From positions 110,975 through 174,974 of IMG/VR virus record IMGVR_UViG_3300030518_000005: a stretch of DNA of 64,000 nucleotides; one strand, given 5' to 3'. The DNA is from a virus. Below are positions 1 through 64,000 of this stretch, piece by piece; position 1 is the stretch's first letter; each line of letters begins with the position of its first letter. The notes beneath the pieces are model-generated. The model ran no database searches. It was not told the origin of the DNA and worked only from the letters and a program-made list of their open reading frames with translations. Position numbers and translations under genes: made by a program.

Positions 1-277
1 CATCGTCCATCAACTTAGCAACTTCAAATGGGCGCCACTTAGCTTCAATAGGAGCATAGCAAATTAAGAACACGATCCCGTTAGGAACCATGTTGGCTTT
101 TAAACGCTTTGCAAATTCTTCGAATTTCTTTGGATCCCAACCGTCACGCTTACGAATAGGGACGCGGGTAATGCAGATCTCCGTATTCGCCGGCCATACA
201 GCATCAGCGTCTAGGGAGTCCAATTCTTGGATACGAACTGATGTGTTGAATAGGCTGGAGAGATTATCTAATTTCAC
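1..277 (-). CDS. Possible DNA methyltransferase, N-terminal part (runs off window)
   Basis: An open frame of 92 codons runs off the left edge. It starts with a GTG that overlaps the TGA stop of the upstream HNH gene. The segment NGIVFLICYAP preceded by an acidic/aromatic helix (DPKKFEEFAKRL) resembles the region after the catalytic motif in N4/N6 DNA methyltransferases, but the catalytic motif itself is not visible. The assignment is inference from this short stretch. Other Rossmann-type enzymes remain possible. Confidence 0.45.
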   Translation of the reverse strand, partial: MKLDNLSSLFNTSVRIQELDSLDADAVWPANTEICITRVPIRKRDGWDPKKFEEFAKRLKANMVPNGIVFLICYAPIEAKWRPFEVAKLMDD

Positions 278-846
278 TTGAAACCATTGCTTTTCTTAAA
301 GTTTAAATCGCCAGGTAATAGCTGTAAGTTCCAAGGTACATGTAATCCACATACAATTTTTCCCCGTAAAGGTACAATATGGTCTACATGAAAAGCTTTT
401 CCATCTTGATTAAGCCAAGCTAAGTCTTGAGCCAGATTATAAAACTCTTTAATATCCTCTAACTGTACTTGAGATAGCCACTGTGGAGTAGATTTTTTCT
501 TTACTAATCTATAATGAGTCGTAGCTGCGTTACAAACACCTTTATTGTCTTTTCTATAAAGAGAGTTATAAGAGTTAACTTTAACTTTATTACTTAAGTA
601 ATAAGTATGTCTAAGTTCTTTATGATAATCTATATTATTAGTGTAATAGTTCTTCATTTTAGAAGAAATGATATGAGCATTCACTAACCTATAGTTTTTG
701 CTATAAAGTTTTCTAGTTTCAGAGTTATTTTGATAATATTGATTACAACAAGTTTTACAATAGTGGTGAAAACCATCTTTTGATCTAGTTCTCTTATGGA
801 ACTCATCGAATGATTTAGTGATTTTACATTGCAAACAAAGCTTCAT
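274..846 (-). CDS. HNH homing endonuclease with N-terminal Cys4 ribbon
   Basis: Free-standing nuclease of about 190 residues. The N-terminus has two CxxC pairs (CLQC, CKTC), a zinc-ribbon module shared with four other endonucleases here. The C-terminus has the HNH core (DHIVPLRG, then HVPWNLQLL). An ATG at 855 overlaps a TATAAT box, so the start at 846, 7 nt after the box, is preferred. Its stop overlaps the GTG of the next gene. The gene is clearly more AT-rich than its neighbours, as expected for a mobile homing endonuclease. It probably cuts phage genomes that lack the insertion. Confidence 0.85.
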   Translation of the reverse strand: MKLCLQCKITKSFDEFHKRTRSKDGFHHYCKTCCNQYYQNNSETRKLYSKNYRLVNAHIISSKMKNYYTNNIDYHKELRHTYYLSNKVKVNSYNSLYRKDNKGVCNAATTHYRLVKKKSTPQWLSQVQLEDIKEFYNLAQDLAWLNQDGKAFHVDHIVPLRGKIVCGLHVPWNLQLLPGDLNFKKSNGFK

Positions 847-853
847 GCCTGAC

Positions 854-859
854 ATTATA
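854..859 (-). promoter_or_regulatory. TATAAT box before the HNH gene
   Basis: TATAAT preceded by TAG on the minus strand, 7 nt before the ATG at 846. It is one of a repeated series of -10-like boxes set directly against start codons. No -35 element is visible. Confidence 0.45.
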
Positions 860-1312
860 CTATGTTGTTAAAGTTTCCTCAAGTACTTCTCTAAACTCTA
901 GATCGAGTTGAGTCATAGCGTACTCATGAAGCTTAGTTGAGAAGGAATCATAATCCATAAGTTTGATCTTGTATTGGATTCTGTAGATTGGCTCTCCTCG
1001 AAAAGGAGAGATTTGGCGTTGCAGGAATACACCTTGAACATGGTGTAACATTGCGCTTATTCGCTCTTCTAGCTTTTGAAAGATATCTTCTTTCTTGAGA
1101 AGCGACATTTGATTAACATAGATGTCTAGGTCGAGATCGACGTCTGGTGCGCCCATATATTGGTGGACAGAACCTCTACCTATTGAGAACATAGTATCAA
1201 CATTGTTGCGAGCATTAATAGTGTAGTAAACCTGGATATTATTTCCCAGACCCATAACATTAACTATGTCTCGCGTGAGCTGATCGTTACTTCCCTGTTG
1301 AACCGAAACCAT
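860..1312 (-). CDS. Unrecognised 150-residue protein
   Basis: The start codon is inside the 3' end of the dUTPase gene and is preceded by GAGG, so translation is probably coupled to dUTPase. The protein is mixed alpha/beta with an acidic stretch (DVDLDLDIYV) and a region rich in aromatic and basic residues near the middle. No known motif was recognised. It may be a phage structural or nucleotide-metabolism accessory protein, but nothing in the sequence decides this. Confidence 0.7.
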   Translation of the reverse strand: MVSVQQGSNDQLTRDIVNVMGLGNNIQVYYTINARNNVDTMFSIGRGSVHQYMGAPDVDLDLDIYVNQMSLLKKEDIFQKLEERISAMLHHVQGVFLQRQISPFRGEPIYRIQYKIKLMDYDSFSTKLHEYAMTQLDLEFREVLEETLTT

Positions 1313-1799
1313 TTTCGCCTCGTGACGTGTTAGTGTCGATTACTTCGACCTGTTCTACGAAGTATTGATTTGAGTAAGGGTGCAAGATTAACTGTGCAAG
1401 TTTCTCGCCCTTCTTGACAACAAGAGGTGAAGTGTTCATCAGCGGGATACCATCTTCATCTAAGCGATCAATGATGTTAACATTAGAGTGAATAACATTG
1501 ATAACGCCGCGGTACTCTTCGTCGATGATGCCAGCGCGTACGGCATGACCTTTTGAACCAAGACCAGACTTAGTCGTGATCTCAGCGTAAGTATTCGGCG
1601 GAAGCTTAAGTTGAATGTTCAGTGGGGTCTTGCCCGACTGACCTGGAAACAACGTGATATCTTCTGTTGCGAAGAGATCAAAACCTGCGTCAGTGTGACG
1701 AACTTTATTGGGCAGTTTCCCGCCGTCGTTCACTTGAACTTCGATTTTGAAAGCTTTATCGCGCAGGGCTTTTAATTTGGCTTGTACATCATCATTCAT
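1287..1799 (-). CDS. dut: dUTP diphosphatase (dUTPase)
   Basis: Trimeric dUTPase family. It hydrolyses dUTP to dUMP and pyrophosphate, keeping uracil out of phage DNA and supplying dTMP synthesis. Motif 1 DAGFDLFA is at residues 37-44, motif 2 SGLGSK near 78-83, motif 3 GIIDEEYRG at 90-98 and the C-terminal flexible motif 5 RGENGFGSTG at about 160-169. At 170 residues it is a typical length. The ATG lies exactly 6 nt after a TATAAT box and has no Shine-Dalgarno, suggesting a leaderless message. Confidence 0.95.
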   Translation of the reverse strand: MNDDVQAKLKALRDKAFKIEVQVNDGGKLPNKVRHTDAGFDLFATEDITLFPGQSGKTPLNIQLKLPPNTYAEITTKSGLGSKGHAVRAGIIDEEYRGVINVIHSNVNIIDRLDEDGIPLMNTSPLVVKKGEKLAQLILHPYSNQYFVEQVEVIDTNTSRGENGFGSTGK

Positions 1800-2066
1800 G
1801 TTGCGATTATACTGTTAGGGGTTTCCAAAGTGGGGTTCATATTTATTTTTAAACCATAGTTAAAAAGCTGTTGCTCGCGGGTACCATAAGAGATAAGAAT
1901 TTACCCCTTGCTAACCTATCTAACCAGAGAAAATTAGTCTTACTCTACGTGCGTGATTTCACGCACACGAGCGCGTAGACGCGCTCGGCAAGAGAAAGAA
2001 ATACTGATTAAGGAAGAAAGTCAAGGGCCCTTCCAAACCCAATTAGGGTCTTAAGTAAGTCTTGAC
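1800..2066. other. Intergenic region with tandem hairpins and a 16-bp direct repeat
   Basis: There is no gene in these 267 nt. The region holds two adjacent perfect 7-bp hairpins with 4-nt loops (1949-1966, stem GTGCGTG; 1969-1986, stem GAGCGCG), an ACCC/GGGT mini-hairpin near 2035-2048 and one copy (2051-2066) of a 16-bp repeat TTAAGTAAGTCTTGAC. The second copy (2067-2082) forms the last codons and stop of the adjacent gene. The hairpins sit between that gene's stop and the dut promoter, so they may end or process the upstream transcript. No classic U-tract follows them. Confidence 0.55.
1806..1811 (-). promoter_or_regulatory. TATAAT box 6 nt before dut ATG
   Basis: Perfect TATAAT on the minus strand followed by six bases and then the dut start codon. 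If used as a -10 element, +1 would fall on the A of ATG. Confidence 0.5.
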
Positions 2067-2405
2067 TTAAGTAAGTCTTGACTTTAGTAATTGATGGGCG
2101 AGGTTGAGAAGAATAAGACGGTCAACCCGCAGAGAATACTGGTGATAACCCGTCGGCATGCCCTGGGTCATAAGGCGTTGACATGTAAAGGTGATATCGC
2201 GAACATCTGCACCGACAAAGATTTCAATAGATCTGCCGTCTACCATATAGCTAGAATAATTATAATGGGTCATGTGAGTGACGGTATCGTATGTGACGTA
2301 TTGTAATTGGATCTGATACAAACCCATTGGCAGAGAAACACCCGGGATGAGATTTAACTTAACTCTCTTACTAAAGTCATTACCGATGTGCTGTGGTGTA
2401 CTCAC
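2067..2405 (-). CDS. Unrecognised 112-residue protein downstream of the tRNAs
   Basis: The open frame starts with GTG 6 nt after the 3' end of the CUA tRNA, so it is probably expressed from the tRNA transcript. The protein is predicted to be mainly beta (repeated short hydrophobic/polar alternation around IPGVSLPMGLYQIQLQYV and IEIFVGADVRDITF), compatible with a small virion or beta-sandwich protein. The last codons lie in a tandem 16-bp duplication. Function unknown. Confidence 0.55.
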   Translation of the reverse strand: MSTPQHIGNDFSKRVKLNLIPGVSLPMGLYQIQLQYVTYDTVTHMTHYNYSSYMVDGRSIEIFVGADVRDITFTCQRLMTQGMPTGYHQYSLRVDRLILLNLAHQLLKSRLT

Positions 2406-2411
2406 ATTAAG

Positions 2412-2486
2412 TGGTGCTCCATGAGGGGATCGAACCCACGACCAGGTCTTTTAGAGGGACTTGCTCTACCGCTGAGCTAATGGAGC
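2412..2486 (-). tRNA. tRNA with CUA anticodon (putative amber suppressor)
   Basis: 75 nt including encoded CCA. The 7-bp acceptor stem GCTCCAT/ATGGAGC is perfect. The D-arm GCTC/GAGC and T-loop TTCGATC are canonical. The anticodon loop reads CTCTAAA, giving anticodon CTA at 2452-2454, which decodes UAG. Weak points are mismatches at 27-43 and 31-39 of the anticodon stem and at 50-64 of the T-stem, so the tRNA may be inefficient or decayed. Several genes in the window end in TAG, so a working suppressor would extend some proteins. Confidence 0.75.
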
Positions 2487-2491
2487 GTAAT

Positions 2492-2660
2492 TGGTACCCG
2501 AGGATGGATTCGAACCACCGACCTCTCAACTCCTTTTATACTCTTACTTACAATCATCGTCATGACTGCTTTCTTAGCCGAGATCCCGTATGTACCGTTG
2601 ATCAAACGGCTGGTAACGGTTTCCCCAGGTTGAGCACTCTACCACTGAGCATACTCGGGC
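2492..2660 (-). tRNA. tRNA interrupted by a ~91-nt insertion in the anticodon loop
   Basis: The 5' half (GCCCGAG acceptor arm, D-arm with AGTGGTA, stem arm TCAAC at 2629-2633) and 3' half (stem arm GTTGA at 2526-2530, T-loop TTCGAAT, acceptor CTCGGGT, ACCA) pair as a complete tRNA, with a G1-U72 end pair and six pairs CTCAAC/GTTGAG. Between the anticodon-stem arms are 98 nt where a normal loop has 7. The insertion contains a CCGTT/AACGG hairpin but no group I core that I can recognise and is much smaller than known group I introns. The anticodon cannot be read without knowing the splice sites. Confidence 0.7.
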
Positions 2661-2676
2661 ATGGATAAAAGAAAAG

Positions 2677-2852
2677 GTGCACGGGCTAGATTATTCCCAC
2701 ACTTTGTAACCGCCGTCTCTTGCGAGCGAGGCTGTGAGACCAACGACTCCGGCATAGGTACTAGCAGGTGGGCAACAAATCAAGGAAAGAACGCCGTAAA
2801 ACTCTTTACAATCCTCTATCCGAAGTCACCCTCTGTTTACGCAGCCGTGCAC
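2677..2852 (-). ncRNA. Candidate structured RNA closed by an 8-bp terminal stem
   Basis: About 176 nt between a TATAAT box and the interrupted tRNA. The ends GTGCACGG (2845-2852) and CCGTGCAC (2677-2684) are perfectly complementary, and a T-rich run (CTTTTCTTTTAT) follows the 3' arm. Internal pairings include GTAAA/TTTAC and GTCTC/GAGAC. There is no open frame with a ribosome-binding site on the minus strand. It does not match the tmRNA, RNase P RNA or tRNA features I know. Confidence 0.5.
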
Positions 2853-2856
2853 TTAC

Positions 2857-2862
2857 ATTATA
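2857..2862 (-). promoter_or_regulatory. TATAAT box for the RNA locus
   Basis: TAGTATAAT on the minus strand. The predicted +1 is near 2850, at the 5' arm of the closing stem of the candidate structured RNA, so one transcript could carry that RNA, both tRNAs and the 112-residue protein. Confidence 0.5.
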
Positions 2863-2922
2863 CTAGATGCATTAACATGTTGTTATTACCTATCGGTGTT
2901 TTCTATTTAAAGTTTAGTATTT

Positions 2923-3222
2923 TCATAACAGCTCTAAATCCTTCAGCATTTCGTCCGCTCCGTGAACGGCGACTGCAGTGACGCGGTTATTCCAATAGCT
3001 CTCAATAAACGTTGCATACGGTAGGCCCGCAAAAACAAATTCAGCGGCTTTATCGATGAGCTCTATCTCTCCGTCGACCCCGAGTAAGATAACCGACTGG
3101 TGTTGCCATTCGGGAAACTTCTTCGCGAAGTCAATTCCAGCATGGCATGCTTGAACAGCTCGCTGCGCAGGAGTGAGTTTCTTATCGACGAGGATGTACA
3201 GTTTATGACTTTGGGGCTGCAT
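2923..3222 (-). CDS. Pth2-like (peptidyl-tRNA hydrolase 2 family) protein
   Basis: 99 residues opening with KLYILVDKKLTPAQRAVQACHAG, which matches the Pth2 start (strand, basic loop, then a helix with an AAQCAHA-like motif). The family releases peptides from peptidyl-tRNA in archaea and eukaryotes and is common in large phages. The protein is slightly shorter than the usual 115-120 residues. The ATG follows GGAGGTAGAGA inside the end of the upstream gene. It lies just upstream, in the same direction, of the phage RNA locus, which fits a role in tRNA handling. Confidence 0.65.
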   Translation of the reverse strand: MQPQSHKLYILVDKKLTPAQRAVQACHAGIDFAKKFPEWQHQSVILLGVDGEIELIDKAAEFVFAGLPYATFIESYWNNRVTAVAVHGADEMLKDLELL

Positions 3223-3496
3223 TCTCTACCTCCAAAATAGATTGAACAATACGATTAGCTTCCTTACGAACACGGGCATGGTGCCAGCTGTCAGGATGTC
3301 TAAGTTTAGGTTCGATTTGTTCTAGTGTCTTACCGCGAAGAATGCAGTAAGCAATGTGGCCGGAACGGAATGCTTCTTGAGCGTTTTCAAGACCCGGGAC
3401 GTATCCACGGAGTTCTTTGCGTTTCGATTTTAGGCTACGGATTTCGGTAGCGAGTGCTTTAAGATCGGTCTTTAATTTAAGTAAATGAGTTTTCAT
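3203..3496 (-). CDS. Unrecognised 97-residue basic helical protein
   Basis: It starts after CTGGAGATTAT and overlaps the Pth2-like gene by 20 nt. The N-terminal 30 residues form a likely coiled coil rich in Lys/Leu (LKLKTDLKALATEIRSLKSKRKEL). The middle has FRSGHIAYCILRGKTLEQIE and the C-terminal half several His/Arg. Similar short proteins may be common in phages, but no function is known to me. Confidence 0.65.
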   Translation of the reverse strand: MKTHLLKLKTDLKALATEIRSLKSKRKELRGYVPGLENAQEAFRSGHIAYCILRGKTLEQIEPKLRHPDSWHHARVRKEANRIVQSILEVENAAPKS

Positions 3497-3566
3497 ATAA
3501 TCTCCAGTTAAGTTAGTGTTGGGGAAACAGCTGATTCTTAATGGAGTTTTAGGGTGGTTCGCGAAT

Positions 3567-4100
3567 CTACTTCATAATATCGTCCTCTAAGGTTTGTAGT
3601 TTGCTATCAACATCTTCTGTCGACGGCTGTTCATCTGATTGTACCACGGGTTGCATGAAAAGAGCATGTTCAGCTTGACGACGGCGCGTTAAACCGGAAA
3701 CAGCAACGCCACCAGCATGGTCCCATTTAAGGAACTGGTCAGCAACTGCTTGACTTGGACCGTTGGCATTTAATAGTTTAAGAAGAGTTGAACCGTGTAA
3801 TGCACCAAGACCCAGGTTGTAAGCAAAGCTAACAAGAGCTGCATATTGATTGTCATTGATGGTTGCGGTTACATACTTCTCGATACCTGCGCACTTCTGA
3901 TCGATCTCCCACATAAGAAGATCGGTAGCCTCTGCTTCAGTGATCGGTGGATCTTGAAGAGTAACCTTGCGACCGTCTTTGTACATGATAGTGCCATAGC
4001 CGATAGTCGGTACATGTACCGAATCCGGATATGGATGCAGCTTGAGTCCTTCAAAGGACTTAATCATATCGAGGCCAGCTTGGTTAATTTCGCGTTCCAT
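3567..4100 (-). CDS. Endolysin, GH24 lysozyme (T4 lysozyme type)
   Basis: 177 residues. The catalytic triad of T4-type lysozymes is visible: Glu17 in KSFEGLK, Asp26 in PYPD and Thr37 in IGYGT. Downstream blocks NDNQYAALVSFAYNLG and GLTRRRQAEHALF are typical of the family. It cleaves peptidoglycan for release of progeny. There is no signal peptide, so a separate holin would be needed. An acidic tail of about 30 residues follows the catalytic domain. The gene ends in TAG, with an in-frame TAA five codons later, so amber suppression would add only a short tail. The ATG is exactly 6 nt after TATAAT. Confidence 0.93.
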   Translation of the reverse strand: MEREINQAGLDMIKSFEGLKLHPYPDSVHVPTIGYGTIMYKDGRKVTLQDPPITEAEATDLLMWEIDQKCAGIEKYVTATINDNQYAALVSFAYNLGLGALHGSTLLKLLNANGPSQAVADQFLKWDHAGGVAVSGLTRRRQAEHALFMQPVVQSDEQPSTEDVDSKLQTLEDDIMK

Positions 4101-4106
4101 AAGTTA

Positions 4107-4112
4107 ATTATA
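4107..4112 (-). promoter_or_regulatory. TATAAT box 6 nt before endolysin ATG
   Basis: TAGTATAAT, six bases, then ATG. No Shine-Dalgarno is present between the box and the start. Confidence 0.5.
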
Positions 4113-4186
4113 CTATGGATTCTAGCTTACTTTAAAACTATGATTGCCCAGGATTGTCACCTAGAACGCGTTTTATAGGGGCCGAA

Positions 4187-4414
4187 TTACGGTCTTAAAG
4201 ATAGATCGCGCTCAAAGTCTTCGTCCGTATACATCTCTTCTATGGCCCGCTTGATACCAGCTGTAACTGCTGCAGCAATGGCATCTGATACTGCTTGCGA
4301 TACTGGACCCATCGCTTGGCCATATCCAAGAGACATATCCATCTGCAATTTTGCGGCAGCTTGATGATCCGCGCGAATCTTCCACTCAGACTCAGGGGAT
4401 TTGAATCTTATCAT
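4187..4414 (-). CDS. Unrecognised 75-residue protein
   Basis: The start codon overlaps the TGA of the SF2 helicase gene, indicating translational coupling. The sequence has a Met/Gln/Ala-rich middle (SLGYGQAMGPVSQAVSDAIAAAVTAG) likely to form a helix, then an acidic C-terminus. It may be a small partner of the helicase, by position only. Confidence 0.65.
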   Translation of the reverse strand: MIRFKSPESEWKIRADHQAAAKLQMDMSLGYGQAMGPVSQAVSDAIAAAVTAGIKRAIEEMYTDEDFERDLSLRP

Positions 4415-5814
4415 AAGGTAATTACCTTTATCTTAGATGTGATCTCTTCATAGAATGCGAGACGGTTGTTTGCGTGACGGGATAACATAGTTGACCCAGT
4501 CGGAATATAGTCAAGAACTAAGCACTTAGTCTTAGTGCCCTGCATACGAAGACCACGTCCAACAGCTTGAATCACAGGTCCTTTAGAAGCTACGAAGTTA
4601 GCCAGGATGAGACAGTCGACATTCTTTGTGTCTGTGCCTTCCCCAACCTTCCCATCCGTCCCGACCAATCCTGGGATCTTTCCGGCATTGAGCTGGTCGA
4701 CGTAATCTTGGGACTTCTTGTCTAGACCGGTAGCAAATGGAATACCTAAAGCTTTAGATAGTTCTTCTCCATGGGCAACTTCATCGACCAGGATGAGAAC
4801 AGCCTTACCAGAATCCATCATGGCTTTTGCATCGCCCTGGATCCGGTCCTTCATTGCTTGGTTATTCAGGACGTGTTCTTTGTAGGATTTAAGCTTATCG
4901 TCTTTAAAATCCCTACCGCCGGTAGCAACTTCACGAACGATGAATACGGGTTCGGCCAGGTATTTATTGTCCACGCCCCACTTGATGTCTCGGCGGATGA
5001 GTACGTTTCCGCACCCAGCCGTAATCATTATGTCTTTACCATCAGACCGATAATCTGTGGCGGTAAGACCGAATATCTTCCCGACTCCACTAAGGCCTTT
5101 AGCAATCTCGTAGAAGGTGGAAGCTGGTGTGTGGTGGGTCTCATCGACGATAACAAGTCCAAGATCGGCTTGTCTAAACTCTTCAACATATTTAGAGACA
5201 CTAGCAGCAATACCAACTGTAATGTCACAAATTTTCTTCTTTCCTCCGCCATAGAACCCCACTTTGTTCTGTCCGAACACGTCTACAAACTGGTTGTAGA
5301 ACTGCTTGGCAACCGAGTCAGAAGGGCAAACGATTAGCGCCTTCTTCTTATATTGTTGCACAAGATGGGTTGCGACTAGGGTTTTGCCGAGACCAGTGGC
5401 GAAATTAATCACTCCCCGGTAGTTGTTCAGCATCAAATCGACGGCTTCTTGTTGGTATGGGCGCAATGGAAAAGGCTTGTTCTTCCAAGGCAGAGCGATC
5501 TTAGAACCAGTCTGCTTACGGTTATCTACGACGGTCGCTGCGTTAAACTCCTGAGCGAAATGTTCCTGAAAATATCCGTAGAAGGAAGAGGTACAAACAA
5601 GATCATTATTGGACATCTCGAAAAGGTGCCCATGAACTTCGTTCTGAAGTCTTTTATAGTCCGGTGACTGACGTCCCCAGATTGACTTAGATAGACGACG
5701 AAGTTGATACTGTTTTGCCTTGTCAGTATAGGTTAACTCAGACTGTAGGGTCTGAATAAACTGAGCACTGGCTCCAGAGATCGTCATAATATCGTTTGCT
5801 AGATCTACTTGCAT
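4411..5814 (-). CDS. SF2 DEAD/DEAH-family helicase (UvsW-like)
   Basis: 467 residues. Walker A FATGLGKT is at 138-145, motif II DETH at 224-227, motif III TAT at 251-253 and motif VI QAVGRGLR at 416-423. The layout matches phage SF2 helicases such as T4 UvsW or T5 D10, which unwind branched DNA or R-loops and help switch from origin- to recombination-dependent replication. The ATG lies 6 nt after a TACAAT box. The gene is divergent from the replication cluster that starts at 5908. Confidence 0.9.
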   Translation of the reverse strand: MQVDLANDIMTISGASAQFIQTLQSELTYTDKAKQYQLRRLSKSIWGRQSPDYKRLQNEVHGHLFEMSNNDLVCTSSFYGYFQEHFAQEFNAATVVDNRKQTGSKIALPWKNKPFPLRPYQQEAVDLMLNNYRGVINFATGLGKTLVATHLVQQYKKKALIVCPSDSVAKQFYNQFVDVFGQNKVGFYGGGKKKICDITVGIAASVSKYVEEFRQADLGLVIVDETHHTPASTFYEIAKGLSGVGKIFGLTATDYRSDGKDIMITAGCGNVLIRRDIKWGVDNKYLAEPVFIVREVATGGRDFKDDKLKSYKEHVLNNQAMKDRIQGDAKAMMDSGKAVLILVDEVAHGEELSKALGIPFATGLDKKSQDYVDQLNAGKIPGLVGTDGKVGEGTDTKNVDCLILANFVASKGPVIQAVGRGLRMQGTKTKCLVLDYIPTGSTMLSRHANNRLAFYEEITSKIKVITL

Positions 5815-5820
5815 TCGGCT

Positions 5821-5826
5821 ATTGTA
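5821..5826 (-). promoter_or_regulatory. TACAAT box 6 nt before the helicase ATG
   Basis: One-base variant of the TATAAT box at the same 6-nt distance from the start codon. It lies in the divergent region 5815-5907. Confidence 0.4.
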
Positions 5827-5907
5827 CCCCTTGGTATAACGATCTTACTTTTGATTATCTGATCCGTAGAATGATTACGAATCGAATAAACGTTTTTGGA
5901 GGTCTTT

Positions 5908-6117
5908 ATGGACTATGCGAATAAGCTCAAGGATTCACTCTACTGGTGGCTTGGTACAAAGCGCCCTTTCATTATCAATGACGAATATAAGTTAGAGCTT
6001 TTGTTTGTTGACAAGATCAACAACTCAGCGAAGATTCGTGTGACTAACCTTAAGACAGGTTTGGCTATGGAATCTTCGACTGGTGTCCAGTCTGAGGTAT
6101 CCGATGGAAACGAATAA
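5908..6117 (+). CDS. Unrecognised 69-residue protein, first gene of the replication cluster
   Basis: The start at 5908 is chosen because GGAGG sits 5 nt upstream. An in-frame TTG at 5896 lies on the ribosome-binding site and is less likely. The protein has an aromatic N-terminus (LYWWLGTKRPF) and then a likely beta-sheet region. It overlaps the next gene. Function unknown. Confidence 0.7.
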   Translation: MDYANKLKDSLYWWLGTKRPFIINDEYKLELLFVDKINNSAKIRVTNLKTGLAMESSTGVQSEVSDGNE

Positions 6118-6634
6118 GCAATTAGAGCTTATCCTCGTTGAATGGATCGCTCTCTTAAAGAATAAAGACAGATCCCGCAAGGCTGTTCGTCCAAACTTCG
6201 AAGAACTCTTCGACAAGTGGAAACAGGCTAATGCTTCGTTTGATGATCTCTATGAGACCTATCTTCCCAAAGCTATTAAGGCTCACCAACCTCTTGCATC
6301 GGTTGCACGGTCGACCTATAAGAATCTTAAGATGAAGGTTCCAGGGTTTGAGAAGACTGAGAAGGAATTCACTGATGAGTGGATGTCCAGCATTGAAGGT
6401 ACTGGCACTGAAGTATTTTTCGAATTCTTCCCTGCTACGACTGTAGATCACGATCCAGAACCAAAGGTATATGGTGGCATGTCCGCTACTGAATACCGAG
6501 CGCAACGCCGTTACGCCGACCAATTTCCTACGCTTGATACGCGTGAGCTTGTCAAACAATGGAAATCACAATCAGAGTACAATCTGGACGTCGAAGGTAC
6601 TTTAGAAAACGTTTTGGGTAAAGAAGATGAATAA
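6104..6634 (+). CDS. Unrecognised 176-residue protein upstream of DnaB helicase
   Basis: The start METNKQ follows GAGGTATCCG. The protein is mostly helical with many Lys, Glu and aromatic residues. It sits between the operon's first gene and the helicase, separated from the helicase only by an inserted endonuclease. Position suggests a replication accessory role such as helicase loading, but no motif supports that. Confidence 0.65.
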   Translation: METNKQLELILVEWIALLKNKDRSRKAVRPNFEELFDKWKQANASFDDLYETYLPKAIKAHQPLASVARSTYKNLKMKVPGFEKTEKEFTDEWMSSIEGTGTEVFFEFFPATTVDHDPEPKVYGGMSATEYRAQRRYADQFPTLDTRELVKQWKSQSEYNLDVEGTLENVLGKEDE

Positions 6635-7097
6635 AAAATGCTCTACTTGTAAAATAGTTAAAACTTTAGATAATTTTACTAAAAAAACATCATCACCAGA
6701 TGGCTTACAATATCGATGTAAATCTTGTTTTTCGCTTAGTTCGGGTGCTCACTATATTGAACGAAATAAAGACCCCGAATTTAGAAAAAAGCAATCAAAA
6801 AAGACAGCATCAATTCATAAGAAAAATCCAAATCATTATAAGAATTTACATCTTCTTAGATCTTATGGAATTTCACTAGATGAATTTAAAGACATGCTTA
6901 TTAAGCAGCATAACAAGTGTGGGATTTGTAGGGACGAATTAATTAAGCCAGTTGTAGATCATTGTCATGAAACTGGAAAAGTTAGAAAACTTCTCTGTTA
7001 CAAGTGCAACATTCTTTTAGGCCAAGCAAGGGATAATGTTAATATTCTTGCTAATGCAATCTCTTATTTGAAAGAGTATCAAAATGAAACTAACTAA
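6627..7097 (+). CDS. EndoVII-type homing endonuclease
   Basis: The N-terminal Cys4 ribbon (CSTC, CKSC) is followed by a recombination-endonuclease-VII domain: YGISLDEFKDML, CGICRDEL, VVDHCHETGKVRKLLCYKCN and LGQARDN. The family cuts DNA and is often found as a mobile free-standing nuclease. The ATG overlaps the upstream stop and the stop overlaps the start of the helicase gene, so it sits in the junction without breaking either gene. It is strongly AT-rich. Confidence 0.88.
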   Translation: MNKKCSTCKIVKTLDNFTKKTSSPDGLQYRCKSCFSLSSGAHYIERNKDPEFRKKQSKKTASIHKKNPNHYKNLHLLRSYGISLDEFKDMLIKQHNKCGICRDELIKPVVDHCHETGKVRKLLCYKCNILLGQARDNVNILANAISYLKEYQNETN

Positions 7098-8106
7098 TGA
7101 GCAAATTGCACAGCAACTAAAACTCGCTGGCAAAGGGTCAGCAGCGGAAGTGAATATATCTCTGGGAGACATTGAGTCTTTCGGTGATAAAGACTCCATC
7201 CGCGAGATGCTCACAGACATCGGTAAATACAAGAAGATGCTCTCTCAGCGCATCACGCTTATTAATGATGCCCTATCTGCCACTATTCCTTTCACCCGTG
7301 AAAACCTTTACCTCTTCTGTGCTTACACCGGTTCTGGTAAATCTACTGTTGCAGCCAACATTACCTATCCTTTGTGGCAACAGGGCAAGAAGACACTGGT
7401 TATCTCAAACGAGGAATCGAAGCAGGACATCTTGTTTCGTGTTGCTTGTCTTCATTTAGGTCTTAACTTCAATGACTACAAAAAGGGTCTGATGCCCAAT
7501 TACGATATGATGAAAGTTGTATCGCTATTCCCTCTGATCTCTGAATATGTCAAGGTCCTTGATGTCACATATCAAGATGGCATTACGACTAAAGTTGAGG
7601 GCATCAAGAAAGCCCTTGAAGCTGTTAAGAAAGAAGATAGTTACTCTTGCGTCCTTATCGATTACTTCCAGTTGATTAAGTATTCTATTAAGGATTCTAA
7701 GAAGACCGCGTACGAGAACCTCAACGACCTTCGCGTCTGGTTGGGTCAGTACATCAAAGGTTCTTCTATGCCAGTCGTTCTGTTTGCACAGCTCTACTCT
7801 GTATCAAAAAAGGGTGGTGCTAAAGACATCGATACACGCATCAAGGATTGTTCTGCGATCGTAGAACCTGCGACAGTCATCATTGAGATCGTTCCGAACT
7901 ACGATAATCAGACTACGGATTTCATAGTTATGAAAGATAGGTTCGGGCGAGCTGGATCTAAGATAACATGTGGGTTTGAAAAAGGTCGATATACAGTCAT
8001 CGATGAGGATGAGGTTCAACGAAGAACTTTAGAAGGAAAGTTAAGAGTTTCTTCTCAAAAACTTGATAAATTAGAATTAATGGTGAAGCATGAATCTCAA
8101 GATTGA
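7084..8106 (+). CDS. Replicative DNA helicase, DnaB/gp41-like
   Basis: 340 residues of the RecA-like SF4 type. Walker A GSGKST is at 83-88, a sensor-like SNEES near 108-112, and Walker B with VLIDYFQL at 190-197, followed by the FAQLYSV strand. It lacks the full N-terminal domain of bacterial DnaB, as do many phage enzymes. It would unwind DNA at the fork as a hexamer with the primase encoded next but one. Its start overlaps the end of an EndoVII-type gene and its stop overlaps a GIY-YIG gene. Confidence 0.9.
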   Translation: MKLTNEQIAQQLKLAGKGSAAEVNISLGDIESFGDKDSIREMLTDIGKYKKMLSQRITLINDALSATIPFTRENLYLFCAYTGSGKSTVAANITYPLWQQGKKTLVISNEESKQDILFRVACLHLGLNFNDYKKGLMPNYDMMKVVSLFPLISEYVKVLDVTYQDGITTKVEGIKKALEAVKKEDSYSCVLIDYFQLIKYSIKDSKKTAYENLNDLRVWLGQYIKGSSMPVVLFAQLYSVSKKGGAKDIDTRIKDCSAIVEPATVIIEIVPNYDNQTTDFIVMKDRFGRAGSKITCGFEKGRYTVIDEDEVQRRTLEGKLRVSSQKLDKLELMVKHESQD

Positions 8107-8725
8107 GACCGGCATTTATAGTATCACTCATAAAGAAAGTGGTAAGCGTTACATCGGTTCAACTTACTGTAACTTCTATGATAGATTTTGTGCCCATAGA
8201 TCGACTTTAAATCGTAAATGTCATAGTTCTATTCTTATGCAAAGAGCTTGGAATAAATATGGAGAAGAGGCATTTGAATTTGAAGTTATAGAAATAGGAT
8301 CTGTTGATTTAGATAAGCGTGAACTTTACTTTATAAACCTCTATAACTCCTCTATTCCTAAGCATGGATATAACATTTCAAAAGAAACTAATAATGCAAG
8401 ACTTGGTCATCAGCAATCTAAAAAGACGAAAAAAGCAATATCTAAAAAATTAAAAGGGATTAAGAGATCTGATAAAACAATTAAAAGAATGTCTAATTGT
8501 AAAATTGGAGAAAATAATCCAATGTATGGAAAGAAACATTCTCAAGAATATATAGAAAAAAGAGTTAAAAATAATAGAAAACAAGTCATTAGAAATGATG
8601 GTAAAGTTTATTCTTCTTTAAAAGAAGCCGCAATAGATCTTAACGCATCGCAGCAAAGCATCTCTGCTTCTGTTCGTCTTGGTTACAAAGTTAAAGGTTG
8701 GAGGCTTAACTATGTCAAAACGTGA
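8090..8725 (+). CDS. GIY-YIG homing endonuclease with NUMOD modules
   Basis: The GIY at residues 8-10 and YIG at 21-23 open a standard GIY-YIG nuclease domain. Basic repeats in the middle look like NUMOD3 DNA-binding modules (SKKTKKAISKKLKG, then GENNPMYGKKHS). A NUMOD1-like helix-turn-helix at the end contains YSSLKEAAIDLNAS. The ATG lies within the last codons of the helicase gene, and the stop lies a few codons inside the primase gene. Confidence 0.92.
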   Translation: MNLKIETGIYSITHKESGKRYIGSTYCNFYDRFCAHRSTLNRKCHSSILMQRAWNKYGEEAFEFEVIEIGSVDLDKRELYFINLYNSSIPKHGYNISKETNNARLGHQQSKKTKKAISKKLKGIKRSDKTIKRMSNCKIGENNPMYGKKHSQEYIEKRVKNNRKQVIRNDGKVYSSLKEAAIDLNASQQSISASVRLGYKVKGWRLNYVKT

Positions 8726-9578
8726 TAACCGTTGGTGTCTTATCTGTCAACCTAGAAATAGGACGGTCTATTGGCACCAAAATGAAAATGGCAAGATCTG
8801 GTGCTACTGCAACAAATGCGATCGTGGATACTCTTTAGAACAGTACTGCGAGATAGCAGACATCGACATGACTGACTTCCTTACCGGTGATTTCCACATG
8901 CAAGAAGCTAAGCCTGACGAAGTACAAGCGATGGCGTGGCCATCTTCATTTATTCCTCTCTCGGACCCTCGGGCAGAAAAGGGTGTTGAATACATTAAAT
9001 CGCGCGGACTAAATCCTGACGGCGATATGTATTACGACATGAAAGAAGATGGTATTGTCTTCCCGTACTACGTTGAAAATCATTTCTGTGGTGCTCAAAT
9101 AAGGTTCATTGATGCTAGAATAAATGAAGACGGAGAAACGTGGAAGATTACTACACTTCCTGGCACACGTCTGGGGTTGTTGTTTGGACTTTGGAATCAA
9201 GCTAAATTGCGCCCCAATATAAAGGCCGTAGTGGTTTGTGAAGGATATTTGAATGCGTTTTCATTACAACAAGCGTTTAATCTTAAGTATGGCGGTATTT
9301 CTCATAATCCCTGGAAGTTCATTTGCTCTTCTGGCTCTGGCGTCTCCGACCATCAGGCGCAAACTCTCAGAGATCTTAAAGAACAAGGATACAGAGTTTT
9401 CGGAGGATTTGACACAGACGAAGCCGGATTTAAAGGACTCAGAAAATTAGTAGATGCCGGTGCAGTTACTCATTTTTCTAGTACTGCAGAAATCAATGTT
9501 GATTGGAACGATATCTTAAAGAGAGATGGTCATGAAGAACTTGCACAACTATTTTTAAGGAATGTTCAGTCAGTATGA
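8712..9578 (+). CDS. DNA primase, DnaG-like with zinc ribbon and Toprim domain
   Basis: 288 residues. The N-terminal zinc ribbon uses Cys9, Cys12, Cys33 and Cys36. The Toprim acidic motif VVVCEGYLNA is near 173-182 and the DTDEAG motif at 234-239. This order matches short phage primases that make RNA primers with the hexameric helicase. The start MSKRDNRW at 8712 is preferred to an upstream in-frame ATG because the zinc ribbon begins at once and the upstream codons lie in the GIY-YIG gene. Confidence 0.9.
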   Translation: MSKRDNRWCLICQPRNRTVYWHQNENGKIWCYCNKCDRGYSLEQYCEIADIDMTDFLTGDFHMQEAKPDEVQAMAWPSSFIPLSDPRAEKGVEYIKSRGLNPDGDMYYDMKEDGIVFPYYVENHFCGAQIRFIDARINEDGETWKITTLPGTRLGLLFGLWNQAKLRPNIKAVVVCEGYLNAFSLQQAFNLKYGGISHNPWKFICSSGSGVSDHQAQTLRDLKEQGYRVFGGFDTDEAGFKGLRKLVDAGAVTHFSSTAEINVDWNDILKRDGHEELAQLFLRNVQSV

Positions 9579-10135
9579 AACAATGTAGTCAATGTAAATT
9601 ATTAAAAGATTTTACTTTTTTCAGTAAGGATAAGAGAAGATCTGATAACTATCAGAGTAGATGTCGATCATGTTGTTCTATTAATAATAAAAAATATAAA
9701 GAAGAAAATTTAGAGAAAATAAAATCTTACCAAGAAAATTGGTACCAGCACAATAAAGAAAAAACTAAATTATCAAACAAACAAAGATATTTAAAAGATC
9801 CCACAAGAGTTAAAGAATACTCTAAGAAGTGGAGAGCAGAAAATTCCGATCAACACAGAGGGATGCAATTAAGATATAAATATTGGCCTTCTTCTTCGTG
9901 GGAAGAAGCACTATTAAATTACAATAAACTTTTTAATGATCAAAATGGCCTTTGTGCTTGTTGCACTAGACATCAATCAAGTTTTGTAAAACTTTTCGCC
10001 GTTGATCATAATCATAAAACTGGCAAAGTTCGTGGACTACTATGTGATCCTTGTAATAAAGGTATAGGTTTATTACAAGACAGTACAGATGTTCTTTATA
10101 AAGCTTTTAACTATTTAAAGACTCATAATGAGTAA
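9575..10135 (+). CDS. EndoVII-type homing endonuclease
   Basis: The N-terminal Cys4 ribbon (CSQC, CRSC) is followed by a long basic helical linker and an endonuclease-VII core: CACC, AVDHNHKTGKVRGLLCDPCN and LLQDS. It starts with ATGA overlapping the primase stop and ends with ATGAGTAA overlapping the next start. It is AT-rich relative to its neighbours. It is homologous in plan to the gene at 6627-7097. Confidence 0.9.
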   Translation: MKQCSQCKLLKDFTFFSKDKRRSDNYQSRCRSCCSINNKKYKEENLEKIKSYQENWYQHNKEKTKLSNKQRYLKDPTRVKEYSKKWRAENSDQHRGMQLRYKYWPSSSWEEALLNYNKLFNDQNGLCACCTRHQSSFVKLFAVDHNHKTGKVRGLLCDPCNKGIGLLQDSTDVLYKAFNYLKTHNE

Positions 10136-10523
10136 AGTTAAAAAAGACCTTATCAAAGAAATCAACAAGAAAGCACAGAAGATCCGTGATAAACGGGTCT
10201 CTGCTGCCAATAACAAATCCCTAGAAGACGCAGCATTTGATTTCTTCAAGAATATTGAGGAATCACGCGTTCTTCACGGCGGGATGAAATATGACAATCA
10301 GTTATTTAGAGATGCATTGCGATCATTGAAAGAGCGCGTCAAGGGTTTCGACCAGGGTACTAAAGTATCAGTTGAGTTTAATGCTGGTCCTGAAGATCAG
10401 CATGTCCCATGGGAATCGCAGACAGTAAGAGGCGTAACCATTTGGTGGTCACAAGCCTACATCATGAAGAACAACGTTGATCCTTCGCTATACATAGACA
10501 TCTCGTCTATGCTCTTCTTTTAA
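10128..10523 (+). CDS. Unrecognised 131-residue protein ending the replication cluster
   Basis: Lys-rich helical N-terminus, then a region ending in VRGVTIWWSQAYIMKN. Its stop abuts the stop of the convergent fibre-module gene with no base between, so no terminator separates the two units. Function unknown. Confidence 0.65.
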   Translation: MSKVKKDLIKEINKKAQKIRDKRVSAANNKSLEDAAFDFFKNIEESRVLHGGMKYDNQLFRDALRSLKERVKGFDQGTKVSVEFNAGPEDQHVPWESQTVRGVTIWWSQAYIMKNNVDPSLYIDISSMLFF

Positions 10524-11303
10524 TTATTTCCAGGAGTCAGCTAGGAAGTCTTGTGATACTTGTCCGAGTGGGCAAGATCCAGGACCGAAGTAGCTGTTCA
10601 GCAGATTCTGCACATCGTTAACATTCAAGATTCTACGAGCCAACCATGAGAATGGAGTTGGACATTTGTATTTAGCTTGAAGCAATGAGTTAACGTGGTT
10701 AGAGATATCTGTGTTCGTGTTGGCTGGATTCTTGATGTTGTAATGCCAGATGATAGAGTTTACAAGAAGATCTAAGTCTGTGATCAATACCAATGGCAAT
10801 GCTAGCCATCCTGCCCAGCGAGCCATGTATCCCCAAGATGACAGTACTGTCAGATCTGGACACTTAATCTCATATCCTGTCTGGCCTTTAACAACCCAGT
10901 TTGGAATGAGATTAGTGGTAAACAGGAACCCACGAAGTGATGCACCCCATAGAAGATCTGCACGGTTCTGCTTCACAAGGCCTGCAGAAATAGCGTTTGG
11001 AGTCCACTGATCACGGGACATGCGCCACGGGAGGTCATACCATTGTGCAGATCCACGATGACGTGTAATCTCGCCTGGCATGCAACCCTCACGAAGTTTT
11101 GCATAATTTGCGATGTATCTAGCTTGAATAACGTCGTAGTCAGCCTGTGATAGCTTGCCCTCTTGAAGAGCACACCAAGACCAAAGCATCAACGTACCTT
11201 CTCTTTGAGAAGAATCTCCACCATCAAATTGAGGACCGGCTTGTGTTATGAAGCCGTACTGGTCGATGCATGGAGATAAGATGTCTAGATACTTATTGGC
11301 CAT
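10524..11303 (-). CDS. Conserved-looking 259-residue protein at the end of the fibre operon
   Basis: The last gene of the late tail unit, starting in a TAATG overlap with the preceding glycine-rich gene. It contains DGGDSSQREG and, later, WRMSRDQWTPNAI, motifs I associate with helical-toroid proteins of unknown function found in phages and bacteria. A Trp-rich hydrophobic stretch (WGYMARWAGWLALPLVLI) follows. It may act on surface glycans as a tail component, but no catalytic residue can be named. Confidence 0.6.
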   Translation of the reverse strand: MANKYLDILSPCIDQYGFITQAGPQFDGGDSSQREGTLMLWSWCALQEGKLSQADYDVIQARYIANYAKLREGCMPGEITRHRGSAQWYDLPWRMSRDQWTPNAISAGLVKQNRADLLWGASLRGFLFTTNLIPNWVVKGQTGYEIKCPDLTVLSSWGYMARWAGWLALPLVLITDLDLLVNSIIWHYNIKNPANTNTDISNHVNSLLQAKYKCPTPFSWLARRILNVNDVQNLLNSYFGPGSCPLGQVSQDFLADSWK

Positions 11304-11506
11304 TACTGATAGTACTCTTCAACGAAGATGGCTCCACCTGCACCACCGCCGCTACCGCCCTGTCCGCCGTTATATCCTGACGTGCCTGTAAAGAATATTT
11401 GTATGCTAAAACTGATTGCGTCCATCAACTGCATAGGCAGGCTATTGACAGTAGTATTCAGAACTGTGCTAGTCGGGATGATGTTTGGGACATTATAGAA
11501 TCTCAT
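11303..11506 (-). CDS. Small glycine-rich tail-tip-like protein
   Basis: 67 residues. The C-terminus (GGQGGSGGGAGGAIFVEEYYQ) is the same kind of end as in the fibre encoded at 11695 (GGNGGSGLIIVEEHYQ). It looks like a detached copy of a fibre tip fused to a new short N-terminus. The ATG follows TTGAGG. Glycine-rich tips form the receptor-binding end of some T-even adhesins, so a role in host recognition is likely but inferred. Confidence 0.6.
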   Translation of the reverse strand: MRFYNVPNIIPTSTVLNTTVNSLPMQLMDAISFSIQIFFTGTSGYNGGQGGSGGGAGGAIFVEEYYQ

Positions 11507-11512
11507 ATTTCC

Positions 11513-11698
11513 TCAAGTAATAGGCGTAATTGTATAGGACTTGTCGACGACGTTGGCTTGCGTTGTAGCTACCCAGTAGGGTTGTGCTTTTTCATTCGTA
11601 ACCCAAGCATTGGCATCGTCCAAAGATTGGAAGCTTCCTGCAAGCCAGGTAGAACCATCCGCATAAACTAACGTAACTTCAAAACATGGTATTGTCAT
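11513..11698 (-). CDS. Unrecognised 61-residue protein between fibre genes
   Basis: Its ATGA start overlaps the stop of the glycine-rich fibre. The sequence is a likely alpha/beta fold (FEVTLVYADGSTWLAGSF, then LDDANAWV). Position between two tip genes suggests a fibre chaperone or accessory, without a recognised motif. Confidence 0.6.
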   Translation of the reverse strand: MTIPCFEVTLVYADGSTWLAGSFQSLDDANAWVTNEKAQPYWVATTQANVVDKSYTITPIT

Positions 11699-13062
11699 TG
11701 GTAGTGCTCCTCGACTATAATCAAGCCACTTCCGCCGTTACCGCCGTTATAGGTATTCGAAGCTCCAGCACCGCCGCCACCAACTACCCATGCGTAGGTA
11801 GATAAAGGGCTTGTGATGATTGCGTCAACAAAACCGCCTGCGCCGCCACCGCCGCCAGCCCATTCATTCGCTACACCTGTGCCCGTTCCACCGCCACCAC
11901 CACCGCCACCAGAGTTTGCCGCCGCGTTGCCACCCGATTCTGTTGGACCGCCGCTATAGCCAGCACCGCCGAAAGCTCCACCGCCACCTACGCCACCCGT
12001 CTGATAACTGACAGTTGACCCGCCTGAGTTGCTGCCCGTTCCACCGCTGTTACCTGTTGCTGCCAAGCCTACAGGGCCTGAGCCTAATGAACTACTGCCA
12101 CCTATGCCACCTGTAGGTATTGAACCGCCTGATCCGCCACCGCCTCCACCTGCCACCAGTAGACTAGTGCCGAAAGTAGTAGAGTTACCGCCAGTTCCGT
12201 TAACCGCGGTAGTGCCACCACCGCCACCGCCTCCACCTGCACCAACTGCGCGAACACGAATATAGAGCGGAGTACGGGGACTCGTTGGGAGCGTATAAGT
12301 ACCTGAGCTTGATGTAAATTTTTGAACCGTGGGAGCAATGTATCCGCCCGAACCTGAACCTGAACCTGAACCACCAGTTAATTGCCAACGACTAGACGTC
12401 GTGTCATAGGTAAATGCGAATGTCGCATTGTTTGCCATTGAGACGTTTCCGCCTGCACCAGTTTGAATTCTATTTGCTGCAGTCGCGGTCGCTTCTTCGT
12501 TATTGATAGAAATCTGATTGCCAGTTTTATTCTCAACAATCAAAATTTGACCAGATGTACCTGCTGGTACGCCACTTATACTTGTAAGTGAGGTGTTTGT
12601 TAATCGCACTAATCCAGTAGTAAAAGCGCCAATTGTTGTGTTAGCACCAGTTGTAGTAGAGTCTGTTGCCACACTATAAGCAATTTGTTTATTAGATAGA
12701 GATTGTGTTGCAGCTAATGCAACTAATGTGTCAGTTACATCGGGAAGAGTTAACGTTCTATTAATAGTTTGTGAAGACTGTACTGTAGTAGTGGTAGCAG
12801 TAGTGCCAGCAGCAGTAAAATTAATTTTTTTAGTTGCATCGGCATTGCCAACTATTGAAGTTGTGTTGTCAACTAAGGATTTATTGGTTAAAGTTTGAGT
12901 TAAATCATCTCCAACCGTATTGTGCCATGCCCCACTAATATATTGACGAAAAGTAGTAGTAGTAGTGTTATAGTAAAAATCACCCTCATTTGGGTCACTG
13001 GGGTCAGCAGTTAAACTACCTAGATTCAGACCAGATCTAACTTTTAAAAAAACTCTTGACAT
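11695..13062 (-). CDS. Glycine-rich tail fibre / adhesin
   Basis: 455 residues. An N-terminal segment (DPNEGDFYYNTTTTTFRQYISGAW) resembles that of the next fibre upstream and is a likely attachment domain. The middle is rich in Thr/Asn beta repeats. The C-terminal 200 residues contain runs of up to ten glycines and end in GLIIVEEHYQ, as in Gly-rich tail-fibre tip domains. A TATAAT box lies 33 nt upstream, followed by an AAGGA ribosome-binding site. Confidence 0.8.
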   Translation of the reverse strand: MSRVFLKVRSGLNLGSLTADPSDPNEGDFYYNTTTTTFRQYISGAWHNTVGDDLTQTLTNKSLVDNTTSIVGNADATKKINFTAAGTTATTTTVQSSQTINRTLTLPDVTDTLVALAATQSLSNKQIAYSVATDSTTTGANTTIGAFTTGLVRLTNTSLTSISGVPAGTSGQILIVENKTGNQISINNEEATATAANRIQTGAGGNVSMANNATFAFTYDTTSSRWQLTGGSGSGSGSGGYIAPTVQKFTSSSGTYTLPTSPRTPLYIRVRAVGAGGGGGGGGTTAVNGTGGNSTTFGTSLLVAGGGGGGSGGSIPTGGIGGSSSLGSGPVGLAATGNSGGTGSNSGGSTVSYQTGGVGGGGAFGGAGYSGGPTESGGNAAANSGGGGGGGGTGTGVANEWAGGGGGAGGFVDAIITSPLSTYAWVVGGGGAGASNTYNGGNGGSGLIIVEEHYQ

Positions 13063-13095
13063 AGCAATTCCCTATCCTTGCTTGATTACAAACTA

Positions 13096-13101
13096 ATTAT
13101 A
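13096..13101 (-). promoter_or_regulatory. TATAAT box before the glycine-rich fibre gene
   Basis: TAGTATAAT 33 nt from the ATG. Here there is room for a leader with an AAGGA ribosome-binding site, unlike the 6-nt group. Confidence 0.45.
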
Positions 13102-13125
13102 CTATGATTTAAGTCAGTAGCTTAA

Positions 13126-15147
13126 TTATGCGTGGAATCTCCGGATTTGCGCTCTCATCGTGCTAGCGTTAGTGGCATTAGTGTTATTATATAAAATTCT
13201 TACGTTGCCAGAGTTAATATCAGCAGTGAGCTGTAAACCAAGAGTTGAGCCAAGGGCCGCAGTCTCAGTGAACTGATCAGAGCTGCTTACAGTTGTACCT
13301 TGAGCACTTACATAGAACTGTCCGATACGGATGTTATTTGTAGTTGCTTCTTTGATGCGGTAGTTGATAACAGCACCGTCAAAGTTAGTGAGATTAAAGC
13401 TCAATGAAGAGTTGATCTCAGCAGCTGACGAAGTGTTAGCAGCCAGGGTCATAGCATCGATATACTGATCCTGGAAGTAGTTTACGCCGTCAGTAGAACG
13501 ACGCATCATGGTTGTAACGTTATCGATCGTGCCTGTACCGTTAGTGGTAAGGATAATTGATCCGTTATTTCCAGTAGTTGCGATGTTCAAGTTAGGTGTA
13601 GTAACATCATTGTGGTTGATCGCGAAGGCCCAAACAGTAGCCAATTCAGCAGCGTCTGAAGCAATCGCTTGTGTTCCGTTAGCAGAGAACAATAAGCTCT
13701 GAGCCAGTGTGAACTGACCGTTAACAGTCTGAGCACCTTGATCTAACAAGATGTTGGTCGCTGTTACAGCATTTCCTGGGTTAGGAAGAGTGTAAACCAG
13801 ACCTGCAGTACGGGCTGCTTGTGCAGCAACTGCGATGTTGATGTTTTGGCTGTTTTGGACATACGTATCAGAGATAGCGTTTCCAGAAGCAGCATACAGG
13901 CTCAAGCGACCAGCAGTACCAGAGTTAACTGATCCAGAACCGTTTACTCCCCAAGACAAGTTACCAGAAGCATCAGATACAAGGATCTGATTGAGTGCAG
14001 GGGCTGCAGCTGGAAGAGTAAGGGTGTAATCAGTAGTTACAGTTGTCGGTCCACGGAGAGCAACGTAATTGCTTCCTGTGTCGCCGTAACGAACTTGTGA
14101 CTGATTCGACATGGTAAGGTTACCAGTCAAAGTGCCACCAGCAAGTGGGAGATATGAAGCGAAAGCAGAAGTTAAAGCAATAGTGCCGCTTGCATCTGGA
14201 AGAGTCCAAGTACGGTTAGCAGTAAGAACAGCCTGACCGAGCTCACCGATGAAGGAAGCTGTAGTAGGAGTCAAACGGAAGATACCAGGACCTGCCGGAG
14301 CAAGGTGGTCATACGATTGACGCGAGTTAGCAGTGGTTATATAACCAGTGATAACATTGTTTTCTTGAATGTTGAAGCCAGCAGCAGTAGCAGAACCAGC
14401 AGCTCCACCAGCGTTTACAGTGATAACAGGATCAGATACTTGTAACTGCGTGCTGTGGATGTAGTTAAGGGTACCGTTGATATTAACTGTAGAGTTAGTA
14501 CCACCGATATTAACAACGTTTGTACCAGAGCCAGTTGCGATATTTAAAGTCTTGTTTCCTGAACCAGCGAGGATGTTACCAGTCGCAGTGTTAGGATCGT
14601 TACCTACGTTAATCTGAGTAGTATTTGAACTACCGATCAGTAATGTTCCAGAAGAGATAGCGTCGATGATTGGGGTCTGAACCTGCGTAGCAGCAGATAC
14701 GATGCCACCAGAGAAGATACTTCCAGCAACGCCCATACCACCACTGAGTACCAAAGCACCCGTGACAGTAGAACTTGAGGCAGTCGTTTCATCTAAGATA
14801 ACCGAACCCTTAGAAGCGTTCGTTGTCGAACGGAGGGTGAGGTTGTTTCCGGCAGCAGTACCGCCGACTTGAATCTGACCGCCAGCACGACCAGCCAATA
14901 GAGCATACTGAGTATGGTCATCGGCAGGGGCCGTTAAACCAGTCAGTCCGCTGTGGGCGGTAATAACCATACCAGCAGCAAGGTTCTGCCAGATCGTTCC
15001 GTTGTAATAACGTACCAAACCGAGGTCACTGCGGTAGAAAAAATCACCAGCAGCTCCAGTACCCGGATCAGCTGTCCCAGTAGGCAATGTAATAGGATTT
15101 CCGTTAAGAAATATAACCTTATTACCAAACTTTAACTCATTAGCCAT
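13126..15147 (-). CDS. Tail fibre protein
   Basis: 673 residues. The N-terminus (DPGTGAAGDFFYRSDLGLVRYYNGTIW) is related to that of the glycine-rich fibre and probably docks on the baseplate. The middle is low-complexity beta repeat rich in Asn/Thr/Gly. The C-terminal ~100 residues (RIGQFYVSAQ ... MRAQIRRFHA) form a module that occurs twice more in the 1562-residue protein upstream. GAGGG sits close upstream of the ATG. Confidence 0.8.
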   Translation of the reverse strand: MANELKFGNKVIFLNGNPITLPTGTADPGTGAAGDFFYRSDLGLVRYYNGTIWQNLAAGMVITAHSGLTGLTAPADDHTQYALLAGRAGGQIQVGGTAAGNNLTLRSTTNASKGSVILDETTASSSTVTGALVLSGGMGVAGSIFSGGIVSAATQVQTPIIDAISSGTLLIGSSNTTQINVGNDPNTATGNILAGSGNKTLNIATGSGTNVVNIGGTNSTVNINGTLNYIHSTQLQVSDPVITVNAGGAAGSATAAGFNIQENNVITGYITTANSRQSYDHLAPAGPGIFRLTPTTASFIGELGQAVLTANRTWTLPDASGTIALTSAFASYLPLAGGTLTGNLTMSNQSQVRYGDTGSNYVALRGPTTVTTDYTLTLPAAAPALNQILVSDASGNLSWGVNGSGSVNSGTAGRLSLYAASGNAISDTYVQNSQNINIAVAAQAARTAGLVYTLPNPGNAVTATNILLDQGAQTVNGQFTLAQSLLFSANGTQAIASDAAELATVWAFAINHNDVTTPNLNIATTGNNGSIILTTNGTGTIDNVTTMMRRSTDGVNYFQDQYIDAMTLAANTSSAAEINSSLSFNLTNFDGAVINYRIKEATTNNIRIGQFYVSAQGTTVSSSDQFTETAALGSTLGLQLTADINSGNVRILYNNTNATNASTMRAQIRRFHA

Positions 15148-15208
15148 AAAACCCTCTCACTCAGCAAGCGACTCGATACCCTCATTTTATCATAGTGATA
15201 AACTAAGG

Positions 15209-18200
15209 TTATGACCAGCGTCTTACTGCATATTTGAATGTTCCCACTGTTCCAGCGGCTGAGCTGTAACGAATTTGAACATTGGACCCGCTAATTGTGT
15301 GGGTCACTGTTGGAGAAGCAAGGATCAATCCAGTGGATCTGACTTCAGAGTACGTATCTACGACGTTCACGTTAGCTGAACCGTCCTGAGTGATCAAGAG
15401 AGTTCCAATGCGATAGTTGCCAGTTGGGCAGACAGCTGAGTATTCGACTACGGCAAAAGTATAACTAGTGCTGTAAGTGAATAACAAAGCATCAGTCTGG
15501 TTAGCAGCAAGTGCAGTATCCGTAAGGATAGTGTGTTGAACTACATCTGCGCCAGATCCCAAATTAAGGGTTCCATTGGTCGTATCAATTGTGAAGTTCG
15601 AGTTTCCTGTAACGTTTGTAGGCGAGTTCCAAACTGCAATCTGTTGTGCAGAACCGCTACCAGTGATGTTCGAGCTAGTCGATCCACTGTAACTAGGAAT
15701 TCCGCCAGGTCCGCCAGAAGCATCAGCCCAACGCTTCAGAGTCCACTTTAACTGAGCCGTAGAGCCGGTATTGGTCGAAGTGTACTGAATATGGATAGTC
15801 GATCCAGAGATCGTTCCTTCGAAAAGGATACCAGCATAGCCGTTGTTTTCAACGTTAGTGTTGGCAATACCGACGTTAGTACCGTCAGTAGTGATAAGGA
15901 TCGTACCAGCTTCTTTTGTGGTTCCACGCGCGATGGAGTAATCCATCCACATGTTCTCAGAACCAAGCCAGTTAATAGCAAAGATATCAGCCGGTGCAAC
16001 CTGGTTATTCGCCAGGACTGCAGAGTTCATGCTGGAAACTTCCCAGTAATCGCCCGTTGCGTTGAAGTATCTTACTTTATTATTGAATGACCAAGCTGTT
16101 CCTGTAAATGTTCCAACTGTGTCTGCGTAGCTAGTACCTTCTTGAACGATTACAGTATCGGCCTCTGATGGCGATGCCGAACCATTGAACAAGTACTGAG
16201 ACTGCCAACTAGTGATAGTTGTGCCAGTTCCCACTGCTTTGTAGATCATGTTATTGCCAGACGCAAGGCCTGTGAACAATACTAGATCGCCAGTGTTAAC
16301 CGTTTGACCATCGACTGTTACAGTGCCTGTAGGCAATACAGTCGATGTAGGGTTCATCAAGCGAACCTTTTGAAGTCCAGAGCCTCCGCCAGATCCAGAT
16401 CCAACGCCGAGCTGAGTAATCTTAGACTGCGCAGAAGCGGCAGGCAGAGGCATACTTGCAGAGTTGAATGGAAGGATAGTTCCAGCGCCACCAGAACCGT
16501 TGTCTTTAACGACAACAAATCCAAGTTTTAGAGTTCCGCCAAGTGCAGGTTTCTGAGCGTCAGTAGGAGTTGTTCCGCTTGCTGTAGCACCGATAACGTT
16601 GAACTGAACATTCACTGTGTTATCAGAATTAGTTCCTGATGGGTTAGCAGTAACTGCATACCAAAAGTAGTTACCAGATGGAACAGACGCAGGTGTAAAG
16701 TTTACACCAAGAGCAGTTGTAAAGTCACTGCTTAACGGTTGAGTTGCATCCCCACCGTAGATACTGCCAGTAGCAAAATCAATCTCAGCACCCGTGAAGG
16801 ATACTTTCAACGAGCTCATTGATTGTGTCAATGTCTCGCCAGTGAATGCAACCCGGTCAGAACCTGTGATCCGTACGCGTGTTGTGGTTCCTGCCGTCTT
16901 TGCAATCATGCGCAATTGGCCGAAGTACTTGTCGAATTCAGCATCGATAGATGCAAGAGCATCCAACGAACCTTCTGTATCCGCCATCGTACGGGCTACG
17001 CCGCCGCGAGTCGAGTAGTTACCTTGTGAGGTTGCCTCAGTAACACCCGTACCGAACAATGCTCTGTTCTGTACTGATAGACCAGCATGAAGACCTTTTG
17101 ACTCACCGTCAATAAGGAGCATGCCGTCGTTACCAAGAATGATGCTGTTATTAACTCGACGCGCAATAATGAATGCGTTCGCGTCCACGGGAACTGAGGC
17201 GATCGGCGCTGCAGTGATTGTGAGGACATTCGCAGTGGTGCCAGAACGATTGATCTCTACATAGAGAACCATATCGTCAGCAGTCAATGCTGTGTTAGTT
17301 TGAGCAGAAAGTGTATTAGAGATGTCAGCAACGCCAGGCATTTGGACATAAGCATCGCTTGTCCAAGTGAGGCTGTTTGTCGAAAGTGTCCAAGACCAAG
17401 TTCCACCCTTGATAACTTTCAAGTTGCGATCTTGAGCTGAACCAGTCGGAGAGATCGGAGTCGAACCAGAAGCAAGTGTGCTTCCATCCCACAACCATAC
17501 GTTTGATCCCGTTAAGCGAGTAGCGATGACGAATGTGTTCTCACCGATAGCAAGCGAAGCAGTGTTGGCGATTTGGATTGCAGGGGTTGGAGTTCCACCG
17601 TTACGATCAATGATTACGTATGCAGATTGGTTCGCAAGAAGCGAGATACCAGGAGCAGCCGAAGGCAAAGTTACTGTTGCGTTTGAAGGCGAACCTGGAA
17701 GCAACAATGTAAGGGTAGCACCAGCTGGAGCAAATGTGATTTGCTGAGCTGAACCGCTTGTAGTGTTTGTAACTGATGTAAGTCCAGTAGCTAAGTACTT
17801 AACAGTCTTATCCTGGGCTTTATCAGCCATCATCGCAGTCAATTCGCTAAGGCGAGTTGTTACGTTGTCAGTAGATGCACTGTTGAAGTTCTCTGTGCCT
17901 GCTAGCGTATTGTAGCCAGATGGAACAGCATAGTCAGGATAGACTTGAGTATCTGAAGTCATTCCCAAGAACAATTTAATGTTCTGAGAAAGAACGTCGC
18001 CGATAGAACCAGACTCACCTTGAACTAGCGAGAATGCACCAAGTTCAGAGCGAACGATTACTTGTGCAAGCGTTGCAGAACCAGCAGTCTCAGTAGCAAG
18101 AGGACCTGCAACTGGGATCTGGAAGTGTGTAGAGTCGATAACAGCAACTTGGAACGAACCATTATAGTTGGTGGTTCCAGTAATTTGGATAGTCTCGTCT

Positions 18201-19897
18201 GTAGCAAATCCGTGATCTGCAGACTCGAGTTGTAGTCCATATTGTGTAGAGCGAGCAACAGTGGTTACCGTTGCATAATTTGCAGTTCCTGTTTCAGGAC
18301 CAGCAGCTGTAACAGCAGTAGTGATATAGAAAGTAGTTGTAGAAGCAACTTCTACAGCGTATGTTCCATTGTAGTCAGTTGTTCCAGCAATCGTTACGCG
18401 CTGACCGTCTAAGAGACCGTGAGCTGTCGTGCTAGTAACAAGTGCTTGAGAACCAGATCCAGTAGCAACGCTAACTGTAAGACTAGTTGTTGCAATGTTA
18501 CCAATAGACTCGATAGTGTCCGAACGAAGGATCAACCAGCTGAAGTCTCCACCAGCAGCAGCAATAGCAGCAGCATTACGCGAAGAAACAATCACATCGC
18601 CAGCAGTGTAAACACCTTTATCGTAGCGAGCGTTGTTGTTTGTTGTAACGCCAAGGTAAGCGCCAGACAAAACAACTGACTTAGCAAGTGCCGCAGTCGT
18701 TTGGTTTCCTGCACCGTTTACAGAGTCAAAGAATGCCTCAACCTGTAAGAAGTATTGAGCAGGATCGCTCGCTTGTTTAATCCAGTCACCTTGTGAAAGG
18801 TTAGCGAACAATCCAACAGATCCACCGACCGTGTTGATGTAGGCTTGACCGTTAGTGAATGCAACAGGTGCATCGGTGCTATTGATCGGTTGATTACGGA
18901 CTAGATCTAGGTACGCGACATTTTCGTTCGCCATCTGTACGTTACCAGCGCGAAGCATATAGTAACGTGGATCAGAAGTAAGTTTAATCTTGATGTCTTC
19001 AGTCCAAGTAACGAGACCTGGAGTGGTTCCACTGTGAACCCAGCTACCTTTAGATTTATAGGTAGTAGTTAATGCATCAGTGAATGTGCTTACGATACTG
19101 TAAGTTGAAGCGTCCTGGTACCAGTAAATAGTACCACCAAGCTCGCGAAGCTTGGTCATAACTGCGTCCATCCAGTCTTTCAGAGACTCGATGTTCTTGT
19201 CGCCACCCTCGAAAGGGTTAACGCCACCAGCAACCATAGTTGTAGGCGGTTCGTTACGTTGATAGCTAGAATTAGGAAGAGATTGCCAGTCGTAAGAAGC
19301 GAATGGATTCGGGCTGATTCCACCAGTTCCGAGACGGAACATCATATCGCGAGCATCTTGTATTGCAGTAATAACAACTGCACCAACTGTGATCTTAGCA
19401 ATAGGAATCGTGTTGGCCGGGAAAGCGCCAGTAGAAACGTTAACTTGGCAAGTTAGAACGCTCTCAGTATTTACATCCTGAGTGAATTCACCACCGACTC
19501 CACCGTTCTTATCTGGATCCCAGAAAGCGCGGCTGTCAGTAGAAGTATTTGTCGTAGTGAAAGTAAGGTAAACGTAGTTAACTGCGTTCTTGCGGAGTTC
19601 AGGAACGAGTGGCTGAGCGTTCGTGTTTCCAGCTGGAAGACCGTAGAAGAATGGACCTGCTGCAGAGCCCGGATAGAACACACATGAGTCTGCAATCTCA
19701 ATTGAGCATGTCTGAGTGCCGATGGCACTCGCAGGATCGATAACCTCGAATCCTTTCAGGACATAAGGTTTTTCGTTATTAACTAAGCCTTGGAGAAGAT
19801 ATTTGAAATCGCCAGCTGCATAGCTGTCGATTGACAAAACGTCTGGAAGGTCTAGTCGTTCAGCGCTAGAAATTAAAAGTCTACCTAATACAGCCAT
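15209..19897 (-). CDS. Giant tail fibre / baseplate appendage protein
   Basis: 1562 residues, rich in Thr, Ser, Gly and Asn. Near residues 490-600 there are two repeats of the type AHGLLDGQRVTIAGTTDYNG, a small beta domain common in phage tail proteins. Two copies of a module with an RIG/AGTLLIT core and a terminal RRW or KRW lie near 1390 and at the C-terminus; a third copy is in the next fibre. It follows baseplate genes, so it is probably the main long fibre or a receptor-binding appendage. The ATG is 6 nt after GGAGTATAAT. Confidence 0.82.
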   Translation of the reverse strand: MAVLGRLLISSAERLDLPDVLSIDSYAAGDFKYLLQGLVNNEKPYVLKGFEVIDPASAIGTQTCSIEIADSCVFYPGSAAGPFFYGLPAGNTNAQPLVPELRKNAVNYVYLTFTTTNTSTDSRAFWDPDKNGGVGGEFTQDVNTESVLTCQVNVSTGAFPANTIPIAKITVGAVVITAIQDARDMMFRLGTGGISPNPFASYDWQSLPNSSYQRNEPPTTMVAGGVNPFEGGDKNIESLKDWMDAVMTKLRELGGTIYWYQDASTYSIVSTFTDALTTTYKSKGSWVHSGTTPGLVTWTEDIKIKLTSDPRYYMLRAGNVQMANENVAYLDLVRNQPINSTDAPVAFTNGQAYINTVGGSVGLFANLSQGDWIKQASDPAQYFLQVEAFFDSVNGAGNQTTAALAKSVVLSGAYLGVTTNNNARYDKGVYTAGDVIVSSRNAAAIAAAGGDFSWLILRSDTIESIGNIATTSLTVSVATGSGSQALVTSTTAHGLLDGQRVTIAGTTDYNGTYAVEVASTTTFYITTAVTAAGPETGTANYATVTTVARSTQYGLQLESADHGFATDETIQITGTTNYNGSFQVAVIDSTHFQIPVAGPLATETAGSATLAQVIVRSELGAFSLVQGESGSIGDVLSQNIKLFLGMTSDTQVYPDYAVPSGYNTLAGTENFNSASTDNVTTRLSELTAMMADKAQDKTVKYLATGLTSVTNTTSGSAQQITFAPAGATLTLLLPGSPSNATVTLPSAAPGISLLANQSAYVIIDRNGGTPTPAIQIANTASLAIGENTFVIATRLTGSNVWLWDGSTLASGSTPISPTGSAQDRNLKVIKGGTWSWTLSTNSLTWTSDAYVQMPGVADISNTLSAQTNTALTADDMVLYVEINRSGTTANVLTITAAPIASVPVDANAFIIARRVNNSIILGNDGMLLIDGESKGLHAGLSVQNRALFGTGVTEATSQGNYSTRGGVARTMADTEGSLDALASIDAEFDKYFGQLRMIAKTAGTTTRVRITGSDRVAFTGETLTQSMSSLKVSFTGAEIDFATGSIYGGDATQPLSSDFTTALGVNFTPASVPSGNYFWYAVTANPSGTNSDNTVNVQFNVIGATASGTTPTDAQKPALGGTLKLGFVVVKDNGSGGAGTILPFNSASMPLPAASAQSKITQLGVGSGSGGGSGLQKVRLMNPTSTVLPTGTVTVDGQTVNTGDLVLFTGLASGNNMIYKAVGTGTTITSWQSQYLFNGSASPSEADTVIVQEGTSYADTVGTFTGTAWSFNNKVRYFNATGDYWEVSSMNSAVLANNQVAPADIFAINWLGSENMWMDYSIARGTTKEAGTILITTDGTNVGIANTNVENNGYAGILFEGTISGSTIHIQYTSTNTGSTAQLKWTLKRWADASGGPGGIPSYSGSTSSNITGSGSAQQIAVWNSPTNVTGNSNFTIDTTNGTLNLGSGADVVQHTILTDTALAANQTDALLFTYSTSYTFAVVEYSAVCPTGNYRIGTLLITQDGSANVNVVDTYSEVRSTGLILASPTVTHTISGSNVQIRYSSAAGTVGTFKYAVRRWS

Positions 19898-19903
19898 AAC
19901 TTA

Positions 19904-19909
19904 ATTATA
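19904..19909 (-). promoter_or_regulatory. TATAAT box 6 nt before the giant fibre ATG
   Basis: GGAGTATAAT, six bases, ATG. The GGAG is upstream of the box at -16 relative to ATG, too far for a typical ribosome-binding site. Confidence 0.5.
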
Positions 19910-19921
19910 CTCCAATCGGAC

Positions 19922-22450
19922 TCAATCACTGAACGGTGCGCCAGCACCAAGCCCTTGTTCATTGTATACGTCCAAAGTTCCGTATAGCTGATCTGGGTAA
20001 CGAATCAAGAAGTTGACAAAGATACCCGCACTTTTCACTGACGTAATCAAGTTCTCAAGAGTTATTCTAGCTTGAGAAGGGTCAGTTATGTAAGCAGGAT
20101 ATTCAGCAGCCGTACCACTCATCGTATGGGGCCCATTAGTTTCAACTAAGGTTATACCAGAGCCAATGGCATGACTGAACTTAAAAGTGTAAGAAGGATC
20201 AATAGCGATGGTCGAGTCTGTAGGCTTATAGAGATATCTGACTGGACCCTCTTGAGTCTCAAGACCATAGTCAAAGATCAAGTAACCACCAGTTGACGGG
20301 ATCGTATTCGTTCCTAAGTCAAGAAGCCGAACAATTTTACCAGCTTGTATGCTATCAGCAATAGTTCCAGTATCACTAGAGAGAACGAAAGGGGCAGTAA
20401 GATCCCAGATATAAGGTCCTTCGATCCGGCTCTCTGAAGCTGGGACAGCATTGGTGCAGTAGACGTTTGATCCTGTGGGAGCAAGACCTGCACGCTCTAC
20501 ACGCGAAGTGCCAGAGTTTGAGGCTGTTCCATTGTTGCCGAGGTCTGTGAAAGTATATGTTGTGGGCGAAGGAACTGACGTGATAATGAATCCGCCGTTC
20601 AAGCTTTCGCTAAAGTTTAATGTAGCTGTTCCGTTACCAGAAGCATTCTGGTCCATAGTAACAGTAGTGCCCTGAATATCTGTAACGCTAGTTCCAGATG
20701 GGATACCGATAGCAGAAATAAGCATTCCTGGAGCAATTCCAGATACGTTTGCGATATTAGTTACCTGGTTAGATCCAGATGTCAGTGTGCCAGTAGTAAC
20801 GCTATCTAAGATCCCAGAACTGCCTGAGATGATCGCAGATTCGCCTACTTGATATCCATGCGCCTGAGAAACGGTAACCGTAACGACGCCAGACGTGCGG
20901 CTAATCGATGTGTTAGCATATTCATTCGTTGCTGCCGAAGCAGGAAGAGCAGGGCTGATTCCTTGTAGCTGGTTGCCTAAGAATGTTACAGCAACGCTGT
21001 CACTCTCTGCAGTAGCTTCTCTATCGATGTTAACAAGATTGCCAACAACCGATAGAACTAGAGCATAACTAGGAACATTGGCCATTACGACCTGTTGTCC
21101 AGTTGCGATGTTCGTAGGATCTACCACGGTAATCTGCTGTGATCCTGACAGGATCGTACCAGTCGTACTTGCTGCTTGGCGAGTCGTATATGAATACTTT
21201 TGAACATCATAGATCAGACGAGTATTGCTAGTCGTCGTAACCGTTGTGTTCTCAGAGTTAGTAATGTAGTGCGAGATGATAGCTTCAACGGGCTCAAGCC
21301 AGAAATTTCCACCATCTGGGAAATTTGTCGCGTCAGCCAAGGTCATAGTGGTATCGCTGTCACGCGAGTCCATTTGACTGAACACCCCATTGATGTGAGC
21401 AGATCCCATAAGGGAACGCTTAACAACAGGAGGAGAAGTAGGCATCTCAACCGTGATCTCGCCTTGGGTTACTTCCCAAGTCATAGCCCGGCGAGGATTT
21501 AAGTATCCTGCATACTTATTAGGACGCAGGAACTTTACTTGTGTAGCGTCAGTCTGGTTATAAACACCAACTGTCGCAAAGAGATTTACAAAGGTAATAG
21601 CATTGTTAGCTAAATCAACGTTCGTGATAGCAAACGATCCAACGTTTCCTGTCAGGTTAATTATAGCAATGTCGCCAATCTGTAACTGGTTAAGACCAGG
21701 AGATTGACCGCCGGTGTTTGTAAAAGTAACATCTTGACCGATCTTCGTGACAGTCCACTGAGTGTTAGCACCTTGACCAGCACCAGAGATAAAGCCATTG
21801 AACTGGAACGCAACGTTAGCCCGCCCGCCCTCAATCTGAAGCGATCCTTTAGATCCAATTGTATTTGTGAATAGTTGAATGTAAGTATTCTTAGTGATGC
21901 TATCATAGTCAGCAGTAGCATAGCTGTACTGGGTCTGACGGTTGATAGCGGCAACCACTTCATTTGCAGAAGCGTTAGTGATGTCTGTAAAGTCAGATGC
22001 GCTGAATTGAATGCGCTCATCGTTGATCTGATCTACCGTGTATTCAAATTCCCAACCATCTTGAAGTGCGAATGGCTCAGCAAGAGTAGTTGTGATGAAT
22101 GCAGTAGTACTCTGCTTAAAGAAGAAGATGTCAAGAAGCTGATCGATGATGAGTTTTACTTGCTTCGGACTATAAGAGAGGATCGGAATGTACTGACGAA
22201 AGCTGGGGTCATCCATGCCAACGAGGGATGGACGAGAGATCATGTTGTTAGCTGCCAAGCGATCTAAGTATGGAGCAGATGCAGTCTTAACAAAGAACTG
22301 ATCACGCACAGCAGCAACTAAGTCAGCAGTCTCTTGGTCCTTAGAACCAATAGCATCTAGCAGAGCCTTCCAGTTAGGATTGGTTCTGCTGTTAAAATGA
22401 CTTGGTAGCAAGTCATGTAATGCATCTGTCTTAGTCTTATTACCAGCCAT
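19922..22450 (-). CDS. Baseplate protein, tail-protein-I-like
   Basis: 842 residues. The N-terminal ~110 residues (LLPSHFNSRTNPNWKALLDAIGSKDQETADLV, SYSPKQVKLIIDQLLDIFF) have the helical look of P2 gpI-type baseplate proteins that connect wedge to fibre. The rest is beta-rich with a domain of the type QAHGYQVGESAIISG also found in the giant fibre. It lies 2 nt after the J-like gene, the classic J-I order. Confidence 0.7.
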   Translation of the reverse strand: MAGNKTKTDALHDLLPSHFNSRTNPNWKALLDAIGSKDQETADLVAAVRDQFFVKTASAPYLDRLAANNMISRPSLVGMDDPSFRQYIPILSYSPKQVKLIIDQLLDIFFFKQSTTAFITTTLAEPFALQDGWEFEYTVDQINDERIQFSASDFTDITNASANEVVAAINRQTQYSYATADYDSITKNTYIQLFTNTIGSKGSLQIEGGRANVAFQFNGFISGAGQGANTQWTVTKIGQDVTFTNTGGQSPGLNQLQIGDIAIINLTGNVGSFAITNVDLANNAITFVNLFATVGVYNQTDATQVKFLRPNKYAGYLNPRRAMTWEVTQGEITVEMPTSPPVVKRSLMGSAHINGVFSQMDSRDSDTTMTLADATNFPDGGNFWLEPVEAIISHYITNSENTTVTTTSNTRLIYDVQKYSYTTRQAASTTGTILSGSQQITVVDPTNIATGQQVVMANVPSYALVLSVVGNLVNIDREATAESDSVAVTFLGNQLQGISPALPASAATNEYANTSISRTSGVVTVTVSQAHGYQVGESAIISGSSGILDSVTTGTLTSGSNQVTNIANVSGIAPGMLISAIGIPSGTSVTDIQGTTVTMDQNASGNGTATLNFSESLNGGFIITSVPSPTTYTFTDLGNNGTASNSGTSRVERAGLAPTGSNVYCTNAVPASESRIEGPYIWDLTAPFVLSSDTGTIADSIQAGKIVRLLDLGTNTIPSTGGYLIFDYGLETQEGPVRYLYKPTDSTIAIDPSYTFKFSHAIGSGITLVETNGPHTMSGTAAEYPAYITDPSQARITLENLITSVKSAGIFVNFLIRYPDQLYGTLDVYNEQGLGAGAPFSD

Positions 22451-22452
22451 TA

Positions 22453-25400
22453 TTATGCAATTCCGATGTTATCAGCCGAGATATTAGCGCGCGTATTACT
22501 AGCGATAGTTATACGTTCGGTGCTAGGAGTTGGGTTAGTAAATGTTACAGCTGCAACACCTTTAATTCCCATTACCTGAGCAATGATCTCTGACAAGATA
22601 ACGTCTGTACCAACTCCAAGACCTTGAACATAGTTAATGATCACAGACTTGATGTTGTTAGTGATGTCACCAAGGTTAACACCGTTACTAGTTGTAACGT
22701 TGATAGCAATAGTGATGTCGTTAACCAGCGGAGGAAGAGTCTCAATCAAGCCACCAACTGCACGACGACCTGGGTATGTAACTGCATCTGGTTCGTAACC
22801 GTCAACAATACGTTGAACAGTTTGCAACAATCCTGTGTAGTAAAGGTATCCATCGATACCAGTAGTTACATCAGTGCTGAATCCAAGTTTACCAGAGTGT
22901 GTAACACTAGTGTTGTTAGCATTGCTGAACTTGTAGCTTCTGTTATCAGGAACCATGTACAACGAACGAAGCGTTGTGGTGGCATCGTCCATAACAGAGT
23001 GAGTGATCAAACGAGTCGTATAGAACTTGTTCAACAAGCTTTCAGTGATATAGAAGCCAGTGGGAGATACAGCGAGCTCACGAGCAGTCTCTGCAACACC
23101 GTTACCGTTAGCAACGCGAACGTAAGGCTTATAAGTGGTTCCATCAGTACCAAAGGCAGCGATTGTGAACACGCCAATGTTTCCTACGTTGAACCAGTTA
23201 GGGTCTACGAGGTTTTGAACTGATAGAGTATCTGCAGCAACGACAGCGTCACCTTCGTAGAAGATGATATCGTCAATAGCTTGGAGATAAATACCGGTAT
23301 TGTAGTTATTTAACTCATCGTACGAAACGCCAGGAGCAGAAGTAGTCGAACCTTCGTAGTTTCCACCGAGGTTGATCTGTGTAGCAGTGGCAGCCGAACC
23401 GTTGATCGAAACCACTTGCAAGTAGTACGAATCAGGGTCCTGAGCTTGTTTGACCCACTGACCAACAACTACATCCTTGAACGTTCCTGGAATACCAGTT
23501 ACGTAGTCAGTGTTGCTGATCCATGCAGCTTCGTAGCCTTTGTTGTTGAAGAGCGTCGTTGTGTTGAGCTCATCAGTTCCAGTAGCGTTAACAATAATGA
23601 TGCTGTCGTTATCAACCGCTTGAACACGGAATGTTCCGTTGTTGTTCGAAGCAAATGTAGATCCGCCGATAACCATGTAATCGTCAACTGCAACTCCGCA
23701 ATCCGTGAAGCGAGGGCTTTGGCCATCATAACGGTGGATACGGATCATGTTATTGAAGCCGAGCTTCTCAACTTTGTAACGAGTAGGAACAAGGCCTGAT
23801 TTTAATACTGATGCACCAGTCTGTGCTTCGCTGAACGCTGCGCTAGCGTAAGCGAACGAAAACGTAGTAGTTCCAGTTACAGTTACAGGACCGTAAGTTC
23901 CATCAGGGATGTTGTTGCTATCTTGTATGCTCACCATGTCGCCAGTGTTCAAACGAACAGGGGCAGTAGCGATGAATGAAGCAGTAGTTCCATTGCCGAT
24001 GATAGAGCCAGTTGGCACCCATGCGGCATGCGATAACGTCCAACGAACAGCTGGAGTTGGGCAGATCTGAATTGTGTTACCAGTTCCTACCGCAGTAGAA
24101 CCCATTGCTTTACCAAGTGGGTTAATAACGTCAATGTAGTTGGCTCCATCATTTACGAAGATGATTGGGAAACCAGCGATGTTTCCATCACCAGAAGACT
24201 GAACTTTATTGCCTTGAGCCCAAGGAAGAGTTGCACCAAATGCGAACAAAATATCGCCAGCGTTTACAGCTGCGAAAGTAAGTCCACCGCCGTGTGTCCA
24301 ACGCCATACATATCCTGCAGGGCGTCCGTAGCTGCCAGATACATCTGCGATTGTGAACACAGAAGAAGAAGCAACGTTGATCACTTTTGGATTGTAGTTA
24401 TAAGCTGCGAATCCAGAAGAAGGAAGTGTTACGTCGATAGTGTCTGTAGCTTGTAGACGATTCAGGCGGTTAACACCTGCATCATTTGTGAGCGTAACAT
24501 AGTCACCAGAACTAAAAGTGTCAGGGAATGCAGGGATCTTAACCAGCAAGTATTCGCCAGTGTTATCTGTAGTGTCTTCAGCTTCAGAGTTAATATAAGC
24601 AACTGAAGCGTTAGCATTACCACCGATAACCTCAATCGCTCCTGCAGAACCGAGCTGCATAGAGTCAATCTGAATACGTTTACGATCATTAGTGATAGTG
24701 AGATCAGCGATGATAGGAAGCTGTGAAAGAGCTTTCTGTGTAAAGTGGTGATAGATATTCTTAACAGAAGTAGGAATCAACTTGAAGTATTCGCCCAAGT
24801 TAGCATCGTTGTAGTTAGGCGCTGTAGCCATATCATACGCAGACGATACACCTTCAAGAACCAGAGCAGCCTTTAACGTGAAGTTAGGGTTGCTGTTGCT
24901 GAATGATTTGCAGTATGCAACGCCATCATACATTCCAACAGAACCGCGAGTAGCAGAGTTTGTAGGGTTGTGTCCGTAAGCAAGTGCAGTTGCGTTTCCA
25001 GAGTATGTGTAATCTTCTTCAGCAGTAGCTTTGTTAATAGTGAGCGCAGTAGATCCGACCGGAGTAAGGGTCATGATCGTTCCAGCATTAACAGTGCTAG
25101 CGATAGTGGCCACGTCATTTCCAGACAGTGGGAAGATCGAGAGGCCGTTAGGGTTAGTTACCAACTCAGCAGTTGTCAATGTTCCTGCGACACTAGATAC
25201 TGTGAAACCAGAAGTTCCAGCAGTCGAAGCAGGAAGAGCTCCGTCAGAAGTCGAAGTGATTGTGACTGCATTGCCAGAAGCAGTAGCGCGGAATGAAACG
25301 TCAGGGTTAACAACCTGTACGATCGCTGCAGCAACAGTAGCTGCACTTGCTCCGTAAGGTGCACCAGTAACTTCAATCGAGCGATTAGCTCCATGGAATG

Positions 25401-28400
25401 GCTCAGGAGTTGATCCATCACCCATGTCAAACCATACAGCTACTGAACCAGCAGGCTCGTAGATATAGAAGTATTTACCAGTCAACGATTGATTTGCTGT
25501 TCCCGTAGAAGTAGTAACAGTAAAGCCAGAAGTGTTAGAGTTACCATTTGCAAGTGCTCCGTTGATCACGTTAGTGATTGTCAACTGAGTTCCAACAACT
25601 CCCACAGTGAAAGCATTATCAAGCGCAATAGCTTGGCTAGTTTTAGTGGCGATTGTAGCAGCTGTATCATTTGTAACAACAGTAGCTACTTTAATGTAAC
25701 GGTTTGTGCCAGCAGCAGGAGCTGCAACACCAGTGTTATTAACGTCATACCATACTGCTACAGATCCTTGAGTATCGTAGATCGTGAAGTATTTTTGGTA
25801 TAGGTTGTCGCTTACATCAGCAACAGTTGTAACGCCATAAGATGTAGGGGTTCCTACAACATCAGCAATTGTAGTAACTGTGCTTGTCTCAGGTGTTCCC
25901 GGAGCAGTAACAGAACCAGTCGGATTAAACACACGTATAGTAGTGCCGCTGATAGCTTGCACATAGAACTGACCGCTGTTGCTAGGCGATACGCCCGAAC
26001 CCGAATTGATAGATAAGACATCCCCAACTTTAACAGTCGAGAAGTTACCTGCAGAGAACGAATAGTCGTAGTAATTTCCTGTGCTCGACGCTCCACTAGG
26101 GAAATTGGTCGAATTGTCAGGATATGGACCGGTTACAGAGATGCGGTCGCCAGCTGATACAGCGATAGGTCGTGCATTTCCCGATCCGAAGATGTAGGTT
26201 AAAGTGCTGTACGAAGGTGTGTTAACGAACGTAGTTGAAGGAGCTTGGTTAACCAATGTAGGATATCCGAGCGCGAACTTCAACTGGTTACCGTTAGGTC
26301 CGTACTGCTGAGCACGAACTATAAGCTGCCCTTGTCCAGAGCCGACGCCACCGCCGTAGTACCAGTTACGGGCCATGAACCATACAGCATAGTCGCTGAA
26401 GTTCGTTCCGTTAACTTCTGTTCCCCAAACTGTAGTGTTTGAGAAGTCGATGCCAGCTTCGTTGTCTGCATCGTATCCTGAGAATTCTGTAGTAGTAGGC
26501 AAGAATGTAGATCCGCCAGAGCCAGCATTTACGCGACCTGTACGAGCCATTTGAATGTCAACAGTTTCGGTAGCTGAATTCTGATCCATTACAACAACGA
26601 TTGAGTCGTCTGTAGTAAATTGGATTGGAGTTACAACTTGAAGCTCATCACCAATGATATGGTCAAGTTGTGTACGAGCTGTACCCTCTTGAGTACCTAC
26701 GTTTCCAGAAGTAGGGAACGCAGCGACAGTACGGAACTGCCCGCGGTTGTTGCCGCCAGTGAATGACAAGTAGTCATCAAAGTCCATAGTCGTAGCATCG
26801 AGGTTAGCATCAACAATCTCACTGTAAGTACCAGTATAGTCTGGTTGATCAGGAACCGAGTTAGCAAGTAACTGACGTTTAACGTCTGTATACGTGTGAC
26901 GGTTCAAGAAGACGTTCTGGTTTGTAGGAGTTGTGATCCTGAAATTAGATACGAGATCTTTTGTCGGTACAGAGTAAGCGATGAGAGGTGGGTTACCTAA
27001 CTCAGCGGTAGGTGTACTTGCAAAGAGCAATGATGCATTCGACACCGCTACGGGAATAGCAATGCTTCCACCGTTCTCAGTAGTCGATGTTAACTTGATA
27101 GCACTAGAGTTATAAACGCTAGCAATAACGTTAATGAGGTCTGTGTTCAACGAATCGATGATGCTTGTGATTGAAGCAACAGGAGGATTGTCAACGTAGA
27201 CGCCGCGCCAAATCTGAGGGAATCCATCAGTTGTGAAAGCAGAGATGTCCAAAGAATCTAAGATAGAGACGTTCGACTGAGGAACCACGTTGATGTTTTG
27301 AACATCAACAAATGAGTCAGTTCCAGCAGTTAGGTGAGGACCTTTAGCATGAATCTTAAAAAGTCCAGCGTTAGCTGAATTTACCCAGCCAGTTGTGCGT
27401 GGAGTCAAGTAGATGAAGTCACCTGGCAGAAGCGCCTCGAATGCTGCAAGAGTTGAAGACATGATTCGCATGTCTGTTCCTGAAGGATTCGTGATAGAGA
27501 TTGTAGCACCAACCAACAGCGTAAGAGCTCGTTGTGTAGTGTATGTAGAGTCAGCTACAACGACCATCTCAGATGGACGACCGTTTGTATCGCTCGATAC
27601 ATTGTAGTTACCAGATGTAGTTGTAGACGACAGCACGAAGCCTTTAGCATCCGTGATACCAGCAGTAACTGTGTCTCCTGCGTTGATGTCGACTACTTGG
27701 AGGTTACCAGTCTGACGGTTCAATTGGAACTGTGAGCTTTGTCCAGTAGAGCTGATTTCGCCGCTAGTGAACCACTTATCAAGATAAGTACCACCGCTTA
27801 CAGAGATTGAAGACGCTGAACCTTGTTGGTTCGACGTGATTAACATAGTCTGTGAAGCAGTTGCTGTAGCGGTAAGACCTGCAAATTTAGTATTGAAGGC
27901 AGCAACGTATTGTGCAAGAGTGAGAGACGCGAAGCTAGAAGCTCCAGCAAAGTCACTCAATGCGAATGTACGATCCTGTGCCGGAGTACCGTCAACAGAG
28001 ATAATGATATCGCCTGGACCAGTGATGTTCCAGTTAGCGAATGCCGCAGTCTCAACCGAAGCGCTCTTCTCTTTTTCGTAGATACGAGTAGAGTTTTTAA
28101 ACAACGAGATGTAGCTATACTGGTTAGTAGGAAACTTCAACAGGTTGTTAATGTAAAGCAAAGTTGAATCAGTCGAGCGTTGTGGAGAAACCTGGATCAA
28201 CTCAGCATCGTATGCTTGAGGATAGATCAGAATGTTTTCTCCATCGTTAGTAAAGCGAGCGCTAAAAGATGTAGCGCGGGCGTTGATAGCAATGATGATC
28301 TCAGAGATAGTTGCTGCCGAGATGTTAGCAAAGTCTGTAGCCAAGAACTGAATGTCTTCCTCAGTGCCATCGACAATTACACGAAGGATTGAACCAACAG

Positions 28401-29532
28401 TAACTGTGAATGGACCCGCCTCAGTGTTGACAACTTGAGGACGTGGAAGTGGGTAGTTAGAGAGCTGCAAGAACTCTTCGGTTCCGTCAGCATTCTTTAA
28501 CAGAGTATCAACCGATTGACCAGTGTACGAGGGCTCGAAGCCGGTACCGTCATCGATATAAAGGATAGAAGGTTCGTTAACAGCGGTTGGCTCAGTGATA
28601 ACTGCTGAAGCAACTTGCTTGTTATCTGTCGAATCCGAAACACCGATTACTGCGTCGATGATCGAAGCAGCAGTACCGCGAGCAAGCGTAGTGCTATAGC
28701 TCTGGATACGGTTACGGAGTTGGACGTCTGTCTCAATGTCAGCACCGTCTGTGAAAGCATTGGTGTTAGATACAGCTGCACCAGCGAATGGCGGAGTATC
28801 AAAAGCAGTAATAGTGTTGATTCCTGCATTGCCTTGTGATCCTGCAACGAGAGCGATAACTTGAACGTTGGTAACGTTCTGCTCACCAGCCGGGATAACA
28901 GCGTCTCTTAATGTGACGTATTGGATCTCAGGGTTCTGGTTGTTGGCAGGGATGCTAACTACCGTACCTGCAGCGATGATGCGATCTGGCTCACCCTGGG
29001 AGTCTACAACGACATCCGAGATCAGATGGTCGCGTTGCAACGCAGAGCCCAGATTGATCTGAGAATACGTAGCGTACTGAGTGATAGAAGAATAAGGGAT
29101 CGGACCTTCAAAAGACTGAGTACCACGGCCGATATACAAGGTTCCAGATGGGGCCCAGCCAGTCGTGCTGTTTACGAAGAGAGTAGTCTGTCCAGAAATA
29201 GGGGCTGGCTTAATTACGTAGAGGCCAGTCGAGATCTTAGTGATGTTCGTGTTTGTGATGGTGACGTTACCAGAAGCCTTAATGGCAGCATAACGGGTTA
29301 AACCATAGTCACCGGCACGGGCATCAAGGTCACTGTTCTGTACGGCATCGATATTAAGAAGCTCTAAAACGTTGAGGATCGCAGCATTGTTCTCGAAGTC
29401 GTTAGCAGCTGCAGCTTCAAGCAAAGTAAGTAATACTGAGCCTGCGTTTAAGTCATTGAGAGGAGTTTCCGCTAAGATCGTGCGGATCATGTCTCCAAGA
29501 ATTTGATTAAAGCTCTTAATTTGAATAGCCAT
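22453..29532 (-). CDS. Giant baseplate J-like protein
   Basis: 2359 residues. The first ~100 residues (NDLNAGSVLLTLLEAAAANDFENNAAILNVLELLNIDAV) match the start of baseplate wedge J/gp6-type proteins. The last ~90 (VNDITIAINVTTSNGVNLGDITNNIKSVIINYVQGLGVG) match their end. Usual family members are about 300-650 residues, so roughly 1700 residues of beta-rich repeats are inserted. The protein is expected to ring the baseplate and control sheath contraction. The start follows AGGGTAACC, and a TAAAAT box lies 9 nt upstream. Confidence 0.82.
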   Translation of the reverse strand: MAIQIKSFNQILGDMIRTILAETPLNDLNAGSVLLTLLEAAAANDFENNAAILNVLELLNIDAVQNSDLDARAGDYGLTRYAAIKASGNVTITNTNITKISTGLYVIKPAPISGQTTLFVNSTTGWAPSGTLYIGRGTQSFEGPIPYSSITQYATYSQINLGSALQRDHLISDVVVDSQGEPDRIIAAGTVVSIPANNQNPEIQYVTLRDAVIPAGEQNVTNVQVIALVAGSQGNAGINTITAFDTPPFAGAAVSNTNAFTDGADIETDVQLRNRIQSYSTTLARGTAASIIDAVIGVSDSTDNKQVASAVITEPTAVNEPSILYIDDGTGFEPSYTGQSVDTLLKNADGTEEFLQLSNYPLPRPQVVNTEAGPFTVTVGSILRVIVDGTEEDIQFLATDFANISAATISEIIIAINARATSFSARFTNDGENILIYPQAYDAELIQVSPQRSTDSTLLYINNLLKFPTNQYSYISLFKNSTRIYEKEKSASVETAAFANWNITGPGDIIISVDGTPAQDRTFALSDFAGASSFASLTLAQYVAAFNTKFAGLTATATASQTMLITSNQQGSASSISVSGGTYLDKWFTSGEISSTGQSSQFQLNRQTGNLQVVDINAGDTVTAGITDAKGFVLSSTTTSGNYNVSSDTNGRPSEMVVVADSTYTTQRALTLLVGATISITNPSGTDMRIMSSTLAAFEALLPGDFIYLTPRTTGWVNSANAGLFKIHAKGPHLTAGTDSFVDVQNINVVPQSNVSILDSLDISAFTTDGFPQIWRGVYVDNPPVASITSIIDSLNTDLINVIASVYNSSAIKLTSTTENGGSIAIPVAVSNASLLFASTPTAELGNPPLIAYSVPTKDLVSNFRITTPTNQNVFLNRHTYTDVKRQLLANSVPDQPDYTGTYSEIVDANLDATTMDFDDYLSFTGGNNRGQFRTVAAFPTSGNVGTQEGTARTQLDHIIGDELQVVTPIQFTTDDSIVVVMDQNSATETVDIQMARTGRVNAGSGGSTFLPTTTEFSGYDADNEAGIDFSNTTVWGTEVNGTNFSDYAVWFMARNWYYGGGVGSGQGQLIVRAQQYGPNGNQLKFALGYPTLVNQAPSTTFVNTPSYSTLTYIFGSGNARPIAVSAGDRISVTGPYPDNSTNFPSGASSTGNYYDYSFSAGNFSTVKVGDVLSINSGSGVSPSNSGQFYVQAISGTTIRVFNPTGSVTAPGTPETSTVTTIADVVGTPTSYGVTTVADVSDNLYQKYFTIYDTQGSVAVWYDVNNTGVAAPAAGTNRYIKVATVVTNDTAATIATKTSQAIALDNAFTVGVVGTQLTITNVINGALANGNSNTSGFTVTTSTGTANQSLTGKYFYIYEPAGSVAVWFDMGDGSTPEPFHGANRSIEVTGAPYGASAATVAAAIVQVVNPDVSFRATASGNAVTITSTSDGALPASTAGTSGFTVSSVAGTLTTAELVTNPNGLSIFPLSGNDVATIASTVNAGTIMTLTPVGSTALTINKATAEEDYTYSGNATALAYGHNPTNSATRGSVGMYDGVAYCKSFSNSNPNFTLKAALVLEGVSSAYDMATAPNYNDANLGEYFKLIPTSVKNIYHHFTQKALSQLPIIADLTITNDRKRIQIDSMQLGSAGAIEVIGGNANASVAYINSEAEDTTDNTGEYLLVKIPAFPDTFSSGDYVTLTNDAGVNRLNRLQATDTIDVTLPSSGFAAYNYNPKVINVASSSVFTIADVSGSYGRPAGYVWRWTHGGGLTFAAVNAGDILFAFGATLPWAQGNKVQSSGDGNIAGFPIIFVNDGANYIDVINPLGKAMGSTAVGTGNTIQICPTPAVRWTLSHAAWVPTGSIIGNGTTASFIATAPVRLNTGDMVSIQDSNNIPDGTYGPVTVTGTTTFSFAYASAAFSEAQTGASVLKSGLVPTRYKVEKLGFNNMIRIHRYDGQSPRFTDCGVAVDDYMVIGGSTFASNNNGTFRVQAVDNDSIIIVNATGTDELNTTTLFNNKGYEAAWISNTDYVTGIPGTFKDVVVGQWVKQAQDPDSYYLQVVSINGSAATATQINLGGNYEGSTTSAPGVSYDELNNYNTGIYLQAIDDIIFYEGDAVVAADTLSVQNLVDPNWFNVGNIGVFTIAAFGTDGTTYKPYVRVANGNGVAETARELAVSPTGFYITESLLNKFYTTRLITHSVMDDATTTLRSLYMVPDNRSYKFSNANNTSVTHSGKLGFSTDVTTGIDGYLYYTGLLQTVQRIVDGYEPDAVTYPGRRAVGGLIETLPPLVNDITIAINVTTSNGVNLGDITNNIKSVIINYVQGLGVGTDVILSEIIAQVMGIKGVAAVTFTNPTPSTERITIASNTRANISADNIGIA

Positions 29533-29564
29533 GGTTACCCTATTTTACTACGTAAACTGACAGG

Positions 29565-31169
29565 TTATAGGTTATTCACTGAGAAACTAATAGGTAGGAT
29601 CCTACTGCCGCCAGCTAATCTCACTGTCATCTGAATTGTTATAGCTGCGGGAACTGTGCCAGTCGTGTTGGTGACTGCATAATTGACATCCAGCGTCTCG
29701 ATACGATCAAATCTTGAGTCAGCCGCTATTTGGTTAGTGAGCGACTGAGTAATCAGATCCTTGATTCCGTCAATGTTGGCGTTGGTCTTACCGACCACGT
29801 TTACCAGACCAAAAGTTGGATGGTAGCGTAAAGACCCCAATTCAGTGACAATTTTGAGCTTGATAGCCTGGATAGCATTCTGCAATCCGTAGCTTAGGCT
29901 CAGGTCTCCGTTGGTGGTGAAATTCAACTCGCCATTGTCGTCAATGAGCAAGTCGATCTTTGCGCGCTTCTCGTCAGCAGCACTCTTTGCCAAGAACCAA
30001 GGAACTTCATCATTCCGTTGATCTGGCAGGTTCTGCGTCGATGGGATCATGACGAAGAAGGCGCTGTTGATAGTGTTAGCCTGGTAGACGCGGATAGCCG
30101 CATTCCCAGCTAACTGATAGATATTTAAGTTAGCCGCACCATCCAACTCCAAGATGATCTCTCCTGAGACCGGTACTTGACGGATGTTCGTGATTGTTCT
30201 TTGGTCTGGCACAACTTGAGTGCTAGAGGACAAGAAGATGGGCTGATTGATATAAAGCTTATTGATGTTGTAGTTGCCAGAGCTGTCTGTCTCTGCCAAG
30301 TTAATCTGTGATCCGTTACCGTTAGCGAGTAAAGGAATTAGCTGACCGACCTCATCAATGTAGGGCGGTTTCAAGCCGTTAGCAATAGCAATGTCGATCC
30401 ATTTGTTAGGATCGCCTAAGTAGCGGTTAGCTAGACTCTCAAGAGTCTCTCCATAGTTGATCTTGACTAAGGTACCAGACTTATATGAACCAATGTTCAC
30501 ATCTGGGTTATTAGCATTAGCACGAGCTAAAGCAAAGCGATCAATCGAAGCATCCACTGCAAACAAGTTAGCAAGGATGAAGTTAATTGTCTTGATAGAT
30601 CCTTGAAGAGTTAACAAGTAGTTCTCTTCAGTGATGCCGGCAACAATTTGTGCAGTCTGTGCACTTCTGTTGTAGGTCATATTATAGGTAGCATCAGTGA
30701 GACCGTACTGATCTGTAATCACATCTCTGTAAGCCGTGATTGTCGTCTTATAGTTTACAAAGTCGTTCTTAGAGAATGCACCAACGCGAACCTTCTCGTT
30801 TGTAACGAGGGTTGTCTCTTGATTTGTCAAGTTGATGGCGCTGATCTGAACGTTATCGAAGATCGTATAGTACTGATAGAAGACGCTGCCATCTGCAAAC
30901 GGATTAGTCGTTCCGGCACTGACCTGTTGAGCAGAGATGAAGCTTGAGAAGTCATTAATCTGCTGATTCAAAAAATCAGGATTTGAGTACCGAGAAGAAC
31001 TATTGATAATGTTCTGTTTAATGAAATCCCAGTTGTCACGGAAATATGGCCAACGAAGCGGGATTACTGAAGGAATATCAGATAGATATAGGGTATCACC
31101 CGTTCTGGTTTTAAGCCAGAGGTTGACATCCGCAATACCTTGATATGAGTCCTTTAGTGTAGCAGCCAT
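29565..31169 (-). CDS. Baseplate wedge protein: LysM domain fused to gp25-like domain
   Basis: 534 residues. A LysM domain is visible at about 230-268 (INYGETLESLANRYLGDPNKW). A C-terminal gp25/GpW-like domain spans about 395-534 (NGDLSLSYGLQNAIQAIKLKIVTELGSLRYHPTFG). gp25-type proteins are core wedge components that nucleate the sheath; in most phages they are separate ~130-residue proteins. The ATG directly follows the upstream TAA, with GGAAGA as ribosome-binding site. Confidence 0.85.
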   Translation of the reverse strand: MAATLKDSYQGIADVNLWLKTRTGDTLYLSDIPSVIPLRWPYFRDNWDFIKQNIINSSSRYSNPDFLNQQINDFSSFISAQQVSAGTTNPFADGSVFYQYYTIFDNVQISAINLTNQETTLVTNEKVRVGAFSKNDFVNYKTTITAYRDVITDQYGLTDATYNMTYNRSAQTAQIVAGITEENYLLTLQGSIKTINFILANLFAVDASIDRFALARANANNPDVNIGSYKSGTLVKINYGETLESLANRYLGDPNKWIDIAIANGLKPPYIDEVGQLIPLLANGNGSQINLAETDSSGNYNINKLYINQPIFLSSSTQVVPDQRTITNIRQVPVSGEIILELDGAANLNIYQLAGNAAIRVYQANTINSAFFVMIPSTQNLPDQRNDEVPWFLAKSAADEKRAKIDLLIDDNGELNFTTNGDLSLSYGLQNAIQAIKLKIVTELGSLRYHPTFGLVNVVGKTNANIDGIKDLITQSLTNQIAADSRFDRIETLDVNYAVTNTTGTVPAAITIQMTVRLAGGSRILPISFSVNNL

Positions 31170-32120
31170 TTATCTTCCTAATACGCTAATTCCGCCAACG
31201 GCAGAACCAATGATTGACTTAACGCCAGACGACAAGCTCTTAATGTCTCCAAGAAGAGATGACGAGTTAACGCCGTTAAGACCAAGATCCTTCAGACGCT
31301 GAGTTAAATCCTCGTCGATCGGACTTGTGATAGGGCGCAAGTTGTAGGCGCGAAGCTGAATCGAGTAATAGTAAAGCATAGGATCTTGAACAGATCTACG
31401 CAATACAAAGTTGCGAACTACGACATCGTACTGATTGTTATCTTTATAGTTAAAGAAAGTCAGCGGATGCGAAGTGCGCTTCGTATTCGAGTAAGCACCA
31501 GTCGTATCCTTCTTATACTGAAGTAAGAAGCGATAAAGGTTGTGGAAGGCAACATAACCGCTGTTATCAGAGTAAACACCGGCTTTTGGCTTTGGTGCAC
31601 CTTGAAGAAGGTCAGTAGCTTTGTTGGCGATCTGATTCACTGCGCCTAGAGTCTTTGAAAAGAATCCACCGAGCGAGATACCTTGAGCAACAGAGAACGC
31701 AGTACGTCCCTTTGTCTGGAGAGCGCCATAGAGGTTTCCACCTGGCTCACCAACACCTGGCTCAACAAATTTTGGAGCCATACCAGTTGTTCCTTCAATT
31801 GTGATGTCGTAGTAGCGAACATCAGAGTGCTCTTCTACAGTTCCATACAAGGTAGGAATAACGTTGGTTGCGAAATTAGTAGTGATGTTTAAATTGCTTG
31901 GGCTAATAGGCAAGAACATGGTGAACACACCACCGTCTCGGTTAGTAGCTTTGAATCCGTATGGTTTTGCGGTATACCAGTTCTGGGACTCGATATCATA
32001 GATCAAGTCCATAGCAGCTTCGAGACCTGCTGCCGCAGCCGTAGAGTTCACCTGATTTTGAACAGGGGTTTCTTTGGGCTTATTTAATCCGCTGAGTAAA
32101 TCTGTAACACTAAATGCCAT
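31170..32120 (-). CDS. Tail/baseplate adaptor protein (LysM-protein-partner type)
   Basis: 316 residues. The block FTMFLPISPSNLNITTNFATNVIPTLYGTVEEHSDVRYYDITIEG resembles the start of hub-to-tube adaptor proteins found near LysM baseplate proteins (XkdP/gp53 region). It is followed by a central Gly/Ala-rich linker and a C-terminal domain with YYYSIQLRAYNLRPI. It lies between spike and gp25-like genes. The ATG is 6 nt after TATAAT without a ribosome-binding site. Confidence 0.65.
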   Translation of the reverse strand: MAFSVTDLLSGLNKPKETPVQNQVNSTAAAAGLEAAMDLIYDIESQNWYTAKPYGFKATNRDGGVFTMFLPISPSNLNITTNFATNVIPTLYGTVEEHSDVRYYDITIEGTTGMAPKFVEPGVGEPGGNLYGALQTKGRTAFSVAQGISLGGFFSKTLGAVNQIANKATDLLQGAPKPKAGVYSDNSGYVAFHNLYRFLLQYKKDTTGAYSNTKRTSHPLTFFNYKDNNQYDVVVRNFVLRRSVQDPMLYYYSIQLRAYNLRPITSPIDEDLTQRLKDLGLNGVNSSSLLGDIKSLSSGVKSIIGSAVGGISVLGR

Positions 32121-32126
32121 GAGTCA

Positions 32127-32132
32127 ATTATA
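32127..32132 (-). promoter_or_regulatory. TATAAT box 6 nt before the adaptor ATG
   Basis: GCTATATAAT, six bases (TGACTC), ATG. A promoter inside the baseplate operon. Confidence 0.5.
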
Positions 32133-32144
32133 TAGCAACCTAAG

Positions 32145-33152
32145 TTAAAAGCTGCCAGTGATCTCCTTAATCTTGGTCTGGACTGCTGCAACCCCCGACC
32201 ACTCGGGAGAGGTCATAAGGGCATTACAAGGTCCAACTGGGGAGATAGCGATCAGTTTACCAATCGCATCAATGAGTTGCGAGAGCTGGTCAAGGAGCTC
32301 AATACCGTCTGTGCCGATTGCAACCTTAGGGCTCTTCACTTTAGCAGACGTAGTAGCGCTCATAGAGTACTGCTGTGTGGACGCAGTAATGCTGGTATCT
32401 GAAACGATATTGGTAACTTTAGCTTTTAGGTCAACTTGCTCAGGAGCCTTAGTAAACAATAGCGAGACCTTACCAGAGTTGATAGCTACTGTTCCAGCAG
32501 CCTTATCTATTCTAAGATTCTGGAAGCCTATGTTCTGGCTGTTATCATTCACTTCGAATGAGCCTGTCTTGTCAAACTTATAGAATGATGTGCCCACTGT
32601 TGTATCGTAGGTCGGAGCAGGAAGAGCAGATGCAGGAGCGTTGTCGAGCATATCGATGTTCGTAGGAATACCCTTGAACGTAACTGTATACTCACCATCC
32701 TGATTGATCAGGGTTTCAATCCCATTGAATTCAGATGCGAATTGTGGTCCATTGTCAATGTCTATGACTGACGTGCGTGCTGGATGTGTGAGGCATCCTA
32801 GGATGATGCCGTCTCGTGCTTGTCCATTTAATAGGGCAATAAGAACGACGTCACCAGCCTTAGCTGCGAAGTTAGAAGTAGGATCTGGTTTGTCATCGAA
32901 CTTGTAGCCATGCATGACGGTATCTTCGTAGTTGAAGACGCCACCAAATTTACGCATTAGGCGACAGTTGAGTTCAATACCATCGTTAGCATCGCGAAGC
33001 TCAGCTAGATAGCGCAGATCGCCTGTATTCCCATCGCGATACACCTTCTTGATGATCCCGATACGAATAGAATTGTCTTTTCTGCTGAATGCAGAGAAGT
33101 CACTAGAGTTCTGCCAAATACTACTATCCTTAACAATTCCAAATGAATCCAT
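32145..33152 (-). CDS. Baseplate spike / assembly protein V-like (OB-fold)
   Basis: 335 residues. The segment AKAGDVVLIALLNGQARDGIILGCL is the signature strand-turn of the gpV/gp5/VgrG OB-fold. It is followed by a repetitive beta region (INSGKVSLLFTKAPEQVDLKAKVTNIVSDTSITA), as in spike helices. The protein would form the central trimeric membrane-puncturing spike. The start is a TAATG overlap with the hub gene. Confidence 0.82.
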   Translation of the reverse strand: MDSFGIVKDSSIWQNSSDFSAFSRKDNSIRIGIIKKVYRDGNTGDLRYLAELRDANDGIELNCRLMRKFGGVFNYEDTVMHGYKFDDKPDPTSNFAAKAGDVVLIALLNGQARDGIILGCLTHPARTSVIDIDNGPQFASEFNGIETLINQDGEYTVTFKGIPTNIDMLDNAPASALPAPTYDTTVGTSFYKFDKTGSFEVNDNSQNIGFQNLRIDKAAGTVAINSGKVSLLFTKAPEQVDLKAKVTNIVSDTSITASTQQYSMSATTSAKVKSPKVAIGTDGIELLDQLSQLIDAIGKLIAISPVGPCNALMTSPEWSGVAAVQTKIKEITGSF

Positions 33153-34921
33153 TATGTGCCTGCCAGCTTAGTTCCATCTGGATCCGAAGAGTCCGATGAA
33201 CTAATAACGTTCTGCGTGTTTGTTTCACGATGGCCCTGAGTTACACCATCAGCAAGCTTATCGAGTGGTCCGTCGCCAAGAGCAACGTTATCGCCGTCGA
33301 CGATAATTCCACGAACGAATTGAATAGTAGTAGTGTAAGAGCGAGCGCCATCTCCGCCAACTGTGAAGTTGTGGGAAACGCTCTCAACCTGAGCAAGAAC
33401 ATACCAGTCATCATTGCTGGCATCGTCAGCGATGTCAACAGTGAGGTTGGGTGTAACACTTAATAACTCAGTTGGAACACGAATGTTATCGCCTACAGCA
33501 ATATAGTCAGTGGTTCCATACATCACCATGGTGCCATTCAGCATGCGGTGAGTATTGAAGTACCATTCACGAAGAAGAAGAACCCACTTTTGAAGCTGGT
33601 CCCAATCCACGTTGATATCTGTAGTGTTTCCGCCTGCTTTATTAGTAGCTGACGGGAATTGCTTAGTCTCAAGGATCAGAGGGCGGAAACCTTCTCGCTC
33701 AAATGCTTGTGCGTCGAAAGCTTGGCTCTTCTGCTTGTACCAGTTAGCGATAACGTTAAAATCTTGGAAGTTAGGTTTAACCTCAATGAAGTTAAATTTA
33801 TCGCGCCAGTTTGTTCCTGCGTTAATACTCATTACTGTAACAGGATCAATGTCGTGTAACTTGACATACTGGAAGTAGCTGAGTGGACCATCGCCCGCTC
33901 CGCCCTCTGAGTCAAAACCTCGGAAAGAAAATGGCTTAATCCGATTGTAGATAGTGAGCTGAAGCGAGTTATTACTCGGATCATCTCCGCCAACCCATGC
34001 CATCTCAGGATACATCTCGTTTAAAACTGGATTGCTATTGTCCATTAACACTTGCCAGAAAGTATGTTGTCCTTGTAGTGTGAAAGGATCAATATATCCC
34101 TTAGCTTCATTAGTCGGAAGATAAGTATCGTTGTCAATTAGCTTACCACTAGTCAGAGTGAGGTTGTCGTTAATCTTAACGCTGTCAGATGGGTCACCAT
34201 CTGAATCAACGAAGTTAAAGTACTGGACCATCTCCTTAGGCATATTAAAACTATATAAAGAGGCAGCCAGACGATTGATATCGACTCCTGCCTTCATTAA
34301 CCCGCCAGCTGACTTGCCGAACAGGCCGATTAGAGCTGTGAGATTTTCATCCACGTTAAAGCTCTTTGGTGTTCCGTCATTTCCGAACAACAGGTTACGG
34401 AGTGCGACAGCAATAGCATTACCCTGAGACTTAGGGTCATCAGAAGAAGCAATCAAGTTGTCGACGTAAAGGATATTATTAAAGATATGGCACCAGTCAA
34501 CACCGGCGACATAGAAACGTGTTTGACGCGCCCCATCATCTCCGACGGTTACTTCAGTGCGGACCGACTCAATCTTGCCGATCATTTTTACCTGGCTCTT
34601 ATTTGCCGATTTCAAATCGTCCTGTGTAATAGGATCATTAGACATGAGGATGGCAAGCCAGCTTCCTGCAGTGAGCGTACTCACCCAGTCTTTAGTAGGC
34701 GCAAGAACAATCTGAAACGATCCCTCTGGTTGGCCTTTAGATTTAGAAGTGGAAATAGAAATGCAAGAGAGTGTACTAATAATAGTCGGCTCTACACCAG
34801 TAAGGTCATCGACTCCAGAACTCTCTGGTGAACTAGTCATTCCTTCTGTGCCGATACGATCAATGTAGTTCCAAACTAGAACTGCGGCATGTGGTGTCTT
34901 GATTGCATAATTGCTGGCCAT
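33152..34921 (-). CDS. Baseplate hub protein (gpD/gp27-like)
   Basis: 589 residues, placed between tape measure and spike as hub genes usually are. Features include FQIVLAPTKDW, SWLAILMSND and a region with IGKIESVRTEVTVGDDGARQTRFYVAGVDW, typical of hub proteins of the phage late control D group. Near the C-terminus VESVSHNFTVGGDGARSYTTTIQFVRG is the family's closing strand. The ATG is 6 nt after TAAAAT. Confidence 0.8.
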   Translation of the reverse strand: MASNYAIKTPHAAVLVWNYIDRIGTEGMTSSPESSGVDDLTGVEPTIISTLSCISISTSKSKGQPEGSFQIVLAPTKDWVSTLTAGSWLAILMSNDPITQDDLKSANKSQVKMIGKIESVRTEVTVGDDGARQTRFYVAGVDWCHIFNNILYVDNLIASSDDPKSQGNAIAVALRNLLFGNDGTPKSFNVDENLTALIGLFGKSAGGLMKAGVDINRLAASLYSFNMPKEMVQYFNFVDSDGDPSDSVKINDNLTLTSGKLIDNDTYLPTNEAKGYIDPFTLQGQHTFWQVLMDNSNPVLNEMYPEMAWVGGDDPSNNSLQLTIYNRIKPFSFRGFDSEGGAGDGPLSYFQYVKLHDIDPVTVMSINAGTNWRDKFNFIEVKPNFQDFNVIANWYKQKSQAFDAQAFEREGFRPLILETKQFPSATNKAGGNTTDINVDWDQLQKWVLLLREWYFNTHRMLNGTMVMYGTTDYIAVGDNIRVPTELLSVTPNLTVDIADDASNDDWYVLAQVESVSHNFTVGGDGARSYTTTIQFVRGIIVDGDNVALGDGPLDKLADGVTQGHRETNTQNVISSSDSSDPDGTKLAGT

Positions 34922-34927
34922 AAGCTT

Positions 34928-34933
34928 ATTTTA
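34928..34933 (-). promoter_or_regulatory. TAAAAT box 6 nt before the hub ATG
   Basis: AAGGTAAAAT, six bases (AAGCTT), ATG: a one-base variant of the series at the standard distance. Confidence 0.4.
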
Positions 34934-34943
34934 CCTTCTCCAC

Positions 34944-37889
34944 TTAGCGGCCTTTTTTCTTATCTAAGATTCCACTAGATGAACTAGTAACTTTATCCAT
35001 GGTCTTCTTTGCGCGATCAGAAGTAGAGTCTTTTCCAAGACCTGCTTTTTCCATGATCCCGGCAAAGCGGTCAACGGCAACATCAAACTTAGTAGCAGCG
35101 CTTCCGAATGTAGCAGCAGAGTCACCGGCAGCAGTTGAGAACTTGCCTTCTGCTCCAGATGCACCCATCTTTTCAAAGTTACCACTTAATTCAGCGAGAG
35201 TCTTTAGTGCAGCAGCAGTTCCACCTAAGCTCTTAGTAGCTTGCAATGCAGCCTGCAATGCAGCCTCTGACAACTGCTTAAATCCTGAAGTACGAAGATC
35301 GTCAAGGGTCTTGAGTGTACCAGATCCGCCTTCGTCCTTCATTGCATCAGAAGCTTTACCAACGGAGTTAGTATCGCTCTTACCTACAACACCAGCAGCC
35401 GAACGTAAGTACTCATCCAATCCAACCTTCTGTAAGCCAGCAGCTTCAGCTGAAGATTGAAGGAATTGTTTCTGTGAGTTAGACTCGTATTTACCAGTCT
35501 TCTGTGCAGCGATTAAGCGCTCAACAGTAGAAGGATCATTAGCAACTTCTCTTGCGAACTTATCAGCATATTGAGAAGCACCAGTAGCGATACCAGTTCC
35601 ACCTTGAGTCAAGTTAGTCATAACACGAGCTGTACTCAACTGAGAAACTAAGCGAGCCGCATCGTCTCCACCTTTAACATTGATACCGCGCATGCGAAGA
35701 CCTTCAGCAACTTTTGACTTATCAGTCTCGTCGCGCATACCACGAAGGTCAGTATCAGAGAAGCCCTGAGCAATGATCGATTGAGTTCCTGATAAACCAG
35801 TCATCTTGTTGATACGGGCTGTAGCTGCCATAGCAGCAAAGTTAACACCTTGGTCAGTACCATTTCTGTTAACTACATCTTGAACTTGCATAGAGCGGTT
35901 GACAGCGTATTCCTGGTTAGGATCGCTCTTGTTTATGCCGGCAGTTGATATAGCAGCAGCTGCACCAGTTGTGTCAATACCCATAGCTCTAGCAGAACCG
36001 CTGGCAACCAATGCACCAGTGTTTTCTGCAACCATGGTTAATGCTTTAGAAGAATCTAAGCTCTTGCTGAATGCCGATTCGAGAACAGAGGATAATCCAG
36101 CTTGCGGATTGTTAGATCCTGCACCAGCCAAAGAAGCCATCCGCTGCATGTTCTCAGCCATCGATCCGTTACCAGAGCGTTCTAGATTACGAGCTGCAAA
36201 TACTTGTGAAGTCTGGAATTGACTTCCCATAGATGAAACGCCAGACGCAGACATCTGAGCCATTTGCTCAGGAGACATACGGGCACCGACCATGTTCTGC
36301 ATGCTCTTATCGGACATGCTGTTCTGAAGGAATGCTTCACCGCGTCCGCCCATGCCTTGAGCCGCAACGCCCATGCCTACACCGAAGTCACGGAACCCTT
36401 GAAGCTGTTCGGCTTGTACTTTAAGTACTGCACGACGAGCTTCCATCTGAGCTTGTGTTCCTTGGATCTGAGCTTGTCCAGCAGAGACGCCACGGTACAT
36501 ATCCATGCCAGTAGTAGCAACACCTGCAACGCCTTGAACGACGTTTTGTGCTCCACCAAGCATAGCTTGAGTATTTGAAGTTGATGCGCCCGAAGCATAA
36601 GCTAATGGGTTAGCTTTCTGTGCTCCGGCTTCTGCCATCTGGAATCCACCAGCAACACCTGTTGCAGCAGATCCTGCAAGGAAAGCAGTGTTAGCTACGT
36701 TAGTCGCTGTATGAAGTTCGCTACCGAACTGTTCGGCTTTACCGTACTGGCCAAGCAGCATCTGAGACATTACATCTCCGCCACGACCAGACTTGTACAT
36801 ATCGTACTTGTTATTTTCAATGTTAGAGAAGCCTTGAACGTTTCCAACTTGACCTAAGCGTTGATTAACGCCAATCTGTTGAATAGCAGAGCCTGCAGCA
36901 TTGAACATACCACCAGCTGCTTGCGCATACTGAGCGTACTGTCCGTAGTTATTGCCGCCGCCAGCACCTTGTGCTTGTTTCAGCTTCTCAAAGTTCTGAG
37001 CAGACTCTTCAGCTTGCTTACGAAGTGAAGAGAGTGCTTCAATATTGTCTTGGCCAGTCTTAGCCATCTGTTCGAAGATCTTAGAAAGCTTTTCGGCTTC
37101 AGCTCCAAGAGCAGAACCAATATCTTTGTTAGCAACCTTCTCTTGTCTACCATCACGACTTACATTGACTCCACCAGAAGCAATTTCACTGCCGAGCGCC
37201 TTAGCACTCATCATGTCTTGTGCAGCTTTTCCTGTGGCAGTTAAATTCTCGTATTTAGACAGAGGATCATTGCCAGACTGACGCATTGCACGTTGTGCAA
37301 CATCGATCGCTGCGATCTCTTGTGTCTTACTGAACGCGGTCTGAGCATTCTGACTGATGATTCTAGACTGGTTTCCACGTTTACCTTGTTCGCCGAATAA
37401 TCCGCGAGCAGCGTAAGCACTCTGGTTACCTAATTCTTGAATCTGACCATTGATAGTATCTCTGCGTTGATTAAGGTCTTCATAAGAAGAACCCATCATC
37501 CCTAGAGAGCGTGATTGAACATCTCTGTCTTCGGCCATACGTTTTGCTTGCCCGTTAATTGTAGACTCAGCATAGCGACGACCAATAGCATTTACAACTT
37601 GTAAGTTAGCGCGATCAAGACGACTTCCGACAGATGACTCAATGCGAGTCTCTGCAGAGCGAAGAGTATTCGGAGCAGTCTTGGCGATGCGAGACATTGC
37701 TCCTGAGCCAGCGATAACATCTTCAGGAATATCTTGCAATAAGTTCAACTGCTCTTGAGCAGTTGCTGCGCGCATTCTCTCATGCTGTTCTGACTTTGGA
37801 GTGAAATAGGCGGTCTGTCCGATCTTTTCGATATCGGACAAGCCGAAACTATTCATCGGCTTATTGCCTGGTGTCTTGTTGTCCGCCAT
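34944..37889 (-). CDS. Tail tape measure protein
   Basis: 981 residues rich in Ala, Gly, Gln and Ser, largely helical, directly after the frameshifted chaperone pair and before the hub, which is the invariant place of the tape measure. At roughly 1.5 Å per residue this would correspond to a tail of about 150 nm (rule of thumb, not measured). The start MADNKTPGN is 2 nt after the upstream stop. No lysozyme or peptidase domain was recognised. Confidence 0.85.
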   Translation of the reverse strand: MADNKTPGNKPMNSFGLSDIEKIGQTAYFTPKSEQHERMRAATAQEQLNLLQDIPEDVIAGSGAMSRIAKTAPNTLRSAETRIESSVGSRLDRANLQVVNAIGRRYAESTINGQAKRMAEDRDVQSRSLGMMGSSYEDLNQRRDTINGQIQELGNQSAYAARGLFGEQGKRGNQSRIISQNAQTAFSKTQEIAAIDVAQRAMRQSGNDPLSKYENLTATGKAAQDMMSAKALGSEIASGGVNVSRDGRQEKVANKDIGSALGAEAEKLSKIFEQMAKTGQDNIEALSSLRKQAEESAQNFEKLKQAQGAGGGNNYGQYAQYAQAAGGMFNAAGSAIQQIGVNQRLGQVGNVQGFSNIENNKYDMYKSGRGGDVMSQMLLGQYGKAEQFGSELHTATNVANTAFLAGSAATGVAGGFQMAEAGAQKANPLAYASGASTSNTQAMLGGAQNVVQGVAGVATTGMDMYRGVSAGQAQIQGTQAQMEARRAVLKVQAEQLQGFRDFGVGMGVAAQGMGGRGEAFLQNSMSDKSMQNMVGARMSPEQMAQMSASGVSSMGSQFQTSQVFAARNLERSGNGSMAENMQRMASLAGAGSNNPQAGLSSVLESAFSKSLDSSKALTMVAENTGALVASGSARAMGIDTTGAAAAISTAGINKSDPNQEYAVNRSMQVQDVVNRNGTDQGVNFAAMAATARINKMTGLSGTQSIIAQGFSDTDLRGMRDETDKSKVAEGLRMRGINVKGGDDAARLVSQLSTARVMTNLTQGGTGIATGASQYADKFAREVANDPSTVERLIAAQKTGKYESNSQKQFLQSSAEAAGLQKVGLDEYLRSAAGVVGKSDTNSVGKASDAMKDEGGSGTLKTLDDLRTSGFKQLSEAALQAALQATKSLGGTAAALKTLAELSGNFEKMGASGAEGKFSTAAGDSAATFGSAATKFDVAVDRFAGIMEKAGLGKDSTSDRAKKTMDKVTSSSSGILDKKKGR

Positions 37890-37891
37890 CT

Positions 37892-38404
37892 CTAATCCTC
37901 AAACGTTTCGTCTATGTCTTCTCCAAAAGACTGACCAAACTGAGCTTTCGCTTGGGCCATCTGCTCTTCCATCCACTTGATGTTGGCAGGATCTTTTGTT
38001 GGATCTGGAGTAGGCTGATTAGCCTTAGCTGCCTGTTCGCGCATTTCGGCTTCGCGTTCTTCACGCTCCATCCGCTCTGCCCAATCCATATCAGCTTTCT
38101 CTTTCTCAACTTCTATTTTAACATCATCTTGCTCAAGACGCTCTTGTTCAGCTTTATCTCGCTCAATGCGGTCATAGAACTCATAAATGAGCTCTTCTAG
38201 TGTGTATGAGAGTAGTACGGGATCTTTGAGGGGACGATTATAGAGCTTAGACCACCACGACTGAAGGAACAGTAATAACTGCTCCTCTGTATCTAGTGGT
38301 GATCTAGCATTAAACTGAGCTATTTTTCTTATGGATTCGAGGACGTTGGATTCTTCGGTTGTTCCGGGATCGCTTCCGTCTTCTTTTTTAAATCGGCTTT
38401 CCAT
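37892..38404 (-). CDS. Tail assembly chaperone, frameshift extension
   Basis: 170 codons in the -1 frame relative to the upstream chaperone gene, overlapping it by 76 nt. It is rich in Glu, Lys and Arg and forms a long charged helix before a Pro/Asn-rich break. It is best read as the extension made when ribosomes slip at the T TTA AAA heptamer, giving a fusion like lambda gpGT. Independent starting at the ATG at 38404 cannot be excluded. Confidence 0.8.
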   Translation of the reverse strand: MESRFKKEDGSDPGTTEESNVLESIRKIAQFNARSPLDTEEQLLLFLQSWWSKLYNRPLKDPVLLSYTLEELIYEFYDRIERDKAEQERLEQDDVKIEVEKEKADMDWAERMEREEREAEMREQAAKANQPTPDPTKDPANIKWMEEQMAQAKAQFGQSFGEDIDETFED

Positions 38405-38727
38405 TGTAGCTCCGCTTCTTCTAGCTTACGATATAAGGTTACAAGAGCGTCTTCGTCGTCAATTGTAGCGCCACCTTGTGACTGCTTCCACCACTCGGGG
38501 GCATCAACAATCTTAGCACGAAGATTAGCCAGGATAACTGCGAATCCAGCCAGGTCATCAGTTGGCGTTGCATAGTTTCCAAGAAGCCGCGTCTTCTCAA
38601 GAGAGAGCTGGTGCTTCTGGCCTACGTTAAGAAGACACAAGACAGTAAACTGCCCTTTGTATTCTTTACCAGTATCGAGACCGGTATGGTCGAATGAAAA
38701 AGTCTTTTCTTTACTTGGTAAGTCCAT
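38329..38727 (-). CDS. Tail assembly chaperone, short form
   Basis: 132 residues. The start MDLPSKEK follows ATAGGAGCATT; an upstream ATG at 38754 overlaps the promoter box and is not used. It corresponds to the gpG-type chaperone that coats the tape measure during tail assembly. The slippery site lies about 20 codons before its stop. A TATAAT box lies 25 nt upstream. Confidence 0.8.
   Translation of the reverse strand: MDLPSKEKTFSFDHTGLDTGKEYKGQFTVLCLLNVGQKHQLSLEKTRLLGNYATPTDDLAGFAVILANLRAKIVDAPEWWKQSQGGATIDDEDALVTLYRKLEEAELQWKADLKKKTEAIPEQPKNPTSSNP
38386..38392 (-). other. Programmed -1 frameshift site T TTA AAA
   Basis: The heptamer TTTAAAA is in the correct register for the zero frame (GAT TTA AAA AAG). 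After a -1 slip the ribosome reads TTT AAA AAA GAA, which is exactly the frame of the downstream 170-codon chaperone ORF. It lies in the 76-nt overlap of the two genes. Confidence 0.85.
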
Positions 38728-38752
38728 AATGCTCCTATAGCGTATAGAAGTC

Positions 38753-38758
38753 ATTATA
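38753..38758 (-). promoter_or_regulatory. TATAAT box before the chaperone genes
   Basis: AAGGTATAAT 25 nt before the ATG at 38727, with the AGGAG ribosome-binding site in the leader. Confidence 0.45.
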
Positions 38759-38775
38759 CCTTAAGAACTGCAAGT

Positions 38776-39402
38776 TTATGCAGTAAGGGTAGGAACACCA
38801 GAAGTCGGATTAAACGGGATCTCGTCAAGGCGTGAAGGAACGTTAGGCAGAACAAACGCACTAGTCGTTTGCTGAGCTCCATTAACGTCGTCAGCTTGCT
38901 GAGGAACGCGCTCGTCTTGGAAGCCGATTGCTTTAAAACTGAGTGTAACATTGGCAAGTGAGTCAACACGAAGTTCTTCTGCTCTGCTAGTGATCATAGC
39001 CCGTGCAGTGAAGAATAAGAGTTGATCTGTTGCAGAGTCACGCACTTCAATAGTGATATACTGTTGGAACAGGAAGTTAAGAGCGTCTGGTTGCCAGAGC
39101 TGTACACCAACTCCTTGTCCAGGAATATGCAAAGCACTGATAGTACCTTCGACGCTGATACGCTGAGGAACTAGTTCTGCCGGCATGTAATCATCGATAG
39201 TCATGATCTCAGATACTGTAGTGTTGATTCTCCACGATACGCCGAATGCGAAACCGCATGGCTTTCCGTTGATCTTCAGAACAGTACGAGCACCTGAAGC
39301 GTATTTAGCTGTCTGCTTTGTAGAAATGATCCCAGAGATATTCTGTGCTAGATTATCTGCGAGTCCTTGTACTAAGCCTGGTTGGTTATTAAAACCTGAC
39401 AT
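38776..39402 (-). CDS. Tail-tube-like virion protein (third copy)
   Basis: 208 residues. ARTVLKINGKPCGFAFGVSWRINTT aligns with the opening strands of the two tube-like proteins encoded upstream. It continues with a conserved-looking ISVEGTISALHI strand. The start follows TTGAGGTTTAG. It is likely a tube-end or tube-initiator paralogue rather than the main tube, because it is the most divergent of the three. Confidence 0.65.
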   Translation of the reverse strand: MSGFNNQPGLVQGLADNLAQNISGIISTKQTAKYASGARTVLKINGKPCGFAFGVSWRINTTVSEIMTIDDYMPAELVPQRISVEGTISALHIPGQGVGVQLWQPDALNFLFQQYITIEVRDSATDQLLFFTARAMITSRAEELRVDSLANVTLSFKAIGFQDERVPQQADDVNGAQQTTSAFVLPNVPSRLDEIPFNPTSGVPTLTA

Positions 39403-39409
39403 CTAAACC

Positions 39410-40093
39410 TCAAGTATTTTGTTGACCAGTACCTGAGAAGTTAGCTACGAAGCTATCTTCGTCTGCGTACAGAGCAACAAAGTTAAAACGCTGAATCGCT
39501 GCGCCTTTTTTAGTTATACTAAAGTCAGCTTGAGTGATTCTGCAAGAACGAAGATTGGCCACACCAATGATGTTTCCAGTCTGTGTTGAATCGCCGGTAA
39601 TTGCATTAAGAACATTAGTGACATCATTACCGAGCTGTTGATCAGTTGAAGAGCTGTTTTGAGGAGCTGGAATCTTCTGATAAACTTGAATGTCAAAAGT
39701 AGTACCGTTTTGAAGCTTGCTTGGGTCCATGTTCTCGTTTGGACGACCATCATTTCCTACGCCGTTAGCAGCGAGGAAGCTTCCAAGTCCGCCGCCCCAA
39801 GCTGCGCCCCAGTTACCAATACCGTTACCAGCATCGTTAGGAGTGATCAAGCCAGGAGCTACTGCACCAATGTTCGAGTGAGCATCTTTAGCGTAGCGAA
39901 TTACTGTGAAGGAGCCAGTCACAGAGTAACCGAGAGGCTCGACTGACGAGCCTTCGTACATCCCAAGAATTTTGGGTGTTTGAGTGAGAATAGATACAGA
40001 GTAAGAGAGATCAGTACAGAAGGCCATAGTCTTGCCGTTCAAGACAACCTTTGCGTTAGCACCTGTAATGAAGAATGGGCGAACTGCGGCCAT
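39410..40093 (-). CDS. Tail-tube-like protein (second copy)
   Basis: 227 residues. FITGANAKVVLNGKTMAF and YSVTGSFTVIRYAKD match the neighbouring protein at 40112 closely, so the pair arose by duplication. The ribosome-binding site AAGGAG is 8 nt before the ATG. Tube proteins stack inside the sheath. Which copy is the major tube cannot be told from sequence alone. Confidence 0.72.
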   Translation of the reverse strand: MAAVRPFFITGANAKVVLNGKTMAFCTDLSYSVSILTQTPKILGMYEGSSVEPLGYSVTGSFTVIRYAKDAHSNIGAVAPGLITPNDAGNGIGNWGAAWGGGLGSFLAANGVGNDGRPNENMDPSKLQNGTTFDIQVYQKIPAPQNSSSTDQQLGNDVTNVLNAITGDSTQTGNIIGVANLRSCRITQADFSITKKGAAIQRFNFVALYADEDSFVANFSGTGQQNT

Positions 40094-40111
40094 CCGTACT
40101 GCTCCTTAAAA

Positions 40112-40675
40112 TTACGACAAGTCTGTATCGCCAGAGTTCGACGCTTCGAAGCTGTCGTCACTAGCAAGAATTCCAACGAACGAAAGACGATCAACCAAGA
40201 TACCGCGTTTGTTCAACGCTGCGCTCTTACGGTTGAAACGGCAGTCAGCGATCGTGATGAACTGAACAGCATCAGTAACCTGAGCAGTTCCGCCACCAGC
40301 CGTTGCGCCAGTCTGTGTTTTTTGGAATACGGCGAGGTCCCATGTTTGCGAAAGCAAAATGTTACCTGGGTTAATTTCAAAACTGCCGTTTCCGCCAGTA
40401 GTGTAGTTAACTTCACCAAGACCGTTACCAGTCGAGTTCGTTCCGGGCATACCGTTTTGGTTTGCGATAGCGGTATAACGAACAACGCTTAACTCTCCTG
40501 CAACAGAGTAGTTAACCGGTTCGTTCGACACTGCTTCGTAACGACCCATAGTTTCGATCGGAATGGTGTCTACCGATACTTGATAAGAGACATCCGAAGC
40601 ATAAGCAAACGTCTTACCGCCTACTTTAATCTTCGCATTCGCACCTGTGATAAATGAGGGCATCTTTGCTGCCAT
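40112..40675 (-). CDS. Tail-tube-like protein (first copy)
   Basis: 187 residues from MAAKMPSFITGANAKI. The start at 40675 is chosen because AAAAGGAAAAAGT precedes it; the open frame extends upstream only through unsupported codons. It is homologous to the 39410 protein. It lies next after the sheath gene, separated by a terminator, the usual sheath-tube order. Confidence 0.75.
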   Translation of the reverse strand: MAAKMPSFITGANAKIKVGGKTFAYASDVSYQVSVDTIPIETMGRYEAVSNEPVNYSVAGELSVVRYTAIANQNGMPGTNSTGNGLGEVNYTTGGNGSFEINPGNILLSQTWDLAVFQKTQTGATAGGGTAQVTDAVQFITIADCRFNRKSAALNKRGILVDRLSFVGILASDDSFEASNSGDTDLS

Positions 40676-40770
40676 ACTTTTTCCTTTTGGTCTTGTGGTT
40701 GACCAGTACCATCCATTTTTTGAGGCTGCACTATGCAACCCATGAGAATACTATACACCAAACTAAGTTA

Positions 40771-40806
40771 AGAAAAGAAAAAGGCCCAGTGTTTCCACCG
40801 GGCCTT
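40771..40806 (-). terminator. Rho-independent terminator after the sheath gene
   Basis: On the minus strand a 7-bp stem AAGGCCC/GGGCCTT with extra inner pairs GTG/CAC is followed by TTTCTTTTCTT. It separates the sheath message from the tube genes, allowing very different expression levels. Confidence 0.85.
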
Positions 40807-40830
40807 CTAGATACTAACTCAGAGTCTTGA

Positions 40831-43071
40831 TTATGTTGACGAACTAGCTCTTTGCAGAGTGATGTTAGCCAAGATAAAGTCGATACCTTCAACAAGCTTA
40901 ACAGTTACCGATACATTGATCGTGTTTCCGTTGATCTGAACTACAAGGGCTTTGTAGCCGTTTTTCGCGTCAGAAGTAGAAACCGTGATTCCTTGTGCCA
41001 GGTAAGTAGCCAAGATAGCTGCGCAAGTCGATTGAACTTCGACAGCGTTCACAGTGTTCTTCAGACCAATGTAGATGTTCTCTAATTGGTTACGGAAGTC
41101 ATAAGCAAGGACATCGGAAGCGTAGAGAACGTGGGCACGGTTGTATACCCAGTTTCCATCTTTACCGTAGGTCGTGTTATCGACAACGAGGCGGAATCCA
41201 CCAGTTTGTGGTGCTTCCCAGAACGTAACGCCATTTTGGATAGCGTCATCGTATGCGACATCTGGATCGAAGTCGATAACAATGTTCTGCTCAGCAGTCG
41301 AGAGCAATTGACCAGTCTGGCGGATACCAGACATGTTGAAATATTTGAATGTCATCGGGTTACCGACAGGCGAACCGCCGCGAGCACCAGCGAGCAAACA
41401 AGCTCCAGCCCAAGGTTGGAACCACTGGATGTTACCAGCAGAATCAGCTTGACGGATATCTTGGATGACCATCTGTTGACGTGCGTCAGCAGTAGTAGCG
41501 ATCTCAGATTTACAGTTTGCGTACGTGTCCTTCATCGACAAGTAACCTTGACGCTCAGACTTTTTCTTAGTAGTCGCCATCAACGAGCAGTGAGTTTTCA
41601 CAGCTTGGTGAACAGCAGCAATAGTGTAAGTCGAAGACGGGTCAGTAACTTCATCAAGGATGTCTTGTGAAGCATCACGCGAGAACAAAGGAACAACCGC
41701 GTTAACGCGGAATTTCTCAAACTTGCTCAATGCGTTAACGATGTCAGCAGAAGCAGTTGCTCCAAGAACTCCACCAGTGAGGTAGAGAGCGTTTGGAACG
41801 CCTTGTTGATCTGGAAGACCAACAGTTTTTACTGCAGTTTGCGAAGCAGAAACCGAAGGAACCAGGTTAACTTGTGTGCTTGCAGCGAAGAAGCCAACAA
41901 CTTCACTTGCATCCATTTTGATGCGAGCAGGTTGTTGAGCAGTTGCGCCGCTGTACAAAGCGCCAACAGCTGAAACTTGGTCGAGAACAGTGATCGGTTG
42001 AAGACCGATTTGAACGCTCTCTACTGAAGCACTCCATCCTGACAGAGTGTTGATGAAAGAAGCAACAGACTGAATAGAAGGGAAGTTAGCGATTGGGAGG
42101 CTGTACGAAGCAGGAGTAGCACCAGTTTGAGTCAGCGTGATCGCAGTAGCTCCGATAGTAACTGAAGCAGCAGTTACGCCACCAGTTGCAGAACGACCGA
42201 TCGACAAAGGAATGTCTCCACCAACAGTTGCGCTCTCAGTAAGAGTCGAAACAGGGTTTGCAACAACCAGAGTAGCCATAGGCTCAGAAGCAGCAGCAGC
42301 GAAAGCGTTAGACGAAAGTCCGATGCTTGTGCTGATGTTTCCTGAACCAAGCTGCATCGAACGACCGTAACCATTACGTTGTGGGTTCGAAGCAATTGCT
42401 TGAGTCAAAGTGATTGTGTTAGCTACAGTTCCAGCAGCAGCAACCATAGTGTTTGCGCCGAGTGCAGTGTTCAATGCCGTAGCAAGAGCAGCAGCAGAAG
42501 CGTAAGAGTCAGCAGCAACAGTCGCAGTAGCAGGAGCACCACCGTTCAACGAGTAAGCGAGAGTATCATTTGTTCCGGTTGTAACAACAACAGGGAAAGT
42601 GATAACAGCGCTCGTCAGAACAGCTTGTCCTTCTGGAGTGATAGTGTTTTTGAAAGTAACAAGGTTACCTCCGACGCCGTATGCTTGTGACTGCAACATT
42701 CCGAAAGGAGTTGCGCCAGCAGCAATCGGATCAAGCGTTGCTTGAGTAGAAGCGTTTGTCTTGTAGATGTACACAGCTTGTGCGCCACCCGGAATTGCGC
42801 CATCAGCGCCCGGAGCAAACAAGAAGTTACATGCATCAACGATGTTACCAGAACCGTACTTAGCCAAAATTTGGTTGTATTGATCTGGACCGAAAACGTT
42901 GTTTGCAAGATTCGGTTCTGCGGAGCCAGGAGCACCCGCGTCTGCTTCTCCAAAGAGAGCGATGATTCCGGTAGGGCTTAACGGGAAGCCTCCGCCGAGA
43001 TCAATCTCTACTTGTGAGTAAGCACCTGGTTTGTAAATGGTAGCACCATTAAAGCTTACATTAATTGCCAT
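40831..43071 (-). CDS. Tail sheath protein
   Basis: 746 residues. The N-terminal GATIYKPGAYSQVEIDLGG and SPTGIIALFGEADAGAPG are the typical opening of contractile sheath proteins. The C-terminal third (WVYNRAHVLYASDVLAYDFRNQLENIYIGLKNT, then a final strand) is the conserved sheath core. The middle carries a variable Ala/Thr-rich insertion. The leader has AGGAGA before the ATG and a TTATAAT box 37 nt upstream. Confidence 0.88.
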   Translation of the reverse strand: MAINVSFNGATIYKPGAYSQVEIDLGGGFPLSPTGIIALFGEADAGAPGSAEPNLANNVFGPDQYNQILAKYGSGNIVDACNFLFAPGADGAIPGGAQAVYIYKTNASTQATLDPIAAGATPFGMLQSQAYGVGGNLVTFKNTITPEGQAVLTSAVITFPVVVTTGTNDTLAYSLNGGAPATATVAADSYASAAALATALNTALGANTMVAAAGTVANTITLTQAIASNPQRNGYGRSMQLGSGNISTSIGLSSNAFAAAASEPMATLVVANPVSTLTESATVGGDIPLSIGRSATGGVTAASVTIGATAITLTQTGATPASYSLPIANFPSIQSVASFINTLSGWSASVESVQIGLQPITVLDQVSAVGALYSGATAQQPARIKMDASEVVGFFAASTQVNLVPSVSASQTAVKTVGLPDQQGVPNALYLTGGVLGATASADIVNALSKFEKFRVNAVVPLFSRDASQDILDEVTDPSSTYTIAAVHQAVKTHCSLMATTKKKSERQGYLSMKDTYANCKSEIATTADARQQMVIQDIRQADSAGNIQWFQPWAGACLLAGARGGSPVGNPMTFKYFNMSGIRQTGQLLSTAEQNIVIDFDPDVAYDDAIQNGVTFWEAPQTGGFRLVVDNTTYGKDGNWVYNRAHVLYASDVLAYDFRNQLENIYIGLKNTVNAVEVQSTCAAILATYLAQGITVSTSDAKNGYKALVVQINGNTINVSVTVKLVEGIDFILANITLQRASSST

Positions 43072-43108
43072 GTGTTAAGTCTCCTGAGTCAAGTATGTAT
43101 CTCACCCA

Positions 43109-43114
43109 ATTATA
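43109..43114 (-). promoter_or_regulatory. TATAAT box before the sheath gene
   Basis: ATGTTATAAT, 37 nt before the ATG, with a leader containing AGGAGA. Together with the terminator at 40771 it defines a single-gene sheath unit. Confidence 0.45.
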
Positions 43115-43134
43115 ACATAGATGCTTAGCTAGAA

Positions 43135-43413
43135 TTATGCTAGCTTCACACCATATAGTTTCAACATTTCATCAAACTGTGCCATCGTACCCATAACCGG
43201 CATTTTGCGGGCTTTGAAATCAGCCTTCAAAATCTCTTTATGGTGATGAACAGGGATACGGCTGCGACGTGCACCATACCATCCATCGAAGTCAACCATC
43301 GGAATTTCGATGACTTCTTCAGGAGCTGATTCTTCAGCAATGACTGCATCATCGGCGACGTCTTCAATGACCTCGCGTCCGTCTTTATCTCTGTGTTTCC
43401 ACTTTTTGCTCAT
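43135..43413 (-). CDS. Unrecognised 92-residue acidic protein
   Basis: The ribosome-binding site AAGGAG precedes the ATG. The N-terminus is charged (KKWKHRDKDGREVIEDV), the middle strongly acidic, and the C-terminus has VHHHKEILKADFKARKMP. It lies between neck and sheath genes, so it may be a minor neck or tail-completion protein. Confidence 0.65.
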   Translation of the reverse strand: MSKKWKHRDKDGREVIEDVADDAVIAEESAPEEVIEIPMVDFDGWYGARRSRIPVHHHKEILKADFKARKMPVMGTMAQFDEMLKLYGVKLA

Positions 43414-43451
43414 ATAAGCTCCTTACTCTCTATTTTAACTGGATATACCAC

Positions 43452-44195
43452 TTAAGTCTCTAAATCTTCTGAATCATCTAAGTCGCCAATACGGTCGACT
43501 TTGATTCCTTGGTTCTCTGTTCTATTAACCTTAGTCAAATCAACGTCCATGCTGGCTGCGATATCCTCAGATGGAACCAGTCCGACCGCGGGGTCAGTAT
43601 TGATGGCCAAAATCTCTTTGAAAGGCTCAGCTTCCCAAAAGTTCTCTGTAGTGCAACGGAAGCGAACCCAGCGAGTCCAGATATTATCTGTCATCTTAGT
43701 CTGTTCCTTGTTGTAATCAGAAGCAGAGAACGTATGGAGCTTCAAGCCCAGGCGATGAGCCATAAGCTTATGTTTGAACAGGATATAAGCAACAATGTAA
43801 TACAGCCAGAGAACGTGGTCGCCAGCCTTGTTGGCATGGATACCGATGTCCACCATAACAGTGAACACCCCAGTGTTGATTTCAGCGAATCCACCAAAGT
43901 CACCAGCGATGTCGCCGATAGAGGCCTTGCTCTCATCCTCAGTCTCGTTAGCTAAGTGAACCGAGATGCAGGGGATAACTTGGGTATTGAACGACCAGGC
44001 CTTTACGACCGGAATCTTGGTGGTGCTGAACCACTTCCAGATGTCGTCTAAGTACTTGGGACCATAGTCTAAATTAAGTTCATCTTGCGTGAACTGAGCG
44101 AACAGGTCGTAGAATGCACGTTTGTTGTTGCGCAGTTCTTTAATGCCGTACTCAAGCACTTTCTCAACGACGATCTCCGGCATACAAAAACTCAT
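43452..44195 (-). CDS. Neck or tail-completion protein (tentative)
   Basis: 247 residues. The start MSFCMPE at 44195 is favoured by GGTGGAGC inside the end of the HNH gene; a GTG 12 nt upstream is possible. The protein has amphipathic helices, then a likely beta core (GGFAEINTGVFTVMVDIGIHA), and an acidic tail. The position before the sheath is that of tail terminator or connector genes. No decisive motif. Confidence 0.6.
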   Translation of the reverse strand: MSFCMPEIVVEKVLEYGIKELRNNKRAFYDLFAQFTQDELNLDYGPKYLDDIWKWFSTTKIPVVKAWSFNTQVIPCISVHLANETEDESKASIGDIAGDFGGFAEINTGVFTVMVDIGIHANKAGDHVLWLYYIVAYILFKHKLMAHRLGLKLHTFSASDYNKEQTKMTDNIWTRWVRFRCTTENFWEAEPFKEILAINTDPAVGLVPSEDIAASMDVDLTKVNRTENQGIKVDRIGDLDDSEDLET

Positions 44196-44196
44196 A

Positions 44197-44772
44197 TTAA
44201 GCTCCACCTTTCAAGATGTTTTCTTTCCACCACAAGGGTTGAAGATTCTTAAAATTGCATGCTGTCTTTACTTGAACTGGATCAGTTAAGTCAAATGCGG
44301 TAAGCGGATCTATATGGTCAATGTGCCAACCAAATCTACCATGGTTATCCCAACTCATGCCTGACTTAAATTGTACCTCGAGATGAACTTTTAATTCGTC
44401 AATTGTGCACCCTAAATCCTCTACAGCAGAACCAGACTTATAATTACCACTAATTGCCTTATTTAGCCTAGATCTTAAACTTACTTTTAGTTTGTACTCT
44501 ATGTCAGTTTTATATCTATTTGTTTGGTATACGCTGTTATAATCACTAAGATGTTCTAAGTTTGCTTCTTTCCAGATTTTGTTATATAAGGATTTTCGAT
44601 CCTTGTTTGCCTCATACCATGCTTTATTTCTAACATTAGAGTTTGCAACCATGCTCTTTCTGTATTGAGTTAAACATGTTTTACATCTCGAATCTAATCC
44701 ATTTTTCCCATTCTTATGTTTACCAAATTCTTCTTTAACTTTAATTTGCTTACATTTGCTACATGTCTTCAC
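44197..44772 (-). CDS. HNH homing endonuclease with N-terminal Cys4 ribbon
   Basis: 191 residues. Cys pairs CSKC and CKTC open the protein. The C-terminal nuclease block has WHIDHIDPLTAFDL and CNFKNLQPLWWKEN, nearly the same as in the gene at 48448. It starts with GTG in a TAGTG overlap with the upstream neck gene, and its last codons contain the ribosome-binding site of the next gene. AT-rich relative to its neighbours. Confidence 0.9.
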   Translation of the reverse strand: MKTCSKCKQIKVKEEFGKHKNGKNGLDSRCKTCLTQYRKSMVANSNVRNKAWYEANKDRKSLYNKIWKEANLEHLSDYNSVYQTNRYKTDIEYKLKVSLRSRLNKAISGNYKSGSAVEDLGCTIDELKVHLEVQFKSGMSWDNHGRFGWHIDHIDPLTAFDLTDPVQVKTACNFKNLQPLWWKENILKGGA

Positions 44773-45416
44773 TAGAAGTTTTCCTCATATTCTCTTATTA
44801 TACTCATTACTATGTCATCATGAGACTCATCTAAGAGCGCATTAATTGACTTGAGATCCTCAGTGAAGTCCTTATCTTTAGCTGGTAGGATCCACTGTGT
44901 TGCTCTATTCTGCTTACTGGTTACGGTCCTAAATTCTACCTTGGATCCCTTTGGCTTCACCTTATTATACTGAGCTAATGCCGTTTCATACCTTTCGGCC
45001 GCTATTGCTTTCTGAGCCTCAAAGATATTACTGGCTACAGAAGGTCTAGGCGTCTTACTAGGAGCACCAACTGGGATGATCTTATAAATACCAGATCCAT
45101 CCTTCATTGGCTTAGCACCAGAGGCAAGAAGCCTATCGAGCATGGGCATGGGTGGTTCTGAGAAGTCAGTATTTCCCGAAGCAGTCTCCAATTGAAATGC
45201 ACCAGGAGCAGGACGTAAGTCATTAATGAAGTCGGCAGACTTCTTCTGCATACCAGACTGGATGGCATTCTCCATGGCATTAGACATCTGTTCCGATAGC
45301 CGATCATTTATCTCAGCTTCAGCTTTATCAACTACAGTATTAACGAAATCTTCGTCCATACCTTTGTTGCGTAGAGTAACTTTTAAGCGTTCAAGTTCAA
45401 GATATATGTTAACCAT
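44772..45416 (-). CDS. Unrecognised 214-residue neck-region protein
   Basis: It starts in an ATGGTTAA overlap with the Nudix-domain gene. The N-terminus is a charged helix (LELERLKVTLRNKGMDEDFVNTVVDKAEAEI), the middle Pro/Gly-rich, and the C-terminus ends EYEENF. It may be a head-tail connector component, by position only. Its stop is TAG. Confidence 0.6.
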   Translation of the reverse strand: MVNIYLELERLKVTLRNKGMDEDFVNTVVDKAEAEINDRLSEQMSNAMENAIQSGMQKKSADFINDLRPAPGAFQLETASGNTDFSEPPMPMLDRLLASGAKPMKDGSGIYKIIPVGAPSKTPRPSVASNIFEAQKAIAAERYETALAQYNKVKPKGSKVEFRTVTSKQNRATQWILPAKDKDFTEDLKSINALLDESHDDIVMSIIREYEENF

Positions 45417-46938
45417 TTATCTTCTCGCGCTTCACAACCTTCGCACGCATATCATGCAGAAAGTTCTGTTTCTCAAGGTCAGTCCAGTCAGTACCGAAGC
45501 TAATTTTAATAGCTCCGTTCGGAGAGATCTCAACTTGAGGGCGCGGAAGATAAGGATAACTGTCGTCATGGATCTGGGCGACGTTAGGACGTGAAGAGCT
45601 GTAAGCAGTAACAGTCTCAGGACCTTTACCCATGTCATCGATCTTGCTCTGCAACGCACGAAGTTTGCTCTCAAGTTCATCGATCTCTGATCCGGCCATC
45701 TCGACGAGATGGTTGTGTTTATCACTCACATCATGGACTACTTCTTCTAGTTTATCGAAGAGTTTCATGATGCGGGCTTCAACTTGTTGCAAGTCAACGG
45801 CCATACCATTGCGAATCTGCTCGCGAATAGTTTCCATCTCTTGATAGATGTTGCCGATGTTGTGGCGCTTGTAATTCTCAATGAGGTTCTGAACCCCACC
45901 ATGAATAACATCGTCATCTAAGGCGTCGTCGTGTACGTCATTGAGGAAATCTTCATCCTCAGGAACATACCACTCGAATACAGACATAAGAGCGGCAGTA
46001 AGTTCTGGTAAGCTCTTGTTTGTAAACTGATAAACGACTTTGTGACCGTCTTCGACGCGTCCAGAGTATACATCGCTCATGTGGCGACGGATAGTAACTT
46101 TATGTGTGTCGATGTGGAAGTCTTTGAAGTCCTCATCTTTCATGCCCTTCACTTCAGAACGAAGTTTACGGAACATGCCGTTACCGACAAGACGCAGAGC
46201 ATCACCGTGAGTAACTTCCATCACTGCATCAGCACGCTGACGAATGATGTTCTTCTCAAGCTTTTCAATTGCAATCATTCCTTGCAGAGACTTGAGCATC
46301 TTAGTACGAACAAAATTTTCTAATGGCTCGTGGCAGCAGTCACGCAAGTCATCCCAAGGGATATCTTCAACGTCGACCCAGCGAGGATCTTTTAACTCTT
46401 TAGTAGACTTTGGTTCACCAGTAAATGACTCAACCAAGTACACATCGCACTTGTTGCCGTTCAACTTCCCAGACCACACCTTAGTGGGGTTGCGACCGGT
46501 GATACCAGCTTCTTCTTTAAGTTCGCGAAGAGCTGTAATCTCAGTACTGCCGTCTGCCATATCCATGTGGCCGCCAGGAAATGCCATGCCGCCAGTAGAG
46601 TGGCGACCAAGAAGGATCTGATTATTGTCGTTCATGACAATAGATGCAGCTGCATGACCTTCATAGTGATCTTCAAAAGACTTCTTTAAATCTTTCTTAG
46701 ATTTCTTGCGTTCCTTGCGGGCTTCTTTGACTTTAGATTTAGCTTTTTCGTGATGTTTAGCACCCCAAGAACCACCACGGTCTTCACCATGCTGTTCACT
46801 TGCTCCAGCGCCTGGCGAAGTATACTTCGCCGCTACAGATTTTGGTGGAACCCCCCTTGGAGATCTTGAAGCATCAATTTTGCCGTGCAAAATTGCCTGC
46901 ATAAGGCGAAATTGTTTACGTGAGACTGCTGTTGGCAC
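45409..46938 (-). CDS. Nudix-domain virion-region protein
   Basis: 509 residues. After a basic, low-complexity N-terminus (about 1-90), a Nudix hydrolase domain spans about 95-225 with the box GGHMDMADGSTEITALRELKEEAGI (split here as GGHMDMADG, then RELKEEAGI), one residue longer than the usual spacing between the first Gly and Arg. A long helical/coiled-coil C-terminal half follows. The frame opens with GTG within the end of the HNH gene. A Nudix enzyme joined to what looks like a structural protein is unusual. It might also be two ancestral proteins fused. Confidence 0.75.
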   Translation of the reverse strand: MPTAVSRKQFRLMQAILHGKIDASRSPRGVPPKSVAAKYTSPGAGASEQHGEDRGGSWGAKHHEKAKSKVKEARKERKKSKKDLKKSFEDHYEGHAAASIVMNDNNQILLGRHSTGGMAFPGGHMDMADGSTEITALRELKEEAGITGRNPTKVWSGKLNGNKCDVYLVESFTGEPKSTKELKDPRWVDVEDIPWDDLRDCCHEPLENFVRTKMLKSLQGMIAIEKLEKNIIRQRADAVMEVTHGDALRLVGNGMFRKLRSEVKGMKDEDFKDFHIDTHKVTIRRHMSDVYSGRVEDGHKVVYQFTNKSLPELTAALMSVFEWYVPEDEDFLNDVHDDALDDDVIHGGVQNLIENYKRHNIGNIYQEMETIREQIRNGMAVDLQQVEARIMKLFDKLEEVVHDVSDKHNHLVEMAGSEIDELESKLRALQSKIDDMGKGPETVTAYSSSRPNVAQIHDDSYPYLPRPQVEISPNGAIKISFGTDWTDLEKQNFLHDMRAKVVKREKING

Positions 46939-47557
46939 TTACAACCTCACTTAAAAATAATTGAAATTGATCTTTGGTGTTGTTTTTATAACCAAATTTT
47001 TTATGAAACTTTTGATGACAATTATTGCATAAAGTTATTATGTTGTTAACATCAAAGCGCTCTTGAGGAAATAGGTCAAAACCATTCTTATGGTGAGCAA
47101 CGAGTTTACCATTTTTATAGCAAACTTGACAACTGAAGTTATCTCGTTCGTAAATTGACTTAGATAGACCACTCTTATATATTAAATCCCTATCTCTTTT
47201 ATTAATAGGGTTTAAAAAATCATCAAATTGATCTATAGGTATAGATCTCTTTATGCAACTTAATTTTTTCTTAGTCTCTAAGGAGACTTTTCTGCCCTTT
47301 AATTTTAATCCAGCCTTAAGTCTAGATTCTTTTGAAATTGGTGGCAACTTTTTAATACTATCGCTAATTCTAACTTTAGTTTCCTCTGAAATAACGCGCT
47401 GCTTTGCAACGCATGAAGAACATGACCTATTAGCATCCACTTTGCGCTTATAGCCCCTATCTTTACCGCAGGTATCACAAAAACAACGATAAACTGTATC
47501 CATTTTCAGTGGATTAGATAGTCTAGCAATTTTCATTTTATCGCTATAGTTTATCAT
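46916..47557 (-). CDS. HNH homing endonuclease with NUMOD3-like modules
   Basis: 213 residues. Cys pairs CDTC and CSSC near the N-terminus are followed by basic segments of NUMOD3 type (SEETKVRISDS, SLETKKKLS). The C-terminal HNH core contains CQVCYKNGKLVAHHKNGFD and NIITLCNNCHQKFH. The stop lies 22 nt inside the Nudix-domain gene. It differs in architecture from the HNH genes at 44197 and 48448. Confidence 0.9.
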   Translation of the reverse strand: MINYSDKMKIARLSNPLKMDTVYRCFCDTCGKDRGYKRKVDANRSCSSCVAKQRVISEETKVRISDSIKKLPPISKESRLKAGLKLKGRKVSLETKKKLSCIKRSIPIDQFDDFLNPINKRDRDLIYKSGLSKSIYERDNFSCQVCYKNGKLVAHHKNGFDLFPQERFDVNNIITLCNNCHQKFHKKFGYKNNTKDQFQLFLSEVVSANSSLT

Positions 47558-47593
47558 ATAAGTTTAATTAGCTCCCGTCAACTCGATAGGTTC

Positions 47594-47599
47594 ATTATA
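47594..47599 (-). promoter_or_regulatory. TATAAT box upstream of the HNH/Nudix pair
   Basis: GTTATAAT 36 nt before the ATG at 47557. A GGGAGC element lies in the leader. Confidence 0.4.
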
Positions 47600-47618
47600 A
47601 CTCAAGATCGAGCTTAAC

Positions 47619-48443
47619 TCAGCGTATAGGGGCATTAACAATCTTTTCACCAGAACCCACCATAAAGTCGCGTCTAACAAGGATTTGTTGAGGCAAGCGT
47701 ATAGCGGTTTTTACTCCGCCGACGAGTTCCTGTGTGATTCTAAGTTCACGAAGTGACTGGAGAACCACATAGACTGGCTTAGCGAAATACGCCCAACCAA
47801 CAACAGCACCACGCTCTAAAGCAGCACTATACTCTGGCTGACGGCCATCTATCCAAACGATCTGACCGTCGGCGTTCACCGTGAAGTCAACATCTGGATA
47901 ATAAAAAGTCTGGACTCCATCTACAATTGTAGATGCGAACTCAACCTTCTCAACGGGATAACGAAGCTCTTGTATGTTGCCGGGACGAGGCTCATATCCC
48001 TTAAGCTCCCAGAGGCGCACGGTGTAATCCGGCATCTCTAGCCTGTCAAAGGTATTGAAGTCTGCTTGCGTGCCGTCTGGGTACGTTGTAGGAAGCGTTA
48101 CGACTGCGCTACCAGTCTCCCACACACCGTGGGCTTCAAACGTCTTCTCTATACTATTTCCTGAAAATACGCCCCAGATCTCGTTTTGAGCGTAGTAGAT
48201 AATTCCTGAGTCATCGCAGAACTGACAGTCAGGCTCATGAGCTTCAAAGTCAGTGCTCTTGATGTTCATGCAAGGAATCGCTTTGTAGTGAATGAAGCGA
48301 ATTCCACGTTGAGAAAGGAGTTGATCGAAACTGGCACCCTTGATACTAGGATCTGGAAGATAGATCGGCATCGGCGACGGAGTCGAGGTGACTGAGGTCG
48401 CGGGTGGGTTCGGAAACTGTTGGTTCGGGCGATCCATACTCAT
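47619..48443 (-). CDS. Head-completion / neck protein (tentative)
   Basis: 274 residues. After a Pro-rich N-terminus there is IHYKAIPCMNIKSTDFEAHEPDCQFCDDSG, a Cys cluster (C, then CxxC) like that of many phage head-closure proteins. The rest is beta-rich. The leader AAGGTAGAATAAAGCC is in the 3' end of the HNH gene. A second ATG two codons in could also be used. Confidence 0.65.
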   Translation of the reverse strand: MSMDRPNQQFPNPPATSVTSTPSPMPIYLPDPSIKGASFDQLLSQRGIRFIHYKAIPCMNIKSTDFEAHEPDCQFCDDSGIIYYAQNEIWGVFSGNSIEKTFEAHGVWETGSAVVTLPTTYPDGTQADFNTFDRLEMPDYTVRLWELKGYEPRPGNIQELRYPVEKVEFASTIVDGVQTFYYPDVDFTVNADGQIVWIDGRQPEYSAALERGAVVGWAYFAKPVYVVLQSLRELRITQELVGGVKTAIRLPQQILVRRDFMVGSGEKIVNAPIR

Positions 48444-48447
48444 GGCT

Positions 48448-48939
48448 TTATTCTACCTTGTTTGACTTAATACAATTCTCTAGAGCCCATAACGGTTGGA
48501 GATTCGTGAAGTGGCATGCCTTAGCCATATCTTCTGGTTTAGAAAGATCGAATGAGTCTAGAGGAAGTATGTGGTCTAGATGCCAGCCAAGTTTTGACCA
48601 GTTATCCCACGACATTCCTTCTTGCCACTTTGACTCTATATGTAACTTAAAATCTTCTACAGAGCAACCGAGCATGTCGACTGACGACCCACTCTTCCAA
48701 TTGTTCTTGAGAAATTTACGAACACGAGATCTTAAGATGACCTTAATCTTAAAGTTGAGATCCGACTTATATCGTTTTGCCTTATACTCTTTTTGATATA
48801 GATAATGCTGGTCAGAATTCTCTTGTTTCCACTTCTTGGTCTCAAGAGTTCTACAAGGTCTGCACTTAGCACGACTCTTTTGAAATGCATCTAGTGGTTT
48901 ATTCTTATCGCAGTACTGACAATACTTTGTCTCTTCCAT
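48448..48939 (-). CDS. HNH homing endonuclease with N-terminal Cys4 ribbon
   Basis: 163 residues from the ATG at 48939, 6 nt after a TATAAT box; an in-frame GTG at 48945 is less likely because it abuts the box. CQYC and CRPC form the ribbon. WHLDHILPLDSFDL and CHFTNLQPLWALEN form the nuclease core shared with the 44197 gene. It is the first gene of the leftward virion module. Confidence 0.9.
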   Translation of the reverse strand: MEETKYCQYCDKNKPLDAFQKSRAKCRPCRTLETKKWKQENSDQHYLYQKEYKAKRYKSDLNFKIKVILRSRVRKFLKNNWKSGSSVDMLGCSVEDFKLHIESKWQEGMSWDNWSKLGWHLDHILPLDSFDLSKPEDMAKACHFTNLQPLWALENCIKSNKVE

Positions 48940-48945
48940 TGACAC

Positions 48946-48979
48946 ATTATATCATCCTAGTTAATAGGTACTGTATAAT
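48946..48979. promoter_or_regulatory. Divergent TATAAT boxes
   Basis: On the minus strand TATAAT (48946-48951) stands 6 nt before the HNH ATG. On the plus strand TATAAT (48974-48979) stands 24 nt before the ATG at 49004, with AGGA in the leader. This short region is the switch point between the virion module and the rightward small genes. Confidence 0.45.
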
Positions 48980-49003
48980 CTTCTTTAGGATCATCTGAAA
49001 CAA

Positions 49004-49267
49004 ATGGATAGCATGGACATATTGAAGAAAATCGTAGATTCCGAGGGCTCTTGTACCCTGTGGGCCAAACCGTCCATCTGTAAGTCCTGTCCGTTGTCTA
49101 AGCTCAAAAAGAAATCAAACGGCTCATTCTTGTCATGTGTGGAAGCCCTTGGGGTAGAAGATCTATCTGAAGAGCAGGCCGACGCTAAATATAAAGAAGT
49201 CGCCTCACGTATACTGATTGATAAAGCTGTTGATGATTTGCTTGGAGAGCCAGATGGCACTAAGTAA
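49004..49267 (+). CDS. Cys4 small protein (first of a pair)
   Basis: 87 residues. Four cysteines in C-x8-CxxC...C spacing (SCTLWAKPSICKSCP, then SC) could bind zinc or an iron-sulfur cluster. It is followed by a helical tail (YKEVASRILIDKAVDDLL). The downstream overlapping gene encodes a protein of the same plan, so the two look like paralogues. Function unknown. Confidence 0.65.
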   Translation: MDSMDILKKIVDSEGSCTLWAKPSICKSCPLSKLKKKSNGSFLSCVEALGVEDLSEEQADAKYKEVASRILIDKAVDDLLGEPDGTK

Positions 49268-49499
49268 AAATGACTCAACAATTTTAGAACAGATTGCTTC
49301 CCTAGACGGGAAGTGCATGGAATCGCAAAGGTGTAAAGTATGTCCGTTCAAAGCAATGTGTCTCCCGGAGTTTCTGTACCCGAACCCACCGTCACCAGCA
49401 CAAAGAGCAAAAATGGCTTTGGATGTCATAACACATCATGCTCTTGTGGACGAGCAGGAACCCCTGGACATCGAGCAGCATCGATGGGACAAGCAGTAG
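49254..49499 (+). CDS. Cys4 small protein (second of a pair)
   Basis: 81 residues from MALSKND, overlapping the upstream stop. CMESQRCKVCPFKAMC repeats the cysteine pattern of the preceding gene, again followed by a helical region (AQRAKMALDVITHHALV). The stop TAG is followed at once by an in-frame TAA, a tandem stop that would guard against amber suppression. Confidence 0.65.
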   Translation: MALSKNDSTILEQIASLDGKCMESQRCKVCPFKAMCLPEFLYPNPPSPAQRAKMALDVITHHALVDEQEPLDIEQHRWDKQ

Positions 49500-49604
49500 T
49501 AACTGACTTATTCCTTCGACATAAGCAAGATCAGGCGAAGTATCATCTCATTACTTTTATGTATCGTTTATTGAAGATCAAGTGAGAGTGTCTTGGGAGA
49601 TGGT

Positions 49605-49868
49605 ATGGCGTTCGACACAGAAGACATTAGAAGAGAACAACTAGTTGTTGACAAGATCAAATCTGAACTACGTTTCGTAAGCTGTGACGATATCTCTTAT
49701 CTTCAGGGCACACTAGGCGGACCTAAGAACAAAATGCGCCGGGAACAGAAGTACGGCTACAACCTAAGAACATCTACATACGATAAGCTGCTGAAAGACC
49801 TATACGAACAAAAGCTAGGCGATAAGCTTATAGAAGAGATGCTTTCCGAAGAACCTGATAAAATATAA
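49605..49868 (+). CDS. Unrecognised 87-residue protein
   Basis: The start MAFDTED is chosen because GGGAGATGGT precedes it. The protein is mainly helical and charged, with a C-terminal LYEQKLGDKLIEEML amphipathic helix. Not recognised. Confidence 0.65.
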   Translation: MAFDTEDIRREQLVVDKIKSELRFVSCDDISYLQGTLGGPKNKMRREQKYGYNLRTSTYDKLLKDLYEQKLGDKLIEEMLSEEPDKI

Positions 49869-49897
49869 GTACTAGGTCCTCATCAAAGGAAGTACTT

Positions 49898-50029
49898 ATG
49901 AAAGATCAAAAGCGCCCTGTTGTTATTCGTTTCAAGAACAATAAAGAGGCAATCGATCTGTACTATGCTATTGACCTAAAGTTCTTTCTTGCCAAATTGC
50001 TATACACACATAAGTCGAAGCTAGTATAA
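49898..50029 (+). CDS. 43-residue microprotein (LxxL motif type)
   Basis: The AAAGGAAGTACTT ribosome-binding site stands directly before the ATG. A basic strand (PVVIRFKNNKEA) is followed by a hydrophobic helix DLKFFLAKLL, a weak form of the motif seen in neighbouring microproteins. Confidence 0.55.
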   Translation: MKDQKRPVVIRFKNNKEAIDLYYAIDLKFFLAKLLYTHKSKLV

Positions 50030-50037
50030 CTAGGTAC

Positions 50038-50223
50038 ATGACGCGGATTGGGCGGTACCAGAAGATACAAGATCTACAGAAGTTGGAACTACATTTCCGA
50101 CTATTGTATTTTCTTCGTGACCTTGGCATTCGCTCATCATTTGAACCTGCGGCAGCAACCTGGACTGACTATATGGCTCGACTTGGCAAGATGATTGCAG
50201 AGGATGCATGTTCAACAGATTGA
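50038..50223 (+). CDS. 61-residue microprotein with LLYFLRDLGI motif
   Basis: The start lies 7 nt after TATAAC, and TAGG precedes it. The helix FRLLYFLRDLGIRSS matches the LxxLG(I/L/V) motif of the minus-strand array. The C-terminal helix has WTDYMARLGKMI. Its end overlaps the next gene. Confidence 0.6.
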   Translation: MTRIGRYQKIQDLQKLELHFRLLYFLRDLGIRSSFEPAAATWTDYMARLGKMIAEDACSTD

Positions 50224-50489
50224 CGTCCGATCAAGTTACTTCAGTGCATCATGTCTATATGCTATTGAGGCGTCTTAGAGTCATAGGTACTATTGAGACC
50301 GTTACAAAGAGAATACAACTCTCAGAAGACGGTGGGCCAGTTCGCTACCAGCTCACTCTTGTATCCTATGATCCTTCTACTAAAGGGTGTTTAACACCTT
50401 ATGAAAAGGCCGAGGCTTACTTTGAAGCGTCGATGGCCCTTGAACGCCATATTCAAGACTTAACGTCGTCTCAGCGTGCCAAGAAGTAG
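50208..50489 (+). CDS. 93-residue microprotein (motif plus beta region)
   Basis: GAGGATGC precedes the ATG, which lies inside the upstream gene. VYMLLRRLRVIGTIETV resembles the array motif, followed by a beta hairpin (RIQLSEDGGPVRYQLTLVSYD). The stop is TAG, with TGA two codons later. Confidence 0.55.
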   Translation: MFNRLTSDQVTSVHHVYMLLRRLRVIGTIETVTKRIQLSEDGGPVRYQLTLVSYDPSTKGCLTPYEKAEAYFEASMALERHIQDLTSSQRAKK

Positions 50490-50528
50490 ACAAGCTGATT
50501 CTTTTGCAGCTTACACATTTCAACTCAA

Positions 50529-50636
50529 TTAGTAACCTGATAAGCTTGAAACAGCAGGGCGTGCGCTCTTGATTCCAAGCTTCGCGAGTAAGATCTTTAG
50601 CTTGGTTGACTTGCGTCGATCGACGTAATCATCCAC
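50529..50636 (-). CDS. 35-residue microprotein with KLGIKSAR motif
   Basis: It starts with GTG in a GTGGATGA overlap with the upstream microgene. LKILLAKLGIKSARPAV contains KLGIKSAR, identical to the protein at 50920, but four of the eight codons differ synonymously. This supports real coding by purifying selection. Confidence 0.6.
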   Translation of the reverse strand: MDDYVDRRKSTKLKILLAKLGIKSARPAVSSLSGY

Positions 50637-50847
50637 GTCTGGTCACCGGTATTAGCTCAATATAATCTATCTGAAGACTTACGCTGGCGAATCTAATCCA
50701 GTTCTCTTTCGGCTCTGGCGGGTTAATCATTTTAGTCAGAGCCGAAAATGCATGTTTCTTATGATAAAAATCAGTGATGATGTTCAGTTGATACAGAATA
50801 CGAAACAGCTTCAGAGTGGAAGTGCTATCGAACATATTTGTCAGCAT
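50629..50847 (-). CDS. 72-residue microprotein with LYQLNI motif
   Basis: AGGAGAAATACGA precedes the ATG. LKLFRILYQLNIITDF is the array motif with Asn in the Gly position, followed by a beta-rich C-terminus (WIRFASVSLQIDYIELIPV). The stop overlaps the GTG of the next microgene. Confidence 0.65.
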   Translation of the reverse strand: MLTNMFDSTSTLKLFRILYQLNIITDFYHKKHAFSALTKMINPPEPKENWIRFASVSLQIDYIELIPVTRRG

Positions 50848-50919
50848 TCGTATTTCTCCTAAGCGCCCGCGCTTCGACGGGGCCCCTTGCCAGATGCAAT
50901 ATAATGAGTTAGAACTAAG

Positions 50920-51168
50920 TTACTTAATATCTTTCCATAGTTTGAGCTGAGTGCTATCAAACGTAACAGACTTCAAAATTGTGTCAAGTCCTTCAAACTT
51001 AAACATGCTGAAGCTGCGAGCACTCTTAATACCAAGCTTGCTGAGCAAACCGCAAAGCTTTTCCTCAGGGCGTGGATGTCCATAGAACATCTCTACCTCA
51101 AGTGCCTTGCTCAAAGAAGCAATGCTCTCGCCCATTATCTGATCAAATGTCTTTGGAACAATCGCCAT
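50920..51168 (-). CDS. 82-residue microprotein with LLSKLGIKSAR motif
   Basis: The ATG is exactly 6 nt after TATAAT with no Shine-Dalgarno. The helix EKLCGLLSKLGIKSAR carries the array motif. The C-terminal half is a basic/hydrophobic alternation ending LKLWKDIK. Confidence 0.7.
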   Translation of the reverse strand: MAIVPKTFDQIMGESIASLSKALEVEMFYGHPRPEEKLCGLLSKLGIKSARSFSMFKFEGLDTILKSVTFDSTQLKLWKDIK

Positions 51169-51174
51169 GCGGCG

Positions 51175-51180
51175 ATTATA
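51175..51180 (-). promoter_or_regulatory. TATAAT box 6 nt before the 51168 ATG
   Basis: TAGTATAAT, six bases (CGCCGC), ATG. Confidence 0.5.
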
Positions 51181-51474
51181 CTATTCGCCGTCGCCCGGGT
51201 GACGATCACTGTACATCGAGTCTACCGGGTGATTCGGTTGTCCGATGCGTGCTTGCTTGGTGTGTTCTGCTTTCGGTCGGCTACCGCCGCCGAAATCGTG
51301 GAGAGTACCCTGACTGCCGTGGTCAACTGCGAGTTGACCCGTCATCGAGTGTCCTTGAAATACTTCATACGGTCGTGTGTCCGCTGTGTGCGGAGCAACC
51401 GAGTCTGCATCGTGGTCGTTAGTGTTCTTATGTAAAGACCACTGACCGTTTGCTGAGAGTGCCAAGTATTCCAT
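51181..51474 (-). CDS. Unrecognised 97-residue hydrophilic protein
   Basis: The ATG is 6 nt after a TATAAT box. After a short LALSANGQWSLHK opening, the protein is hydrophilic, rich in His, Asp and Gly, and probably disordered. It lacks the LxxLG motif of its neighbours. Coding is supported by the promoter spacing more than by the protein. Confidence 0.5.
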   Translation of the reverse strand: MEYLALSANGQWSLHKNTNDHDADSVAPHTADTRPYEVFQGHSMTGQLAVDHGSQGTLHDFGGGSRPKAEHTKQARIGQPNHPVDSMYSDRHPGDGE

Positions 51475-51480
51475 ATCTTT

Positions 51481-51486
51481 ATTATA
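51481..51486 (-). promoter_or_regulatory. TATAAT box 6 nt before the 51474 ATG
   Basis: TAGTATAAT, six bases (AAAGAT), ATG. Confidence 0.5.
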
Positions 51487-51499
51487 CTAGAACTTTGGG

Positions 51500-51706
51500 C
51501 TATCGTCCGCCGTCGTTAAACCATCTGTCGCTCGCCCACTCAACTCCGGCCTTGCTCAGCTGATCTCTAGCTTCCTGAATACCGAGCTTGGCTAAGACGA
51601 TGATCATGTTGAAGCGCTGGTTCGCATCCCCGATGATACGGGTCCGGAACTCATCGTCGGTCTCGCCAATATACCTGTAGTGGCTCCACTTCTGAAACAA
51701 GCTCAT
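51500..51706 (-). CDS. 68-residue microprotein with LAKLGI motif, last of the overlapping chain
   Basis: The start MSLFQKW overlaps the upstream stop (ATGA). FNMIIVLAKLGIQEARDQL is the array motif. The open frame extends further upstream but through other microgenes, so 51706 is the natural start. Confidence 0.65.
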   Translation of the reverse strand: MSLFQKWSHYRYIGETDDEFRTRIIGDANQRFNMIIVLAKLGIQEARDQLSKAGVEWASDRWFNDGGR

Positions 51707-51849
51707 AGCTCGGTCACCGAGAAGCCCTTGATGAGGTTCAGCTGAAACATTAGGTTCAGAAGCCGTGGAAGAGCACGCGTGCAGTGAAGAGTACTGACTC
51801 CTCGATACTCGGAGTCTTTGAACTCTATAGAGATGCCGTGAAGTCTCAC
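51703..51849 (-). CDS. 48-residue microprotein with LMFQLNL motif
   Basis: It starts with GTG in a GTGA overlap and ends in an ATGA overlap. LPRLLNLMFQLNLIKGF carries the motif after a short strand (GISIEFKDSEY). Confidence 0.55.
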   Translation of the reverse strand: MRLHGISIEFKDSEYRGVSTLHCTRALPRLLNLMFQLNLIKGFSVTEL

Positions 51850-52019
51850 GATACACCTGTGTCATAGTAGTCGTCCGGCTCCCAGTACGGGTCAAGACGG
51901 TGAGGCCTGTTCCCGTGGAGAAGTTTATGCAAGAGCTTGATGAGCGGAAGTGCCTTGACATTGATCTCGGTGATAGGTGCTCCGACGAGGTCGTCGCACG
52001 AGCAAGGAATGTAGCTCAT
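51846..52019 (-). CDS. 57-residue microprotein with LLHKLL motif
   Basis: It starts in an ATGA overlap and ends in a GTGA overlap. LPLIKLLHKLLHGNR is a degenerate form of the motif. It has an N-terminal CSC and an acidic Tyr-rich C-terminus. Confidence 0.55.
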   Translation of the reverse strand: MSYIPCSCDDLVGAPITEINVKALPLIKLLHKLLHGNRPHRLDPYWEPDDYYDTGVS

Positions 52020-52165
52020 GGGAACTCCACATGTACTTCGGTGCAGCGGCCAGATCGGTCCCGATGGTAGACGATGCTGTAGGACGGCATGGCCTTGAGT
52101 TTACCCAAGATATTCCATAGGTCGACGAAGTGTGAGAACTCCTCAGGAGTAAGGACGTGGATCAT
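52016..52165 (-). CDS. 49-residue microprotein
   Basis: ATGA overlaps at both ends. A helix (FVDLWNILGKLKAM) and a beta hairpin (YSIVYHRDRSGRCTEVHVEF) repeat the helix-hairpin plan seen in other members. Confidence 0.55.
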   Translation of the reverse strand: MIHVLTPEEFSHFVDLWNILGKLKAMPSYSIVYHRDRSGRCTEVHVEFP

Positions 52166-52416
52166 GCTATCCTCACGCCAAGTTGAAGGAGTAGATAGAG
52201 AAGTGGAGCCGTCGAGTCCACGATCGATCGCATCTCATCGAGGCGGGCCGAGGTCTGTCTTTGCCCGATGAATCGCTGGTAGAGCGAAGAGTAGAGGGCC
52301 TGTTGTAGCTGCGGAAGTTTGGACTCGTGAGCACGATGAGGAACCACGAACGAGATGTCGACGTTTCCATAGTTCATCTCAATTTGACAGGTGAGTGGGC
52401 GTTCGGCTACTACCAT
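52162..52416 (-). CDS. 84-residue microprotein ending in LLLQLGV
   Basis: The ATG lies inside the end of the preceding microgene; the stop TGA overlaps the next ATG. The last residues LLYLLLQLGVRIA carry the motif at the very C-terminus. The first part has CQIEMNYGNVDISFVV, likely beta. Confidence 0.6.
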   Translation of the reverse strand: MVVAERPLTCQIEMNYGNVDISFVVPHRAHESKLPQLQQALYSSLYQRFIGQRQTSARLDEMRSIVDSTAPLLYLLLQLGVRIA

Positions 52417-52568
52417 GATGTGGTCCCAGAGTAGGAGAGGGTCTGCCCGTCAAAGTGAATGTTGTGGACGTCGTTGGAGTTCATGACGAGTGGAGCGGAT
52501 AGGCCCAATTGTTTGAGGAACATGTAGAGCTGAGAGTAGTGTTTTAGTTTAGTCATGTAGTCATTCAT
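52410..52568 (-). CDS. 52-residue microprotein with FLKQLGL motif
   Basis: It starts in an ATGA overlap (a second in-frame ATG follows four codons later) and stops at TAG inside the next gene's start. LYMFLKQLGLSAPLV is followed by NIHFDGQTLSYSG, a short hairpin. Confidence 0.6.
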   Translation of the reverse strand: MNDYMTKLKHYSQLYMFLKQLGLSAPLVMNSNDVHNIHFDGQTLSYSGTTSW

Positions 52569-52786
52569 AGGTGAAGGCCCAGTTTAATCAAGATTATTAT
52601 GAGGCTAGCGGGGGCCATGTTTGTGGAGATGTAGTGGAGCCCGTTGGCCGCGACGGAGGCGCGGACAGATAGTTGTGCGCCTGATGAGTGAAAGCGGTAG
52701 ACCTGTGAGTTCTGGATTTTGTCCTTGTAAGGAGCGAAGTCCTCGAATTGGCGCTTGGTGAGGGTGGCGTGGTGGTTTTTCTTCAT
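52565..52786 (-). CDS. 73-residue microprotein ending in LIKLGL
   Basis: ATGA overlaps at both ends. The protein ends in LIIILIKLGLHL, the motif at the C-terminus as in the 52162 protein. The N-terminal half is basic and aromatic. Confidence 0.6.
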   Translation of the reverse strand: MKKNHHATLTKRQFEDFAPYKDKIQNSQVYRFHSSGAQLSVRASVAANGLHYISTNMAPASLIIILIKLGLHL

Positions 52787-52941
52787 AATTTAAGTTGGTC
52801 CTGGTTGGTCCATTTAACGATGAAGCGGTCTTCAAATGTGATGTTGATGATGTTGAGTGTAGCGAGTAGTACTAGTAGGTTCCGCTTGTGGGCGGGGACC
52901 AGATATAGATCATCATTAAGGAAATCAAATGTGAGTTTCAT
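52783..52941 (-). CDS. 52-residue microprotein, first of the overlapping chain
   Basis: The ATG is 7 nt after TATAAT. The plan is strand (KLTFDFLNDDLYLV), helix (NLLVLLATLNI), strand (INITFEDRFIVKW). It ends in an ATGA overlap. Upstream in-frame codons lie in the promoter. Confidence 0.6.
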   Translation of the reverse strand: MKLTFDFLNDDLYLVPAHKRNLLVLLATLNIINITFEDRFIVKWTNQDQLKL

Positions 52942-52948
52942 CAGAAAA

Positions 52949-52954
52949 ATTATA
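52949..52954 (-). promoter_or_regulatory. TATAAT box driving the microgene chain
   Basis: GGTATAAT 7 nt before the first ATG of an eight-gene overlapping chain (52941 to 51500). It seems to be the only promoter of that chain. Confidence 0.5.
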
Positions 52955-53241
52955 CCTATAGAGAAAAGGGCCAGGTGGTACATTGTGCCTATTAGGGTTG
53001 GAAGGTGGCGGGGCCTGTTTTATAGGAAAAAGCTTATGTACACGGAGTAATGACGGCGGGTACCGACCTGAAAATAGGGGTTCCCTTTTAAGCTGAGGAT
53101 AGCGGGCGCCAGTTTCCCGAACCTATAGAGTAGCATAACGAGGCAATGATAAAGACTTTGCTAAGTTATGATGCACGATCTGAAACTAATGAGTAACATG
53201 ATGAGGCAATTAAGCCGAGTCAATATCTGGGAGGATATGTT
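52955..53241. other. Divergent regulatory region
   Basis: 287 nt without a supported gene between the leftward microgene chain and the rightward accessory genes. It contains GAACCTATAGA (near 53119, repeated at about 53974), AGGCAAT twice (53141 and 53204) and the block ATCTGAAACTA...GTAACA...AGGCAAT, which recurs before the paralogous gene at 56668. Likely promoter and regulatory sites for the gene at 53242. Confidence 0.5.
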
Positions 53242-53703
53242 ATGAGCAAGATGTCACAAAAAGAAGCGGCATTCGCAGCTATCATCAATGTCATGGGCGA
53301 GCAAGACGGTGTGTATGCACCTACTAAGGAACAGCGCGCTCAAGTGAATGCGATCCTCTTTGAGGGTTTCCGCTCAGGCAAGATCGAGATTGATACTGAG
53401 AAGAGCGATAGCGACCTGAAGGGTTATGTGTCTGGCTTACAGAGCAACTGGCTTCGCAAGGACAAGCGCTTGAACGGTGGTGTTCAGTATACCGCTAAGA
53501 ACCCTGGCTCGCGCGCTGGTTCGACTGATCCCCAGCTGAAGGCGATGCGCGCTCTGATCACGACCCTGACTACTGATCAAGAGAAAGCTGAAGTTCAAGC
53601 TTACATCGATGCACGAGTCGCTGAGCTGAACGCAACGAAGGTCGCCAAGACTGTTGACTTCTCTGCTCTGCCTGCTGATCTCGCTGCTAAGTTCTCTAAG
53701 TAA
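53242..53703 (+). CDS. 153-residue protein, first paralogue
   Basis: CTGGGAGGATATGTT gives a strong ribosome-binding site. The protein is about 75% identical by eye to that at 56668, sharing blocks ILFEGFRSGKIE, YVSGLQSNWLRKDKRLNG, KNPGSRAGS, PQLKAMRALI and VDFSALPADLAAKFSK. It is helical and charged with basic loops, compatible with a DNA-binding or abundant early protein. No family recognised. Confidence 0.8.
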   Translation: MSKMSQKEAAFAAIINVMGEQDGVYAPTKEQRAQVNAILFEGFRSGKIEIDTEKSDSDLKGYVSGLQSNWLRKDKRLNGGVQYTAKNPGSRAGSTDPQLKAMRALITTLTTDQEKAEVQAYIDARVAELNATKVAKTVDFSALPADLAAKFSK

Positions 53704-53715
53704 TCAGTGTTCATT

Positions 53716-53741
53716 GAGACCAGGACTTCGGTCCTGGTCTC
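53716..53741 (+). terminator. Strong hairpin with TTCG tetraloop
   Basis: A perfect 11-bp stem GAGACCAGGAC/GTCCTGGTCTC closed by TTCG, 12 nt after the stop. No U-tract follows, so it may stabilise or process the message rather than end it. Confidence 0.6.
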
Positions 53742-53778
53742 GCTTGAGTCCTGATTCTAAACATAACCAGGAGGACAT

Positions 53779-53901
53779 ATGAACGAAGCACAACCGAGTG
53801 AGATATATCTAGAAGCTGATGAGTATGATGCAGTCACTGAGGATGAGGCGACTGCTAACCAACTAGCAGAGTGGTTCGCTAATAATCCACCACTCTTCTA
53901 A
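53779..53901 (+). CDS. 40-residue acidic protein
   Basis: AGGAGGACAT precedes the ATG. The product is very acidic (EIYLEADEYDAVTEDEA) with a C-terminal ANQLAEWFANNPPLF. A DNA-mimic or partner peptide is conceivable, with no direct support. Confidence 0.6.
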   Translation: MNEAQPSEIYLEADEYDAVTEDEATANQLAEWFANNPPLF

Positions 53902-53907
53902 CTAGTC

Positions 53908-53948
53908 CAGTGTCAGTAGGCTTAGTCGCCTACTGACACTGCTACGCC
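53908..53948 (+). repeat. Intergenic repeat element, copy 1, with hairpin
   Basis: A perfect 14-bp inverted repeat (53908-53921 and 53928-53941, loop TTAGTC) whose right arm runs into the repeat ACTGACACTGCTACGCC (53932-53948). A second hairpin GCCTCA/TGGGGC follows. Confidence 0.7.
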
Positions 53949-54113
53949 TAGTGCCTCAGCTTGGGGCATTGCCTGAACCTATAGACCATTATAAGACGGG
54001 ACATGAATGGTGAATCGCAGTCCTTAAGTGGAGCAACGCGAGCTCGCCTCTTTCATTGAAAGACATGAATAAGTGTCCTGATCTTATACTTACTTATAAC
54101 AAAGGAGCAAGCA

Positions 54114-54359
54114 ATGTTCAAAGGCTATCAACTTATCAAGCTTAACAAGGCAATCGGCAACGAGAACACTGAGACGATGTGTGACTATCACGTCACCACA
54201 GTCGATGTACTGGGTCGCAAGACTGACAAGGTCTTAAAGCTCAATCAGATAGAGCGTGACTTTGGTAAGCTGAGAATGAACGGCAATCGCTGTGCTAAGG
54301 TCGTGAGTGGATATACCGAACTGATCACTGAACAAGAGTTTGAAAGACTTGCATCTTAA
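54114..54359 (+). CDS. Unrecognised 81-residue protein
   Basis: AAAGGAGCAAGCA precedes the ATG. Alternating hydrophobic strands (YQLIKLNKA, CDYHVTTVDVLGRKT) suggest a small beta-rich fold ending in EQEFERLAS. Not recognised. Confidence 0.65.
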   Translation: MFKGYQLIKLNKAIGNENTETMCDYHVTTVDVLGRKTDKVLKLNQIERDFGKLRMNGNRCAKVVSGYTELITEQEFERLAS

Positions 54360-54376
54360 CTAACAAAGGAGTGAAC

Positions 54377-54577
54377 ATGAACCTGACTATAACACAGAGC
54401 AACAAGCACTACGTCTTGACCACTGAGTCAGGACCTATCCTCCGCATCTTCAATGAGAAGAACCTAGTCTGGAACTTAAAGCATGTGTTCGGCCTTAAAG
54501 CAGCTGATGTCAAGTGGATGAAGCAGCAGCTTGCAGTGACTCCATCTGTATCCTTTCACATCGAGGTTGCAGCATGA
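54377..54577 (+). CDS. Unrecognised 66-residue protein
   Basis: AAAGGAGTGAAC precedes the ATG; a GTG two codons upstream overlaps the ribosome-binding site. N-terminal strands are followed by a basic helix (VKWMKQQLAV). The stop overlaps the next ATG (ATGA). Confidence 0.65.
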   Translation: MNLTITQSNKHYVLTTESGPILRIFNEKNLVWNLKHVFGLKAADVKWMKQQLAVTPSVSFHIEVAA

Positions 54578-54669
54578 GCCAAGATGCTATCAGTTGTAAG
54601 CGTGTCTATGTAGGAGTCTGGTTTGGCCTGCTGATATTAACTGTACTTATCTTAGGAGGCATACTATGA
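54574..54669 (+). CDS. 31-residue membrane protein
   Basis: ATGA overlaps at both ends tie it to its neighbours. One hydrophobic segment (VGVWFGLLILTVLILGGIL) should span the inner membrane, with the N-terminus (SQDAISCKR) cytoplasmic by the positive-inside rule. Confidence 0.6.
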   Translation: MSQDAISCKRVYVGVWFGLLILTVLILGGIL

Positions 54670-54920
54670 AATTACTCAGAACGATCGATGGACTCTTGGG
54701 TGTAGAGTTTCCTAACGGCAAGGTTGTGTGGTGCGATGACCAAGCCCATGTCAACCGCATAGTGTTCGCGCACTTCAGCCGCTACAACCACATCACATCA
54801 GCGGATATAGCTAAGGACATCTCTGCAGCACTGAACGAGATGGCAAAGCACAACCACGACCTCGCATACTTCGGAGTCCTTGGCGGCTTCATGTACACAT
54901 GCCAGGACGAAGCAGCCTGA
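54666..54920 (+). CDS. Unrecognised 84-residue protein
   Basis: Coupled by ATGA to the small membrane protein. LGVEFPNGKVVWC is followed by helices with several His residues. AGGAGGCAT precedes the ATG. Confidence 0.65.
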   Translation: MKLLRTIDGLLGVEFPNGKVVWCDDQAHVNRIVFAHFSRYNHITSADIAKDISAALNEMAKHNHDLAYFGVLGGFMYTCQDEAA

Positions 54921-54978
54921 TATCCAGCCATAATAACCTGCCAGCAGTCAGATGGGTCGGGCAACAGCTCAGGCCCAT

Positions 54979-54995
54979 ACTGACACTGCTACGCC
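54979..54995 (+). repeat. Intergenic repeat element, copy 2
   Basis: ACTGACACTGCTACGCC. The inverted repeat GTCAGATGGG/CCCATACTGAC (54947-54956 and 54974-54984, one bulged base) leads into it, as in copy 1. Confidence 0.7.
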
Positions 54996-55542
54996 GGGAG
55001 CTCAGGCCATCCTGACTACCTGACCCGAGTAGCCCAAAAACAACCCGATCACACTGCACCACAATGATACATCCTCCCTCAGGTTACCCATATCCTGAAA
55101 CGATCCATTAGATACAACCAAAATAAGGCCCAAGGTATCGGCATAGTTAAGTCCTGAATCTAGGCCTATATAAGCACAACGATCAGGCTTATAGATGTCC
55201 CGATAAGACCTATACAGGTCCCGCCGATTACCTACGTAGGGGAAGGGGAGGAAGACAGGACCTATACAGGCCAGAATATAGTTGAGGGGAAAGCGAACCC
55301 AGAGTGGGCGTCGCTACACCCATGGGCCTATTCGCGCCTTGCCCTAGTCTTATCAGCGGGTTACGCTATACCTGATCTTATTCCTTACCGTAAAACCTGG
55401 TGGTCCACTGGTTAGCCTCTGGTTGCTCTAATCCCTTGCTAATAGGTAAGGGATAGAAGTGGCCTGTAGGTTGTATTGTAATGATACTAGGTTGCTCTCC
55501 CTGATCCTAGAGAGGTGTATGAGAGAGAGAGAGAGGTGATGT
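54996..55542. other. Longest non-coding stretch of the window
   Basis: About 550 nt without a supported gene on either strand. It contains repeated CCTATA-type words (GGCCTATATAAG near 55144; CCTATACAGG near 55199 and 55261), several short TAGG/CCTA repeats and a GA dinucleotide run at 55520-55536. A TTAAGT...TATAAG pair near 55128-55154 could be a rightward promoter. It might contain an origin or other cis-acting element, but I see no iteron array. Confidence 0.4.
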
Positions 55543-55881
55543 ATGTCTATTAAAAAAGTTATTAAGAAAACCATTAAGTCTGCTGTAGATAAGATCAACC
55601 CAGAATGGAATAGGAAGGTAATGGTCTCTAGTGAGGAACTTATCGAAGCAATGCAGTTCTTTTACGAGTCTAATATACCGGTAAGTCCAATCGCCCAAGC
55701 AGTAGTAGATAAGCTTAAAGCTGGTGGTGTTCTAACGCTTGATGACCAACGAATCATAGTTCGGTTTATCATTGGCAGTATCGCCATGAACATACATAAG
55801 ATTTGGGCTGATCCACTATGGAAAGACATTAAGGTTGAGTGCGCCGAGAACTTGATGAACGCCAATAAGGTAGGTAAGTGA
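55543..55881 (+). CDS. Unrecognised 112-residue protein
   Basis: It follows AGAGGTGATGT. Basic N-terminal helix (KKVIKKTIKSAVDKI), then helices with a Val/Ile-rich segment (IIVRFIIGSIAMNI) that could be a membrane or core helix. It overlaps the next start (TGATG). Confidence 0.65.
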   Translation: MSIKKVIKKTIKSAVDKINPEWNRKVMVSSEELIEAMQFFYESNIPVSPIAQAVVDKLKAGGVLTLDDQRIIVRFIIGSIAMNIHKIWADPLWKDIKVECAENLMNANKVGK

Positions 55882-56075
55882 TGAGTAAACTTAGCAAAGC
55901 ATTGAGTGTATATGTTAGTTCTACGAGCATAGAGCACAGAGTTACCACAATTAAGTGGGCTAAGAGAGTATTAGATGCCCACGATATGGAGTGGTTTGTC
56001 TGCACCATAATGACTCATAAAGATTTTGACTTAGTATTGCACGAGTACAAACAAGCTTACTACACAGGTTTTTAA
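55881..56075 (+). CDS. Unrecognised 64-residue protein
   Basis: Starts MSKLSKAL in a TGATG overlap. Helical, with several aromatic residues near the end (EYKQAYYTGF). No motif. Confidence 0.6.
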   Translation: MSKLSKALSVYVSSTSIEHRVTTIKWAKRVLDAHDMEWFVCTIMTHKDFDLVLHEYKQAYYTGF

Positions 56076-56089
56076 CCTTGGAGGGTTTT

Positions 56090-56389
56090 ATGCTCTATTA
56101 TCATAAGTGCTTAGACTGTCTCACTCCATTTGCGAGTGCTGAAAGAAAGATTGACACATACGACTGCGATGGTCCTGTCATCTTTATGGGCATTATTAAG
56201 GGTGAGAAGTGGGAGAAGACTGGGACTAGACCTGCTTGCGATGGTAGATGCACTCATGCTCATGGTCCATCATGCGACTGTGCTTGTGGTGGTGCTAACC
56301 ATGGCACTGGCAGAGTTGTCAATGTAGTGGTATTAGAGGGTAAGGTCAAGGTTGACAAGCCTGAGGACGATGTGGCTGATGATATGTGA
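56090..56389 (+). CDS. Cys/His-rich zinc-binding protein
   Basis: GGAGGGTTTT precedes the ATG at 56090. CLDC near the N-terminus and CDGRCTHAHGPSCDCACGG (about 61-80) followed by ANHGTG form a Cys/His cluster found in short proteins of many phages. Zinc binding is likely. An acidic tail follows. Cellular role unknown. Confidence 0.75.
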   Translation: MLYYHKCLDCLTPFASAERKIDTYDCDGPVIFMGIIKGEKWEKTGTRPACDGRCTHAHGPSCDCACGGANHGTGRVVNVVVLEGKVKVDKPEDDVADDM

Positions 56390-56406
56390 GCAGCAGGAGA
56401 AACTGT

Positions 56407-56610
56407 ATGACTAAACGGATAGTTGATGTCTTGATGCTTGCTATTCCTATAAGGTCTGGCTGGAGATGGCTGATACCTAGTCGTTATAGATACGACGAGT
56501 ATACAGCTTATGTCTGGTTGGACCTTTACTTTTTAGTAGGTAAGAGAAAAGTACTTAGTGTTAATCTATCACTCAGACATAGTGAAGAATCTGAAACTAG
56601 AACAAGGTAA
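56407..56610 (+). CDS. Unrecognised 67-residue protein
   Basis: AGGAGAAACTGT precedes the ATG. Basic and aromatic (SGWRWLIPSRYRY) with a hydrophobic middle (YVWLDLYFLVG). It may associate with membrane. The last codons contain the ATCTGAAACTA block repeated before 53242. Confidence 0.6.
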   Translation: MTKRIVDVLMLAIPIRSGWRWLIPSRYRYDEYTAYVWLDLYFLVGKRKVLSVNLSLRHSEESETRTR

Positions 56611-56667
56611 CAAAACAACAAGGCAATAACGCTTTGGTTGTAATAGACAAACCTCGGGAGGTTTTCC

Positions 56668-57132
56668 ATGTCTAAAGTGTCGCAAAAAGAAGCAGTATTC
56701 CAAGCCGTTACTAACGTTTGCGGCCAAGCTGATAGCTATAGCCCAACCAAAGAAGAGCGCGTTCAAGTGAACGCTATCTTGTTCGAGGGTTTCCGTAGCG
56801 GAAAGATCGAGCTCGAGAAGACAGACATCACTGACAGCGACTTGAAGTCGTATGTCTCTGGTCTTCAGTCGAATTGGTTGCGTAAAGACAAACGCCTTAA
56901 CGGCAATGTCGCTTACGTTGCTAAGAACCCTGGATCACGCGCTGGCTCTGGCGACCCGCAACTCAAAGCAATGCGCGCTTTGATCTCGACGTTGACTACC
57001 GACGAAGAGAAAGCTGAAGTTCAAGCTTACATTGACGCTCGTGTTAGCGATATCAATGCAACTAAGACTAAGAAAGTCACAGTTGACTTCTCAGCTCTTC
57101 CTGCTGACCTTGCTGCTAAGTTCTCGAAGTAA
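56668..57132 (+). CDS. 154-residue protein, second paralogue
   Basis: CGGGAGGTTTTCC precedes the ATG. It is closely similar along its whole length to the protein at 53242, including the C-terminal VDFSALPADLAAKFSK. A hairpin terminator follows, as after the first copy. Duplicated together with part of its upstream region. Confidence 0.8.
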   Translation: MSKVSQKEAVFQAVTNVCGQADSYSPTKEERVQVNAILFEGFRSGKIELEKTDITDSDLKSYVSGLQSNWLRKDKRLNGNVAYVAKNPGSRAGSGDPQLKAMRALISTLTTDEEKAEVQAYIDARVSDINATKTKKVTVDFSALPADLAAKFSK

Positions 57133-57147
57133 TATCCAACCTCAATC

Positions 57148-57181
57148 AATGGGTCATAGCTTCCTCCGACTATGACCCATT
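57148..57181 (+). terminator. Hairpin terminator
   Basis: 12-bp stem AATGGGTCATAG/CTATGACCCATT followed by CTCTATTCC. The tail is only moderately T-rich. Confidence 0.65.
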
Positions 57182-57200
57182 CTCTATTCCCGTCCGCACC

Positions 57201-57219
57201 ACTGACACTGCTGCTACGC
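57201..57219 (+). repeat. Intergenic repeat element, copy 3
   Basis: ACTGACACTGCTGCTACGC, the repeat with an extra GCT. It follows the terminator by about 20 nt. Confidence 0.65.
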
Positions 57220-57312
57220 ATGGAGCTCGATAAGATCAAATCCCTGAAGATATATGACCGCAGACAGCAAGAGCTGATTAACTGGATTGGTAAACACTAC
57301 GTTAAGGAGTGA
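57220..57312 (+). CDS. Possible 30-residue peptide
   Basis: ATG to TGA directly after the repeat element, encoding a charged helix (DKIKSLKIYDRRQQELINWI). No ribosome-binding site is visible, and the first bases may belong to the repeat. Weak call. Confidence 0.3.
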   Translation: MELDKIKSLKIYDRRQQELINWIGKHYVKE

Positions 57313-57314
57313 TT

Positions 57315-57461
57315 ATGAAGTATTTTAGCATTGGTGTCATCGCTATGTGCGCATTCTTCTGTGCTGTGGACCTAATGGCTGGTGCTTATGGTTGGGCTCT
57401 GTTCCAAGGCGCTTTCTGCGCCTTAAACATCTGGTCCTACCGTCGCTCATACGTGCAATAA
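57315..57461 (+). CDS. 48-residue membrane protein
   Basis: AAGGAGTGATT precedes the ATG. Hydrophobic and small residues throughout (FSIGVIAMCAFFCAVDLMAGAYGWALF), probably two short membrane segments, ending in a basic tail. Confidence 0.6.
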   Translation: MKYFSIGVIAMCAFFCAVDLMAGAYGWALFQGAFCALNIWSYRRSYVQ

Positions 57462-57721
57462 TGAGAAGGAATACATTCTGCATACAAGGTGAGTTAAGAT
57501 GCAAGATGATAACTCATATATTTCAAAGCGGATATGCTGGTCCTGATGATATGTTAACTCAACCAATTCGTTGGACCATGAATGAGATGCACGAACTGTG
57601 CGATGATGAGGGACTATTATCCTTGTTTCAAAGATATACAACGTTAGGTTCTTATGGAAAGAACATAGAAGACGAGGTTAAAGCTCAAATAGCTATAAAC
57701 AAGATGTTGGAGGATCTATGA
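57461..57721 (+). CDS. Unrecognised 86-residue protein
   Basis: The start MRRNTFC overlaps the upstream stop (TAATG); an internal ATG (MITHIF) preceded by AAGGTGAG is an alternative. Helical, with an acidic C-terminus. The stop overlaps the next ATG. Confidence 0.55.
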   Translation: MRRNTFCIQGELRCKMITHIFQSGYAGPDDMLTQPIRWTMNEMHELCDDEGLLSLFQRYTTLGSYGKNIEDEVKAQIAINKMLEDL

Positions 57722-58152
57722 GTGAGAATGCTAAGTACGACGACAAATGCAAAGTCTGTGGGCGATTCATTATCGACTGCGGTTCGATCCATTCCTTTGA
57801 AAAGGAGTATGAGCACGTGAATAGTAACAAGAAACCTAATGCACCATTTTTCATTGAAGATGGGATTGACCATGCAGTCATTGTTAAAGACACCGAAACT
57901 GAATTCGCTAGGGCTGAGCGCCTTAGTCGTGAACTGTATTTTGCGAACGAACAGCTCAAGTCATATCACCGCATGGCCGCATCTGGTGTTTGGGTTGAAA
58001 CTGAAAAATATTTTGCGATACTAGCTGACAATGAAATGCTAAGAAAAATGCGTGACTACTATTTTTCTGAACATCCAATTATAGAAGAAAACAAAGCATT
58101 AAAAAAAGAACTAGCTGAACTAAAGTTTGCCATTAAGAGCTTGAAAACGTGA
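57718..58152 (+). CDS. 144-residue protein with CxxC and coiled coil
   Basis: ATGA coupling to the preceding gene. CKVCGRFIIDC near the N-terminus may bind metal. The C-terminal ~30 residues (NKALKKELAELKFAIKSLK) form a clear coiled coil. Possibly an oligomeric adaptor. Function unknown. Confidence 0.65.
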   Translation: MSENAKYDDKCKVCGRFIIDCGSIHSFEKEYEHVNSNKKPNAPFFIEDGIDHAVIVKDTETEFARAERLSRELYFANEQLKSYHRMAASGVWVETEKYFAILADNEMLRKMRDYYFSEHPIIEENKALKKELAELKFAIKSLKT

Positions 58153-58213
58153 AGCAAAGGGTCAGACCAAACATTGATCTGATTTTATGGATGGTTGTTA
58201 CTGGGAGGTAATT

Positions 58214-58702
58214 ATGGATTCTTTATTTGAAAAAGATTTCACTTGGGACAATAGAAAGCATTTTCTTTATCTACTGCCACATTTGAGTCAAGTAAAGTTC
58301 GCTCTATTTTGCGCCAATCAAGTTAAACATCTCATGGAAGATGAAAGAAGTCTTAAAGCGTTAGAAGTAACTTCTCTCTTCATGGAAGGCAAAACTACAA
58401 AAGAGGAATGTAAGGCTGCTGATGCTGCTGCTTATGCTGCTTATGCTGCTTATGCTGCTGATGCTGCTGCTTATGCTGCTTATGTTGCTTATGCTGCTGT
58501 TGCTGTTGTTGCTGATGTTGCTGCTGATGCTGCTGATGCTGCTGATGCTGCTGCTTATGTTGCTTATGCTGCTTATGCTACTGCTTATTATGCTACTTAT
58601 GCTGATCTTAAACAAGATCAAATGACCTATTTAAGATCTCTTGTAGTTGACTCCTTATCTTTTGAAGATGAAGAATGTTGGCTGTTAACAACTATTTTCT
58701 GA
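58214..58702 (+). CDS. 162-residue protein with Ala/Tyr/Asp repeat region
   Basis: CTGGGAGGTAATT precedes the ATG. A folded N-terminal part (about 1-65) is followed by ~60 residues made almost only of Ala with Tyr, Asp or Val every third position, then a C-terminal SLSFEDEECWLL. The repeat is encoded by GCT-rich 3- and 9-nt units, so its length can change by slippage. Such repeats form helices with a Tyr/Asp stripe. Confidence 0.7.
   Translation: MDSLFEKDFTWDNRKHFLYLLPHLSQVKFALFCANQVKHLMEDERSLKALEVTSLFMEGKTTKEECKAADAAAYAAYAAYAADAAAYAAYVAYAAVAVVADVAADAADAADAAAYVAYAAYATAYYATYADLKQDQMTYLRSLVVDSLSFEDEECWLLTTIF
58418..58605 (+). repeat. Coding GCT/TAT/GAT repeat tract
   Basis: A tract of GCTGCT followed by TAT, GAT or GTT repeated about twenty times inside the gene at 58214. 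In-frame, so copy-number changes keep the protein intact. Confidence 0.8.
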
Positions 58703-58732
58703 GACTATAGATGAATATAACTGGGAGGTATT

Positions 58733-58936
58733 ATGAGCAAATATTATGTTCTCGCTGTTAGTATGAACCGCGAATTGACCTACACTTGGGTTAGCAATGA
58801 TAATGTTATCACTCTCTTAAAGAGTGGACATAAGATCTATCGCTCTGCATTAGATCAACAAGCTGAGCTAGTTGAAGGCACACTCTATTGGAAAGATGTT
58901 CCTAAAGTTGATTTCAAGGAGGAGAGCAATGGCTAA
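58733..58936 (+). CDS. Unrecognised 67-residue protein
   Basis: CTGGGAGGTATT precedes the ATG. Beta-rich (YYVLAVSMNRELTYTWV). The end overlaps the lipoprotein gene and supplies its GGAGAGCA ribosome-binding site. Confidence 0.65.
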   Translation: MSKYYVLAVSMNRELTYTWVSNDNVITLLKSGHKIYRSALDQQAELVEGTLYWKDVPKVDFKEESNG

Positions 58937-59201
58937 GTATTTGGTTATAGCTCTTACAATGGTATTAGTAGCTGGCTGTTCAGACGATGGTGAAAATAGT
59001 TCAACTCGTAAGCAACAGCAATCCGCAGTGGATGCTGCTAGGGAGAAACATAAGATTACATCTCACTATAAAGTCAATGATGTAATAAATGTTAGATCTA
59101 CGTATCGCTTCGAAACTGATGAAGTGATTTGCTATGAAAGTGTGGCTGATAACAGTAGCGCAAACTCAATCTCTTGTCATTGGAAACAGCCTACTCCATG
59201 A
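58929..59201 (+). CDS. Small lipoprotein
   Basis: 90 residues. The signal peptide KYLVIALTMVLVAGC has a clear lipobox with Cys17; the mature part is hydrophilic with two more cysteines. It would be anchored in the membrane after infection. Phage lipoproteins of this size include outer spanins and superinfection-exclusion proteins; the mature part is not Pro-rich as in most Rz1 proteins. Role unresolved. Confidence 0.75.
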   Translation: MAKYLVIALTMVLVAGCSDDGENSSTRKQQQSAVDAAREKHKITSHYKVNDVINVRSTYRFETDEVICYESVADNSSANSISCHWKQPTP

Positions 59202-59452
59202 GTTCTACTAATGGTAAACCTAGCACTAAGGCTAGACGTGAAGGATATGCCCAGCTTTTTAAGCTGAAGCTATTCCTTCACAACTTATTAGGTATTGAGC
59301 AAGATTCAGAACTTTGGAAGGACGACGCGAAACCTACTGGGTGGCGCGACTTCATGGTTAAGTATATGCCTCCAGAAAAACGCGGTGGACCTGAGAAGGT
59401 TAGCCGCAAACGTAAATCAAAACTTAAAGATCGTAAATCTACTATAAGGTAA
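59198..59452 (+). CDS. Unrecognised 84-residue basic protein
   Basis: Starts in an ATGA overlap with the lipoprotein gene. Strongly basic C-terminus (KVSRKRKSKLKDRKS) suggests nucleic-acid contact. The middle has a helix with LKLFLHNLLGI. Confidence 0.6.
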   Translation: MSSTNGKPSTKARREGYAQLFKLKLFLHNLLGIEQDSELWKDDAKPTGWRDFMVKYMPPEKRGGPEKVSRKRKSKLKDRKSTIR

Positions 59453-59459
59453 CGACGTG

Positions 59460-59927
59460 ATGAACAGAACTTTATGGCTTGAACGCCAAATGGAACGTGA
59501 TGATCTAACAGATGCAGAGTTTGCCGCATACAATAGAGAACTTAACGAGATCTACTCAGAGCGTGAGGATACAACTAAGATCTCTAAAGCGAAACGTGCA
59601 GCTGAATTAAAACAAGAACAAGAAGAACTGGACTTAGCGCGAGCTGAGGCTATAACTGATGAAGAAGTGGAAAAAATGTATGTCGACTCATGTACCAAAT
59701 ATCAAGACGTCAACGGTGTATCGTTTGAGCAATGGTATCAGCAATCGCTTAAGTACTACAGTGTTGATGCTAAATATACAGTTCATGCACGTGCTCGCTC
59801 ATCCAACACGGTTGAGTATATACACCACGTTAGTCAAGCTCATGCTAAGTTAACTATCCTTAAGCGTATTAAATATAAGTTCTATGACCATGCGGTTCGC
59901 AATAACGATTTCGCTTACGATATTTAA
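59460..59927 (+). CDS. Unrecognised 155-residue charged helical protein
   Basis: The ATG follows AAGGTAACGAC; a GTG one codon before is an alternative. A long Glu/Lys/Arg coiled coil (about 10-75) precedes a compact aromatic part. Not recognised. Confidence 0.6.
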   Translation: MNRTLWLERQMERDDLTDAEFAAYNRELNEIYSEREDTTKISKAKRAAELKQEQEELDLARAEAITDEEVEKMYVDSCTKYQDVNGVSFEQWYQQSLKYYSVDAKYTVHARARSSNTVEYIHHVSQAHAKLTILKRIKYKFYDHAVRNNDFAYDI

Positions 59928-59951
59928 CTCTGCCCGAATAAAGAGATATAC

Positions 59952-60095
59952 ATGGAACAGAACAAAGAACAATTAGACAAGGAGTTTGAAGAGTGGTTGG
60001 ACAGCGTTGAGCTGACTAAACCAATGCCATTGCCAAAGGAGGAAGCAGATGTTACGAAATCAACTGTTGTTACAGATATACAAGAGACTCGCTGA
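59952..60095 (+). CDS. Possible 47-residue acidic peptide
   Basis: AAAGAGATATAC precedes the ATG. Acidic helix (LDKEFEEWLDSVEL). It overlaps the next gene by 47 nt in another frame, so one of the two may be shorter. Confidence 0.45.
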   Translation: MEQNKEQLDKEFEEWLDSVELTKPMPLPKEEADVTKSTVVTDIQETR

Positions 60096-60231
60096 TCTCG
60101 AAGAGTTCAGAACAGTTTCTATTGATTACCCTGAGACTGTTCGCATGATCGATACTGAGATGCGAGCGCTAAGATTAAAACTGCAAGACGTAATGAATAC
60201 CAATTGCCCTCTTCTCAAGGAGCAAGTGTAA
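60049..60231 (+). CDS. Unrecognised 60-residue helical protein
   Basis: AAAGGAGGAAGCAG gives a strong ribosome-binding site. Leu-rich helices (LLLQIYKRLADLEEF, MRALRLKLQDVM). The stop overlaps the next ATG (TAATG). Confidence 0.6.
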   Translation: MLRNQLLLQIYKRLADLEEFRTVSIDYPETVRMIDTEMRALRLKLQDVMNTNCPLLKEQV

Positions 60232-60326
60232 TGTCATTCTTTATCTTAATATGTATGGCATTCTCAAGCGCTTCGTTCCCTACGTGGTTGTGGGCAATGG
60301 TTTGGATGTCTTTCTTTCTTGATTAA
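60231..60326 (+). CDS. 31-residue membrane peptide
   Basis: TAATG-coupled. Almost wholly hydrophobic (FFILICMAFSSASFPTWLWAM), a single membrane segment. Its 3' end holds the ribosome-binding site of the next gene. A small holin-like or membrane-perturbing role is possible but unsupported. Confidence 0.5.
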   Translation: MSFFILICMAFSSASFPTWLWAMVWMSFFLD

Positions 60327-60336
60327 GGAGGTTGCT

Positions 60337-60666
60337 GTGGCAAAGAAGATGACTAAGACTGAAAAGTTAAAGAAGATCCTCTCCATGGCTCGGTACCACA
60401 AAGAGATCATAGTCTACTTTGGTACTAAATATGACGACGACAAGTTTCCTGCTAGGCGCAGAAAGATCCGCTCTAATGGAGATAGTTATATCTCTTATAA
60501 GAGCAGTGGAACTCTTGAGTGGTCTAAGTTTGGAGAGTCTTGTTTCTTGTGCGAATACAATGGACCAAAGAGTTTACACAAGACTCTTGATCTCATGAAG
60601 AAGCATGATGGGAACTACATATTCCCTGTTGCTATTGAGATAGACGGAAGAAAGATAGAACTATGA
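60337..60666 (+). CDS. Unrecognised 109-residue protein
   Basis: Starts with GTG after AAGGAGGTTGCT. Basic N-terminus, then alternating strands with aromatic and charged residues (GDSYISYKSSGTLEWSKFG). Ends in an ATGA overlap. Confidence 0.6.
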   Translation: MAKKMTKTEKLKKILSMARYHKEIIVYFGTKYDDDKFPARRRKIRSNGDSYISYKSSGTLEWSKFGESCFLCEYNGPKSLHKTLDLMKKHDGNYIFPVAIEIDGRKIEL

Positions 60667-60797
60667 GAACGCTTTGGAAGATCTATTACTTCTTTGTTAG
60701 ACCTCAGAGCAAGACTGATATTGCTATTGCTTACTGCCGAAAGAATGGTAAGCCGTACAAGAAACTTAATCTCGCTCGAAATGAGGATGAGTTATGA
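60663..60797 (+). CDS. 44-residue basic protein
   Basis: ATGA overlaps at both ends. The aromatic N-terminus (LWKIYYFFV) is followed by a basic middle. Membrane or nucleic-acid association is equally possible. Confidence 0.5.
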   Translation: MRTLWKIYYFFVRPQSKTDIAIAYCRKNGKPYKKLNLARNEDEL

Positions 60798-61051
60798 AAC
60801 ACGGAATAGAGCTTAATGGTGTTGCCAATGCCCTAGTCCTACTTCAAGTTGAAGTTGATAAGACCGATGATGGTCGCTTGGTTATGAATAAAGAGACTTA
60901 TGACTCAATGGTCAATAACTTACAGTTATTGGAACGTTATATGCTGGCTTATTGCGAAGCAGTAAACAATGGGACAACTGTGCCTCATTGGTACGATGTT
61001 CGCGAGAATCCAAAAGATTACCCATCTAACCGTGAAAGGCATGGAGGGTAA
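60794..61051 (+). CDS. Unrecognised 85-residue protein
   Basis: Coupled to the preceding gene. Mostly helical (MVNNLQLLERYMLAYCEAVNN). Ends in a charged Pro/Arg/His tail. No motif. Confidence 0.6.
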   Translation: MKHGIELNGVANALVLLQVEVDKTDDGRLVMNKETYDSMVNNLQLLERYMLAYCEAVNNGTTVPHWYDVRENPKDYPSNRERHGG

Positions 61052-61069
61052 TTAAGTCTGGGAGGACTT

Positions 61070-61306
61070 ATGATAGACAAAATTGTGCTGAGCTCAGATC
61101 GTCGCACTGCGACTGTTATCTTTGAGACGCACACAGTTAGTTTCTACTCTGACTGTGACGTATTAGCTTTAGTTGATGAGATCATTCATGAACCAAGTAG
61201 GCGATTGCTGCTTAATATAGCAGAGCGAGAGCGCCAGGAACTCATTGGACTAGAAGATACTCAGAAGATAGACTTACAATTATCCTTGTTTGATGAAGCT
61301 GCTTAA
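61070..61306 (+). CDS. Unrecognised 78-residue protein
   Basis: CTGGGAGGACTT precedes the ATG. N-terminal strands (KIVLSSDRRTATVIFETHTVSF) are followed by acidic helices ending in LQLSLFDEA, which resembles a sliding-clamp-binding QxxLF motif, though not placed as in proven examples. Confidence 0.6.
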   Translation: MIDKIVLSSDRRTATVIFETHTVSFYSDCDVLALVDEIIHEPSRRLLLNIAERERQELIGLEDTQKIDLQLSLFDEAA

Positions 61307-61414
61307 GGATTTGGTAAACAAATTCGTCTAAAGTATTCGGTTGCTTTTACCGATACTATTATGTGTTATCAACAGGACAATTACGCCCTGTAACAATTAA
61401 CTGGGAGAGCAATT

Positions 61415-62092
61415 ATGAAAATGTTAACGATCGCGATTATCGCGTCTATGGTCTTGTGCGCGTGCGGAAAAACTGGCGATACGGGCGCAACTGGAGCTAC
61501 CGGCCAAACAGGAGCAGTTGGTCCTCAAGGTCCTGCAGCACCAACGCCTACTCCGTCACCTGATGATCCGACAGCAGATGCAATCAATCTGTTGGTTGGC
61601 CAATACAACAACCTTCGAGTCGCTCAAGGTTCTGATCCTGTTACAAACGGACTAACTTGCAGCCTCTATACTGTTCCTACTACGACTACAGCAATCATCG
61701 GAGCCACATTGACTGGTGTTGGAAGCTGGACTTATAACAGTAACTTCAATGTAGCTAATGGTCCGACCTCTAACGGTCTCGATGTGTTGCCTACTGCATT
61801 GCAGCCTATCTACCAAAACTGGTATATCGTTAAATGCTATGGCGAGATCGTAAACATTGACGACAACTATCATGAGTTCTCTCTGTCATCTGACGATGGT
61901 ACTAACTTATATGTCGATGGTATCTTGGTTAACAACGACGGGATGCACGCTATTACGACCAAATCTGCAACTAAGTTCCTGTCTGCTGGTGTTCATAGCT
62001 TCGAACTCGACTACTTGCAAGGCACTGGTTCTGAGGCACTCATCTTAAATGAAGATGGCGCACTCCTTGATCCGCGCTTCCTCTTCCACTAA
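61415..62092 (+). CDS. Lipoprotein with collagen-like stalk and PA14-like domain
   Basis: 225 residues. Signal peptide with lipobox LCAC (Cys17), then seven or eight Gly-x-x triplets (about 18-40), a Pro/Thr linker and a C-terminal PA14-like fold: LSSDDGTNLYVDGILVNNDG, then LSAGVHSFELDYLQG. PA14 domains usually bind glycans. It is a single-gene unit: CTGGGAGAGCAATT before the ATG and a strong terminator after it. It may coat the infected cell surface or block receptors against superinfection. Inference. Confidence 0.8.
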   Translation: MKMLTIAIIASMVLCACGKTGDTGATGATGQTGAVGPQGPAAPTPTPSPDDPTADAINLLVGQYNNLRVAQGSDPVTNGLTCSLYTVPTTTTAIIGATLTGVGSWTYNSNFNVANGPTSNGLDVLPTALQPIYQNWYIVKCYGEIVNIDDNYHEFSLSSDDGTNLYVDGILVNNDGMHAITTKSATKFLSAGVHSFELDYLQGTGSEALILNEDGALLDPRFLFH

Positions 62093-62123
62093 GCTCTCCC
62101 AATATCACGGATGATCTTTCTTT

Positions 62124-62152
62124 AACGGACCGCAACTGCGGTCCGTTTCTTA
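62124..62152 (+). terminator. Rho-independent terminator
   Basis: 10-bp stem AACGGACCGC/GCGGTCCGTT with loop AACT, followed by TCTTATTTCC. It ends the PA14 lipoprotein message. Confidence 0.85.
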
Positions 62153-62180
62153 TTTCCCTTGTTGTAGCCCACCCGCTACA

Positions 62181-62197
62181 ACTGACACTGCTACGCC
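62181..62197 (+). repeat. Intergenic repeat element, copy 4
   Basis: ACTGACACTGCTACGCC, entered by the hairpin GTTGTAG/CTACAAC (62161-62167 and 62176-62182) and followed by CCAGCG/CGCTGG. Confidence 0.7.
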
Positions 62198-62258
62198 AGC
62201 GGCCTAGGCGCTGGACGCTATGCCTGATACAAGATACCTAGATAAGGGAGAACCATAT

Positions 62259-62537
62259 ATGTTGTGGAATCACAAGGCTCATAAGAACTGGGTATGTAAC
62301 GACTTCAGCGGTTTTATGTTTGAGGTTCGTGTGCAAGACTCAGAGTGGATTGCAGAAGCGATTGACCAAGAGACTGGAGAGATCTTAGAAGTATCTCAAC
62401 ACTCGCATCCAATCGAAGCAATGGAGTCAATTGTTCCTACGTATAATCGCATCACGGAGACACGAAATGCCATCCAAGATGCAGAGACAACAAGCACGCA
62501 AGAAGCATCAGTTGCAGAAGCGTCGATTTCGTTATAA
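62259..62537 (+). CDS. Unrecognised 92-residue protein
   Basis: The start MLWNHKAHK follows AAGGGAGAACCATAT; an ATG at 62220 lacks a ribosome-binding site. The fold looks beta-rich at first (FMFEVRVQDSEWIAEAI), with an acidic, Ser/Thr-rich end that overlaps the next gene. Confidence 0.55.
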   Translation: MLWNHKAHKNWVCNDFSGFMFEVRVQDSEWIAEAIDQETGEILEVSQHSHPIEAMESIVPTYNRITETRNAIQDAETTSTQEASVAEASISL

Positions 62538-62760
62538 GCGTATATTTGACAGTCATCCTTATAGTGGGCAAAGCGAAGAAGGTATGAGAAACTTTAATGC
62601 TTTGCTCACTGATCTTCGCAAGCTTAATGTTAAATATCTACAAATTCTTCTGAGTGATCTAAAGAGCGGTGGAGCTATACCACCCTGGTATGGCGATTAT
62701 CACAGAATGTTAGTGATTGAGATTGAGGCGAGTATTATTGAACGGACTCTATTAAAGTAG
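62467..62760 (+). CDS. Unrecognised 97-residue basic protein
   Basis: GGAGACACGAA precedes the ATG inside the upstream gene. Highly basic N-terminus (QARKKHQLQKRRFRYKR), then helices (LLTDLRKLNVKYLQILLSDL). Possibly nucleic-acid binding. Stop TAG. Confidence 0.6.
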   Translation: MPSKMQRQQARKKHQLQKRRFRYKRIFDSHPYSGQSEEGMRNFNALLTDLRKLNVKYLQILLSDLKSGGAIPPWYGDYHRMLVIEIEASIIERTLLK

Positions 62761-62764
62761 GTAT

Positions 62765-63031
62765 ATGAAACATCCCATCTTCTATCGCATTGCCATGTAC
62801 AGTATCATCCTTGTCCTCTGTGCATCAATCTTGGTGCTCGTGGATGTAATGGCGGGTGCTCCATTTAAATCGATGGACATGCGAGATGCCTATTACTACG
62901 GATGCGAGTTGGGATCTAAGCCACTCACCGATGACAAGGTCCTTAAGTGTGCTATTGCAGCCGATACATTCAAGGATACACTTGACGACATCGATGTTCA
63001 GATGGAGAAGATTAGTGAGCACTCTAAATAG
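62765..63031 (+). CDS. 88-residue membrane-anchored protein
   Basis: One N-terminal membrane segment (IAMYSIILVLCASILVLVDVMAG), then a soluble domain with two cysteines and a C-terminal helix. The signal-anchor layout would place the domain outside the cytoplasm. Stop TAG. Confidence 0.65.
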   Translation: MKHPIFYRIAMYSIILVLCASILVLVDVMAGAPFKSMDMRDAYYYGCELGSKPLTDDKVLKCAIAADTFKDTLDDIDVQMEKISEHSK

Positions 63032-63062
63032 ATGGTCCACATATCTATCACTCATCAAGCTT

Positions 63063-63176
63063 ATGCACCTATTAGGTGTAGACTTTGAAGACCGAATGAG
63101 CTATAAGGAATTTGACTATTATGACGCGACGATGCACAAAGCGAATGAAAGAAAAGATAAGGGATCTGACTCGTGA
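63063..63176 (+). CDS. Possible 37-residue peptide
   Basis: ATG at 63063 without a clear ribosome-binding site. Charged sequence (DRMSYKEFDYYDATM) overlapping the start of the next gene in another frame. Weak. Confidence 0.3.
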   Translation: MHLLGVDFEDRMSYKEFDYYDATMHKANERKDKGSDS

Positions 63177-63513
63177 CGCCTATCGCGATGCAGTATGTGA
63201 CGTGTGGGGCATAGATCGTTCAGATAGCGATAACTACCGCGAAGTATGTATTATGATGCAAGACGTTGAAGAAGATGGCGCAAAAGATCTGTGTGCAGAA
63301 GAACGATACAATGAGATCATGGGCAAGAAGGCGCAATCTAGCGCTAAATATCTTGAGAACTTGCTGATTTCAAATACCAAGACGCTAGAAGACATCATTA
63401 TTGTACATGAGAATGGCTTCATTAGACGTACAGACAAAGTCCTTGAAGCTGTTAAGTCAGAACTAACTAGACGCGCACTGTTCGGCGACCAGTATCAATC
63501 CGATACAAATTAG
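63121..63513 (+). CDS. Unrecognised 130-residue protein
   Basis: The start is uncertain: ATG at 63121, with AAGGA some distance upstream, or TTG at 63112. Charged helical protein with a Cys in DAVCDVWGIDRSD and a C-terminal LEDIIIVHENGFIRR region. Stop TAG. Confidence 0.55.
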   Translation: MTRRCTKRMKEKIRDLTRDAYRDAVCDVWGIDRSDSDNYREVCIMMQDVEEDGAKDLCAEERYNEIMGKKAQSSAKYLENLLISNTKTLEDIIIVHENGFIRRTDKVLEAVKSELTRRALFGDQYQSDTN

Positions 63514-63529
63514 GGGTACGGTGAATACC

Positions 63530-64000
63530 ATGAGCAATGAACAACCTGACGTAGCTGAGATGTGGTCAATGATAGGTACATGCCTTAAGACCGCAGTAGA
63601 AGTGTCCACATGGGTCATGTGGCGCCAGAGGTTCAATACTAATCACCCAGATCATATTCGTCAGCAAGAAATCTTAGATCCTGATCGTTATGCTGCAGCT
63701 AATTGGTTTGCAGCCAAAGCATTATACATGAACAATAAAGATGTACTGGATGCGCATTACGATGCTATCATCGCTGGTGATGTAACACTTACGCCTGGTG
63801 TAACACGAGAGGCTGAAACGTTTGAGGCATTGCGGCAGGTCGTTGAGGCTGAGATGAATCAACATATTGAAAACATGTTAATTAATGAGGAGGAAATGCC
63901 GATGAGTAAATACAATCCAGCAATTGACGATGAGGATGAAGACGAAATCTATGCTCTCGAGACCGCGGGTAAAATTGATGAAGAAATCGAAGGGGAATTG
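63530..64000 (+). CDS. Unrecognised protein, partial (runs off window)
   Basis: The open frame continues past the right edge (157 codons seen). The start may be ATG 63530 or GTG 63521 after AGGGGTACG. The N-terminal half is helical with many Trp (MWSMIGTC, STWVMWRQRF). A second in-frame start (MSKYNPAIDDEDED) preceded by GAGGAGGAAATGCCG could open a separate acidic protein. Confidence 0.6.
   Translation, partial: MSNEQPDVAEMWSMIGTCLKTAVEVSTWVMWRQRFNTNHPDHIRQQEILDPDRYAAANWFAAKALYMNNKDVLDAHYDAIIAGDVTLTPGVTREAETFEALRQVVEAEMNQHIENMLINEEEMPMSKYNPAIDDEDEDEIYALETAGKIDEEIEGEL

What the first reader, a model, noticed from the sequence alone, without database searches (positions are those of the whole stretch)
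49898..52941. Array of overlapping microgenes sharing an LxxLG(I/L/V)-type motif
Seen: on the minus strand eight tiny genes (48-84 codons) from 52941 to 51500 form an unbroken chain. Neighbours overlap by an ATGA or GTGA (one by 7 nt), so each ribosome stop touches the next start. Three more minus-strand genes (51168, 50847, 50636) and up to three plus-strand genes (49898-50489) lie beside them. Most products have one short hydrophobic helix of the form LxxhLxxLG(I/L/V): LIKLGL, LKQLGL, LLQLGV, LAKLGI, LSKLGI, LRDLGI, with Asn for Gly in others. Two members share KLGIKSAR with four of eight codons changed only synonymously, which argues for real coding. Several share a helix plus beta-hairpin plan. 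Inference: a family expanded by tandem duplication, with coupling that could fix subunit ratios or aid assembly of a mixed complex, perhaps aimed at host targets. I know of no described family like this.
Basis: partly seen in the sequence, partly recalled or inferred. Interest (0 to 1): 0.85.

Follow-up and report, generated by a model that had tools for sequence, protein, structure and literature searches.

The report
Phage microproteins sharing one helix tag
A little-known group of bacterial viruses carries dozens of tiny genes whose products have almost nothing in common except one short helix, and some of them also contain copied pieces of the virus's own shell and tail proteins, which points to an undescribed kind of modular viral protein toolkit.

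Summary
The eight minus-strand microgenes chain by 4-nt overlaps (one of 7); shuffled sequence gives chains of at most three. The same array, with different members, sits at the same place in divergent myophage contigs. A 14-residue helix motif, (A/S)xxxLhx(L/F)LxKLG(I/V), learned only from other phages ranks 12 window microgenes as the top 12 of 438 ORFs. Three long records hold 27-40 tagged ORFs each, against 0-2 after shuffling; myophages Mx1 and T4 show none above chance. Within one phage the tagged proteins share almost nothing beyond the motif, while orthologues across phages are conserved (dN/dS 0.07-0.39). So this is a short module on unrelated small proteins, not a recent tandem duplication.

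Unexpectedly, some flanking segments match the phages' own virion proteins: major capsid protein (including window gene 50920-51168), tail sheath N-terminus and tail tube. Every strong hit among 358 large proteins is to these, none with shuffled sequences. One orthologous gene carries a capsid, sheath or tube head, or none, in different phages. Most likely these are arms-race microproteins docked by the helix to a common partner, some acting as virion-protein mimics. The mechanism is inferred.

The parts
52783..52941 (-). microgene m1 (52 aa), first of the operon; motif RNLLVLLATLNI; leaderless promoter-like GTATAAT at 52955
52565..52786 (-). microgene m2 (73 aa), motif at extreme C-terminus (SLIIILIKLGLHL)
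52410..52568 (-). microgene m3 (52 aa), motif QLYMFLKQLGL
52162..52416 (-). microgene m4 (84 aa), motif at extreme C-terminus (PLLYLLLQLGVRIA)
52016..52165 (-). microgene m5 (49 aa), weak motif DLWNILGKLKA
   Evidence: shuffle p 0.004
51846..52019 (-). microgene m6 (57 aa), CSC...LLHKLLH scaffold; orthologues carry swapped tube, sheath or capsid heads
51703..51849 (-). microgene m7 (48 aa, GTG start), motif by eye LLNLMFQLNL, not significant alone
51500..51706 (-). microgene m8 (68 aa), motif MIIVLAKLGI; head GETDDEFRTRI has counterparts in two relatives
50920..51168 (-). microgene m9 (82 aa), motif CGLLSKLGIKSAR; C-terminal segment matches major capsid protein aa 54-80, N-terminal segment resembles capsid aa 158-174
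50629..50847 (-). microgene m10 (72 aa), motif LFRILYQLNI; orthologues in seven other phages; model helix-strand-strand
50529..50636 (-). microgene m11 (35 aa), motif KILLAKLGIKSAR
49898..50029 (+). microgene p12 (43 aa), orthologues in several relatives
50038..50223 (+). microgene p13 (61 aa), motif LLYFLRDLGIRS; GTATAAC promoter-like signal
50208..50489 (+). microgene p14 (93 aa), motif VYMLLRRLRVIG; AlphaFold model helix-strand-strand-helix, pLDDT 84
51181..51474 (-). conserved gene inside the array without the motif (97 aa), own promoter-like signal at 51487
52939..52955 (-). GTATAAT-N7-ATG leaderless promoter-like signal at array start; counterparts at array genes of L005, L009, L013, L014, L016, L017
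40831..43071 (-). tail sheath protein; residues 1-20 are mimicked by microgenes of relatives
38776..39402 (-). tail-tube-like protein; residues about 25-62 are mimicked by microgenes of relatives (paralogues 39410-40093 and 40112-40738)
   Evidence: 'tube' is inferred from position beside the sheath gene and phrog hits, not from a firm family match

Best explanation
This is one locus of a large, fast-turning family of phage microproteins. Shown: each carries the same 14-17 residue helix module beside mostly unrelated sequence; the tested members are under purifying selection; the genes lie in chains of overlapping reading frames that fit translational coupling. Shown: in a subset the flanks are segments of the phage's own major capsid protein, tail sheath and tail-tube-like proteins, and such segments are exchanged between orthologues. 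Inferred: the helix is a docking tag that brings all these proteins to one common partner (host or phage), much as only a short targeting sequence unites the otherwise unrelated T4 internal proteins. Inferred: the variable heads are arms-race functions, and the virion-derived heads act as mimics that occupy surfaces which bind capsid, sheath or tube (host immune sensors, or assembly partners of self or rivals).
For: Motif: trained on other phages it ranks window genes top 12 of 438, and in loci not used for training it finds up to 24 members in 16 kb against 0.0-0.6 shuffled. Record counts are 27, 40 and 28 against 0, 2 and 2 shuffled. Mx1 and T4 lie at chance. Information content is confined to motif positions 0-16. 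Module: no within-phage pair is similar outside the motif at E<0.01, while 128 cross-phage pairs are. The motif lies at N-, mid- or C-terminal positions, 65 of 261 within 10 residues of the C-terminus. Mimics: 309 microgenes against 358 large proteins gave 27 hits at E<0.01, all to capsid, sheath or tube, and 0 in two shuffles. Segment HMMs found tube 4, sheath 4, capsid N-arm 3 and capsid middle 4-5 microgenes, none in 5x shuffled. m6 orthologues show head swaps. Selection: dN/dS 0.07-0.39. Precedents: sensors recognise capsid and tube, and DSAD1 competes with tube (PMC11087589); T4 internal proteins share only the capsid targeting sequence (PMC3012670).
Against: No partner of the helix is identified and no expression data exist. 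Only about 15 of 309 tagged proteins have a recognised virion-derived head; in the window only m9 does. Self-mimics could as well harm or regulate the phage's own assembly. The promoter-like signal also precedes replication, lysozyme and tail genes, so timing is unknown. Two AlphaFold models show the helix followed by beta strands, which fits a small fold as well as a free docking helix.
Confidence: 0.42

Rival explanations
1. The microproteins are virion-incorporated accessory proteins: virion-derived segments (or the helix) are assembly addresses that place them in head or tail, possibly for injection, as with T4 internal proteins.
For: The capsid N-terminal peptide is shared by the capsid protein, the head maturation protease and m9-type microproteins, as expected of a head-assembly address. 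T4 internal proteins are diverse with only a conserved targeting sequence (PMC3012670). The minus-strand array lies on the strand of the tail genes.
Against: Most members have no recognised virion segment. The helix is not at a fixed terminus and the large virion proteins lack it beyond chance. The promoter-like signal is not specific to structural genes.
Confidence: 0.2
2. The helix is an oligomerisation element, and the microproteins co-assemble with each other into a mixed complex whose ratios are set by translational coupling.
For: Leucines at i, i+3/4, i+7; strict operon overlaps; many co-encoded members.
Against: Strong conservation of Lys and Gly-Ile at fixed positions is not needed for generic packing. 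Tagged genes are also scattered singly around the genome. Members turn over rapidly between phages (26 shared clusters, 168 singletons).
Confidence: 0.17
3. All members are extremely diverged copies of one tiny helix plus beta-hairpin fold; the motif is merely the fold core and has no common partner.
For: p14 and m10 models both give helix then strands; tube-derived segments are probably beta-hairpins too.
Against: In a quarter of members the motif is within 10 residues of the C-terminus, leaving no room for a following hairpin. Nothing outside the motif is conserved. Virion segments sit on either side of it.
Confidence: 0.15
4. The region is a recombination dump that joins a repeated helix-coding element to gene fragments without lasting function.
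For: Fragments of three virion genes; head swapping; many lineage-specific singletons.
Against: Purifying selection, coupled start-stop overlaps, recurring promoter-like signals and orthologues at 30-45% identity in many phages.
Confidence: 0.04

Closest known systems
T4-type internal proteins (IPI/IPII/IPIII) with capsid targeting sequence
   Same: A diverse, variable set of small phage proteins united only by a short sequence; arms-race role (PMC3012670)
   Different: The T4 targeting sequence is an N-terminal encapsidation signal (own knowledge); here the helix can be anywhere, members are far more numerous, and some carry virion-protein segments
SPO1 host takeover module
   Same: A cluster of 26 phage genes for host-directed proteins (PMC6873191)
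   Different: No shared short motif or virion-derived segments that I know of; not compared gene by gene here
DSAD1 (phage inhibitor of the DSR2 defence)
   Same: A phage protein that competes with tail tube for a host immune sensor (PMC11087589)
   Different: Our mimics are segments of capsid, sheath or tube itself joined to a helix tag; no sensor is known
Tab, tail assembly blocker
   Same: A phage-encoded protein acting on virion assembly (PMC10884400)
   Different: Tab is a prophage defence acting on the tape measure protein; it is not a tagged multi-member family
Hub-binding short linear motifs (for example sliding-clamp binding peptides; own knowledge)
   Same: One short motif on many unrelated proteins
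   Different: No hub known; the motif is a longer helix and nearly every carrier is a microprotein

Membership tests
T4 internal protein / CTS family | Conserved short sequence at the N-terminus | tested here: not met
   Motif position ranges from N-terminal to extreme C-terminal
T4 internal protein / CTS family | Otherwise diverse members sharing only the short sequence | tested here: met
T4 internal protein / CTS family | Packaged in the virion and injected | not testable with these tools
   Needs virion proteomics
   0 within-phage pairs at E<0.01 with the motif masked; 3 weak pairs at E<0.02 with a narrower mask
Virion-protein mimic | Significant similarity to segments of capsid, sheath or tube | tested here: met
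   About 15 members, including window m9; not shown for the other window members
Known Pfam, PHROG or PADLOC family | Match to a curated or clustered family | tested here: not met
   No recurring family across members; only virion-headed members touch phrog_3776 and, weakly, phrog_752
SPO1-type host takeover module | Early expression and host-inhibitory products | not testable with these tools
   No expression or toxicity data

The most novel reading that the evidence does not exclude
A clade of myophages runs a plug-in protein system: tens of microproteins per genome are addressed to one hub by a common 14-residue helix, and some plug-ins are exchangeable peptides copied from the phage's own capsid, sheath and tube that act as decoys for host immune sensors or as assembly competitors.
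Probability: 0.3. Interest if true: 0.95.

Novelty: categorically new. Interest (0 to 1): 0.86.

Why it matters
I know of no phage system with dozens of unrelated microproteins sharing one helix, nor of exchangeable self-derived virion peptides on such a scaffold. If the helix is a docking tag, finding its partner would explain dozens of unknown genes per genome at once. If the virion-derived heads are decoys, they would be a direct counter to immune systems that sense capsid and tail proteins. Both are testable with short peptides.

Tried and rejected
Pfam, PHROGs and PADLOC searches of members gave no family. Nucleotide search of the array against phage records found nothing. PDB searches of the p14 and m10 models and a viral-model search of p14 gave no match at E<=0.001. 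Late-only expression was considered and dropped because the GTATAAT-N6-ATG signal also precedes genes that look like thymidylate kinase, dUTPase and lysozyme (named by sequence from own knowledge). The motif was tested as a copy of the capsid N-terminal helix: the weight matrix gives negative scores there. Recent tandem duplication was rejected. Myxococcus phage Mx1, the nearest named relative by tail proteins, lacks the motif in the 130 kb examined. A baseplate origin for the m8 head (GETDDEFRTRI) was sought in the phages' large proteins and not found. One viral scan could not be run for want of a conserved stretch.
Full report
What is there. The window is bases 110975-174974 of a 174,974-base virus record. 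It encodes a contractile tail (sheath, baseplate), a DnaB-type helicase and endonuclease VII. Named phages are only remotely related; the best is Myxococcus phage Mx1, with about 30% identity in tail proteins. The eight minus-strand microgenes, the three further minus-strand genes and the three plus-strand genes are all present as described. The overlap chain of eight is well outside chance: 1-3 in 20 shuffles. I add one plus-strand member at 49484-49585. Two conserved genes without the motif lie among the microgenes (51181-51474 minus and about 49605-49868 plus).

The genes are real. A search with the conserved Cys-rich neighbour (49257-49499) found nine divergent contigs, beside near-identical ones. 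A search with the 153-aa flanking gene (53242-53703) found about 20 further relatives. In the contigs of the Cys-rich search, the region beyond the Cys-rich gene holds a chain of microgenes and usually p13 and p14 counterparts. Orthologues share roughly 20-65% identity, mostly 30-45%. dN/dS is 0.07-0.39 in the pairs where it could be computed with enough change, p12, p13, p14, m10 and two other microgenes among them; one gene of the close pair L013/L014 reaches 0.91. A leaderless promoter-like signal, GTATAAT-N6-ATG, is 9-fold over-represented in the window. It marks m1, m9, 51474 and, with one change, p13; it recurs at array genes of L005, L009, L013, L014, L016 and L017. It also precedes replication, lysozyme and tail genes, so it does not date expression.

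The shared part is a short module. A 14-column weight matrix was learned from microgenes of other phages only (16.5 bits per sequence, against 7.8 for shuffled training). It ranks 12 window microgenes as the top 12 of 438 window ORFs. The training set was picked by eye from ORF lists, so the tests that count are those outside it: the window itself, and loci L040-L066. There it finds up to 24 members in 16 kb, with 0.0-0.6 after shuffling, while Mx1 (130 kb) and a 28-kb T4 region stay at chance. Some remoter relatives (L053, L058, L064, L065) also lack it. Three long records hold 27, 40 and 28 tagged ORFs against 0, 2 and 2 shuffled. Some isolated hits on the strand opposite real genes are probably false. 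Over 263 members, information is confined to (A/S)xxxLhx(L/F)LxKLG(I/V)(K)SA; flanking columns carry almost none. With the motif masked, no pair within one phage is similar at E<0.01, while 128 cross-phage pairs are. A narrower mask and E<0.02 give three weak within-phage pairs. The motif may be near the N-terminus, in the middle, or within 10 residues of the C-terminus (65 of 261). This is a module on unrelated small proteins rather than recent tandem copies of one gene.

Some flanks are pieces of the phages' own virion proteins. I compared 309 microgenes, motif masked, with 358 large proteins of three phages. All 27 hits at E<0.01 were to the major capsid protein, the tail sheath or the tail-tube-like paralogues; two shuffles gave none. 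HMMs of virion segments confirm this: sheath residues 1-20 begin four microproteins (E 2e-9 to 5e-5); tube residues about 25-62 occur in four (1e-9 to 8e-4). The capsid N-arm (aa 54-80) occurs in three, including window m9 (9e-5); capsid aa 236-273 occurs in four or five. Five-fold shuffled sets gave nothing below 0.1. The m9 N-terminal segment also resembles capsid aa 158-174: the three capsid proteins are the top three of 358, at E 0.009-0.077. This last match is suggestive only. Capsid-type peptides from two relatives hit, weakly, SPO1-like and Bacteroides phage records, most of those with a product name being capsid protein. The same capsid peptide also lies near the C-terminus of the head maturation protease.

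Head swapping. The m6 gene is a CSC...LLHKLLH scaffold. Its orthologues carry a tube segment in L042 and L045, a sheath N-terminus in L055, a capsid segment in L056 and no head in the window. In m9-type genes the capsid segment is after the motif in the window and L005, whereas in L056 it stands before the motif. L040 5648-5917 combines a sheath-like start (seen by eye; not significant by HMM, E 1.9) with a tube segment (4e-7). At several positions the m9-type tails (VESL...HLKLWKK) resemble outgroup capsids (SPO1 RVESL...HIKFWKK) more than their own clade (QAESL...NLKMWPA). This is an observation, not a test.

How it may work. The simplest reading is a docking helix with variable heads. T4 internal proteins are the precedent for diverse counter-defence proteins united only by a short sequence (PMC3012670). 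Host immune sensors are known to bind capsid (CapRel, Lit) and tail tube (DSR2), and a phage protein, DSAD1, wins by competing with tube (PMC11087589). Virion-derived heads would suit such decoys. They would equally suit competitors of assembly (compare Tab, PMC10884400) or addresses into the virion. Predicted structures of p14 (pLDDT 84) and m10 (78) are helix followed by strands, with no match at E<=0.001 in the PDB, and for p14 none in viral models. So for some members the helix may be part of a small fold. No partner, expression or phenotype is known; the mechanism is inference.

Verdict. Observation confirmed. The modular helix and self-derived virion segments make this, to my knowledge, a new kind of system.

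Noticed in passing
2412-2486 (-): ARAGORN calls a tRNA with CUA anticodon (labelled Pyl); TAG ends only 2 of 33 long frames in the window, so an amber-suppressor tRNA is possible.
   Followed up: no
window, for example 4113, 19910, 51181, 51487, 52955 (-): GTATAAT followed 6-7 nt later by ATG, 9 found against 0.97 expected: a leaderless promoter type used widely by this phage.
   Followed up: partly
L025:987-2657 (-) (record bases 80987-82657): Head maturation protease carries near its C-terminus the same peptide as capsid residues about 33-71, a possible head-assembly address.
   Followed up: partly
53242-53703 and 56668-57132 (+): Two 80% identical copies of a 153-154-aa gene of unknown function near the array; duplicates also occur in several relatives.
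   Followed up: partly
L013 10375-11846, L014 7124-9198: A collagen-like, tail-type gene pair is inserted between the Cys-rich gene and p12 in two relatives.
   Followed up: no
L010 12000-14100: Long low-complexity and simple-repeat stretches interrupt the array of this relative.
   Followed up: no
58187-58702 (+): 171-aa ORF with an Ala/Tyr-rich repeat (AAYAAYAADA) in the small-gene region.
   Followed up: no
relatives: Tail sheath length varies among relatives (about 601, 747 and 950 aa), apparently by changes between residues 140 and 270.
   Followed up: no
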